NCBI RefSeq assembly: GCF_017316025.1
Contig: NZ_JAFLVT010000023.1
Span: forward strand, 1 to 36,495
Origin: Candidatus Enterococcus myersii
GTDB lineage: Bacteria > Bacillota > Bacilli > Lactobacillales > Enterococcaceae
Length of the DNA stretch: 36,495 bases
Reading direction: 5' to 3'
The notes under the pieces were generated by a model. That model was not told the DNA's origin and did no database searches. It saw only the letters and a program-made list of their open reading frames with translations. This document shows, in pieces, positions 1 to 36,495 of this stretch (position 1 is its first letter; each line of letters opens with the position of its first letter). The position numbers and the translations under genes are program-made.

Positions 1-67
1 AACACCGGTTAAATTATAAAAAGGCTAGCTGTCTAAAAATATCCGAGAGAAGTATACAGCTACAAGT

Positions 68-124
68 AAAAGACCAGAAATTTCGAAAGCTTGAAAAACA
101 ACTTTCGGATTTTCTGGTCTTTTT
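68..124 (+). terminator. Rho-independent terminator of a gene left of the window
   Basis: The 10-bp arms AGACCAGAAA (71-80) and TTTCTGGTCT (111-120) pair perfectly. The stem continues inward with TTTCGAAAG against CTTTCGGA (81-89/102-109) apart from one mismatch, around an A-rich loop. It is followed by TTTTT. The gene it serves is outside the window. Confidence 0.85.
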
Positions 125-262
125 GTCATCTATAAAGGAAGTATAAATTTCCCTAAGAAAAACACTGATTTGACTGCTTTAATACTGCCTGCCACTTTCT
201 AAGTGTCATACTTTACGCATAAGCTCTTAATGACATGAGCCAAAATCTTAGCTTGATGTCTA

Positions 263-299
263 GGACTGAAAGATTCCTTTAGCTTTTCCTTTTTCTTAT
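263..299 (+). repeat. Conserved terminator-like repeat, copy 1
   Basis: GGACTGAAAGATTCCTTTAG followed by a T-rich tail. It shares the core CTGAA-R-GATTC-N-TTTAG with copies at 18845-18878 and 29664-29693 and with a leftward copy at 30534-30562. The core folds into a short hairpin with an ATT loop, like a weak intrinsic terminator. Here it is degenerate, with one internal mismatch. Confidence 0.5.
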
Positions 300-300
300 A

Positions 301-402
301 GTAGCTAGTTTTGTTGCACAAATTGATTTCTATTTAGCTACACAAAATTAATTATCCCGTCTATTTTTTTGGAAGTTTAAAAATCAATTTCGTGACGCAA
401 CT
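301..402. repeat. Imperfect large inverted repeat
   Basis: The arm GTTGCACAAATTGATTT (313-329) is answered by the complement of 381-401, which reads GTTGCGTCAC then GAAATTGATTT. Nested inside and overlapping are the perfect 7-bp arms GTAGCTA (301-307) and TAGCTAC (335-341). It lies just after the stop of the leftward hydrolase gene and may act as its transcript end or be a decayed repeat element. There is no clear T-run. Confidence 0.4.
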
Positions 403-405
403 TTT

Positions 406-978
406 TTAGACAAATGTGCCCAATAGCTCAGTGCTGGAAGTGACGAGGCTTATTTTGGGATAAAGTTTTGTCATGAAGATGCGATGTAATTCTTCATCGC
501 GGCTACTGCAAGCATCCTCCACTACAATGACACGATAGCCGAATTGATACGCATCTAAAGCGGTAGCGTAAACACCATTTTCTGTTGCCACGCCAGTTAG
601 AATTAAGGTATCAATGCCCCGTCGGCGTAATTGCAAATCCAAATCTGTGCCAAAAAATGCCCCCGGATTGTGTTTGGTAATGGTAACGACATTTGCTTTA
701 GTTGAATTTTCTATTTTAAGAGCAAGTTCGTCATAATCTTTGGCTAATGTTAAAGGTTGGCGCTTTTTTAAATCAAAATTCAAGTAACCAAAAGTAGTGG
801 CGTCTACTTTAACCAAAGCGACCAAGCCAAGTTTTTCAAGCAACGCAGCTACTAGTTGCTCATTTTTTTGAAGAACTTCACTAGCCAAATAAGGAGTTAA
901 AGTGCCGCTGTTTAAAATTCCTTTTTGCAAATCAATCGCGACAAAAGCGCATTTTTTTAAATTGAGGGTTTCAATCAT
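406..978 (-). CDS. Isochorismatase-like hydrolase lacking the catalytic cysteine
   Basis: A 190-residue protein of the isochorismatase/nicotinamidase fold. Asp16 in VAIDLQ and Lys102 in TKHNPGAF sit where the catalytic Asp and Lys of the family lie. The motif GVATENGVYATALDAY (129-144) has Gly135 where cysteine hydrolases such as nicotinamidase have the nucleophilic Cys. Glycine at that site is the arrangement of true isochorismatases (EntB, PhzD) and of many unassigned members, so amidase chemistry is unlikely, but the substrate is unknown. The start ATG lies one base after the stop of the upstream MFS gene, so the two are probably cotranscribed and translationally coupled. A link between the hydrolase and the exporter's substrate is possible but not shown. 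Confidence 0.85.
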   Translation of the reverse strand: MIETLNLKKCAFVAIDLQKGILNSGTLTPYLASEVLQKNEQLVAALLEKLGLVALVKVDATTFGYLNFDLKKRQPLTLAKDYDELALKIENSTKANVVTITKHNPGAFFGTDLDLQLRRRGIDTLILTGVATENGVYATALDAYQFGYRVIVVEDACSSRDEELHRIFMTKLYPKISLVTSSTELLGTFV

Positions 979-979
979 A

Positions 980-2215
980 TTAATACCTGCTTTCTTTTAA
1001 TTGGGGGAAATTTGTTGCATAGTTCAAAATATTTAAAACGATGAATAAGGCAGATACAAAAAAGACATAGCGATAATCAAAGTAAGCTGATACAGTCGAA
1101 CCGATTAAAGGTCCGCCAATAGCGCCAATAGACTGCATCGTTTGGTTATAACTAAAAATCCGTCCGGTTGCTTCTTGGGGGCTATTTTGCGACAAGATAA
1201 TTTGCACACTAGGGGCTAGTGCCGAATCGCTCACACCGATAAACAGCCGCAGCAAGATAACTTGCCAAATTGCGTGGCTAAAACCTAATGTCAAATAGAT
1301 GGTAAAAGATAAGACAAGGCCAAAAAGTAAAATTTTATATTGGCCAATTTTGTCACCTAAACGCCCGAATAAAGGGGCAAAAAACAACATGACGACCCCT
1401 GGAGCAGAGGCAACGATACCGCTGTAAATGGTAACAAGTTGTGGATTATGTACGAGCTGACGAACATAAAGGCTTAAAATTGGGCTAATGGATTTATCGG
1501 TTAATTGCAAAATCGTCGTAGTCAAAAGCATGGCAATAATTACTTTAGGATGGTCAATCACTTGGGTTAACGCTTTAGCACTTAAAACTTTGTCTTTTGG
1601 TTTTGGCGTAAAATGTTCTTTGACAAAAAAGACGGTCAATAAGAAAACAAAAAACATAATGATACCAGTAATCCAAAAAGTCATTTTATAACCGGCATGG
1701 GCAACCACAACACCACCAAACAACGGACCTAACAAGGTGCCGGCTACAGTCCCGGTTGAAAGAGTACCAAGTACACGACCAGAATGCTCTTTTGGGGTAA
1801 TAATAGCCATTAAGGCAACTGAATTACTGGTGTATCCAGAAAAAGCACCTAATAAAAGGCGTAAAATCAGTAATTGCCAAGCCTTCGTGACAAAGCCCAT
1901 GGAAAAAATCATAATGGCCATACCTAAGCTAGCGCGAAGTAACATGGGTTTGCGCCCTTTTTGATCGGCTAGCTTGCCCCATAAAGGTGAAACAATCGCC
2001 ATGGTAATAAACGTGCTAGCAAAAATTAAACCAGATTGGAAACTTAATTCCTTTTTTGTGAAGACTCCTAAAGTGTCTACGTATAATGATAAAAAAGGTG
2101 AAATTAAACTAGAGCCAATTCCAGTCATAAAACTACCGAACCATAAAATAAGGAGGTTGCGTTGCCAGAGCTCACCACTGGCAAAATAATTTTTAAATTT
2201 TGTCAAAACAGTCAC
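980..2215 (-). CDS. MFS multidrug-type efflux transporter (PmrA/MdtG-like)
   Basis: A 411-residue integral membrane protein with about 12 hydrophobic segments. The MFS motif A, GKLADQKGRKPML, lies between segments 2 and 3, and GTLSTGTVAGTLLGPLFGG resembles the drug-proton antiporter motif C region. Overall it reads like streptococcal PmrA and the MdtG group of proton-driven exporters; the substrate cannot be read from sequence. The start codon is GTG. The predicted transcript start (about 2225) leaves only about ten leader bases and no strong Shine-Dalgarno, which is unusual. It is divergent from a TetR regulator and its promoter lies inside the palindromic operator, so TetR repression relieved by a ligand is the expected control. 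Confidence 0.88.
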   Translation of the reverse strand: MTVLTKFKNYFASGELWQRNLLILWFGSFMTGIGSSLISPFLSLYVDTLGVFTKKELSFQSGLIFASTFITMAIVSPLWGKLADQKGRKPMLLRASLGMAIMIFSMGFVTKAWQLLILRLLLGAFSGYTSNSVALMAIITPKEHSGRVLGTLSTGTVAGTLLGPLFGGVVVAHAGYKMTFWITGIIMFFVFLLTVFFVKEHFTPKPKDKVLSAKALTQVIDHPKVIIAMLLTTTILQLTDKSISPILSLYVRQLVHNPQLVTIYSGIVASAPGVVMLFFAPLFGRLGDKIGQYKILLFGLVLSFTIYLTLGFSHAIWQVILLRLFIGVSDSALAPSVQIILSQNSPQEATGRIFSYNQTMQSIGAIGGPLIGSTVSAYFDYRYVFFVSALFIVLNILNYATNFPQLKESRY

Positions 2216-2231
2216 TTCACTTTCGTTCCAT

Positions 2232-2276
2232 AGATTAAACTACTATTCGTAGTTTGTCAACTATCGTTAGTAGTTT
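2232..2276 (-). promoter_or_regulatory. MFS promoter overlapped by double TetR operator
   Basis: On the minus strand, TTGACA (2260-2255) and TAATCT (2237-2232) are separated by exactly 17 bp. Overlapping it are two palindromes: AAACTAC-N5-GTAGTTT (2237-2255, perfect arms) and AACTA-N7-TAGTT (2259-2275). The outermost arms AAACTACTA and TAGTAGTTT also pair with each other. A TetR dimer on either site would block the exporter promoter and probably tetR as well. Confidence 0.75.
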
Positions 2277-2316
2277 AAACAGCTTTATGATAAAATAGCT
2301 GCGAGGAGGGGCTTTT

Positions 2317-2898
2317 ATGAAACGGCGGGATTTAACACCGGAAAAAATCATTTTGAGCTATATTGCATTAGCAGAAAAAATGGGCTTAGCCCAAGTAACA
2401 TTTCCCCGCTTAGCTGAAGCGTTAGGGATTAAACCACCATCTTTATACAATCATTTTAAGAATTTAACGGACTTAAAAGTTCATACTGCGATTTTTCTCC
2501 ATGAAAAATTACATGAATATTTGACCACGCAATTGATGGGCAAGACAAAAGAAGCAGCCTTATTAACCTATGGTGAGTCTTATCGGACTTTTGCTTTGAA
2601 GTATCAAGCGGTTTATGAATTGTTAAATACGATTCCAAGCTTCAATAATGACGCACTCCTTTTAGCAGGGCGGAAAAATACAGTCTTATTGTCCCAGCTC
2701 CTTTTCTCTTTTGGATTATCTGAAGAAGAAGTTTTGATGGAAAGTCGAGGATTTCGTAGTCTTCTTCATGGCTATGTTAGTTTGAGCCAGTTGGGTTATT
2801 TTCAAAATGCGATGCTGGATGCAGATGAAAGTTTTGTCGAAGTATTGGTACAATTTGTTGAAACGATTGAAAAAAAAGCTGAAAATAGCCATCATTAA
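2317..2898 (+). CDS. TetR family transcriptional regulator
   Basis: A 193-residue protein with an N-terminal TetR helix-turn-helix: residues 9-60 include VTFPRLAEALGIKPPSLYNHF, with the typical SLYNHFKN end of the recognition helix. The C-terminal ligand and dimer domain, with FRSLLHGYVSLSQLGYF, resembles the WHG type of TetR C-domain. A strong RBS (GAGGAGG) precedes the ATG. It is divergent from the MFS gene with two palindromic sites between them, the classic local repressor layout. The inducer is unknown, and autoregulation is likely because the operator sits immediately upstream. Confidence 0.9.
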   Translation: MKRRDLTPEKIILSYIALAEKMGLAQVTFPRLAEALGIKPPSLYNHFKNLTDLKVHTAIFLHEKLHEYLTTQLMGKTKEAALLTYGESYRTFALKYQAVYELLNTIPSFNNDALLLAGRKNTVLLSQLLFSFGLSEEEVLMESRGFRSLLHGYVSLSQLGYFQNAMLDADESFVEVLVQFVETIEKKAENSHH

Positions 2899-3307
2899 GT
2901 TGAAATACTTTCGTAAAGTTTGCGGCATAATTTAGCTAGAGGAATAAGCTAGGTAGAAAATTACTTGCTCATGCAGTTGGGGAATTTTTAGCTTGAAGGA
3001 TTAATTAGGGGTAATTTTACATTAGCGCAGCAATACAGCAGATAATAAAATGATGACGTATATTTTTTATTGGTTTTGCGATTAGAGTGATACTTTTTTA
3101 TAAGCCAGATAAAATTTTTTATCTCTTTTAAGGGGCAAGAAGGCTTTGGTCATAGAGCTGATCTTTTCTCAGTTTAAAAAATCGGAATGCAAAAGGACTA
3201 TTTCTGCTAATTCCGATTTTTTTTCATGCCTTTTTCTGTTTAAGTCTGTTACAATAGAAAAGTAAAAACTGTATTAGTTTTATTTTACAAAGTAAGGGGG
3301 AGAAACG
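2899..3307. other. 409-bp intergenic region, only a terminator recognised
   Basis: AT-rich sequence between tetR and the ytkL-like gene. It holds a strong rightward terminator (3176-3224) about 280 bp after the tetR stop, a candidate -10 TACAAT (3250-3255) and the RBS AAGGGGGAG for the next gene. I see no ORF with an RBS in 2899-3175. That stretch is either a long 3' UTR or a small RNA ended by the terminator. Confidence 0.5.
3176..3224 (+). terminator. Rho-independent terminator
   Basis: AATCGGAAT (3180-3188) pairs perfectly with ATTCCGATT (3210-3218), extended by flanking A/T pairs, and is followed by TTTTTTTT. It is far from the tetR stop (about 280 bp), so it may end an independent short transcript. 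Confidence 0.8.
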
Positions 3308-3991
3308 ATGAAAATCACCTATCACGGTCATTCCGTAATCGCTGTCAAACTAGAGGATGGTACGGATTTATTATTTGACCCATTTATTACTGGTAATCCT
3401 AAAACAGATTTAGTAGCAGAAAAAGTACAAACAGATTATATTTTGGTAACTCATGGACACGAAGATCATGTCGGAGATATGGTACCAATAGCCAAAAATT
3501 CAGATGCGACTATTATTGGCATGGTGGAGTTATGTGCTTTTGCCAAAAAGAATGGCGTAAAGCACACGCACGGTATGAATATTGGTGGCAAATTTGATTT
3601 TCCTTTTGGTCGGGTGAAGATGGTCCACGCCCAACATAGTTCCGGTTATGAAGTTGACGGCCAAATGCTTTACTTGGGGGAAGCGTCAGGCTTTATTGTT
3701 CAAGCAGAAGGTAAAACAATCTATCATGCAGGAGATACTTCAAACTTTGGCGATATGGCACTTTTTGGGGCCGCTTTTTCAATAGATGTCGCTTTTTTAC
3801 CCATTGGGGACAATTTCACGATGGGGCCTACTGAGGCAGCGTCGGCGGCGAAACGATTAAATGCCAAACAAGTAGTGCCGATTCATTACAATACTTTTCC
3901 GTTGATTGAACAAGATCCTAAAGCCTTTGCAGCTCTTTTACCAGTTGGCGTGGGCAAGGTGCTTGAAGTGGGAGAAAGTATGACTTTATAA
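3308..3991 (+). CDS. UPF0173 metal-dependent hydrolase (YtkL-like)
   Basis: A 227-residue metallo-beta-lactamase-fold protein. The metal motif is THGHEDHVGD (residues 49-58), with further ligands likely in the HAQHSSG region (around 111-117), the Asp of HAGDTSNFGD and the late His of VVPIHYNTFP. Length and motif order match the UPF0173 family typified by Bacillus subtilis YtkL, whose physiological substrate is not established to my knowledge. It is followed by a ytoI homologue and nrnA, the same functional neighbours as in Bacillus, which supports orthology. The start is chosen from the RBS AAGGGGGAG seven bases upstream. Confidence 0.9.
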   Translation: MKITYHGHSVIAVKLEDGTDLLFDPFITGNPKTDLVAEKVQTDYILVTHGHEDHVGDMVPIAKNSDATIIGMVELCAFAKKNGVKHTHGMNIGGKFDFPFGRVKMVHAQHSSGYEVDGQMLYLGEASGFIVQAEGKTIYHAGDTSNFGDMALFGAAFSIDVAFLPIGDNFTMGPTEAASAAKRLNAKQVVPIHYNTFPLIEQDPKAFAALLPVGVGKVLEVGESMTL

Positions 3992-4055
3992 GAAATGACA
4001 AAGAGGTTAATAAGCGCTGTGTAGAAAATTTTACACCGTAACTAGGAGTGGGAAA

Positions 4056-5387
4056 ATGGCGACAAAACATGATTTAATTTTGGCTCATATCGAAAGCTTG
4101 CCAGTGGGGGACAGAATTTCTGTCCGCGGGATTGCCAAAGCACTAAATGTTAGTGAAGGAACTGCCTATCGGGCGATCAAAGATGCTGAAAATATCGGTT
4201 TAGTTTCAACGATTCAACGAGTTGGTACCATTAGAATTGAACGGAAATTAAAGAAAAACATTGAACGCTTAACCTTTGGTGAAGTTGTCCAAATTATTGA
4301 AGGGGATGTTTTAGGCGGTAAAGCCGGTTTAAATAAGGTTTTACATAAGTTTGTGATTGGTGCCATGAAAGAAGATGCGATGGCCCGTTATATCACACCG
4401 GGTTCTTTGATGATTGTTGGTAATCGCGAAGGTGTGCATCGTTTGGCCTTAAAAGAAGGTGCGGCCGTTTTAATTACCGGTGGCTTTGATACTACAAGTG
4501 AGATTTGTCGGCTAGCTGATGAGGTGGAAATGCCAATCTTGCGGACAACTTATGATACTTTTACTGTGGCAGCGATGATTAATCGTGCTTTAAGTGATCA
4601 ATTGATTAAAAAAGATATTATGTTAGTGAGTGATATTTTCACGCCACTAGAAAAAACATCTTATTTAGATATCACTGCGACGGTTAAAGATTATAAGCGT
4701 TTAGCCGAAAGTACAACGCATTCTCGTTTTCCAGTCGTTAATAAAAATATGCGCTTGGTGGGTATTGTTACGCCAAAAGATATCTTGGAAAAACAAGATA
4801 ATCAAGCGATTGAACGAGTCATGACAAAAGAAATCAGTTACGTTAAGCGGGAGATGAGTGTGGCTTCTGTCAGTCATCAAATGATTTGGGACGGCCTAGA
4901 AGTTATGCCGGTTGTATCTGATGACTTAGGGTTAGTAGGGCTTGTTTCCCGCCAAGATGTCATGAAGGCGATGCAACTTGTGCAGCGGCAACCACAAATC
5001 GCAGATACCATTTCGGATCAAATTACCGGCGATATTCAGTTGATAGACCAAGATAGTGAAGGCCATAAATTGGATAAACCCTATTATACTTTTACAGTTA
5101 CGCCGCAAATGGTCAATGAGGTAGGAACGATTTCTTTTGGTGTTTTAAATGAAATTGTTGCTAATACAGCAAAGCGTGCCTTACTGCAACAACAACGGCG
5201 CAATACCTGGATTGAACAAGTGAATATGCATTATTTGCGTCTGATTCAATTGGAGAGTAAAATAGCAATTCATACCCGCATGTTAGAGTTGGGGCGGCGG
5301 AGCGCGAAGTTGGAAATTGAAGTTTATTTAGAAAATACATTGGCGGCCTTGGCGATCGTTACTTGCCAAGTTTTAGAGCGACCATAA
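4056..5387 (+). CDS. YtoI-like HTH/DRTGG/CBS/hotdog regulator
   Basis: A 443-residue multidomain protein. Residues 1-60 form a winged helix-turn-helix (LNVSEGTAYRAIKDAENIGL). Residues about 70-185 form a DRTGG domain with GGFDTTSEICRLADE. Two CBS modules follow (about 187-305, with SRFPVVNKNMRLVGIVTPKD and VMPVVSDDLGLVGLVSRQD). The C-terminus (about 320-440) looks like a thioesterase-type hotdog fold. This order is that of B. subtilis YtoI. CBS and DRTGG modules usually sense nucleotides, so a nucleotide-responsive DNA-binding protein is a reasonable reading. The gene is 14 bp upstream of nrnA, suggesting a shared nucleotide theme. Its targets are unknown. Confidence 0.88.
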   Translation: MATKHDLILAHIESLPVGDRISVRGIAKALNVSEGTAYRAIKDAENIGLVSTIQRVGTIRIERKLKKNIERLTFGEVVQIIEGDVLGGKAGLNKVLHKFVIGAMKEDAMARYITPGSLMIVGNREGVHRLALKEGAAVLITGGFDTTSEICRLADEVEMPILRTTYDTFTVAAMINRALSDQLIKKDIMLVSDIFTPLEKTSYLDITATVKDYKRLAESTTHSRFPVVNKNMRLVGIVTPKDILEKQDNQAIERVMTKEISYVKREMSVASVSHQMIWDGLEVMPVVSDDLGLVGLVSRQDVMKAMQLVQRQPQIADTISDQITGDIQLIDQDSEGHKLDKPYYTFTVTPQMVNEVGTISFGVLNEIVANTAKRALLQQQRRNTWIEQVNMHYLRLIQLESKIAIHTRMLELGRRSAKLEIEVYLENTLAALAIVTCQVLERP

Positions 5388-5401
5388 GTTAAGGTGAGAA
5401 A

Positions 5402-6355
5402 ATGAATATCAGACATGAAATTTTAAAAGCAATTGAAGAATACGATCGAATTATTATCCATCGTCATATGCGACCAGATCCCGATGCATTAGGGTCACAA
5501 GTTGGTTTGGCGGAAGTTCTGCGTGCCAGTTTTCCGACAAAAGAAATTTATCAAGCCGGTGGTCCGGTTGAAGGGTTGAACTATTTGGCAGAAATGGATG
5601 AAGTAGCAGATGCGCTTTATGAAGGGGCATTGGTAATCGTCACTGATACGGCCAATTCTCCGCGAGTTAGTGATCAGCGTTATGCCAATGGTGCTAAATT
5701 AATTAAAATCGATCATCATCCTAATGATGAGCCTTATGGAGATTTAGTTTGGGTCAATACCAAGGCCAGCAGTTGTAGTGAAATGATTGCAGATTTTGCT
5801 TTTTCATTTCCTGACGTGTTAAAAATTAGTGTGGCAGCGGCACGATTATTGTATGCTGGAATCGTTGGCGATACTGGGCGCTTTTTATATCCAGCGACCA
5901 CTTCTTATACGTTAGAAATTGCCGGTAAATTACTGGATTTTGGTTTTGATGCAGCCAAGCTAAATCGTGAGTTGCAACAAATTTCCCTGAAGGTAGCGAA
6001 GCTTTCTGGCTATGTTTATGAAAATATTGAAGTGGATGAAAACGGCGCAGGACGGGTTATTTTACCCCAAGAGTTATTAGATAAATTTAGTGTGGTAGAT
6101 TCAGAAACTTCCCATGTTGTATCTTTACCTGGAACAATTGATGTCACGCTAGCTTGGGGGATTTTCGTCCAACAACCAGAAGGCTATTACCGGGTACGTT
6201 TACGTTCAAAAGGTCCAGTAATTAATGAAATCGCTAAACGCCATCACGGTGGCGGGCATCCTCTAGCTAGCGGTGCCAACGCCAAAGACTTAGCAGAAGT
6301 TGCTGAAATTTATCAAGAAATTCAGGCTGCTTGTCGTAAGTATATCAAACAGTAA
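5402..6355 (+). CDS. nrnA: Bifunctional oligoribonuclease / pAp phosphatase NrnA
   Basis: A 317-residue DHH/DHHA1 phosphoesterase. The N-terminal motif IIIHRHMRPDPDALGS carries the His20, His22, Asp26 and Asp28 type metal ligands. DTANSPR supplies another Asp, and KIDHHPND is the DHH motif that names the family. The C-terminal DHHA1 domain ends in RHHGGGHPLASGA, the glycine-rich substrate-binding loop. NrnA enzymes degrade 2-5 nt RNA fragments and pAp (3'-phosphoadenosine 5'-phosphate) in the cytoplasm. The length is usual. The gene follows ytoI by 14 bp with RBS AGGTGAG and is closed by a long hairpin terminator, so it ends the operon. Confidence 0.92.
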   Translation: MNIRHEILKAIEEYDRIIIHRHMRPDPDALGSQVGLAEVLRASFPTKEIYQAGGPVEGLNYLAEMDEVADALYEGALVIVTDTANSPRVSDQRYANGAKLIKIDHHPNDEPYGDLVWVNTKASSCSEMIADFAFSFPDVLKISVAAARLLYAGIVGDTGRFLYPATTSYTLEIAGKLLDFGFDAAKLNRELQQISLKVAKLSGYVYENIEVDENGAGRVILPQELLDKFSVVDSETSHVVSLPGTIDVTLAWGIFVQQPEGYYRVRLRSKGPVINEIAKRHHGGGHPLASGANAKDLAEVAEIYQEIQAACRKYIKQ

Positions 6356-6384
6356 GAATCACCTTCATTTTTAGTACAAATAAA

Positions 6385-6452
6385 AAATACACCTGCTGAT
6401 TATCGCTACGTACCAAATGGCCGAGTGATAAAAGTTGCAGGTGTATTTTTTT
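6385..6452. terminator. Long bidirectional terminator between nrnA and amt
   Basis: AAATACACCTGC (6385-6396) pairs perfectly with GCAGGTGTATTT (6437-6448), with A-run and T-run flanks on both sides. An inner stem TTATCGCT / AGTGATAA closes with one G-U pair. It serves nrnA rightward and amt leftward. Confidence 0.9.
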
Positions 6453-6480
6453 GTTTAAAATTTTGATATGCGCTAGCTGA

Positions 6481-7692
6481 TTAGTCTAAATCTAATCCCA
6501 AAGTCGTATTGTAAGCTTCTTCGTTGTGCTCACATTGATCCATTCCCTGCAACTCGTCTAATTCAGAAACCCGCAATGGGATGAATTTTTTGATAATACT
6601 GATGATGATAAAGCTCATCGTACCTGCAAAGGCAATGGTGATAACAATACTAAGAAGTTGTGCGACGAATAAATCTGTTTGGCCAAAAATTAAACCGCTG
6701 CGTCCGCCAACACTAGGGTCAGCAAATATACCTGTTATAATTCCACCAAAAATTCCTCCGATACCATGACAGCCAAAAGCATCTAAGGCATCGTCAAAGC
6801 CAAGTTTTTCTTTCACAAAACGAATACCATAATAACAAACCGGGCTAACTAACACGCCAGTTAGTAGTGCCGACTGCATGGAGATAAAACCTGCACCTGG
6901 GGTAATAGCCACAAGCCCGACAACAGCCCCGGTACATGCACCTACGATTGATGGTTTGCCATTCACTAACTTTTCTAATCCCATCCATGAAAGCATGGCA
7001 GCGGCAGCTGCCGTGTTGGTGGTTAATAAAGCGTGAATTGCTAGGCTGTCTGCTGCTAAAGCACTACCGGCGTTAAAGCCAAACCAGCCTAACCATAACA
7101 AGCCGGTACCTAAAACAACAAATGGAATGTTATGGGGAATATGTTCGACTTCCTTTCGCTTACCTAAAACAATCGCTAAAACTAAACCAGAAATACCAGA
7201 ACTGATATGAACAACATTCCCGCCGGCAAAATCGACAGATCCAATTTTATCTAAGAATCCACCGCCCCAGACCATATGAGCCATTGGTGCGTAAACAACA
7301 ACTAACCAAACAGCTAGAAATAAGAAGATAGCGGAAAAACGCATTCTGCCTGCGACGGAACCTGTTAAAATGGCTGAAGTAATGAGAGCAAACATCATTT
7401 GAAACGCAGCGAAAAGACCCTCTGGAATACCGTCACCTTTTGTCATGGAGACATGTTGGAAAAATAGTTTATCTAAATTTCCAATAAAAAGGCCAGTGCC
7501 GCTAAAAGAAAGGCTGTAACCAATTAAAATCCAAATGACTGAAGCTAGTCCCAATGTACAAATCGACATCATCATTGTGTTTAAAATATTCTTCTGACGG
7601 GAAAGCCCACCATAAAAAAAGGCTAAAGCGGGGGTCATAATGAAAACTAAACCGGTACAAATAATGATAAAAGCAATATTTCCTGTATTCAT
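6481..7692 (-). CDS. amt: Ammonium transporter Amt
   Basis: A 403-residue Amt/MEP/Rh channel with about 11 membrane segments. The pore twin histidines are visible in NVVHISSG (about residue 162 from the chosen start) and FGCHGIGG (about 309). FFYGGLSR near the N-terminus and WFGFNAGSAL in the middle are family signatures. An ATG two codons upstream (7698) would sit one base from the GGAGG, whereas the ATG at 7692 is spaced 7 nt from it, so I prefer 7692. No glnK/PII gene follows, unlike the usual amt-glnK pair. Two consensus GlnR boxes lie upstream, so expression should rise under nitrogen limitation. Confidence 0.95.
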   Translation of the reverse strand: MNTGNIAFIIICTGLVFIMTPALAFFYGGLSRQKNILNTMMMSICTLGLASVIWILIGYSLSFSGTGLFIGNLDKLFFQHVSMTKGDGIPEGLFAAFQMMFALITSAILTGSVAGRMRFSAIFLFLAVWLVVVYAPMAHMVWGGGFLDKIGSVDFAGGNVVHISSGISGLVLAIVLGKRKEVEHIPHNIPFVVLGTGLLWLGWFGFNAGSALAADSLAIHALLTTNTAAAAAMLSWMGLEKLVNGKPSIVGACTGAVVGLVAITPGAGFISMQSALLTGVLVSPVCYYGIRFVKEKLGFDDALDAFGCHGIGGIFGGIITGIFADPSVGGRSGLIFGQTDLFVAQLLSIVITIAFAGTMSFIIISIIKKFIPLRVSELDELQGMDQCEHNEEAYNTTLGLDLD

Positions 7693-7713
7693 TTGCATTC
7701 CTCCATTTCTTTA

Positions 7714-7730
7714 TGTTAGAAATCGTAACA
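7714..7730. promoter_or_regulatory. GlnR/TnrA-type box 1, over amt transcription start
   Basis: Reads TGTTAGAAATCGTAACA, a full match to TGTNA-N7-TNACA, the consensus of GlnR and TnrA. It lies just downstream of the predicted amt -10, a repressor position. Lactobacillales normally carry GlnR but not TnrA, so GlnR is the expected ligand. Confidence 0.8.
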
Positions 7731-7734
7731 CGTC

Positions 7735-7764
7735 ATTTTACTGAATTCCAGTATTTCGTGGCAA
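7735..7764 (-). promoter_or_regulatory. Candidate sigma-A promoter of amt
   Basis: On the minus strand TTGCCA (7764-7759) and TAAAAT (7740-7735) are 18 bp apart. GlnR box 1 starts four bases past the -10, which supports this assignment. Confidence 0.6.
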
Positions 7765-7798
7765 TTTTAGAAATTTTCTGAAAATTAATTACTGTTTG

Positions 7799-7815
7799 TG
7801 TTAGGAAATATTACA
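7799..7815. promoter_or_regulatory. GlnR/TnrA-type box 2, upstream of amt promoter
   Basis: Reads TGTTAGGAAATATTACA, again a full match to TGTNA-N7-TNACA. It is centred 85 bp (about eight helical turns) from box 1, so the two GlnR dimers would lie on the same DNA face and could loop or cooperate. Confidence 0.75.
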
Positions 7816-7854
7816 TTAACGAAGAAATTTTAAGTATAAAACAAGATAGCACAC

Positions 7855-7903
7855 AAAAAGACACTTTATTATCAAACTAATGTGTCTTTTTGATAATAAA
7901 GTG
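7855..7903 (-). terminator. dapH terminator with two competing hairpins
   Basis: Hairpin A pairs AAAAAGACAC (7855-7864) with GTGTCTTTTT (7882-7891) and on the minus strand ends in a T-run, a normal intrinsic terminator after dapH. Hairpin B pairs 7862-7876 with 7889-7903, a perfect 15-bp stem, and cannot form together with A because they share bases. The pair looks like terminator and antiterminator forms. Confidence 0.65.
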
Positions 7904-7935
7904 CAGAAATTTTTATTGCAGTAAAACAGGGCGAT

Positions 7936-8649
7936 TTATCCCCGTAAATCATCGAGAAATTCGGTTTTACTGACAGTTTTTTCGTCTTTTGTTTTAATGA
8001 CTTTTGCAGGCGAACCAGCAACAACGCTCATAGCTGGAACATCTGCTGTTACGACTGAACCAGCTGCTACAACCGCCCCTTTGCCAACGCGAACGCCTTC
8101 TAAGACAACGGCGTTTGCGCCAATCAAAACATCGTCTTCAATTACAACTGGATCTGCTGAAGGTGGCTCTAAAACACCCGCTAAGACAGCTCCAGCTCCA
8201 ATATGCGCGCGTTTTCCTACAGTTGCGCGGGCACCTAAGATTGCGCCCATATCAATCATAGTTTCTTCGCCGACCACAGCTCCAATATTAATTACAGCCC
8301 CCATCATGACTACCGCATTTTTTTCAATTACCGCCTCATCGCGAATAAAAGCACCAGGTTCGATTCGGGCATCAACTTTGGTTAAGTCCAGTAATGGGAC
8401 TGCAGAATTGCGCCGATCGTTTTCAATGTAGAGATCTTCAATTTTTTCAGGATATTTTTTCAAGAATTCCTGAATGTCTTGATTATCCCCAATGAGTACC
8501 CAAGAATTATAATCACCAAATATTTTTATTTTGTCGTGGCTTAAACCACCAAAATTACCGCGAACATAAGCTTTTACCGGCGTTTTTTTCTCGGCATCTT
8601 TAATATATTTAGCTAGTGCATAAGGATCAGTAAAGTGTAAATCTGACAT
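7936..8649 (-). CDS. dapH: Tetrahydrodipicolinate N-acetyltransferase DapH (YkuQ type)
   Basis: A 237-residue left-handed beta-helix acyltransferase that acetylates 2,3,4,5-tetrahydrodipicolinate using acetyl-CoA, the committed step of the acetylase branch of diaminopimelate synthesis. The N-terminal domain contains [16 protein letters not shown] and [10 protein letters not shown]. Hexapeptide repeats (about residues 90-210) include [14 protein letters not shown] and the signature [17 protein letters not shown]. These match B. subtilis YkuQ closely in my memory. It is the last gene of the leftward dapA-dapB-dapH set, 26 bp after dapB, with RBS AGGAGG. The matching N-acetyl-DAP deacetylase is at 10833-11996, which confirms the acetyl rather than succinyl route. 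Confidence 0.93.
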
Positions 8650-8675
8650 TTGTTAACCTCCTAATAAATTATTTT

Positions 8676-9428
8676 TTAGGCTAATAAATCTTGCATATTA
8701 TATAAGCCCGCACTTTGCTTTAATAAAAATTCCGCTGCTTTTAGGGCACCGTTAGCAAAAATGTCGCGGGATAAGGCAGTATGTGTAAACTCTAAAATCT
8801 CATCTGAACCGGCAAAAATTACCGTATGCTCACCTGGAATACTGCCACCTCTGATAGCGTGAATTCCCATTTGACTTAAAGGATTTTCTAAATCATTGCC
8901 AGCTCTGCCAAAAAGATAGTCCTTTGGTTTAGTTAAGGAATCATTAATACTATCGGCGAGTAACAGTGCTGTACCACTAGGAGCATCTTTTTTCTGGTTA
9001 TGATGTTTTTCGATGATTTCAATATTAAAATCGTTTTCTAAAGCAGGGGCCACAGACTGTAAGGCTTTAATTAAAACATTGATCCCTAACGACATATTGG
9101 CAGAATAAAACACCGGAATAATTTGACTTGCTACAGGCAACATGGCTTTTGTATCATCTGTTAGCCCGGTTGTAGCAATAACGATGGGCAAATTTTTAGC
9201 AACACAGCTGTTGATTAAAGCAGGTACGGCGCTGTAATGAGAAAAATCAATCACGATATCTATTTTTTCGACTACATCAGCTGCAGCAGCATAAACGGGA
9301 AAATCGGCCTCTTTATCTAAGGTGTGGTCAAGACCTGCGACAACTTGTAAATCTGGATGTGCTGTAATTAATTTTTGCAAAACTTGACCCATTTTGCCAT
9401 GACAGCCACTCAATAACACGTTTTTCAT
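8676..9428 (-). CDS. dapB: 4-hydroxy-tetrahydrodipicolinate reductase
   Basis: A 250-residue NAD(P)H-dependent reductase, the second step of the branch from aspartate semialdehyde. The N-terminal Rossmann motif is LLSGCHGKMGQ (residues 5-15). IATTGL (84-89) is the nucleotide-contacting loop. EKHHNQKKDAPSGTA (about 140-154) carries the catalytic His pair, the Lys and the substrate-binding SGTA. The C-terminal GIHAIRGGSIPGEH is also typical. Length is normal. Between dapA and dapB lies a terminator-like hairpin (9471-9498), so dapB-dapH expression may be attenuated relative to dapA. Confidence 0.95.
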   Translation of the reverse strand: MKNVLLSGCHGKMGQVLQKLITAHPDLQVVAGLDHTLDKEADFPVYAAAADVVEKIDIVIDFSHYSAVPALINSCVAKNLPIVIATTGLTDDTKAMLPVASQIIPVFYSANMSLGINVLIKALQSVAPALENDFNIEIIEKHHNQKKDAPSGTALLLADSINDSLTKPKDYLFGRAGNDLENPLSQMGIHAIRGGSIPGEHTVIFAGSDEILEFTHTALSRDIFANGALKAAEFLLKQSAGLYNMQDLLA

Positions 9429-9470
9429 GGAAAACTCCCTTCAACATTTAATCTTAAAGCTTAAAATAAG

Positions 9471-9498
9471 AAAAGCTGAACCAAAAGGCACAGCTTTT
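9471..9498 (-). terminator. Intra-operon attenuator-like hairpin between dapA and dapB
   Basis: AAAAGCTG (9471-9478) pairs with CAGCTTTT (9491-9498), with an inner CC/GG pair around an AAAA loop. On the minus strand it is followed by CTTATTTT, on the plus strand by TTAATT. Its position between cotranscribed genes suggests partial termination. Confidence 0.6.
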
Positions 9499-9517
9499 TT
9501 AATTGGTAATCGACATG

Positions 9518-10399
9518 TTAAAGTAAACCGTAGTTTTTCATTTCGGTCTTTAATAATTGTAACGTGTCTGGTTCGGGTTTGTCTAATGGAAGGCGATAAT
9601 TCAGGTCACATTTTCCTAAAAGATTAACGGCGGCCTTAACAGGGACAGGATTCACTTCTTTAAAAATAGCTTGGATTAAAGGAAGTTGCTCAATTTGGGT
9701 TTTTTTAGCTGCTGTTATATCCCCTTTTAAGAAGTCATGTACCATTTGGGAAGTTTCAGCAGGTAAAATATTGGCGATAGTTGAAATGACACCTAAACCG
9801 CCAACCGATAAAAACGGTAAGACTTGATCGTCATTGCCCGAATAAACGGCAAAGTCATCATCGGCCAGACCACAAATTTCCACCACCTGAGAGATGTTGC
9901 CACTGGCTTCTTTAATGCCGACAACATTTGGAAGTTCTTTTAATTTTGCTACCATAGCAGGGCTTAAATTTAATCCTGTTCTTGCCGCGATGGAATATAG
10001 AATAATCGGAATGTCGACGCTGTTGCAAATTGCTTCATAATGTTTTATTAGGCTACTGTCTGTGGCTTTGTTGTAATAGGGCGTAACGACAAGCAGTCCA
10101 TCTGCGCCTACACGCTGGGCTTCTTTTGATAAGTGAATGCCATGTTGCGTATTATTTGAGCCAGTACCACCAATAACAGGGACGCGTCCGGCAGCTTGTT
10201 TTACAACTGTTTCAATTACTGCAATATGTTCTTCATCTACCAGAGTAGAGGCTTCACCGGTTGTGCCACAGGCAATGATCGCGTCAATTCCCTGTGCAAT
10301 TTGCCAATCCACGAGTTGTTTTAACTTATCGAAATCTACCGTTTGATCTGCTTTCATTGGGGTAACAAGGGCAACGCCAGCTCCTGTAAAAATTGCCAT
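9518..10399 (-). CDS. dapA: 4-hydroxy-tetrahydrodipicolinate synthase
   Basis: A 293-residue TIM-barrel class I aldolase that condenses pyruvate with aspartate semialdehyde. The Schiff-base Lys163 lies in VVGIKEASG; Thr46-Thr47 in CGTTGEAS and Tyr109 in TPYYNK are in place. Tyr135 and Arg140 fall in LYSIAARTG, whereas the common form of this loop is YNVPxRTG. The substitution is mild and both key residues are kept. It is the first gene of the leftward dap operon, with RBS AAAGGATG. No lysine riboswitch is visible in its leader. Confidence 0.94.
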   Translation of the reverse strand: MAIFTGAGVALVTPMKADQTVDFDKLKQLVDWQIAQGIDAIIACGTTGEASTLVDEEHIAVIETVVKQAAGRVPVIGGTGSNNTQHGIHLSKEAQRVGADGLLVVTPYYNKATDSSLIKHYEAICNSVDIPIILYSIAARTGLNLSPAMVAKLKELPNVVGIKEASGNISQVVEICGLADDDFAVYSGNDDQVLPFLSVGGLGVISTIANILPAETSQMVHDFLKGDITAAKKTQIEQLPLIQAIFKEVNPVPVKAAVNLLGKCDLNYRLPLDKPEPDTLQLLKTEMKNYGLL

Positions 10400-10518
10400 A
10401 TTAACACATCCTTTTTTTAAAATATTTACTTTCTAGTTTTTTCTAGGTAAAATAGAGAGAAATTAAGAAAATATTCAGAAAATATTTTTTATACGGAATT
10501 TTCAACTATTTACAAAAT

Positions 10519-10547
10519 AATATACTATAATAGCAAGAAATAGCCAA
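10519..10547 (-). promoter_or_regulatory. Candidate dapA promoter
   Basis: On the minus strand TTGGCT (10547-10542) and TATATT (10524-10519) have a 17-bp spacer. The leader to the dapA ATG would be about 110 nt. Confidence 0.45.
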
Positions 10548-10663
10548 GTTTATTCTGTAAATAATGAATATTTTTGCAAATGTAAATAATAAGAAAATTG
10601 ACAGAAAAACAATTTCTTTAAAAAAAGAGAGAATAAAAGTTGCTATGACGTGAATTTTTACCA

Positions 10664-10695
10664 AATAAAAAAACAGCGATCAAAATTAAGCTGTT
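10664..10695 (-). terminator. Minus-strand terminator-like hairpin upstream of dapA
   Basis: AACAGC (10672-10677) pairs with GCTGTT (10690-10695), and the minus strand continues into a run of seven T. The stem is only 6 bp, so strength is uncertain. It would stop leftward transcription started inside 10700-10830, which has no known gene. Confidence 0.4.
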
Positions 10696-10832
10696 AGACC
10701 ATTTTTGATAAAAATTGCAAAAATGATTCATACAGTTAAAAATGTGAACGAGTAAGTTGATCATTAAAAACTACCTGTGGAATTGATTTGATTAAAAGTC
10801 AGGTTTAAAACTTCAAAAGAGGGTGAGTCAAA

Positions 10833-11996
10833 ATGGAAATCCGTAAAGAAATCACAGCATTATTGCCAGAAGTAACGAAATTCCGTCAAGATCTACATCA
10901 AATCCCTGAATTGGGCTTACAGGAATTTAAAACCTGTCAATATTTAAAAGGCGCACTAGCTAGTCTTGGTGTGAGGGAAGTCCATGAAGTTTTAGATACG
11001 GGTTTAGTGGCTGTTTTTCGTAGCGGCAAGCCAGGAAAAACTTTAGCTTTTCGGACAGACATTGATGCATTGCCGATAACAGAAGAAAGTGGTGTCGCAT
11101 TTTATTCCCAACACGAAGGACGAATGCACGCGTGTGGCCATGATGGCCATATGGCGACGATGTTAGGCTTTGCAAAGTATTTAAGTGAGCATCCAGATGA
11201 AATAATCGGAACGATTGTTTTGATTTTTCAACCAGCTGAAGAAGGCCCTGGTGGTGCGCAGCTGATGATTGACGCGGGTGTTTTGGAAAAATTTAAAGTG
11301 GAACAAATTGTAGGTTTACACGTTTTTCCAGATTTTGAAGAAGGCGTTATTGCGTGTAAAAAAGGTGGTATGATGGCCCGCAATGGTGAAGTTAATATCA
11401 CAGTCTATGGTAAAAGTGCCCATGGTGCCCAGCCGCAACAAGGAGCTGATGCAATTTTAGCAGCTTCGGCAATCATTCAAGGCCTGCATTCAATTGTTTC
11501 ACGTAATTTAAGTCCACTTGATTCAGCTGTCTTAACGTTTGGCGAAATTCACGGTGGGGACGCAATGAATATTATTCCCGGAAAAGTAGAACTTCATGGT
11601 ACAACCCGCGCATTTTCAGATACAGTCTATGACAAATTAACCAATCGGGTCACAACTTTAGCGACCGATATCGCACAAGCTTATGATTGCCAAGCTGAAG
11701 TTGATTTTAATCATATGTATCGCGTCGTAGATAATGACGCCCAAATGGTGGATGCTTTACAAGTGGTGGCAGGAGATAGTTATCTTGAATCTGCACCTTA
11801 TTTATTAGCAGAAGATTTCTCAATGTTCCAACAAAAAATTCCCGGTCTCTTTTTCTTTGTCGGTATTCGCAATGAAGCCAAAGATGCTATATATCCGCTG
11901 CATAGTAACAAATTGCGTTTTGATGAAAAGAATTTATTAGGCGGTATTCAATGTTACGTGGATTTAATCAATGTTTTAAATGAAAAAGGGGCGTGA
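10833..11996 (+). CDS. N-acetyldiaminopimelate deacetylase (YkuR type, M20)
   Basis: A 387-residue M20 amidohydrolase. It removes the acetyl group from N-acetyl-L,L-diaminopimelate, releasing L,L-DAP. RQDLHQIPELGLQE near the N-terminus, TDIDALPI (about 73-80), MHACGHDGHMA (metal ligands, about 95-105) and PAEEGPGGA (about 132-140) are the family's metal and catalytic motifs. The late His is in YPLHSNKLRF. M20 enzymes cover many substrates, but the context (lysA and dapF immediately downstream, dapH divergent) makes the DAP role very likely. It starts the rightward lysine operon with RBS GAGGGTGAG. Confidence 0.9.
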   Translation: MEIRKEITALLPEVTKFRQDLHQIPELGLQEFKTCQYLKGALASLGVREVHEVLDTGLVAVFRSGKPGKTLAFRTDIDALPITEESGVAFYSQHEGRMHACGHDGHMATMLGFAKYLSEHPDEIIGTIVLIFQPAEEGPGGAQLMIDAGVLEKFKVEQIVGLHVFPDFEEGVIACKKGGMMARNGEVNITVYGKSAHGAQPQQGADAILAASAIIQGLHSIVSRNLSPLDSAVLTFGEIHGGDAMNIIPGKVELHGTTRAFSDTVYDKLTNRVTTLATDIAQAYDCQAEVDFNHMYRVVDNDAQMVDALQVVAGDSYLESAPYLLAEDFSMFQQKIPGLFFFVGIRNEAKDAIYPLHSNKLRFDEKNLLGGIQCYVDLINVLNEKGA

Positions 11997-12000
11997 AAAG

Positions 12001-13290
12001 ATGTTTCTAGGTACAAGTAAAAATGGTCATCTTTATTGGGATGGCTGTGACATGGTTAAATTGGCTGAAAAGTATGGCACACCGTTATATGTTTATTCCG
12101 AAAATCTAATTCTAAAAGAATGCCAGGCCCTAAAAGAACAATTTTTAGATAAATATCCCCATACGCGGGTAGCCTACGCGAGTAAAGCCTTCAATACGAT
12201 TGCGATGTTGCAATTAATCAATCAAGAAAATTTGTCTTTAGATGTGGTTTCTGGGGGGGAACTATACACGGCAATCGCTGCTGATTTTCCAGCAGAAAAA
12301 ATTGAATTTAACGGAAACAATAAGTCAGTGGCAGAATTAGAAATGGCGATTGATTATGGCGTGGGTCGAATTATTGTGGATAGTTTACAAGAAGTGGACT
12401 TGATTCAAAGTATTTGCCGCAAGCTGCATAAGAAAGCACAGATCATGTTTCGCATTACCCCAGAGGTCAATGTTAAGACCCACGCTTTTATTTCAACTGG
12501 GCAAAAAGATTCTAAATTTGGGATTCCCTTAGTACCAGAAATTTTATACCCACAAATTGAAAAAGTGTTCGCTTCAGAAGAGTTGGAATTTTACGGATTT
12601 CATTTTCACGTGGGAAGTCAATTAAGTGATAATAGTGCTCATATCGCAGCTTGCAAAGTTGCCTTGAATTTAATGCTTGAAGTGAAAAAACGCTACGATT
12701 ATCAAATTAAAGAGTTGAACTATGGCGGCGGGTTTGGCGTTTGTTATACCAAAAAAGATGTGCGCAAACCCTATCATTACTTTTTAGATCCAGTCATGGC
12801 ATTGACCAAAGAATTTTGTCAGAAAAATAATTTGGTCGTCCCAGAAATCGTAATTGAACCCGGTCGTAGCATTGTCGCCGAAGCGGGGATTACATTGCAT
12901 ACGATTGGCGCGATTAAAGAATTACCTGGTTTAAGAAAATATGTCAGTATCGATGGCGGTATGACCGACAATATCCGCCCAGGACTTTATGAAGCGGAGT
13001 ATACGGGGATTGTAGCCAATAAAGTTGACGAAAAACTGAGCCAAAAAGTAACCATTTCTGGTAAAGCCTGTGAAAGTACAGATTTATTGGTGAAAGATTT
13101 ATCCCTTCCAGAAGTTGTTGCAGGCGACATTTTTGCAACCTTTACAACCGGAGCTTACGGGTATTCAATGGCGAGTAATTACAATAAATTACCATTACCC
13201 GCAGTCGTTTTTGTTAAAGATGGCCACGAACAGGTGGTTGTAAAACGACAAACTTATGCTCAAATGATTCAAAATGAAGTGAAAAGATAA
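12001..13290 (+). CDS. lysA: Diaminopimelate decarboxylase
   Basis: A 429-residue fold-III PLP decarboxylase that converts meso-DAP to lysine. The PLP Lys62 is in RVAYASKAFNT, HFHVGSQ is the conserved barrel motif, EPGRSIV binds phosphate, and GKACESTDLL carries the catalytic Cys contributed across the dimer. FTTGAYGYSMASNYN is the C-terminal signature. An ATG at 11980 would overlap the upstream gene and lacks an RBS. The ATG at 12001 is nine bases after AAGGGG, so I use it. Four bases separate it from the deacetylase stop, implying coupled translation. Confidence 0.95.
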   Translation: MFLGTSKNGHLYWDGCDMVKLAEKYGTPLYVYSENLILKECQALKEQFLDKYPHTRVAYASKAFNTIAMLQLINQENLSLDVVSGGELYTAIAADFPAEKIEFNGNNKSVAELEMAIDYGVGRIIVDSLQEVDLIQSICRKLHKKAQIMFRITPEVNVKTHAFISTGQKDSKFGIPLVPEILYPQIEKVFASEELEFYGFHFHVGSQLSDNSAHIAACKVALNLMLEVKKRYDYQIKELNYGGGFGVCYTKKDVRKPYHYFLDPVMALTKEFCQKNNLVVPEIVIEPGRSIVAEAGITLHTIGAIKELPGLRKYVSIDGGMTDNIRPGLYEAEYTGIVANKVDEKLSQKVTISGKACESTDLLVKDLSLPEVVAGDIFATFTTGAYGYSMASNYNKLPLPAVVFVKDGHEQVVVKRQTYAQMIQNEVKR

Positions 13291-13306
13291 CTAAGGGGGC
13301 AAGCAG

Positions 13307-14128
13307 ATGGAAATTCCTTTTGTCAAAATGCAAGGAGCGGGCAATGATTTTATCATCATCAATAACCTTGCGCTAAAGTTAAGTAAAAACGAATTAAGCC
13401 AACTTGCTAAAGGTGCATGTCGTGCGCATCTTTCATTAGGAGCAGATGCGCTCATGGCAGTAGACAAAGCCAAAGCAGGGGGCGATTTTCGCATGCGTTT
13501 TTACAATGCTGATGGTACTGAAGCAGAAATGTGTGGCAATGGTGCCCGGTGTATTGCCCGATATGCTTATGAAGAAAATTTAGCTCCAGCAGAAATGAAA
13601 ATTGAAACGATGGCCGGAATGGTACCCGCTTGGCACTTAAATAAAACGACCTATAAAGTGCAATTAAATGATGTAACGAGATTTGAAGAAAAAAACTTTG
13701 CTAAAAAGACGGTATATTATGTTGAATTAGGCAATCCTGCTATTCCTCATTTGGTGATGCCTGTTTCTAATTTAGCTGAAAAAGACTTAGCTGATTTGCG
13801 ACCATTAGCCAAACAACTGCGTAACTGGCAAGAATTGCCCAAAGGTGCGAATGTTAATTTTTATGAGATTGTAGAAGACGTGGTAATTGTTCGTACTTAT
13901 GAACGAGGGGTAGAGGATTTTACTTTAGCCTGCGGCACAGGTTCAGCTTCTGTAGCCTACGTTGTAAAACAGCGGCAAAATCAGTTTAAAAATCCGGTTG
14001 CATTAAGAACATTAGGTGGTAAGCTAGAAGTGCAGGTACAAGCCAAGCAACTTTTTCTAACCGGTGGTGCGGCTTGGATCGCAAAAGGAGAATTAAGTGA
14101 AGAAGCGCTTTGTTCGGATAAAATTTAA
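13307..14128 (+). CDS. dapF: Diaminopimelate epimerase
   Basis: A 273-residue cofactor-independent epimerase that interconverts L,L- and meso-DAP. The start MQGAGNDFIIINN, the first catalytic Cys in MCGNGARCIARY (about residue 72) and the second in LACGTGSASVAY (about 217) are all present. ANVNFYEI and RTYERGVEDFTLACG are the usual substrate-binding stretches. It lies 16 bp after lysA with RBS AAGGGGGC. The enzyme supplies meso-DAP for LysA; whether the wall uses DAP or lysine cannot be decided here (enterococci use lysine, with DAP only as a precursor). Confidence 0.95.
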   Translation: MEIPFVKMQGAGNDFIIINNLALKLSKNELSQLAKGACRAHLSLGADALMAVDKAKAGGDFRMRFYNADGTEAEMCGNGARCIARYAYEENLAPAEMKIETMAGMVPAWHLNKTTYKVQLNDVTRFEEKNFAKKTVYYVELGNPAIPHLVMPVSNLAEKDLADLRPLAKQLRNWQELPKGANVNFYEIVEDVVIVRTYERGVEDFTLACGTGSASVAYVVKQRQNQFKNPVALRTLGGKLEVQVQAKQLFLTGGAAWIAKGELSEEALCSDKI

Positions 14129-14146
14129 ACAGAAATTTGGTGGAAT

Positions 14147-14812
14147 ATGTTAGAAGCAATTATTTTTGATATGGATGGTGTACTGATTGATTCAGAATAT
14201 AGCTATTTTGAAGCCAAAGACAGTATTTTAAAAGATGAAGGAATCACTGTTCCCAGCAGCTATCACAGTAAATTCATGGGAACTTCTTACCAATACACTT
14301 GGGAAACTATGAAAAAGGAACTAGCACTGCCACAAAGCCCAGCTTATTATAGCGCTGAAATGGTGAAGCGCCGGCAAGAAATAGTAAAACGAGATGGTAC
14401 TAAGCCAATTAAAGGAGCTGCGGCCTTCGTTAAAGGATTAAAAACGGCAAAAGTGAAGTTAGCAGTGGCCTCTTCCTCACCGTTAAGTGAGATAGAAAAA
14501 TCGTTGACAGAAATTGGGATTTATCAGGACTTTGAAGTAATTACAAGTGGCGAAGAAGTTGAATATTCTAAGCCCGAACCAGATGTTTACTTACTAGCGG
14601 CAAAACGCTTAGCCGTCACACCACAAAATTGTGTAGCGCTAGAAGACTCACCCAATGGCAGCATTGCCGTAAAAAAAGCTGGAATGGTGGGAATCGGGTT
14701 TGCCAATCCAGATTATCCCCAATTGGACTTAGCTTCTGATTTTATCGTCACGACATTTTCAGACTTGGATTATGAGAAGTGTCAAAAAATTTATCAAAAA
14801 TTCCATAAATAA
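14147..14812 (+). CDS. HAD phosphatase, beta-phosphoglucomutase-like
   Basis: A 221-residue HAD hydrolase of the PGMB-like group. Motif I is FDMDGVLIDSE (residues 7-17, nucleophile Asp8 and Asp10), motif II is VASSSPLSE, motif III is the Lys of YSKPEPDVY, and motif IV is ALEDSPNGSIAVKKAG. An alpha-helical cap lies between motifs I and II. Substrate is unknown; small sugar phosphates are typical for the group. It follows dapF by 18 bp with a weak RBS (GGTGGA) and shares the operon terminator, so it is probably cotranscribed with the lysine genes. A pathway role is not evident. Confidence 0.88.
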   Translation: MLEAIIFDMDGVLIDSEYSYFEAKDSILKDEGITVPSSYHSKFMGTSYQYTWETMKKELALPQSPAYYSAEMVKRRQEIVKRDGTKPIKGAAAFVKGLKTAKVKLAVASSSPLSEIEKSLTEIGIYQDFEVITSGEEVEYSKPEPDVYLLAAKRLAVTPQNCVALEDSPNGSIAVKKAGMVGIGFANPDYPQLDLASDFIVTTFSDLDYEKCQKIYQKFHK

Positions 14813-14835
14813 ACAACCGTATCACCACAGGATGT

Positions 14836-14879
14836 AAAAAACGTAAAAATCAGCTAAGTAGCCGATTCTTACGTTTTTT
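14836..14879. terminator. Bidirectional terminator between HAD gene and small ORF
   Basis: AAAAAACGTAA (14836-14846) pairs with TTACGTTTTTT (14869-14879). An inner stem AATC-AGCT / AGCC-GATT is present. A/T runs flank both sides, so it can end the rightward operon and the leftward small gene, whose stop codon abuts it. Confidence 0.9.
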
Positions 14880-15036
14880 ATTTTTGTCGTTCTTGTTTAA
14901 TAGATGCGGTGTTATTTTTATTTGTATTTTCTGCTGCAGCATAGTTTTCAAAGCGTTTGAAAAGACGTGCTTCAAATTCATTTCGAGGCGTAAAAGTTTT
15001 GCATTGCTTTTCTTTGCTAGTTTTTGTTTGTTTCAA
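14878..15036 (-). CDS. Small basic protein of 52 residues (unrecognised)
   Basis: Leftward reading frame with TTG start at 15036, RBS AGGAG (15050-15046) nine bases upstream, and a TAA stop that runs directly into a bidirectional terminator. The protein is polar and Lys/Gln/Asn-rich with no membrane segment. It begins MKQTKTSKEKQCKTFTP, then NEFEARLFKRFENYAAA, which looks like one amphipathic helix, and ends in a low-complexity polar tail. It has one Cys. RBS, frame and terminator agree, so I think it is a real gene. I do not recognise a family. It is divergent from the metal ATPase operon, sharing the upstream region with the FNR-type box. Confidence 0.6.
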   Translation of the reverse strand: MKQTKTSKEKQCKTFTPRNEFEARLFKRFENYAAAENTNKNNTASIKQERQK

Positions 15037-15163
15037 AAAAATCAACTCCTATATAAATTTATGAAAAAATAATTTCCTTTGTTGTTGTTATCTTAGCAAG
15101 AACCCTTGTTATATAAAAAGGTTATGCTCAAAAATTATAGTTTTATTTAAAAAAAGTAAGATA

Positions 15164-15181
15164 ACTTGATTGCCATCAAGT
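15164..15181. promoter_or_regulatory. Perfect FNR/FLP-type box upstream of metal operon
   Basis: ACTTGAT-TGCC-ATCAAGT, containing TTGAT-N4-ATCAA (15166-15179), the E. coli FNR consensus. The operon's last gene is an FNR-like regulator whose recognition helix keeps the FNR Glu, Ser and Arg contacts, so autoregulation is likely. Confidence 0.8.
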
Positions 15182-15201
15182 ACGCTGGTGATTTTAACCG
15201 T

Positions 15202-15214
15202 TAAACTAAGGGCA
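15202..15214 (+). promoter_or_regulatory. Candidate FLP-dependent promoter
   Basis: TAAACT (15202-15207) as a -10 gives a transcript start near 15214. The FNR box centre (15172.5) then falls at -41.5, the class II activator position. There is no good -35, as expected for an activated promoter. A competing -10 TATAAT at 15260-15265 exists. Confidence 0.5.
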
Positions 15215-15343
15215 AGTTAAGAAAATAAATTTTACTTTTTTGTCAGTTAGGGTCACTTTTATAATTTTGCTTGTAACAAAGCTATCATCAGAAAATTTGG
15301 CGGAAGTTGTTTAGCTTTTGCTGACAAAATAGGAGGAGAGAGT

Positions 15344-17233
15344 ATGAAATATCAACAACAGGTTTTGCAGCATAAAAACCAACTCGCTTTTTTAGGGGGC
15401 GTTTTGATTAGTCTGGCTTTTATTAGTAAGCTCGCACATTTTACAACCGCTTATAGTCTTTTCATGGCACTAGCTGCAATTTTAGGCAGTTTGCCAATTT
15501 TTATCCTTGCGTATCAAGCATTGCGGGTAAAAGTCATTAGCATCGATTTATTGGTGTCAATAGCAGTTATCGGTGCTTTTTTGATTGGAGAATATAATGA
15601 GTCGGCTATTGTGACGTTTTTATTCTTATTTGGCAGTTGGCTGGAACAAAAAACGTTGGCTAAGACCCGTTTGGCGATCAAAACACTCACGCAAATGGCA
15701 CCTACGACAGCTTTTGTCATTAAAAATGATGAAATTAGCGAAGTGGATGTGGATGACGTTGAAATTTTTGATCAGTTATTGGTTAAAACAGGAGGTCAAG
15801 TACCTGTTGACGGCATTATCACCTCAGGAGAGGGCTATTTAAATGAAGCCAGTGTCACCGGCGAAGCTAAATTTGTGCACAAAGAAGCTGGAGCTACTGT
15901 TTTTGCCGGCACCTTTTTAGAAAATGGTACGTTGCAAATAGAAGCACAAAAAATTGGTGAAGATACGACCTTTGGCAAAATTATTGAATTAGTCGAAGAA
16001 GCCCAAGATTCCAAGTCAAAGGCCGAACGCTTTATTGATCGTTTTGCGAAGTTTTATACACCATTTGTTTTACTTTTGGCTTTAGTTGTAGGACTGATTA
16101 GCTGGAATTTATCCTTGGCTATTACCATTTTAGTACTCGGCTGCCCGGGAGCATTAGTCATTGGCGTACCTGTTTCCAATGTGGCTGGAATTGGCAATGG
16201 GGCCAAATTTGGGGTCTTGTTAAAAGGCGGCGAAGTTTTAGATACCTTTAGCAAAGTAGATACTTTTGTTTTTGATAAAACCGGCACGTTAACGGCAGGA
16301 AAACCCACAGTTAGTGGGATTTACAACTATTATGGTGATAAAGCAGAAAATTTGCGCCTATTAGCTAGCGTTGAAAGACAATCAGATCACCCCCTAGGAC
16401 AAGCTGTTATTCAGTTTGCAGCTCTTGCAAGTTATTTACCGGTGGAAAAAACAGTTGTCTTAAAGGGTCGTGGTATTAAAGCTCGGATAAACAATCATGA
16501 GGTGTTAGTCGGCAACGCCCAACTACTACAAGAAGCAGGGATAAGGATTGACGCAGCCGCAAAAGATCAAAGTTATTTACAAGAAAGTGGCCATTCATTA
16601 GTTTATTTGGCACAAGATGGAAAGTTATCACAGCTATTAGGTATTAAAGATCAAGTGCGTCCGAAAGCCCAAAAAACACTTGCACAGCTAACGCAAATGG
16701 GGGTAAAAAATTTAGTCATGTTGACCGGTGATAATAAAAAAGCGGCTGAGATTGTCGGAAGACAATTGGGAATCACTGAAGTTCACGGCGAGCTCTTACC
16801 AGCCGAAAAAGCAGATTTTATCACCAAATTGCAAAAAAATGGTCATAAGGTGGCGTTTGTTGGGGACGGGGTTAATGACAGTCCTTCTATCGCCCTAGCA
16901 GATATTGGAATTGCAATGGGGAATGGGACCGATGTTGCTGTTGAAACTTCGGATGTGGTTTTAATGAACTCTGATTTTACCAAACTAGTTCATGCGTATG
17001 CTTTAACGAAAAAAACAGTTTGGAATATGAAGGAAAATATTGCCATTGCGATTGGAACGGTAGCTTTTTTATTAGTCGGTTTAATCTTTGGGTACATTTA
17101 CATGGCCAGTGGTATGTTGGCTCACGAATTAAGTATTTTAGTCGTGATTGCAAATGGTATGCGCCTATTACCATTTAAAGTGGGAAAACTTGATAGCTAT
17201 CAAGTTTCTAATCCAACAGAAGTTTTACAATAA
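15344..17233 (+). CDS. P1B-type heavy-metal ATPase with CPG metal motif
   Basis: A 629-residue P-type ATPase in the membrane, exporting a soft or transition metal at the cost of ATP. Two N-terminal helices lead to the typical P1B core. The transmembrane metal motif reads GCPGALVIG (Cys267-Pro268-Gly269) where Cu and Zn/Cd pumps usually have CPC. TGEA (172-175) is the actuator loop, DKTGTLT (Asp311 is phosphorylated), a HP pair in SDHPLG, TGDN and GDGVNDSP follow. It has no N-terminal metal-binding domain; the HMA domain is instead a separate gene immediately downstream. Zn, Cd, Fe or Co are possible and the ion cannot be decided from sequence. First gene of an operon with HMA, Dps-like and FLP genes. 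Confidence 0.93.
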   Translation: MKYQQQVLQHKNQLAFLGGVLISLAFISKLAHFTTAYSLFMALAAILGSLPIFILAYQALRVKVISIDLLVSIAVIGAFLIGEYNESAIVTFLFLFGSWLEQKTLAKTRLAIKTLTQMAPTTAFVIKNDEISEVDVDDVEIFDQLLVKTGGQVPVDGIITSGEGYLNEASVTGEAKFVHKEAGATVFAGTFLENGTLQIEAQKIGEDTTFGKIIELVEEAQDSKSKAERFIDRFAKFYTPFVLLLALVVGLISWNLSLAITILVLGCPGALVIGVPVSNVAGIGNGAKFGVLLKGGEVLDTFSKVDTFVFDKTGTLTAGKPTVSGIYNYYGDKAENLRLLASVERQSDHPLGQAVIQFAALASYLPVEKTVVLKGRGIKARINNHEVLVGNAQLLQEAGIRIDAAAKDQSYLQESGHSLVYLAQDGKLSQLLGIKDQVRPKAQKTLAQLTQMGVKNLVMLTGDNKKAAEIVGRQLGITEVHGELLPAEKADFITKLQKNGHKVAFVGDGVNDSPSIALADIGIAMGNGTDVAVETSDVVLMNSDFTKLVHAYALTKKTVWNMKENIAIAIGTVAFLLVGLIFGYIYMASGMLAHELSILVVIANGMRLLPFKVGKLDSYQVSNPTEVLQ

Positions 17234-17264
17234 GTACCATAAAACATAAAAAGGAGAATATCTG

Positions 17265-17492
17265 ATGGAAAAAGTAATTATTCAATTAGGGGCGCTAACT
17301 TGTCCCTCTTGTCTACAAAAAATCGAAAGTGCGGTCAGTCAAAAGGCAGGAGTAAAAAAAGTAAAAGTTTTATTTAACGCCAGCAAAGTTAAAGCAGAAA
17401 TTGATCCAAAAGCAGTAAGTGGCAAAGCACTAGCAGATACAATCGAAAAATTAGGCTATGAAGTGCAATCTATTAAAGTGAAGGAAGACTAA
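17265..17492 (+). CDS. Stand-alone HMA metal-binding protein
   Basis: A 75-residue ferredoxin-like HMA domain. The loop LTCPSC (Cys13 and Cys16) replaces the canonical MTCxxC and should bind one metal ion. VKVLFNASKVKAEID and AIEKLGYEV-like ending (TIEKLGYEV) are typical of the fold. It lies 31 bp after the ATPase, with RBS AAGGAG. The ATPase lacks its own HMA domain, so this protein probably delivers metal to it or regulates it. Free CopZ-like chaperones usually carry copper. Here the CPSC motif with the CPG pump leaves the metal open. Confidence 0.9.
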   Translation: MEKVIIQLGALTCPSCLQKIESAVSQKAGVKKVKVLFNASKVKAEIDPKAVSGKALADTIEKLGYEVQSIKVKED

Positions 17493-17495
17493 ATT

Positions 17496-18038
17496 ATGAA
17501 TGCAGCAGAAAAATATCAAGCAGAATTAATTCAAAGTGAAAAAGACCACCATATACCAACAGCGGGGGCCATGAGTGGACACATCTTAGCTAACTTGTTT
17601 ATCCAACGTAATAAATTACGTCAAATAAATTACTATTTAAAGGGGCCTGGCAAAGCTTTTAGTGTTGAAATTGCCGCTATTATCAAAAAAGAAGACGAAT
17701 TATTTGACCGTTTAAATCAATTGTTGTTAGATGAAGGTCAAGTCATTCCCACGACAACAGCCGAATTTACGCAATATACGATGTTAGAAGAAAGCGGACA
17801 ATTAAAATATGAAGAAATAGATTCTATTTTATTTTCCGCAGTGCAAGATTTTAATACGCAAAATTTATTTGTGGTACGTGGGATAAAATTGGCTGAAAAA
17901 GAAGAAAAATTTGCTTTAATGCAATTTTTGCAAGATTTATACGGTTGGTTAAAAGGACAGAGTCGTCTTTTTCAAAGTTTTATCGGTCATGACGCATTAG
18001 AAGGTTTACTGCTAGAAGATGACGATGACGACGACTAA
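17496..18038 (+). CDS. Dps/ferritin-like protein with acidic tail
   Basis: A 180-residue helical protein read as Dps superfamily: the N-terminal SGHILANLFIQRNKLRQINYYLKGPGKAF resembles the first Dps helix and the start of the second in position and spacing. The His of the usual HWxxxG ferroxidase segment is Asn here (QINYYLKG) and the LHE segment is absent, so canonical Dps iron oxidation sites look lost. The C-terminus is a run of aspartates (EDDDDDD), a possible cation-binding tail. The start is 4 bp after the HMA stop with RBS AAGGAAG, a coupled arrangement. A metal-buffering or assembly role is inferred from context; the family call itself is moderate. Confidence 0.65.
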   Translation: MNAAEKYQAELIQSEKDHHIPTAGAMSGHILANLFIQRNKLRQINYYLKGPGKAFSVEIAAIIKKEDELFDRLNQLLLDEGQVIPTTTAEFTQYTMLEESGQLKYEEIDSILFSAVQDFNTQNLFVVRGIKLAEKEEKFALMQFLQDLYGWLKGQSRLFQSFIGHDALEGLLLEDDDDDD

Positions 18039-18070
18039 CGTTTAATTAGCTCCAAAAAGGAGGAGAGCTT

Positions 18071-18730
18071 GTGGTTTTTGATCACTTATGTGTTACACTG
18101 GTGCCTTTATTTAATCATTTAGATAAAGAAGATCAGGCTAGAATTAATCAACTCCTGCATCATCAAGTTTTTCAAAAAGGCGAACAAATCACAACGCCGA
18201 CTGGTGAAGCGCAACTGGTGATTGTTGCCAGTGGTAATTTAAAAGTTTATCAACTATCAGCAGCTGGAAGAGAACAATTATTGCGCGTGGTAGAACCTGG
18301 GGGCTATGAAGGTGAGAACTTGCTTTTTGGAGCTAGCAATGACAACTTGTTTAGCGAAGCACTGCAAGAAACAGAAGTTTGCATCTTGAAACAAGCTGAT
18401 TTTAAACAGTTACTGATAGATTATCCAAAGCTCAGCTTGAAACTTTTAGAAATTAATGCCAAGAAAATGACAAAAGTAGAACAGCAAAGTCAATTTTTAA
18501 CGATGGAGAAAATTGAAGAACGCTTGGCTGTCTACTTGTTGGATTTGAGCATTGCCGAAAATAGTGATGAGGTTACAATTCCTATGAAAATGAAAGAACT
18601 GGCGGCTTTTTTGGGAACTACGCCAGAAACTCTTTCCCGCAAAATGAAGTTGCTTGAAAAAAGACAGCTGATTTTGCGAAAAGGCTATCAGATTAAGCTT
18701 TTGAATAAAGACGGATTAGAAGACTTATAA
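18071..18730 (+). CDS. FNR-like regulator FLP (Crp/Fnr family)
   Basis: A 219-residue Crp/Fnr regulator. Residues about 10-120 form the cyclic-nucleotide-type beta-roll, followed by the dimer helix and a C-terminal helix-turn-helix. The recognition helix GTTPETLSRKM has Glu186, Ser189 and Arg190, matching FNR (VETISR) rather than CRP. It lacks the FNR N-terminal Cys cluster but has Cys7 and Cys104, close to the Cys5 and Cys112 that form the disulphide switch in Lactobacillus casei FLP as I recall it. GTG start with RBS AGGAGG. It ends the metal operon and probably controls it through the box at 15166-15179. Confidence 0.88.
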   Translation: MVFDHLCVTLVPLFNHLDKEDQARINQLLHHQVFQKGEQITTPTGEAQLVIVASGNLKVYQLSAAGREQLLRVVEPGGYEGENLLFGASNDNLFSEALQETEVCILKQADFKQLLIDYPKLSLKLLEINAKKMTKVEQQSQFLTMEKIEERLAVYLLDLSIAENSDEVTIPMKMKELAAFLGTTPETLSRKMKLLEKRQLILRKGYQIKLLNKDGLEDL

Positions 18731-18844
18731 AAAAAGCTAGGTCATAACAGATAACTTTAAATTAAGCAGGCGCTTTTACAAAATTGCTGCTAAAATTTTT
18801 ACAAGTGAAAACAGCGATTGCCAATTTTAGCACGGGCCAGCTTC

Positions 18845-18878
18845 AGGGCTGAAGGATTCGTTTCGCCTTTCTTATTTA
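18845..18878 (+). repeat. Conserved terminator-like repeat, copy 2
   Basis: GGGCTGAAGGATTCGTTTCG then CCTTTCTTATTTA. It matches copies 1 and 3 over about 30 bases, but the hairpin is weakened by two mismatches. It lies just before the real terminator of the metal operon. Confidence 0.5.
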
Positions 18879-18886
18879 TAAGAAAT

Positions 18887-18934
18887 AAAACACTGAATGA
18901 AAAGGGGGATGTCCTCTTTTATTCAGTGTTTTTT
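18887..18934 (+). terminator. Terminator of the metal/FLP operon
   Basis: AAACACTGAAT pairs with ATTCAGTGTTT (18921-18931), with an inner GAAAAG/TCTTTT segment, followed by TTTT. It lies about 150 bp after the FLP stop, and also faces the 3' end of the leftward SDR gene. Confidence 0.85.
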
Positions 18935-19012
18935 AGTGAAGAAAATACCTTAGAAGGTTATGCTGTTTTTATAAAAACGACAGATCACCAACTAAAAAAA
19001 TGCAAAAGTCTT

Positions 19013-20044
19013 CTACTCAATGTGTTTTTGTGCTACCAAACTATCAACAGCCTCTAAGACCGCAGTTTTGCTATCTGCCAGTGGTTGCCAACCTAATTGT
19101 TTTTTTGCTTTATCATTTTTTACATTGCGATTCATCTGTAAGAACAAAGCCCCTTCTTGGGCGGTTGTGTTAAAGTGAGACGCTAACTTGATTAAAAAAT
19201 TTGGAATTTGCTTTTGAGGGACTTTGGCTGCTAATGCAGGCCGTTCCTTTTTTATTAGTGCAGCTATTTCAGCCATAGTGATTATCCCATTTGCAGATGC
19301 AATAAAACGTTGTCCGCCAGCTTCTGGTGTTAGCATTGCCAGAATGTGAATTGCTGCGACATCGCGAACATCAACAACATTTAAAGGTAAATTAGGATAG
19401 CGTTTTGTAGACCCAGTCAATAACATTTTTAATAAGTCGAAACTACCGGAGACATGGCCGTTTAATGATGGACCAAAAATAGCGACCGGATTAATGGCAA
19501 CTAAATCAAAATTGGGTTTTTCACGTTTCATAAACTGCCAAGCAGCTTTTTCAGCTAATAATTTTGATTTTTCATATAAAGAGAGACCGGCTTGATTTTC
19601 GTCAGTCCAATTTTCTTCGGTGGTCCAACTATTTTTATCCAAATTACTAAAGCCCACTGCACCAAAATTTGAGGTCATAACAACGCGTTTGACTCCGGTT
19701 TTGCTGGCGGCTTTTAAAATCCGCAATATGCCATCACGGGCTGGTTTCATCACTTCTTGTTCGTTGGAAACTTTACCAAAAAAGACAGGTGATGCGACAC
19801 TAATCACACCATCGCAATCTGCCATAATCTCTTCCCAATGGGCATCTTGATTTAAGTCTGCTACTGCAAAGGACAGTTGTGAGGTATCGTAAATACCGTT
19901 TGCTTTTATAGTAGCAAGAATAGCTGCTTGGCTGTTATTTTGACGGATTGTCGTTTTGACAGCAAAACCTTGTTGCAATAGTTGAAAAATAATATGGGAG
20001 GCTAAAAAGCCAGTTCCCCCCGTAACGAGAATCTTTTTTGACAT
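19013..20044 (-). CDS. NAD(P)-dependent extended SDR reductase/epimerase
   Basis: A 343-residue extended short-chain dehydrogenase. The nucleotide motif is TGGTGFLAS (8-16), Ser125 sits in VVMTSNFGAVG, and Tyr157/Lys161 in SLYEKSK form the catalytic pair. The pattern (NPVAIFGPSL, VVDVRDVAAIHILAM) fits the dihydroflavonol reductase/Gre2-like group that reduces aldehydes and ketones, more than sugar epimerases. It is divergent from a MerR regulator over a perfect palindrome, and the promoter reads leftward toward this gene. An aldehyde or electrophile detoxification role is inferred from that pairing. Confidence 0.85.
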   Translation of the reverse strand: MSKKILVTGGTGFLASHIIFQLLQQGFAVKTTIRQNNSQAAILATIKANGIYDTSQLSFAVADLNQDAHWEEIMADCDGVISVASPVFFGKVSNEQEVMKPARDGILRILKAASKTGVKRVVMTSNFGAVGFSNLDKNSWTTEENWTDENQAGLSLYEKSKLLAEKAAWQFMKREKPNFDLVAINPVAIFGPSLNGHVSGSFDLLKMLLTGSTKRYPNLPLNVVDVRDVAAIHILAMLTPEAGGQRFIASANGIITMAEIAALIKKERPALAAKVPQKQIPNFLIKLASHFNTTAQEGALFLQMNRNVKNDKAKKQLGWQPLADSKTAVLEAVDSLVAQKHIE

Positions 20045-20101
20045 GTGTATTCCTCCTAAGTTGAATGACTTGCATCTGTTTTAACTTGTTACTATAGTGA
20101 G

Positions 20102-20133
20102 TGTAAACCCTAGAGTGCACTCTAGGGAAAGTA
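20102..20133. promoter_or_regulatory. MerR operator: perfect 20-bp palindrome in SDR promoter
   Basis: CCCTAGAGTG-CACTCTAGGG (20108-20127) is a perfect inverted repeat. On the minus strand it fills a 19-bp spacer between TTTCCC (20131-20126, poor -35) and TACACT (20107-20102 region, -10). Overlong 19-bp spacers are the mark of MerR-activated promoters. The AGAGT-ACTCT core resembles AdhR/NmlR-type sites. Confidence 0.75.
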
Positions 20134-20159
20134 AGTTGCACAAAAAAGGAGTAAAAATA

Positions 20160-20591
20160 ATGTATTCCATTAAAGAAGTCGCAGAACTATTTGGTTTATC
20201 TGTTTATACCTTGCGTTATTACGACAAAGCAGGCTTGTTACCTTTTGTTTCAAAAAATGAAGCGGGGTACCGTGTGTTTACCGAATCGGATTTAGGTTTT
20301 ATTCAAACTATTTGTTGTTTAAAAGATACTGGTATGCCAGTTAAAACGATTAAAGTCTATATTGATTATTGCATGGAAGGGACAAAAAGTATTCCCAAAC
20401 GATGCGCCCTTTTAGCACAACATCGGCAAAATGTTTTAGCTGAAATTGAAAGTTTGCAGCAAAATCTAAAAGAAGTAGATGAAAAATTGGCTACTTACAC
20501 GAGCCCTGAGGCAGTTAAAGTAGTTGCTGCTATGCGGCAATTTTCCAGTGCTGAAAAAGAACGCTATGGTTTATATAATCCATACCGCTAA
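20160..20591 (+). CDS. MerR family regulator, AdhR/NmlR-like
   Basis: A 143-residue MerR protein. Residues 1-40 are the winged HTH (YSIKEVAELFGLSVYTLRYYDKAGLLPF), followed by the second wing, a long dimerisation coiled coil (about 75-115) and a short C-terminus. Cys52 and Cys53 (QTICCLKDTGMP) fall where AdhR and NmlR of other Firmicutes and Neisseria have the thiol that senses aldehydes and electrophiles. An in-frame ATG at 20097 would put the start inside the operator; the ATG at 20160 follows RBS AAAGGAG by eight bases and is preferred. Divergent SDR gene is the likely target. Confidence 0.88.
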   Translation: MYSIKEVAELFGLSVYTLRYYDKAGLLPFVSKNEAGYRVFTESDLGFIQTICCLKDTGMPVKTIKVYIDYCMEGTKSIPKRCALLAQHRQNVLAEIESLQQNLKEVDEKLATYTSPEAVKVVAAMRQFSSAEKERYGLYNPYR

Positions 20592-20726
20592 AAAGTTTAA
20601 AAGTTAAAAATGAAGTGGCCTTCTAAAGTGACATTCTCCAGATGAGATAATTTTCATGAAGTCTTTTCACCACCAGTTTTTTTAGGTAAAATGAAAGCTA
20701 CGAAAAAATTTTAAAGGAGAAATGAA

Positions 20727-21068
20727 ATGTCACAATTACCGAAATGTCCAGAATGCGGGTCTGAGTATACCTATGAGGATCGCGGCCTATTTGTTTGTCC
20801 TGAATGTGGTCATGAATGGAGTGCAGCAAAAGAAGCACAGTCACCAGCAGAGGGCGTAGTTGCAAAAGATGCAAACGGCAATTTATTACAAGATGGCGAC
20901 AGTGTCACTGTTATTAAAGATTTAAAAGTCAAAGGGGCTTCAAATCCCATTAAACAAGGTACAAAAGTAAAAAATATCCGCTTAGTTGAAGGGGATCATA
21001 ATATTGACTGTAAAGTGGATGGTTTTGGTCCAATGAAATTAAAGTCAGAATTCGTCAAAAAATTATAA
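20727..21068 (+). CDS. PhnA/YjdM family zinc-ribbon protein
   Basis: A 113-residue protein. An N-terminal zinc ribbon uses CPEC (Cys7, Cys10) and CPECGHEW (Cys24, Cys27). The C-terminal domain with [24 protein letters not shown] and the ending [11 protein letters not shown] is the PhnA domain. The family name comes from a phosphonate operon but no phosphonate role is established for this group, and no phn genes are near. It is probably single-gene, with RBS AAAGGAG and a -10 TAAAAT upstream. Confidence 0.92.
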
Positions 21069-21163
21069 AATTCCTTCTGATTCTCTTCACAATATTTTCA
21101 TGAGTAAAATGGTAAAATAAAGATAGACAAGTCTTATTTGATTCTGTGAGGGAGGAAACGACG

Positions 21164-21874
21164 ATGTATGGAATGGGTTATGGCTTTATGCCGTTTTTTG
21201 ATCCAACAATGATTTTAGTGATTATCGGGTTGGTGTTATCAGGGATTGCATCAGCTTATGTAAATAGTACCTTTAGAAAGTACGATGAAGTGAAAAGCCG
21301 CAATAATGTTACAGGGACACAAGCTGCCCAGTATATTTTGAATGATCAAGACATTAACGACGTCGGGGTGCAAAAAATTGCCGGAAATTTGACCGATAAT
21401 TATAATTCTCAAACAAAAATGTTAAGTCTATCAGAAGCAACGGCGCAATCTACCTCGGTAGCCGCGATTGCTGTAGCCGCCCATGAATGTGGGCATGCGG
21501 TTCAAGATGCAAAAAGTTATGTACCGTTGCGTTTACGCGCTGCCATTGTACCAGTAGCAAATTTTGGTTCAACTTTGGCATTTCCGATTATTTTAATTGG
21601 CTTTTTCTTAAGTGCGCCAAAACTGGTTACGATTGGACTTTGGGCTTTTTCATTGGCACTAATTTTCCAATTGGTAACATTACCAGTAGAATTCAATGCT
21701 TCAGCTCGGGCATTGAAAATTTTGAGTAACGGGAATTTGTTAACAGAAGAAGAGCTGCCGATGGCGCGGAAAGTTTTATTTGCCGCTGCTTTAACGTATG
21801 TTGCTGCCGCTGTAGCAACGTTCTTGCAACTCTTGCGCTTGATTTTAATTTTTGGTGGTAATCGGCGGGATTAA
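21164..21874 (+). CDS. YugP-type membrane zinc metallopeptidase
   Basis: A 236-residue membrane protein with an N-terminal segment (about 12-32), and C-terminal hydrophobic segments (about 130-170, 200-228). The zinc motif AAHECGHAVQ (HEXXH at 107-111) lies between them, and PVEFNASARALKIL contains a conserved downstream Glu that may be the third ligand. It matches the YugP family, function unknown. A GTG at 21146 overlaps the RBS GGGAGG, so the ATG at 21164 is chosen. Confidence 0.9.
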   Translation: MYGMGYGFMPFFDPTMILVIIGLVLSGIASAYVNSTFRKYDEVKSRNNVTGTQAAQYILNDQDINDVGVQKIAGNLTDNYNSQTKMLSLSEATAQSTSVAAIAVAAHECGHAVQDAKSYVPLRLRAAIVPVANFGSTLAFPIILIGFFLSAPKLVTIGLWAFSLALIFQLVTLPVEFNASARALKILSNGNLLTEEELPMARKVLFAAALTYVAAAVATFLQLLRLILIFGGNRRD

Positions 21875-21888
21875 GATTGCTAAATTTA

Positions 21889-21926
21889 AATGCGTAACCA
21901 ACTTTGATTGGTTGCGTATTTTTTAT
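21889..21926 (+). terminator. Terminator after the YugP-type gene
   Basis: ATGCGTAACCAA (21890-21901) pairs with TTGGTTGCGTAT (21908-21919) with one G-U pair, then TTTTTT. Confidence 0.85.
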
Positions 21927-22045
21927 GCGCTTTTGCTCGATAAGATACTTGATATAAGGCAAATCTTTGCACTTTTGCGATAATTTTGACAAAATAATAA
22001 CTAAATGAAACGATTGCTATTTTAAAATCAGGCTGGAGGCACGAC

Positions 22046-22672
22046 ATGAATAAAAAGGAAATTGGTATCCGCTCTCTTGTAGCGCTAATAGGTGTTGCGA
22101 TACTAGCATTAGGGGCGACCACTTTACGCATGGGAAAAGTTGGTTTAGATCCTTATACGTCCACAAATATTGCACTCGGGGGCAAACTTGGTTTATCACT
22201 AGGCGTCTATCAACTGATGGTAAATATTATCATTTTGGTATTGATCTTTATTTTCGGAAAAAAATACATCGGCATCGGTACCGTCATCAATATGGTGCTG
22301 GCAGGTTTTTTCATTGATTTTTATACGGAAATTTTTACCAGTCTAAATTTAGTTGCCCACAATATTTTGATGCAATTGCTCTTTTTGGTAATTGGTATTT
22401 TGCTTTTTAGTTTTGGTGCATCATTATATATGGGGGCAGAATTAGGCAATGCGCCATACGATGCAATTGCACCAGTAATTGTGGACAAAACAGGAGCCCC
22501 TTACCGGGTTATTCGAGTGATCCAAGATGTTGCGTTCAGTGTAGTGGCCTTTGTTTTTGGCGGACCAATTGGTATTGGAACATTTATTAGTGCCTTTTTA
22601 ACAGGTCCGTTTATCAGTTTCTTTGACCAAAAAATCACCCATCCCATCGTCAATTCTTTAACCAAAAAATAA
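22046..22672 (+). CDS. YczE/YyaS-like membrane protein, first copy
   Basis: A 208-residue protein with about five hydrophobic segments. Start GIRSLVALIGVAILALGATTLRMGKVGLDPYTS, the middle MGAELGNAPYDAIAPVI and the glycine-rich FGGPIGIGTFISAFLTGPFISFF are the repeated half-motifs of the YczE/YyaS (DUF6198) family, an uncharacterised group. A distant paralogue lies at 33069-33761. RBS GGAGG is well spaced. A 30-codon ORF follows 24 bp after its stop. Confidence 0.82.
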   Translation: MNKKEIGIRSLVALIGVAILALGATTLRMGKVGLDPYTSTNIALGGKLGLSLGVYQLMVNIIILVLIFIFGKKYIGIGTVINMVLAGFFIDFYTEIFTSLNLVAHNILMQLLFLVIGILLFSFGASLYMGAELGNAPYDAIAPVIVDKTGAPYRVIRVIQDVAFSVVAFVFGGPIGIGTFISAFLTGPFISFFDQKITHPIVNSLTKK

Positions 22673-22696
22673 GAAGGTAAAAAAGGAGACTAGCTT

Positions 22697-22789
22697 TTGC
22701 AATCATTTTTCAAAAAAATGTTGTTTAAGTCTTTCTCGTTTTTGACTTTTATGTATCTAGTCAAAGCACCTAACTTTTACAAGAAATAA
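22697..22789 (+). CDS. Possible 30-residue microprotein
   Basis: TTG start, with RBS AAAAGGAGA (22681-22689) seven bases upstream, and a TAA stop at 22789. The product (begins MQSFFKKMLFKSFSFLTF) is hydrophobic and basic, with a central stretch that could insert in a membrane. Its C-terminal half is encoded by repeat copy A. The second copy of the repeat lacks an RBS and start, so the ORF could be an accident of a non-coding repeat. The RBS quality is the main support. Confidence 0.3.
   Translation: MQSFFKKMLFKSFSFLTFMYLVKAPNFYKK
22740..22783 (+). repeat. 44-bp direct repeat, copy A
   Basis: Starts TTTTGACTTTTATGTATC and ends CACCTAACTTTTACAAG. It differs from copy B at two of 44 positions (T/C and A/G). 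The copies are 121 bp apart. Its TATCTAGTC...GCACCTAAC core resembles the GTCTAGCTTC-GCACTAAC stretch at about 29571-29590, suggesting a dispersed family. Confidence 0.8.
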
Positions 22790-22860
22790 ACAAGAGACAG
22801 AAAAGGTAAAAGAGCTACCTTGTCAGTCTTTGTATTATTTTTGAAAAGTTAACCGAGGTG

Positions 22861-22904
22861 TTTTGACTTTTACGTATCTAGTCAAGGCACCTAACTTTTA
22901 CAAG
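22861..22904 (+). repeat. 44-bp direct repeat, copy B
   Basis: Second copy, with 42 of 44 positions identical to copy A. It is followed by GGGTGAAAGCCCTTTTGG, a short hairpin (GGGTGAAAGCCC) absent after copy A. Confidence 0.8.
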
Positions 22905-22991
22905 GGTGAAAGCCCTTTTGGTTTTGCTATTTTTTTCTCTGTGCTATGATGAAGTAGTAGAAAAAGTTCTTAAAAGAGGGGCTGAAAAAGG

Positions 22992-23327
22992 ATGAAAAAT
23001 AAGACAAAAGTAACGATTGGACTAAGTATTGCGGCGGTGGCTGGTATTACAACAGCTGTAATTGCTTCGGATGCGGTAATTAATAAAATTCGCCATAAAA
23101 AAGATCGCTGCAAGGTAAAACGATTTGTTGATGATAAGTTTGACGGCAACGAAAAGTTAATGTCAGTGGTGGATAATTTGTCAGACGATGAATTGGATTC
23201 ATTGATGAATGTTATGAAAAAAATTAAATCCGGTCGCAAACAAATTTCTGTCTATGGCGATTCTTTAAAAGAAACAACCGAAAGTTTAAAAGATAAATTA
23301 AGTGGTTTGATTGATCAAATTGTCTAA
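22992..23327 (+). CDS. Small membrane-anchored hypothetical protein
   Basis: A 111-residue protein with one N-terminal hydrophobic segment (about residues 6-28, VTIGLSIAAVAGITTAVIASDAV) followed by basic KIRHKKDR and a soluble helical domain with acidic and basic heptads (LSDDELDSLMNVMKKIKSG, then SLKETTESLKDKLSGLID). The segment could be an uncleaved anchor facing the cytoplasm, reminiscent of YtxH-type proteins, but I do not recognise a family. It is monocistronic, with its own terminator. Confidence 0.75.
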   Translation: MKNKTKVTIGLSIAAVAGITTAVIASDAVINKIRHKKDRCKVKRFVDDKFDGNEKLMSVVDNLSDDELDSLMNVMKKIKSGRKQISVYGDSLKETTESLKDKLSGLIDQIV

Positions 23328-23334
23328 AAAGTAA

Positions 23335-23370
23335 AAAGAAAGGCACGTCAGAATGACGTGTCTTTCTTTT
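23335..23370 (+). terminator. Terminator after the 111-residue gene
   Basis: AAAGAAAG-CACGTCA on the left pairs with TGACGTG-CTTTCTTT on the right around GAA, with one G-T pair, then TTTT. The stem is about 16 bp. Confidence 0.88.
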
Positions 23371-23386
23371 GGTAAATTTTTGGAAT

Positions 23387-23414
23387 AAAAAAAACGAAAC
23401 CGAAGTCTCGTTTA
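23387..23414 (-). terminator. Terminator of the SRP RNA
   Basis: On the minus strand AAACGAGAC-TTCG-GTTTCGTTT with a UUCG tetraloop and an 8-T tail. It follows the SRP RNA 3' end by about ten bases. Confidence 0.88.
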
Positions 23415-23423
23415 AGGTCTTTT

Positions 23424-23519
23424 TAATCAGACACATGGCAGATCCCGCTTAGTGCTGCTTCCTTCCAGATCTGACACAATTCACAAGCCTGCCATTGTCC
23501 TAGCCTTGCGGCAAGAACT
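23424..23519 (-). ncRNA. ffs: Small-type signal recognition particle RNA (4.5S)
   Basis: On the minus strand the helix 8 core CTGGAAGGAAGCAGC is present, with the GGAA tetraloop and the symmetric loop that bind Ffh. Outer arms ACAATGGCAG and CTGCCATGTGT pair. It encodes the RNA of the SRP, which targets nascent membrane and secreted proteins. It lies just downstream of tadA, an arrangement common in Firmicutes. The usual next genes (dnaX, recR) are absent here. Ends are approximate, set by the outer helix and the terminator at 23387-23414. Confidence 0.92.
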
Positions 23520-23564
23520 AGTATAGCGTATTTCGTCAAATTTGGCTAGTCTTTTTCTAAAGTT

Positions 23565-24095
23565 TTATTCCGTCGGAAGATCTAATGTAAGTTTACGCAT
23601 TTTTTTCTCGGCTTTGTTTTTTGCCCGCAATGCACGGAAAAAGTCAGTTAAGATCTGACCACAGTCCGCTTGTAAAATGCCGCCTTCAACATAAGACCAA
23701 TGGTTAAAGCGTTCATCAGTTAAAATTGTCAATAATGAACCAGCTGCGCCACCTTTTGGATCATAAGCACCAAAATAAACTTCTTCCACGCGGGCTAATT
23801 GCATCGCCCCGCTACACATGGGGCAGGGTTCTAATGTGACAAATAGTTGACTGCGTTCTAAACGCCAACTGTCGATATTTTGACACGCCTCGCGAATGGC
23901 AAACATTTCTGCATGTGCAGTTGCATCTTGATCTGCCTCGCGGCGGTTGTATCCATAACCGATAACTTTACCGTCTAAAACAACTACAGCACCAATCGGT
24001 ACTTCTCCGATAGCTTGCGCTTTTTTTGCCTGTTCTAAGGCCAAGAGCATATATTTTTCTTTTGTTAAAGTATCCAAGCTACTGCTTTTTTCCAC
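23565..24095 (-). CDS. tadA: tRNA-adenosine deaminase TadA
   Basis: A 176-residue zinc deaminase that makes inosine at the wobble position of tRNA-Arg(ACG). HAEMFAIREA and PCPMCSGAM are the zinc and proton-shuttle motifs (His, Glu, two Cys). VPIGAVVVLDG and YNRREADQD are also characteristic. An ATG at 24122 extends the frame nine codons but the RBS GAGGTGA lies inside it. The GTG at 24095 is spaced five bases from that RBS, so I prefer it. The C-terminal basic tail (RAKNKAEKKMRKL) is usual. It is followed on the same strand by ffs. Confidence 0.93.
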   Translation of the reverse strand: MEKSSSLDTLTKEKYMLLALEQAKKAQAIGEVPIGAVVVLDGKVIGYGYNRREADQDATAHAEMFAIREACQNIDSWRLERSQLFVTLEPCPMCSGAMQLARVEEVYFGAYDPKGGAAGSLLTILTDERFNHWSYVEGGILQADCGQILTDFFRALRAKNKAEKKMRKLTLDLPTE

Positions 24096-24145
24096 ATTTT
24101 TCACCTCGCCAAATTTTAGCATTTTTTGACAAGAGACAAAAGAGG

Positions 24146-24178
24146 TACCCTAGTAAAATTGGCAGTTTTACTAGGGTA
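24146..24178. promoter_or_regulatory. Perfect 13-bp dyad between tadA and AI-2E transporter gene
   Basis: TACCCTAGTAAAA (24146-24158) and TTTTACTAGGGTA (24166-24178) are perfect inverse complements around a 7-nt loop. Neither strand has a clear T-run after it, so it may be an operator or an unusual RNA hairpin rather than a terminator. It lies upstream of the tadA promoter and about 90 bp upstream of the transporter promoter. Confidence 0.5.
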
Positions 24179-24264
24179 TCGAAAAAGAAGAAATGAAAAA
24201 AATTATTGGGTATGGCAAAACTATAATTCTGCAAGCTTAATAACAGCTTAAAGTACCGTATTCT

Positions 24265-24293
24265 TTTACACCGTTTTTGAAGTCAGCTACAAT
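24265..24293 (+). promoter_or_regulatory. Candidate promoter of the AI-2E family gene
   Basis: TTTACA (24265-24270) and TACAAT (24288-24293) have a 17-bp spacer. The predicted start (about 24300) sits at the RBS, so the leader is only about 14 nt. Confidence 0.5.
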
Positions 24294-24313
24294 CAAAGTA
24301 GGAGGTGGTGACG

Positions 24314-25474
24314 ATGGAGAAAAAAACCAGTCGCTGGATAAAATTTTTAGGTGGTAAAAATTTAATTTTTACTTTAGTAGCGTTACTTTTATTAGGCGCT
24401 GTTTTGTGGCTCTTTGCCCAGTTAGATTTCTTATTTGATCCGTTTGTGACAATTTTTAAAGCCATTAGTGGCCCGCTTATTCTAACAATGGTCTTATATT
24501 ATTTATTTAATCCCATTATTGATTGGCTGGAAGGTAAAGGGGTGAAGCGGGTAATTAGTGTAGCAGCTTTATTTATTGTTTTGATTAGTTTAGTCGTAGT
24601 TGCTGTTGTTTTAATTAGTCCGATTATTCAAAAACAAGTTCTCTCTTTAGTCTCTTCTTTTCCAGATTACATGGATAAGACGATAAAAATGATCACGAAG
24701 CTTTTTGATAATTCACCATTTGAAGAACCGTTGGATCAAACAATGGAAAAATTGCAGAATTGGTCTGAGGGACTTTCTAGCCAAGTAACCGATTATTTAT
24801 CAGGGGTTATTAAAGGGGCTTCCAATGTTGTTTCAACTATTACCAGCACAGTATTAATTATTGGGACGGCACCAATCATTACTTTTTTCTTATTAAAAGA
24901 TGATCGCAAATTTTTTAGTTATGTTACCAAGTTGATTCCTCCTCGTTTTCGTAAAGATGCTAAAGCGATTGCAGGGAGCATGAATACGCAAGTAGGAGCA
25001 TATTTGAAAGGACAAGTTTTAGTTAGTATTGCGATTGGCTTGTTAACGTTTATTGGCTTTTTAATTATTGGTATGCCGTTTGCCGGATCGCTATCCTTAC
25101 TAACTGGTGTGACGGCTATCATTCCATATATTGGGCCATTTATTGCCTTTATCCCAGCTTTTATTGTCGCATTGATGTCTTCTTTTGGCATGTTAGTAAA
25201 AATGTGTCTGGTTTGGGTAATTGTCCAAATGTCCAATGGGCATCTGATTGAACCAGCAGTGATGGGCAAACATCTTTTAGTACATCCAATTACGATTGTT
25301 TTAGTCTTATTGGTAATGGGAGATTTAATGGGGATGTTTGGTCTGATTTTTGGGATTCCTATTTACGCTGTGATAAAGGTTTTATGTATTTATTTCTTCC
25401 GTAAACTAAAAGGGCGGTATAATCGCTTTTATGGTGAGTATGGGAAATATGAAGAGACTGATTTTGAAGAATAA
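24314..25474 (+). CDS. AI-2E family transporter-like membrane protein
   Basis: A 386-residue membrane protein with about eight hydrophobic segments: two near the N-terminus, one about 60-110, and a C-terminal cluster (about 220-370). The C-terminal stretch GVTAIIPYIGPFIAFIPAFIVA is the signature of the AI-2E transporter (UPF0118, YueF/YtvI) family. Substrates in the family range from AI-2 to ions, so the name is only a family label. GTG codons at 24305 overlap the RBS AGGAGG, and the ATG at 24314 is chosen. It is monocistronic, with a bidirectional terminator. Confidence 0.9.
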   Translation: MEKKTSRWIKFLGGKNLIFTLVALLLLGAVLWLFAQLDFLFDPFVTIFKAISGPLILTMVLYYLFNPIIDWLEGKGVKRVISVAALFIVLISLVVVAVVLISPIIQKQVLSLVSSFPDYMDKTIKMITKLFDNSPFEEPLDQTMEKLQNWSEGLSSQVTDYLSGVIKGASNVVSTITSTVLIIGTAPIITFFLLKDDRKFFSYVTKLIPPRFRKDAKAIAGSMNTQVGAYLKGQVLVSIAIGLLTFIGFLIIGMPFAGSLSLLTGVTAIIPYIGPFIAFIPAFIVALMSSFGMLVKMCLVWVIVQMSNGHLIEPAVMGKHLLVHPITIVLVLLVMGDLMGMFGLIFGIPIYAVIKVLCIYFFRKLKGRYNRFYGEYGKYEETDFEE

Positions 25475-25527
25475 AAAAGCTATGCTCGTAGATGTTTTGA
25501 ATCTACAAGCATAGCTTTTTTTACTAG
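25473..25527. terminator. Bidirectional terminator
   Basis: AAAAGCTATGCT pairs with AGCATAGCTTTT, with an inner GTAGAT/ATCTAC stem, and A/T runs on both sides. It separates the rightward transporter gene from the leftward 93-residue gene. Confidence 0.9.
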
Positions 25528-25535
25528 CTAAAGAA

Positions 25536-25817
25536 TTATTCGTGGTAGTCTTCGTAACGAGGGGCGTTAGCTTTTAATTCGTTTTGTTCGGCTAAACTTA
25601 GTTCGCTGAAAACGTCATTGCCATCTAAGAATGATTCCCAATCAGAAGTCATTAATTCATTTAGACCGTCTTCGTCATGCTTTTCCCAGACTTCGGTTTT
25701 GACGCCATCTGGTGTAATAAAGTGTCCTTTTTCATTTTTATTAAGGTTTTTTAATTGGGATAAGTCGTGTTTTTTGTTAAATAATTTTTCCCATTCGGTT
25801 TTTAATGCGTGTTTCAT
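25536..25817 (-). CDS. Small acidic hypothetical protein
   Basis: A 93-residue soluble protein with no membrane segment. The N-terminus has a Lys-rich helix (MKHALKTEWEKLFNKKHDLSQ), followed by GHFITPDGVKTEVWEKHDED and a strongly acidic C-terminus ending in RYEDYHE. I do not recognise a family. It has a well-placed RBS (AAGGAGG) and a terminator just downstream, so it is a real gene. Confidence 0.75.
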   Translation of the reverse strand: MKHALKTEWEKLFNKKHDLSQLKNLNKNEKGHFITPDGVKTEVWEKHDEDGLNELMTSDWESFLDGNDVFSELSLAEQNELKANAPRYEDYHE

Positions 25818-25958
25818 CTGCGTTCCTCCTTTTTTACTGCTAGCTTTATTTTAGCAAATGCATGTGATTGGGTAAAAGATTTCAAACCCGGGTATCAAAA
25901 TAAGACGCTGTGAAAAAAATGTGCTAGTCTAAGTTTAGCTTATTTACCTACCTTTAGA

Positions 25959-25972
25959 AATGAGGCCTCATT
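25959..25972. promoter_or_regulatory. 14-bp perfect palindrome over the yunD ribosome site
   Basis: AATGAGG-CCTCATT is a perfect palindrome ending at the base before the ATG of the next gene. It contains the only Shine-Dalgarno (GAGG), so the RNA could hide the RBS, or a DNA-binding dimer could bind it. Confidence 0.5.
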
Positions 25973-27355
25973 ATGGAAAAAATTACCATTATGCATACCA
26001 ATGATTTACACTCCCATTTAGAAAACTGGCCGAAAATCAGACGCTATTTGGAACAACGCCAGCGAGAATTAGCCCAAAAAGGTCATGGGGCTATTACAGT
26101 TGATTTAGGTGATTTCGTCGATCGTTGGCATCCTTTGTCAGAAGCGACAAATGGCAAAGCAAACGTTGCTTTAATGAATGCCGTTCATTATGATGCGGCT
26201 ACAATCGGAAATAATGAAGGGGTCGGAAATTCCCAATACGATTTAAATCACCTGTATGATGAAGCCAATTTTGATGTTTTGTTAGCCAATTTATTTGATA
26301 AAAAAACTTTACAACCACCCAAATGGAGCAAAGAGTATAAAATTATCACCACAAAAGCTGGGAGTAAAGTTGGCCTAATTGCACTGACAGCACCATTTCC
26401 TCTTACCTATAGTCCTAATGGTTGGGATATTCGGTACCCATTAGAAATTTTGCCTAATTTAGTTGCCCATTTAAGACCGCAAGTTGATGTTTTGGTATTA
26501 ATGAGTCATTTGGGAATTGAAGACGATCAGTTAATTGCCAGCGAAATGCCGGAAATCGATGTGATTTTAGGGTCCCATACCCACCATTTATTTCCAGCCG
26601 GTAAAGTGGTCAATGGCGTGCAATTAGCTGCCGCTGGGAAGTTTGGCTATTATATTGGAGAGGTTCGGCTGGAATTGGACGAAAATCATAAAATTATTTC
26701 CAAAATGGCGCGTACCATTGAAACTGCAACTTTAACGACGTTTCCAGAAGATGAAGAAGAAATTAAGGGCTATCTGCAAAAAGGGCATGACTTATTAAAA
26801 GCGCAAAAGGTCGCGAACTTACCTTATGATTTAACGCTGGATTTAAATGGTGAGCACCGCCTGATCGATGCAACTTTAAAAGCGGTAGAAAAAAGAGGGC
26901 AGACAGATGTGGCTATTTTAAATAGTGGTTTATTTTTGCAAGAATTGCCAAAAGGTGAAGTGAGTCAAGATCAACTCCATACGACTTTGCCCCACCCACT
27001 GCACCTTTTAAAGGTCACGTTAAAAGGTGCTGACGTCCGCCGTTTAGTTTTAGAGATGGAAAAAAATCGTAACTTTTTACGGAATTTTCCCATGCTGGGG
27101 ATGGGATTTCGCGGGAAGATCTTTGGTGTAATCACGTATGATGGTATTTTTTATGACAGTGTGAATCATGAAGTTTATTGGTTAAAAGAAAAACTGCAAG
27201 ATGATAAAGACTACACATTTACGACAGTGGATCATTTTATGTTTGTCCCGTTTTTTCCTACAATTGAGATTGCTGGTAAATACGAATTTTTATTTCCAGA
27301 GTTTATCCGTAGCGTGTTAGGGACGTATTTGCAAACTCACTATCCAAGCAAATAA
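25973..27355 (+). CDS. YunD-like bifunctional metallophosphatase/5'-nucleotidase
   Basis: A 460-residue two-domain protein of the 5'-nucleotidase family. The N-terminal metallophosphatase has MHTNDLHSHL (residues 6-15), DLGDFVDRWHPL, GNNEGVG where the general motif is GNHE, MSHLGIEDD and GSHTHH. The C-terminal 5'-nucleotidase domain starts at about 285. No signal peptide is present, so unlike secreted 5'-nucleotidases it should be cytoplasmic, as YunD is. It opens a block whose order (yunD-yutD-yutF-membrane protein) is shared with Bacillus and other Firmicutes. Confidence 0.9.
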   Translation: MEKITIMHTNDLHSHLENWPKIRRYLEQRQRELAQKGHGAITVDLGDFVDRWHPLSEATNGKANVALMNAVHYDAATIGNNEGVGNSQYDLNHLYDEANFDVLLANLFDKKTLQPPKWSKEYKIITTKAGSKVGLIALTAPFPLTYSPNGWDIRYPLEILPNLVAHLRPQVDVLVLMSHLGIEDDQLIASEMPEIDVILGSHTHHLFPAGKVVNGVQLAAAGKFGYYIGEVRLELDENHKIISKMARTIETATLTTFPEDEEEIKGYLQKGHDLLKAQKVANLPYDLTLDLNGEHRLIDATLKAVEKRGQTDVAILNSGLFLQELPKGEVSQDQLHTTLPHPLHLLKVTLKGADVRRLVLEMEKNRNFLRNFPMLGMGFRGKIFGVITYDGIFYDSVNHEVYWLKEKLQDDKDYTFTTVDHFMFVPFFPTIEIAGKYEFLFPEFIRSVLGTYLQTHYPSK

Positions 27356-27389
27356 AAACAAGGTATAATGAAAAACAGGTGGTGAAAGA

Positions 27390-28004
27390 ATGACAAAAGA
27401 GAACAAAAATCTAACCGAAGAATTAACGACGGTTTTAGAGGAAGTCGCAACCGAAGAAGTGGCAAAACCGCAAAAAGGTGAGCTTGTGACACCGATTAAT
27501 GAGACTGATTTTATGATCGGACAACGTCAGTATAAGCTTGTTTATGACCACCGGGAAGGCTTTGACGCAGAAAAATTAGGGGAACGTTTCAGCGAGGTTT
27601 TGGCTCGTTATGATTATATTGTTGGCGACTGGGGCTATGAGCAGCTACGCTTAAAAGGCTTTTTCAGTGCTGATGATAAAAAAGCACAACCAGAACAACG
27701 CATTGATACTTTAGAAGATTATTTATATGAATACTGTAATTTTGGCTGTGCCTATTTTGTGATCCAGCGCGTAGGAAATAAGCGGGAGAAAACACAAAAT
27801 CGTAAACGCCGTAAGAAAAATTACACGAATCAGCCGGCACAAGCACATATTGCCGAAAAGAAAACAGAGGTAAAGAAAAAGACAAAGCCGGTATTAAAGA
27901 AAAAAGTTGAAAAACAGCCGACTAAGAAAACAGAAGCTGCTGCAAAACCTGTCAAAAAAGATGGAAGAAAAGGCGGCTTTACCATTAGGAAGCGAGAAGA
28001 TTAA
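27390..28004 (+). CDS. yutD: YutD-like protein with long basic tail
   Basis: A 204-residue protein. The central YutD/DUF1027 domain (about 42-125) contains YKLVYDHREGFDAEKL, RYDYIVGDWGYEQLRLKGFF and DYLYEYCNFGCAYFVIQR. It is flanked by an acidic N-terminal extension (about 1-35, rich in Glu) and a Lys/Arg-rich low-complexity tail (about 128-204) that may bind nucleic acid. YutD of B. subtilis is about half this length as I recall, so both extensions are noteworthy. Its function is unknown. The stop overlaps the next start (TAATG). Confidence 0.9.
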   Translation: MTKENKNLTEELTTVLEEVATEEVAKPQKGELVTPINETDFMIGQRQYKLVYDHREGFDAEKLGERFSEVLARYDYIVGDWGYEQLRLKGFFSADDKKAQPEQRIDTLEDYLYEYCNFGCAYFVIQRVGNKREKTQNRKRRKKNYTNQPAQAHIAEKKTEVKKKTKPVLKKKVEKQPTKKTEAAAKPVKKDGRKGGFTIRKRED

Positions 28005-28780
28005 TGTACAAAGGATACTTAATTGATTTAGATGGCACGATTTATCGTGGTCAAGAACCAATTCCAGCAGGAAAACGCTTTGTAGATGAATTAAAACGCC
28101 GTAATTTACCGTTTTTATTTGTCACAAATAATACAACCCGTAGCCCTGAGACAGTTTCAGAGCGCTTGGAAAATGAATTTGATATCAAAGTCGCGCCCGC
28201 AACAATTTATACAGCAAGTTTGGCTACTATTGATTTTATGAAAGCTGATAATGCCGGTAATAAAGTCTTTGTCATTGGTGAAGCAGGCCTGATTGACTTA
28301 ATACTAGCAGCCGGTTTTACTTGGGAGGAAGAAAACCCAGATTATGTTGTGGTAGGGCTGGATAATCATGTAACGTATGAAAAATTTGTATTGGCAACTT
28401 TAGCCATTCAAAAAGGTGCTACTTTTATTGGGACTAATCCAGATAAAAACATTCCGACTGAACGCGGTTTGTTACCTGGAGCGGGCTCATTGATTTCATT
28501 AGTTGAAACAGCCACGCAAACAAAACCAATTTACATTGGAAAACCAGAAGCGATTATTATGGATAAAGCGCTGGAAAAAATTGGCTTAGCTAAAAAAGAT
28601 GTGATTATGGTTGGCGACAATTACGAAACGGATATTTGCTCTGGGCTAAATAATGGCATCGATACCTTGTTGGTGCTGTCAGGTTTTACTCAAAAAGCAG
28701 AGGTTGCTACCTTACCTGAGGCACCGACTTTTGTATTGGATTCATTAGATGAGTGGGATTTTGAGGTTCAAAAAAGATGA
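28004..28780 (+). CDS. yutF: NagD-like HAD phosphatase YutF
   Basis: A 258-residue HAD superfamily IIA phosphatase. Motif I is LIDLDGTIYRG (Asp8 nucleophile), FVTNNTTRSPE is motif II, YIGKPEAIIMDKAL has the motif III Lys, and MVGDNYETDICSG is motif IV. The large C2-type cap between II and III is characteristic of the NagD/p-nitrophenylphosphatase group. A cytoplasmic phosphatase of small sugar or nucleotide phosphates is expected. Stop and start overlap the adjacent genes (TAATG upstream, ATGA downstream), indicating tight translational coupling. Confidence 0.92.
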   Translation: MYKGYLIDLDGTIYRGQEPIPAGKRFVDELKRRNLPFLFVTNNTTRSPETVSERLENEFDIKVAPATIYTASLATIDFMKADNAGNKVFVIGEAGLIDLILAAGFTWEEENPDYVVVGLDNHVTYEKFVLATLAIQKGATFIGTNPDKNIPTERGLLPGAGSLISLVETATQTKPIYIGKPEAIIMDKALEKIGLAKKDVIMVGDNYETDICSGLNNGIDTLLVLSGFTQKAEVATLPEAPTFVLDSLDEWDFEVQKR

Positions 28781-29421
28781 TGACAGCTTGGCAAAGACGC
28801 TTAGGTTTTTTCAGCCTTTTTTTAACGATTATCACGTTGGTTATCACAGTAGCGATTAACTTTCGGCCTTTATATGTCTTTGATATTCATTATTTGAATA
28901 TCCTCGATTATACAGTTGTTGATAAAACGACATTGTTAAAAAATTTTGACAAACTAATGGCTTTTTTAAACAATCCCTTTGCAAGTCAATTGGCTTTGCC
29001 AGACTTTCCGATGTCTGAAGCTGGTCGGGGACATTTTATCGATGTTAAAAAGTTATTTATGCTAAATTATGCTGTTTTACTTGTAACCTTCATTCCTTCT
29101 TTGATCTTTTTAGTAAAGTTGAAAAGACAGCAAAGTTTATGGCGCTTAATCTTGCCCTTTGAACTGGGAATGGTAATTCCAGTGGTTTTTGGTTTTGTGA
29201 TGGCAACCGGGTTTGATCGTTTTTTTGTGACATTTCACAAATTGTTTTTCCAAAATGATGACTGGTTATTTGACCCCAGAACAGATCCAATCATTAATGT
29301 TTTACCGGAAAGCTTTTTTATGCACTGCTTTATTTTAGCGTTTGTTTTATTGGAATTGTGCTTTTTAGCTTTCGTTTTATGGGGACGGACAAGTTTCAAG
29401 CAAAAAAAACAACGATCCTAG
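28777..29421 (+). CDS. lit: Lipoprotein intramolecular transacylase Lit
   Basis: A 214-residue membrane protein with about four membrane segments. The family motif in the third quarter, FDRFFVTFHKLFFQNDDWLFDP, then RTDPIINVLPESFF, matches TIGR01906/DUF1461. Members of this family in Enterococcus faecalis and Bacillus cereus are Lit, which moves an acyl chain of a lipoprotein's diacylglyceryl group to the N-terminal Cys, giving the lyso form that evades TLR2/TLR6 recognition and resists stress such as copper. Assignment is from memory of the family. It overlaps yutF by ATGA, and its stop codon lies inside the terminator stem. Confidence 0.8.
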   Translation: MMTAWQRRLGFFSLFLTIITLVITVAINFRPLYVFDIHYLNILDYTVVDKTTLLKNFDKLMAFLNNPFASQLALPDFPMSEAGRGHFIDVKKLFMLNYAVLLVTFIPSLIFLVKLKRQQSLWRLILPFELGMVIPVVFGFVMATGFDRFFVTFHKLFFQNDDWLFDPRTDPIINVLPESFFMHCFILAFVLLELCFLAFVLWGRTSFKQKKQRS

Positions 29422-29442
29422 CTAAGGGTCGTTGTTTTTTTT
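29405..29442 (+). terminator. Terminator of the yunD-yutD-yutF-lit operon
   Basis: AACAACGATCC (29408-29418) pairs with GGGTCGTTGTT (29426-29436), then TTTTTT. The lit stop codon TAG is in the loop. Confidence 0.9.
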
Positions 29443-29601
29443 GGCTATAAGAAAAGAATAAATTTTTCAGCGAAATAAACGCCTGATAGCAAGAATATCC
29501 ACGCCTGATTTTCCGAACTAACTTGCCTTATTGCTGGCGAGTTGATCGAGTGCCTTTAGCTTTTCATATTGTCTAGCTTCATGCACTAACTCTCGGTGAT
29601 A

Positions 29602-29657
29602 ATAAGGCAAAAGTCTTAAGAAATTTGAAGCACAATTCATCAAGCTTTTTGCCTTAT
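29602..29657. repeat. Long imperfect hairpin in the lit-yutG gap
   Basis: ATAAGGCAAAAG (29602-29613) pairs with CTTTTTGCCTTAT (29645-29657). A nearby AGTGC...GCACT pair (about 29549-29588) nests around GTCTAGCTTC. Copy 3 of the terminator-like repeat follows directly. Together 29520-29690 looks like a composite interspersed repeat. It is not a gene. Confidence 0.5.
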
Positions 29658-29663
29658 GTTTTA

Positions 29664-29693
29664 GAGCTGAAGGATTCTTTTAGTTTTTCTTAT
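29664..29693 (+). repeat. Conserved terminator-like repeat, copy 3
   Basis: GAGCTGAAGGATTCTTTTAG then TTTTTCTTAT. The stem CTGAAGG/CTTTTAG pairs with two G-U pairs around ATT, followed by five T. Its 3' end overlaps the stop of the leftward yutG gene. Confidence 0.6.
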
Positions 29694-30199
29694 TGGGTGA
29701 TGTAATGGGACTTGCCGGGATTTTGGTGAGCTAAACGACTAGCAGCAGAAGCCGCAATAGCTCCGACAATATCATCTAAAAAGGTATGGACATGTTTGCC
29801 ATCGTGGCTGTTTAATTCTTTTAAAATGCCAGGCTTTACTTTGTCGATATAGCCGTAATTCGTGAAACCGATGGAACCATAGACGTTAACAATCGACAGC
29901 GCCAAGATTTCATCAATACCATAAAGGCCTTCGTCATCTGCCACAATTTCTTGTAAAGGATCAAGTAATTTTCCTTCTTCAGCTAAAATATCCAATTGAA
30001 TACCTGTGATAATCGCATTGTGGACTTCTCGTTTGGTTAAGACACTATTGACGCTTTCAACACATTTTTCCAAGGTGATATCTTTGATATAATCTTTTTG
30101 TAAAAACATTACCAACTCACCAATTTCATCTAGGGAAACACCACGACTTGTCAATAATTCACGGGCTTTTTCTTCGAGTGTTTTTGTTTCAATTACCAT
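29690..30199 (-). CDS. YutG, phosphatidylglycerophosphatase A-like
   Basis: A 169-residue protein of the PgpA family. The C-terminal half contains DGKHVHTFLDDIVGAIAASAASRLAH, where the conserved Asp pair of the family lies, and ALSIVNVYGSIGFTNYGYIDKVKPG. The N-terminal half (LLTSRGVSLDEIGELVMFLQKDY) is the helical region of the YutG subgroup. There are no clear membrane segments, unlike enterobacterial PgpA, so its lipid-phosphatase role is uncertain. RBS GGAGGG is good. Position beside yuzB and yumC matches the Bacillus block. Confidence 0.85.
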   Translation of the reverse strand: MVIETKTLEEKARELLTSRGVSLDEIGELVMFLQKDYIKDITLEKCVESVNSVLTKREVHNAIITGIQLDILAEEGKLLDPLQEIVADDEGLYGIDEILALSIVNVYGSIGFTNYGYIDKVKPGILKELNSHDGKHVHTFLDDIVGAIAASAASRLAHQNPGKSHYITQ

Positions 30200-30288
30200 T
30201 CAAATCCCTCCAATTCTTCTTGCTAAGGTTAGCTCATCTTTTATGTTATACTATCTGAAAGCATCAAGCAAAGAAAAGGAAGACCGTC

Positions 30289-30525
30289 ATGAAACCTTTA
30301 ATCGAATTTTGCGAACAAAACCTAAGCCGCCAGGGCAACCTTTTATTAGAAGATGAAGAACTAAAGGAAAAGGCAGATTTTTTAATTACCAGTTGTTTAA
30401 GTATGTGTGAATTATGTGCCAAAAAATTATTTGTTATAGTTGAAGGAGAAGTCATTGTAGCTGATACGATGTCAGAGCTTTTAAGTAAAGTCAAAGGTGC
30501 TATTTCGGAGTGGGATGATTTTTAA
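30289..30525 (+). CDS. YuzB/DUF1450 small protein
   Basis: A 78-residue protein of the DUF1450 family. Cys residues in the N-terminal IEFCEQN and in TSCLSMCELCAKKLF (Cys36, Cys40 and Cys43) are conserved in shape, suggesting metal or disulphide chemistry. VIVEGEVIVADTMSELLSKV is the C-terminal half. The function is unknown. It is monocistronic with RBS AAAAGGAAG. Confidence 0.88.
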   Translation: MKPLIEFCEQNLSRQGNLLLEDEELKEKADFLITSCLSMCELCAKKLFVIVEGEVIVADTMSELLSKVKGAISEWDDF

Positions 30526-30533
30526 ATAGCTAA

Positions 30534-30562
30534 ATAAAAAAAGCTAAAGGAAACCTTCAGCT
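30534..30562 (-). terminator. Terminator-like repeat, copy 4
   Basis: On the minus strand AGCTGAAGG-TTT-CCTTTAGCT with one G-U pair, then TTTTTTT. It is the perfect form of the repeat family seen at 263, 18845 and 29664. It is placed to end leftward transcription of the ferredoxin-NADP reductase gene. Confidence 0.75.
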
Positions 30563-30603
30563 ATAAGGCATAAGTCCAAAATTTGTATTTTCTGATATAA
30601 ATG

Positions 30604-30677
30604 AGACCTAAAAATTTTTACTGCTTTTTACTAGCTTGCAACTAGTATAAAGGCAGTAAAATTTTTAGGTCTTTTGA
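30604..30677 (+). terminator. Very long hairpin, yuzB terminator
   Basis: The left arm (30604-30624) and right arm (30653-30672) begin AGACCTAAAAA and end TTTTTAGGTCT and pair over 20 bp with a one-base bulge. Inside is a second stem TACTAG-CTTGCAA-CTAGTA. It is followed by TTTTGATTTT, so the rightward strand can terminate. Confidence 0.8.
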
Positions 30678-30679
30678 TT

Positions 30680-31651
30680 TTAAAATAAACTTGTACTATG
30701 AGCAGGTTGGGTTCGATTTTTAGGGTCGATAAAATGCAAAGCGTTGTTCACAGCAGTTGGGGCTTCGCCAAAACCGGTTGCGATCAGTTTTACTTTGCCT
30801 TCATAACCGGCAATATCACCACAGGCGTAAATTCCCGGAATAGAAGTACTCATGTCAGAATTGACTGTGATGGTTTGTCTTGTTCCAGCCAAATTCCAAT
30901 CTTTCACATTTAGGTTAGAAGTAAAGCCGTAGTTTACCAGGAGGTGATCCACCGCTAACTCAATTTTTTCTTTAGTCTTAACGTGTTGCAGACTTACGCC
31001 ATCTAAAAAGTCGGTGCCGTGTACGTCGTTAATCACATAAGGCGTCATAATATTAACCGATGATTGGTAAAGATTTTCAACACTGTGTTCTAAAGCACGA
31101 AAATTGTCGCGGCGATGAATCAAATGAACTTCAGCGGCAATGGGTTCTAACATTAAGGCCCAGTCAATGGCAGAATCGCCACCGCCGGCTAACGCGACTT
31201 TTTTACCAGCATATTTCATTAAATCATTGACATAATAATCCAAACCACGCTTTTCAAAGGTCTTGGCATTTGGCACGGTTAGTTTACGAGGCTGAAATGA
31301 TCCGTTTCCTAATGCTAAAATAGCGGCTTTGGTGTAGTGGGTATCTTTATCTGTTGTAATGACAATGACATCGTCTTGTTTTTCAAGGTGAATCACTTCT
31401 TCACCCAAACAATAAGTATGGGGAAATGTTTGTAACTTCTTTTCTAAAACTTGCACCAAGTCATTGGCCTTTATTTGAACGTAACCGGGAATATCGTATA
31501 TATTTTTTTCAGGATAAAGCGTGGATAACTGGCCGCCTAATTGGGGGAGACTGTCGATAATTTTTGTTTTTGCATTGCGCATCCCTGCATAAAAACCCGC
31601 GAACATCCCCGCTGGACCAGCACCGATAATGGTAATATCATAGACTTCCAT
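30680..31651 (-). CDS. Ferredoxin/flavodoxin-NADP reductase (YumC type)
   Basis: A 323-residue flavoprotein of the thioredoxin-reductase-like class. The FAD motif is IIGAGPAGMFAGFYAG near the N-terminus. The NADPH motif is ALAGGGDSAIDWAL in the middle. The C-terminal GDIAGYEGKVKLIATGFGEAPTAVNN binds FAD. The thioredoxin-reductase CxxC is absent, so it is the YumC-type ferredoxin-NADP(+) reductase that feeds electrons to ferredoxin or flavodoxin. An ATG 12 codons upstream (31687) lacks an RBS; the ATG at 31651 is 7 nt after GGAGG. Confidence 0.9.
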   Translation of the reverse strand: MEVYDITIIGAGPAGMFAGFYAGMRNAKTKIIDSLPQLGGQLSTLYPEKNIYDIPGYVQIKANDLVQVLEKKLQTFPHTYCLGEEVIHLEKQDDVIVITTDKDTHYTKAAILALGNGSFQPRKLTVPNAKTFEKRGLDYYVNDLMKYAGKKVALAGGGDSAIDWALMLEPIAAEVHLIHRRDNFRALEHSVENLYQSSVNIMTPYVINDVHGTDFLDGVSLQHVKTKEKIELAVDHLLVNYGFTSNLNVKDWNLAGTRQTITVNSDMSTSIPGIYACGDIAGYEGKVKLIATGFGEAPTAVNNALHFIDPKNRTQPAHSTSLF

Positions 31652-31765
31652 CTTGTTTCCTCCTTGCATGTTGTCGCAGTAAACCACTGCAATAGCTCCT
31701 AGTATAAGGGCAAAGAGTTGTTTTTTCTATTAAAAGGCATTATAGCGTTCACACCTTTAAATCTT

Positions 31766-32242
31766 TTAAAGTTCTCTTAGTAAAAAGCAATCCATTGCAT
31801 TGTGAGCAGTGGGAAGTAAGGGTGTTTTAAGCATTTTGAAATCAAATTTTTGATAGAGGCTTAATGCTGCTTGTAAACTGTGGTGGCTCTCTAAATAGAT
31901 TGCTCGATACCCAGCCTTTGTTGCAAAGGCTAAAGCGGCAACCATTAATTCATTGCTGTAGCCTTTTCCTTGTGCTTTTTTGGTTAAGTATAACTTTTGC
32001 AGCTCGCAAATATTTTTTTCAGGATAAAATTCGGCAATCCCGATACCTCCGAGAATTTCATCCTTTTCTGTGATAACAAAATAATTTCGCTTAGGTGAAG
32101 TAGCATAGTAAGTAGACAGTTGGTCTAGTTCAGAATCAAAATAAGCAGTTCCTGGGATTGCTAAGTTGCAGTCTTCAAGACTTGTACGAATAATCTTGGC
32201 GATTGTTTTATCATCTGTTTTTTCGATTAGACGAATTTTCAT
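31766..32242 (-). CDS. GNAT family acetyltransferase
   Basis: A 158-residue GNAT enzyme. The acetyl-CoA loop is KKAQGKGYSNELM (the QGKGY form of the Q/R-x-x-G-x-G/A motif), preceded by CELQKLYLT. AGYRAIYLESHHSLQAALSLYQKFDF is the conserved beta5-alpha4 region. The substrate is unknown. The frame continues 30 codons upstream to 32332 through the tandem repeat, but RBS GGAGG lies just before the ATG at 32242, which is chosen. Confidence 0.88.
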   Translation of the reverse strand: MKIRLIEKTDDKTIAKIIRTSLEDCNLAIPGTAYFDSELDQLSTYYATSPKRNYFVITEKDEILGGIGIAEFYPEKNICELQKLYLTKKAQGKGYSNELMVAALAFATKAGYRAIYLESHHSLQAALSLYQKFDFKMLKTPLLPTAHNAMDCFLLREL

Positions 32243-32277
32243 TGGTGCACCTCCTGGTAGAGCGTTTAGTTTCCAGC

Positions 32278-32308
32278 AAGTATAGCAAATATCGCAAAAT
32301 AAAATCAA
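32278..32308 (-). promoter_or_regulatory. Candidate GNAT promoter with -35 inside the repeat
   Basis: On the minus strand TTGATT (about 32308-32303) and TATACT (32284-32279) are 18 bp apart. The -35 is in the first 24-bp repeat unit, so each repeat unit carries a further TTGATT. Confidence 0.45.
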
Positions 32309-32349
32309 GAATACGTGGCAAAATAAAATCAAGAATACGTGGCAAAATA
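32294..32349. repeat. 24-bp tandem repeat, 2.3 units
   Basis: Two identical 24-bp units start at 32294 and 32318 (start GCAAAATAAAATC, end AAGAATACGTG). A partial third unit, GCAAAATA, follows at 32342. They lie between the divergent GNAT and cyclophilin promoters and so may set promoter spacing. Confidence 0.9.
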
Positions 32350-32401
32350 GGCGAAGTCTGCTATCATGAAATTAATCCATTAAATAGAAGGAGGAATTAT
32401 C

Positions 32402-32992
32402 GTGAGCGATTTTCCACAATTAACATTAGAAAACCAAACTGGCCACAAAGCACTAATCAAAACAAACCGTGGCAATATTTTAGTACAACTGTTTCCAGAA
32501 TTAGCCCCAAAAACAGTCCAAAACTTTGAAGCATTAGCCAATAAAGGCTATTATGATGGTGTTATTTTCCACCGTGTCATTCCAGATTTCATGATTCAAG
32601 GCGGCGATCCAACCGGTACTGGTATGGGGGGTGAAAGCAGTTTTGGTGGGAATTTTGAAGACGAATTTTCAAAAGAATTGTTTAACGTTCGGGGAGCGTT
32701 GTCTATGGCCAATGCCGGACCAAATACCAATGGTAGCCAATTCTTTATTGTGAACAACCAAAATGTTCCAGGGAATATGCTGGGACAATTAGAAGGTGCG
32801 GGTTATCCTTCTGAAATTATTGAAGCGTATAAACAAGGCGGCACACCGTGGCTAGATTTCCGTCATACTGTCTTTGGTCATGTGGTTGAAGGCATGGATG
32901 TCGTAGATGAAATTGCGAATGTTCAAAGAGGCCCGCAAGATAAACCTGTTCATGATGTGGTTATTGAAACGGTTGAAATTTTAGCCGACTAA
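32402..32992 (+). CDS. Cyclophilin-type peptidyl-prolyl isomerase
   Basis: A 196-residue cyclophilin. [22 protein letters not shown] (about 57-78) holds the catalytic Arg. [20 protein letters not shown] (about 99-118) and [22 protein letters not shown] form the rest of the active site. No signal peptide, so cytoplasmic. A 20-residue insert ([19 protein letters not shown]...) after FFIV is typical of the lactobacillar PpiB-like subgroup. GTG start with RBS AAGGAGG. The -10 TATCAT is near 32362. Confidence 0.93.
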
Positions 32993-33009
32993 TTTAAAAT
33001 AGTTAAAAC

Positions 33010-33060
33010 AATACCCGAATAAGCCAATGTTTTTTTAACAGTGTCTTATTCGGGTATTTG
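33010..33060. terminator. Bidirectional terminator
   Basis: AATACCCGAATAAG (33010-33023) pairs perfectly with CTTATTCGGGTATT (33045-33058). A T-run lies in the loop and T-rich sequence follows. It separates the rightward cyclophilin gene from the leftward YczE-like gene. Confidence 0.85.
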
Positions 33061-33068
33061 TTTGTCTG

Positions 33069-33761
33069 TTAAGGTGTTTTAACATCACTTGGGTCATCGG
33101 GGGCTACCATTTGCGCATATTCGTCGGTTTCTTCAATTGGATGTTTGGAGGTTTTTACTTCGATAAAATGAATGAGACGTCCAACACATAATAGAGCTGT
33201 GAGTGTCCCAAAGCCAATCCCGTTTGGTTGGCCCAAAAAAATCATTCCCAATAAAAAGGCGAGGGTAATCATCGTTAAATCAAAATAGAACTTGACTTGA
33301 CCAAAGCGCTTTTCTTTTTTTAACGCAATAATTTCTACTAAACCATCAGGTGGGTTTAAGATCAGTTTGGAGTTCACCATCAAAAAGGCTCCCACACTAG
33401 TAGCGATTACGGCTGCAATTAAAAGTGCAATTTTGCCAATTAGACTTGTCACGACAAAATCTTTCAAACCTAAACCGACATTGTAAAAATCTACCACTGC
33501 ACCAAAAAGAAATGAAAAAGGTAATTGCAAAAGAATTTTTAATGGCAAACTTTTGACCAGGATAATCTCAACGATAACCAATAAGCCAAAGACTAAACTC
33601 GTGGCATTACCTAGGGATAGACCAGTAATGGTCGCTGTCGTAAAAGGTACTGAAACTAAAGAACTGACACCTAGTTGGCAACTTGAAAAAAGCACAGTTC
33701 CCAAGGCTAAAATGAAAATCCCAGGGACATATTGAATGAAACGTTTTGCAAAATCAGGCAT
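33069..33761 (-). CDS. YczE/YyaS-like membrane protein, second copy
   Basis: A 230-residue protein with about five hydrophobic segments. Early YVPGIFILALGTVLFSSCQLGVSSLVSVPFTTA and late FLGQPNGIGFGTLTALLCVGRLIHFIE show the same two half-motifs as the YczE-like protein at 22046-22672, so they are distant paralogues in the DUF6198 group. The acidic tail (EETDEYAQMVAPDDPSDVKTP) is soluble. The function is unknown. RBS AAGGAGG. Single gene. Confidence 0.82.
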   Translation of the reverse strand: MPDFAKRFIQYVPGIFILALGTVLFSSCQLGVSSLVSVPFTTATITGLSLGNATSLVFGLLVIVEIILVKSLPLKILLQLPFSFLFGAVVDFYNVGLGLKDFVVTSLIGKIALLIAAVIATSVGAFLMVNSKLILNPPDGLVEIIALKKEKRFGQVKFYFDLTMITLAFLLGMIFLGQPNGIGFGTLTALLCVGRLIHFIEVKTSKHPIEETDEYAQMVAPDDPSDVKTP

Positions 33762-33889
33762 CTTTGTCCTCCTTTTTTATTTTACAGAGAAATTTTTAAA
33801 AAAAAAAGTCTGTAAAATACTATTTTTAATCATTGTCTTATTTTAGTGTAACAAAATTTTCATGGCAAATGTAATAAAAACAAGAAAGA

Positions 33890-33922
33890 AAAAGAAAAGA
33901 CCGCATCAAAAGATACGGTCAA
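33890..33922 (-). terminator. Terminator of the PatB/MalY gene
   Basis: On the minus strand GACCGTATC-TTTT-GATGCGGTC with one G-U pair, then TTTTCTTTTTC. It lies just after the stop of the leftward lyase gene. Confidence 0.85.
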
Positions 33923-33932
33923 AATGTTTTTA

Positions 33933-35099
33933 TTATTTAAATGCCCGTGCTATTTGCTCTAATCCTTGTTGTAATGTGGATTTAGGACAAGCAATGTTTA
34001 GACGCATGTGTTGTTTTCCATTAGGTCCAAATGTAAAACCTCCATTTAAAACAACACCAGCCTCATCAATCATCTTCTTGTTTAACGCAGTATCCGTTAA
34101 ATTATAAGCAGAAAAGTCTAACCAGAAAAGATAAGTACCTTCTGGGGGCATGATCTTTACTTGCGGCAGATTTTTTTGGAGAAATTCAATGGTAAAGGCG
34201 CTGTTTTTTTGTAAATAGTCTAACAGTTCAGTTAACCATATTTCGCCACCTTCATAGGCAGCTTTAGTACCAATCAGTCCAAATGTATTAATCGTATCTT
34301 GTTCACTTTTTGCTTGAACAGCGGTAAAAGCGGCTTTTAATTCGGGGTTTTTCACAAAAATCATCGAGTTTTTAATGCCGGCCAAATTAAAAGTTTTGGT
34401 AGCAGCAGTTAACACAATAGAAAAATCAGCAAAACTTGGATCGATATTATGGAAAGTTTCATGTTGATAAGGCGCAAATATCAGATCTTGATGAATTTCA
34501 TCACTTACAACCAAACAATGATGTTTTTTACATAAGTCACCTAATTGTTTTAATTCGGTCTTGCTCCAAACGCGTCCACCTGGATTATGGGGATTACATA
34601 AAATAAAAAGTTTGACATCTTCTTTAATCATTTGCGCTTCCATTGTGGTAAAGTCCATTTCAAAGTGCCCATTGACTACTTTAAGTGGACTTCGAACTAA
34701 TTTTCGTTTGTTTTCTTCTACCATTTGGGCAAAAGGGGGATAGACAGGATCGTGTATCATCACGCTGTCACCTTTGGATGTGAAAGCCTCAATACTGACA
34801 GCAATACTTGGTACGACACCAGGGGAAAATAAGATATCCTCTTTTTTTATATCATAATTATGACGTTTTTTTTGCCAATTTATAATAGCAGCATATAGAT
34901 CATCTCCAAAAAGTGTATAGCCATAAATTCCCTGTTCTACATAAGAAAGCAGTGCTTGTTTAACAGAAGGTGGTGCAGTAAAATCCATATCTGCTACCCA
35001 CAACGGCAATAGATCATCTTTGTGGTAAGTTGTTGCAATACTATCCCATTTGACGCTATTTGTGTGACGGCGTTCGTTGCGTTGATCAAAACTTGACAT
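33933..35099 (-). CDS. PatB/MalY family C-S lyase (PLP)
   Basis: A 388-residue fold-type I PLP enzyme. The Schiff-base Lys235 is in TAATKTFNLAGIKNS, Asn169-Pro170 in LCNPHNPGGRVWS, Asp200 in VSDEIHQDL and Tyr120 in DPVYPPF are in place. LWVADMDFTAPPSV near the N-terminus is the MalY/PatB signature. Such enzymes cleave cystathionine or cysteine conjugates (C-S beta-lyase). It is not the missing N-acetyl-DAP aminotransferase by family. RBS AGGAGG. Confidence 0.92.
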   Translation of the reverse strand: MSSFDQRNERRHTNSVKWDSIATTYHKDDLLPLWVADMDFTAPPSVKQALLSYVEQGIYGYTLFGDDLYAAIINWQKKRHNYDIKKEDILFSPGVVPSIAVSIEAFTSKGDSVMIHDPVYPPFAQMVEENKRKLVRSPLKVVNGHFEMDFTTMEAQMIKEDVKLFILCNPHNPGGRVWSKTELKQLGDLCKKHHCLVVSDEIHQDLIFAPYQHETFHNIDPSFADFSIVLTAATKTFNLAGIKNSMIFVKNPELKAAFTAVQAKSEQDTINTFGLIGTKAAYEGGEIWLTELLDYLQKNSAFTIEFLQKNLPQVKIMPPEGTYLFWLDFSAYNLTDTALNKKMIDEAGVVLNGGFTFGPNGKQHMRLNIACPKSTLQQGLEQIARAFK

Positions 35100-35178
35100 A
35101 AAAAGACCTCCTAAATTTCTAAACTTCTTTTTTAACTCTAATTACAGTATAATGAATAAAGCAAGGAGTGGAAACCAA

Positions 35179-35559
35179 ATGTCTTATAAAATCGGCGATA
35201 TTCTTGAAGGTCAAGTTACAGGTATTCAGCCTTATGGTGCCTTCGTTTCTTTGGATGATAAAACCCAAGGACTGATACATATTTCTGAAGTACAGTCTGG
35301 TTATACTAAAAATATCCATGATATTTTGTCCGTTGGGGAAAAAGTAAAGGTCCAAATTATTGATATTGATGAATATTCACAAAAAATCAGTTTATCTAAA
35401 CGAACGCTAGAAAAAAATTATGTTCCAAATCGCAATTACAAAAAACGTTACTTTACAAATAAAAATAAAAAAATTGGTTTTACCTCAATTAAAAAAGTAT
35501 TACCAGACTGGATTGATGAGGCTGTAGCCTATTTGCATTCTGAAAATCGCACGAAATAA
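35179..35559 (+). CDS. S1-domain RNA-binding protein (YugI/CvfD-like)
   Basis: A 126-residue protein. Residues 1-75 form one S1 fold (YKIGDILEGQVTGIQPYGAFVSLDD, GLIHISEVQSGY, VKVQIIDIDEYSQKISLSKR). A basic Lys/Asn-rich linker (about 77-105) and a short C-terminal helix (PDWIDEAVAYLHS) follow. Similar YugI/GSP13 and pneumococcal CvfD proteins bind RNA and ribosomes and affect stress responses. An in-frame ATG at 35152 has no RBS; the ATG at 35179 follows AAGGAG. Confidence 0.88.
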   Translation: MSYKIGDILEGQVTGIQPYGAFVSLDDKTQGLIHISEVQSGYTKNIHDILSVGEKVKVQIIDIDEYSQKISLSKRTLEKNYVPNRNYKKRYFTNKNKKIGFTSIKKVLPDWIDEAVAYLHSENRTK

Positions 35560-35620
35560 TTATGCATGTTTTCTGAAAATGTGCTATCATAAAAGCAGAT
35601 AAAACAGCCGAGGTGGTATC

Positions 35621-35983
35621 GTGACTAATAAAAAAGTTGCTGGAACAGTAATGTTGCATTTACAAAATGGCTCTAAACGATTTTTAGTTCATACTGTAGG
35701 AGATACAATGGAGTTGGCGTCTACTGATTTTTCAAACGAACGTACTGGTTTGGCTAATATTTTGAGCTTATTAAAAGAAAGCGTTAAGCTCGATGTGAAA
35801 AATATTGACTTAGTAGAATTGACGAATGGTCAAATTGAAAAAGAGAACGTTCCACTGTTTGTTTTTGAAACGAGTGAAGAAAAGTTAGTTGGTGATTTAC
35901 CTGAAGATTTTCGTTGGGAAGAACCACAAAGATTTCGGGAAATTATTAGGCATTATGATATTGAAGGTGTACCTTATTTTTAA
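35621..35983 (+). CDS. Hypothetical protein, 120 residues
   Basis: A soluble 120-residue protein with GTG start and RBS GAGGTGG. It begins VAGTVMLHLQNGSKRFLVHTV and ends in RWEEPQRFREIIRHYDIEGVPYF. The layout (an early beta sheet, then VPLFVFETSEE, then a final helix) recalls a Nudix fold that has lost the Nudix box GX5EX7REUXEEXGU, but the resemblance is weak and I do not assign a family. It lies 60 bp after the S1 gene, with its own terminator. Confidence 0.7.
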   Translation: MTNKKVAGTVMLHLQNGSKRFLVHTVGDTMELASTDFSNERTGLANILSLLKESVKLDVKNIDLVELTNGQIEKENVPLFVFETSEEKLVGDLPEDFRWEEPQRFREIIRHYDIEGVPYF

Positions 35984-35990
35984 ATGACCA

Positions 35991-36020
35991 AAAGGAGATT
36001 ATCAAAATCTCCTTTTTTTG
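35991..36020 (+). terminator. Terminator after the 120-residue gene
   Basis: AAAGGAGATT (35991-36000) pairs perfectly with AATCTCCTTT (36006-36015), then TTTT. The hairpin has a five-base loop. Confidence 0.9.
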
Positions 36021-36209
36021 TACAAAAAAATAAATACTCAAAAAATATTTAACGGATAAAATAGTAATAGGGTGGATTTTAATTCGTAAATAATATCAAT
36101 ATAATAATTTTTTTTGTGAAATTCACTTTTTGATATTTGAAATACGAATGATTGAATCGTTTGATGGAAATTGTATGTTAGTCTTCCTTTATTTTTCTAA
36201 ACTTTTTGG

Positions 36210-36238
36210 TTGACCTGAACTTCTTAAAGTGGTAAATT
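36210..36238 (+). promoter_or_regulatory. Tandem promoter P1
   Basis: TTGACC (36210-36215), 17-bp spacer, TAAATT (36233-36238). Confidence 0.6.
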
Positions 36239-36301
36239 AATCAACGTTGGCAAGGCAGTCACATAATTGAAAACAACTTGAAATATTTTTGAAAAAAGTT
36301 G

Positions 36302-36330
36302 TTGACAGTTGCTACAACGACTGTTAAACT
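36302..36330 (+). promoter_or_regulatory. Tandem promoter P2
   Basis: TTGACA (36302-36307), 17-bp spacer, TAAACT (36325-36330). The -35 is perfect. Confidence 0.75.
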
Positions 36331-36373
36331 AACGAAGTTGCTTGATGAGCGACGAACTTCTGAAATATCATTT

Positions 36374-36396
36374 CAAAAAGTTTTTAAAACTTTTTG
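36374..36396. repeat. 23-nt perfect palindrome between P2 and P3
   Basis: CAAAAAGTTTT, one central T, then AAAACTTTTTG. The arms are perfect inverse complements of 11 bp. It lies just upstream of the P3 -35 box. Confidence 0.7.
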
Positions 36397-36406
36397 AAAA
36401 AAACAG

Positions 36407-36435
36407 TTGACAGAAATTAAGTCAGCTGATAAGAT
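36407..36435 (+). promoter_or_regulatory. Tandem promoter P3
   Basis: TTGACA (36407-36412), 17-bp spacer, TAAGAT (36430-36435). A TATAAG follows at once. Sequence just downstream (TATAAGAGTTACTG) is reminiscent of enterococcal 16S promoters as I recall them. Confidence 0.75.
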
Positions 36436-36495
36436 ATAAGAGTTACTGAAACATTTCGAAAAGCAACCAACTGCAAGTTAAATAAATACATTTAA

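What the first reader, a model, noticed from the sequence alone, without database searches (positions are those of the whole stretch)
15164..18730. Metal ATPase-HMA-Dps-like-FLP operon with its own FNR box in class II position
The box TTGAT-N4-ATCAA (15166-15179) is a perfect FNR consensus. The last gene encodes an FNR-like protein whose recognition helix (PETLSR) keeps the FNR Glu/Ser/Arg contacts. A TAAACT -10 at 15202-15207 puts the box exactly at -41.5. The regulator has Cys7 and Cys104, as in FLP redox switches. The joint reading is a redox-controlled, self-activating operon handling a metal, in which pump, chaperone, buffering protein and sensor are one unit.
Basis: partly seen in the sequence, partly recalled or inferred. 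Interest (0 to 1): 0.8.

Follow-up and report, generated by a model that had tools for sequence, protein, structure and literature searches.

The report
FNR-like-regulated metal pump operon
A four-gene Enterococcus operon (metal pump, small metal-binding protein, Dps-like cage protein, FNR-like regulator) carries two copies of what is probably the regulator's binding site, each the same distance from a promoter; it is a member of a family known in outline from Lactococcus, recurring in related bacteria and perhaps tied to iron.

Summary
Box 1 (15166-15179) has TAAACT exactly 22 nt downstream, which fits class II (-41.5). Shuffles give 0.07 perfect boxes per window. In fetched relatives, 54 of 67 ATPase or HMA genes have a box with at most one mismatch within 300 nt, and all 54 (40 spacer clusters) have TANNNT at exactly 22 nt. 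So this looks like a two-promoter unit, not simply one unit. The module (CPG-motif P1B ATPase, TCPSC HMA protein, FLP with two invariant Cys, class II boxes) recurs across the class and on plasmids. Arrangement and regulator type match a Lactococcus lactis plasmid operon whose Dps is nearly identical to L. lactis DpsA: a new member of a known kind. Partners elsewhere (Dps, RIC-like Fe-S repair proteins, FetAB) favour iron; L. lactis papers point to zinc. Binding, start sites, redox signal and metal are untested.

The parts
14828..14886 (+). terminator-like hairpin after the upstream HAD gene; probable upstream boundary
   Evidence: fold -20.2 kcal/mol, z -6.1; not listed by the simple terminator scan
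15166..15179 (+). box 1, perfect FNR/FLP palindrome (P1, in front of the ATPase)
   Evidence: box present in relatives; identical in the second genome of the species
15202..15207 (+). -10 TAAACT of P1, 22 nt after box 1 (predicted start about 15214, inference)
15260..15265 (+). TATAAT in the leader (rival promoter; TTGTCA at 15240-15245 is only 14 nt away)
   Evidence: read; not present at that place in three relatives aligned
15344..17233 (+). P1B-type ATPase without an HMA domain of its own, motifs CPG (M4) and HELSI (M6)
   Evidence: TIGR01525 9.3e-166; motif alignment; alignment with 7qbz
17190..17203 (+). box 2, perfect palindrome inside the ATPase 3' end (P2, in front of HMA)
   Evidence: kept in relatives whether inside, across or after the ATPase stop
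17226..17231 (+). -10 TACAAT of P2, 22 nt after box 2 (predicted start about 17238, inference)
17265..17492 (+). 75-aa HMA (CopZ-like) protein with LTCPSC
   Evidence: PF00403 1.6e-9
17496..18038 (+). 180-aa Dps-like protein of the L. lactis DpsA/DpsB type, ferroxidase ligands mostly replaced, acidic tail
   Evidence: 1zs3 9.2e-36, 1zuj 8.3e-33; alignment
18071..18730 (+). FLP, Crp/Fnr-family regulator with Cys7, Cys104 and PETLSR
18887..18932 (+). terminator-like hairpin after FLP; probable end of the operon
   Evidence: fold -22.9 kcal/mol, z -6.8; not listed by the simple terminator scan

Best explanation
An autoregulated FLP operon with two class II promoters. FLP, a Crp/Fnr-family protein, binds TTGATN4ATCAA centred at -41.5 at P1 (before the ATPase) and at P2 (inside the ATPase 3' end, before HMA) and activates both. 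P1 gives the four-gene mRNA; P2 gives HMA-Dps-FLP, so the cell can raise regulator, carrier and cage without the pump. Most likely physiology: under oxidative stress FLP is switched through its two invariant cysteines, and the products lower or guard reactive iron: the CPG-type P1B ATPase exports a divalent cation, probably Fe(II), the TCPSC HMA protein carries or presents metal, and the Dps-like dodecamer protects DNA or binds metal without a normal ferroxidase centre. Shown by sequence: boxes, geometry, conservation, families, partner genes. Inferred: binding, activation, thiol switch, iron, export.
For: Geometry: 54 of 54 boxes (40 spacer clusters) have TANNNT at exactly 22 nt; no other offset from 10 to 34 nt exceeds 9 of 54. 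Regulon: in the own genome TTGAY-N4-RTCAA-N22-TANNNT occurs 9 times, 0 in the reversed control; 6 of 9 lie in the two FLP-ATPase clusters. In 65 fetched loci 100 of 112 distinct sites lie within 320 nt of an HMA (36), ATPase (35), RIC-like (11), FLP (10) or Dps (8) gene. Class-wide: of 25 loci outside the species (3 of them already in the earlier set) 25 have CPG and HExS, 24 HMA, 23 FLP, 24 a class II box. A Bacteroidetes MAG contig with CPG-ATPase and HMA but no FLP match has no box with at most one mismatch. Iron theme: FetA/FetB beside Dps-FLP-HMA-ATPase, canonical Dps, RIC-like and full RIC proteins, annotated VIT1/CCC1. Own FLP may suffice: G059, same species, has one FLP match and both boxes. 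Cys7, Cys104 and Glu186 in 73 of 73 rows; Cys104 aligns with a Cys of FNR structures.
Against: No binding, transcript or metal data. 13 of 67 ATPase/HMA genes examined had no box or only a two-mismatch one. FetAB has no class II box of its own in L060 and FetB was seen in 8 of 75 loci, many too short to show it. The VIT1/CCC1 protein matched no NCBIfam model. No RIC-like protein was found in the own genome, in a search without a positive control. L. lactis papers link FLPs to zinc. In L. lactis the motif proposed for FlpA is reported absent upstream of flpB, and another motif is proposed there (PMC3547956, passage). A Cys-to-Ser change in S. suis FlpS had no effect on arcABC (PMC5039431, passage). 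The ATPase scores nearer CopA and ZntA than the PIB-4 structure, and of the PIB-4 HEGxT motif it keeps His and Glu but not Gly or Thr. The 42-nt pattern also hits sites inside unrelated ORFs.
Confidence: 0.47

Rival explanations
1. Same regulation, but the ATPase exports Zn(II)/Cd(II) (or Cu), and the HMA protein is a Zn or Cu chaperone.
For: L. [quoted passage not shown] PMC3616900 files the FlpA regulon under metal homeostasis (section 12). The HMA protein scores best with CopZ models, below their cut-offs. ATPase similarity is highest to CopA and ZntA structures.
Against: CPG replaces CPC in 30 of the 33 rows with sequence at that column, the exceptions being three distant ATPases (34-36% identity) without an FLP match nearby, and in 25 of 25 further loci; the M6 His-Glu pair is that of PIB-4; several partner genes elsewhere are iron proteins.
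Confidence: 0.33
2. FLP works as an oxygen-sensing FNR with an Fe-S cluster, active without oxygen.
For: FNR-type recognition helix and box; Cys104 aligns with a conserved FNR Cys. A passage says that cluster binding through non-cysteinyl residues has been described for L. lactis FlpA, and S. suis FlpS acts more under anaerobic conditions (PMC5039431, passages).
Against: Of the Cys positions examined only Cys7 and Cys104 are invariant; the four-Cys arrangement of FNR is absent. L. casei Flp is cited as possibly active without a cluster (PMC5039431, passage).
Confidence: 0.28
3. The main promoter is the TATAAT at 15260-15265 (start near 15272), and box 1 at about -99 is marginal.
For: Perfect TATAAT with TTGTCA upstream.
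Against: Spacing is only 14 nt; the TATAAT is not at that place in the three relatives aligned, while box 1 and TAAACT are kept in all four. The promoter scan does not list it, but that scan allows only 16-18 nt and does not list P1 or P2 either.
Confidence: 0.06
4. FLP represses from these boxes.
For: The sites overlap the -35 region; autoregulated repressors are common (general knowledge).
Against: The exact -41.5 spacing without a recognisable -35 hexamer is what class II activators use (established for FNR/CRP, recalled); box and -10 are kept while spacers are not.
Confidence: 0.12

Closest known systems
Lactococcus lactis flpA/flpB operons (Gostick et al. 1999, pmid 10200970; Akyol and Shearman 2008; titles seen in reference lists, content recalled)
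   Same: FNR-like regulator in an operon; on a named L. lactis plasmid the order is box-ATPase, then box-HMA-Dps-FLP, and that Dps is nearly identical to MG1363 DpsA 1zs3.
   Different: In the window the ATPase is followed by HMA after 31 nt and box 2 lies inside the ATPase ORF; on the L. lactis plasmid box 2 is about 630 nt after the ATPase gene. The order on the MG1363 chromosome was not checked.
FlpA regulon predicted for lactic acid bacteria (PMC3616900, section 12 read)
   Same: FLP-controlled metal homeostasis.
   Different: The section gives no metal, boxes or gene list for FlpA.
Lactobacillus casei FLP (Gostick et al. 1998, pmid 9534240; title seen in a reference list, content recalled)
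   Same: Two cysteines at nearly the same places, proposed dithiol/disulfide switch (recalled).
   Different: The recalled L. casei box is CCTGA-N4-TCAGG, not TTGAT-N4-ATCAA.
PIB-4 ATPases (7qbz; PMC8880997, passages)
   Same: His-Glu of the M6 motif HEGxT is kept; the window Cys of CPG sits where S325 of SPC is.
   Different: CPG instead of SPC; Gly and Thr of HEGxT are Leu and Ile; HMA is a separate protein; overall similarity is not closest to PIB-4.
L. lactis DpsA/DpsB (1zs3, 1zuj)
   Same: Closest solved sequences to the window Dps-like protein, aligned over residues 4-177.
   Different: 126.7 bits for the window protein against 386 bits for the L. lactis plasmid Dps.

Membership tests
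L. lactis-type flp operon | Crp/Fnr-family gene downstream of HMA and Dps-like genes | tested here: met
   compared with L. lactis plasmid L098
L. lactis-type flp operon | FNR-type box before the HMA-Dps-FLP unit | tested here: met
   box 2; L098 box at 7480
FLP (FNR-like protein) subfamily | two conserved cysteines, one N-terminal, one aligned with an FNR Cys | tested here: met
   73 of 73 rows; FNR alignment for Cys104
FLP subfamily | redox-dependent DNA binding | not testable with these tools
   needs purified protein
classical FNR | four Cys cluster ligands | tested here: not met
   only Cys7 and Cys104 conserved
class II activator-dependent promoter | site centred at -41.5 with a -10 element | tested here: met
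   22-nt spacing at both boxes and in 54 of 54; start sites not mapped
PIB-4 ATPase | SPC motif in M4 | tested here: not met
   CPG
PIB-4 ATPase | HEGxT motif in M6 | tested here: not met
   HELSI: His and Glu kept, Gly and Thr not
P1B ATPase | curated heavy-metal P-type ATPase model | tested here: met
   TIGR01525 552.9 bits, cut-off 346.25
canonical Dps | ferroxidase ligands (two His, three acidic) | tested here: not met
   against the canonical paralogue of L060, 1 of 5 kept (ligand positions recalled; one gap in that stretch)
L. lactis DpsA/DpsB type | sequence match to 1zs3/1zuj | tested here: met

The most novel reading that the evidence does not exclude
A Bacilli-wide, partly plasmid-borne FLP regulon for reactive iron: an undescribed P1B subtype (CPG in M4, HExS in M6) exports Fe(II), supplied by a TCPSC HMA protein, with exchangeable iron guards (ferroxidase-less Dps, canonical Dps, RIC or a shortened RIC-like protein, FetAB), and each transcription unit under a class II site of a two-cysteine redox switch.
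Probability: 0.32. Interest if true: 0.7.

Novelty: new member of a known kind. Interest (0 to 1): 0.42.

Why it matters
If right, it gives this group of FNR-like regulators a precise binding geometry and a compact regulon, predicts a second promoter hidden inside a coding sequence, and suggests a substrate for an ATPase subtype that annotation calls simply 'heavy metal' and that sits on plasmids of Enterococcus, Listeria, Lactococcus and others.

Tried and rejected
The box with up to two mismatches is useless by itself: 39 hits against 41.4 expected. Rfam at gathering thresholds: only the SRP RNA in the window, no riboswitch match in the leader. DNA-level (megablast) search of plasmids: no match, so plasmid relatives are distant. 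A regulon beyond the clusters: the other three 42-nt hits in the own genome lie in or at the end of ORFs that by eye look like csn2, a pseudouridine synthase and marR, and were judged chance. Several family-scan hits are also inside unrelated ORFs (L133, L134, L135, L141, L143, L144). RIC-like protein in the own genome: none found, without a positive control. Literature: the listings showed no paper whose title or abstract start joins FLP, FetAB, Dps and this ATPase; the primary L. lactis and L. casei papers I asked for are not held. E. faecalis metal transcriptome: no occurrence of Crp, FNR or Dps. Staphylococcus equorum plasmid cluster: small changes for regulator and Dps, up to 1.50 for the ATPase, under three antibiotics (PMC9477809, passage), uninformative. 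Structure prediction was not used: close solved relatives exist for the Dps-like protein, and the tool does not report distances.

Limits of counts: 67 ATPase/HMA genes were examined (35 + 32); 54 had a box with at most one mismatch, 6 had only a two-mismatch box, 7 had none within 300 nt. The 54 include the window's two, near-identical copies of the C2-type cluster and one locus held twice (L033/L063), hence the 40 spacer clusters. In one search the row of L064 (two mismatches, no -10, no FLP) was set aside. The 65 loci were chosen through FLP hits or from the pattern scan by hand, so the share of sites near module genes is not an unbiased rate; the unbiased figures are the tallies against reversed controls. 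In one search, 25 of the 28 matches were used (the three of the own species left out), and L170, L174 and L177 are from genomes whose loci were already in the earlier set. The 73 rows are 72 fetched proteins plus the window's own, which recurs in the second genome of the species.

Full report
WHAT IS THERE. The genes encode a 629-aa P1B ATPase (TIGR01525), a 75-aa HMA protein with LTCPSC, a 180-aa Dps-like protein and a 219-aa Crp/Fnr protein. Terminator-like hairpins lie on both sides (folds), although the simple pattern scan lists neither. A second genome of the same species, G059, has the same arrangement and both boxes (L164). The genus is Enterococcus by inference: genome G008, given as same genus, has a contig of the same length as E. 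canintestini NZ_JXKG01000021.1 with the same operon.

THE SECOND BOX. TTGATAGCTATCAA lies at 17190-17203, near the end of the ATPase ORF. TACAAT follows after 22 nt, as TAAACT follows box 1 after 22 nt. Two perfect boxes in the window compare with 0.07 expected; none of 100 shuffles has two.

GEOMETRY ACROSS RELATIVES. I took the best box (fewest mismatches, then nearest; the -10 was not used) in the 300 nt upstream of each orthologous ATPase (35) and HMA (32) gene. 54 of these 67 have a box with at most one mismatch, 6 a two-mismatch box, 7 none. All 54 have TANNNT exactly 22 nt after the box; the next best offsets reach 9 of 54. Grouped by spacer similarity these are 40 clusters, so recent common descent of whole promoters does not explain it. 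Some misses have a reason: in L037 and L040 a RIC-like gene sits between box 2 and HMA. Where the ATPase precedes HMA, the second box is inside the ATPase ORF in 12 loci, across its stop in 2 and after it in 5 (L033 and L063 are apparently the same locus, L064 set aside). The box is therefore kept for its DNA rather than for the protein.

REGULON. In the own genome the 42-nt pattern occurs 9 times against 0 in the reversed control: two sites here, four in a second cluster on contig C2, three in or at the end of ORFs. In 58 genomes of the same family a stricter pattern (TATANT) has 106 matches in 36 genomes, by summing the tallies, against 3 for the reversed control. Of 112 distinct sites in 65 fetched loci, 100 lie within 320 nt of HMA (36), ATPase (35), RIC-like (11), FLP (10) or Dps (8) genes; 12 do not. 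One of these 12 (L149) precedes an OsmC/Ohr-like gene (by eye) followed by another Crp/Fnr gene. The choice of loci was not random.

WIDER DISTRIBUTION. In the class (Bacilli by inference) 27 of 299 genomes have an ATPase match at E <= 1e-170. Of 25 loci outside the species, all 25 have CPG and HExS, 24 have HMA and 23 FLP within the 1.5-kb flanks, 24 have a class II box (at most two mismatches) on the ATPase strand. L179 lacks HMA and FLP nearby, L182 lacks FLP, L181 has no box. Three of the 25 (L170, L174, L177) were already in my earlier set. Plasmids of Enterococcus faecium, Listeria monocytogenes, Lactococcus lactis, Leuconostoc and Staphylococcus succinus carry the module with such boxes. 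A Lactiplantibacillus plasmid has ATPase, HMA and Dps, a perfect box before the ATPase and a two-mismatch box before HMA, but no FLP in the stretch seen (L099). A Paracoccus plasmid with a 42%-identical ATPase showed no such site (L102). The plasmid collection holds 918 records with an ATPase match at E <= 1e-100, but that includes ordinary CadA types.

PROTEINS. FLP: Cys7, Pro12, Cys104 and Glu186 are invariant in 73 of 73 rows; Ser189 in 66. Cys104 aligns with a Cys in FNR structures, and PETLSR with VETISR. ATPase: the window CPG aligns with SPC and HELSI with HEGST of 7qbz. [quoted passage not shown] the alignment puts the window Cys at S325. So His and Glu are kept, Gly and Thr are not; the subtype is not PIB-4 by its motifs. 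Dps-like: the closest solved sequences are L. lactis DpsA and DpsB. Against the canonical Dps of the C2 cluster, both His and two of three acidic ligands are replaced (ligand positions recalled). The L. lactis plasmid Dps in the same operon type is nearly identical to DpsA 1zs3.

IRON THEME. The C2 cluster reads cupin-FetA-FetB-Dps-FLP-small protein-Lgt-HMA-ATPase, with an OsmC-like gene on the other strand. FetB is recognised at 7.1e-91 (partial sequence) and FetA at 2.3e-77, both below their curated cut-offs. In several loci without a Dps-like gene a protein of about 92-113 aa with HGxxHPE takes its place, and in others it stands alone behind a box; three tested examples match separate parts of the RIC di-iron protein model at 1e-12 to 1e-11, far below cut-off, with no Pfam match. 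A RIC protein (2.5e-55, 187.6 bits against a cut-off of 204.7) heads one operon behind a box (L180). Leuconostoc pKLE02 has annotated VIT1/CCC1 and FetB nearby, though the first matched no NCBIfam model. This is association, not proof: FetB was seen in 8 of 75 loci, the own genome gave no RIC-like match, and passages on L. lactis FLPs speak of zinc.

WHAT IS KNOWN. A paper on two FNR-like operons of L. lactis dates from 1999 (title in reference lists), and FlpA is filed under metal homeostasis. I could not read the primary papers. Against a simple picture, PMC3547956 (passage) says the motif proposed for FlpA is not present upstream of flpB, and PMC5039431 (passage) reports no effect of one Cys-to-Ser change in S. 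suis FlpS. The window is a new member of the L. lactis kind. The listings of my paper searches showed nothing on the internal second promoter, the fixed geometry or the iron partners, which does not show that nothing exists.

CONFIDENCE BY STEP (my estimates). Boxes and class II geometry real: 0.95. FLP is the regulator: 0.9. It activates: 0.8. Two promoters in use: 0.8. Cysteine switch: 0.50. Iron as main substrate: 0.40.

Noticed in passing
L060 6103-14672 (own genome, contig C2): Second FLP cluster (cupin, FetAB, canonical Dps, FLP, Lgt, HMA, ATPase, OsmC-like) with four class II sites. The other genome of the species has only one FLP match, and near-identical copies occur in other genera and on plasmids, so it is probably mobile.
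   Followed up: partly
L132, L145, L147, L153, L156 and others: Short RIC-like protein (HGxxHPE) behind FLP boxes, sometimes as a single gene; three tested examples match no Pfam family.
   Followed up: partly
L064 4998-7142: Bacteroidetes MAG contig with a CPG-ATPase and HMA gene, followed by what looks by eye like a sigma-factor gene; no FLP match and no box with at most one mismatch.
   Followed up: no
L180 367-4095: RIC gene heads a RIC-HMA-ATPase-FLP operon behind a perfect box with TAGAAT at 22 nt.
   Followed up: partly
L087 1501 (own genome C1:257958): A perfect box with TAATGT lies inside an ORF that by eye looks like csn2, beside a CRISPR-like region; judged chance.
   Followed up: no
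window 23420-23506, minus strand: Small signal recognition particle RNA (Rfam RF00169).
   Followed up: no
L136 6903-9446: Repeated HMA and RIC-like genes in tandem beside a Dps gene, suggesting local amplification.
   Followed up: no
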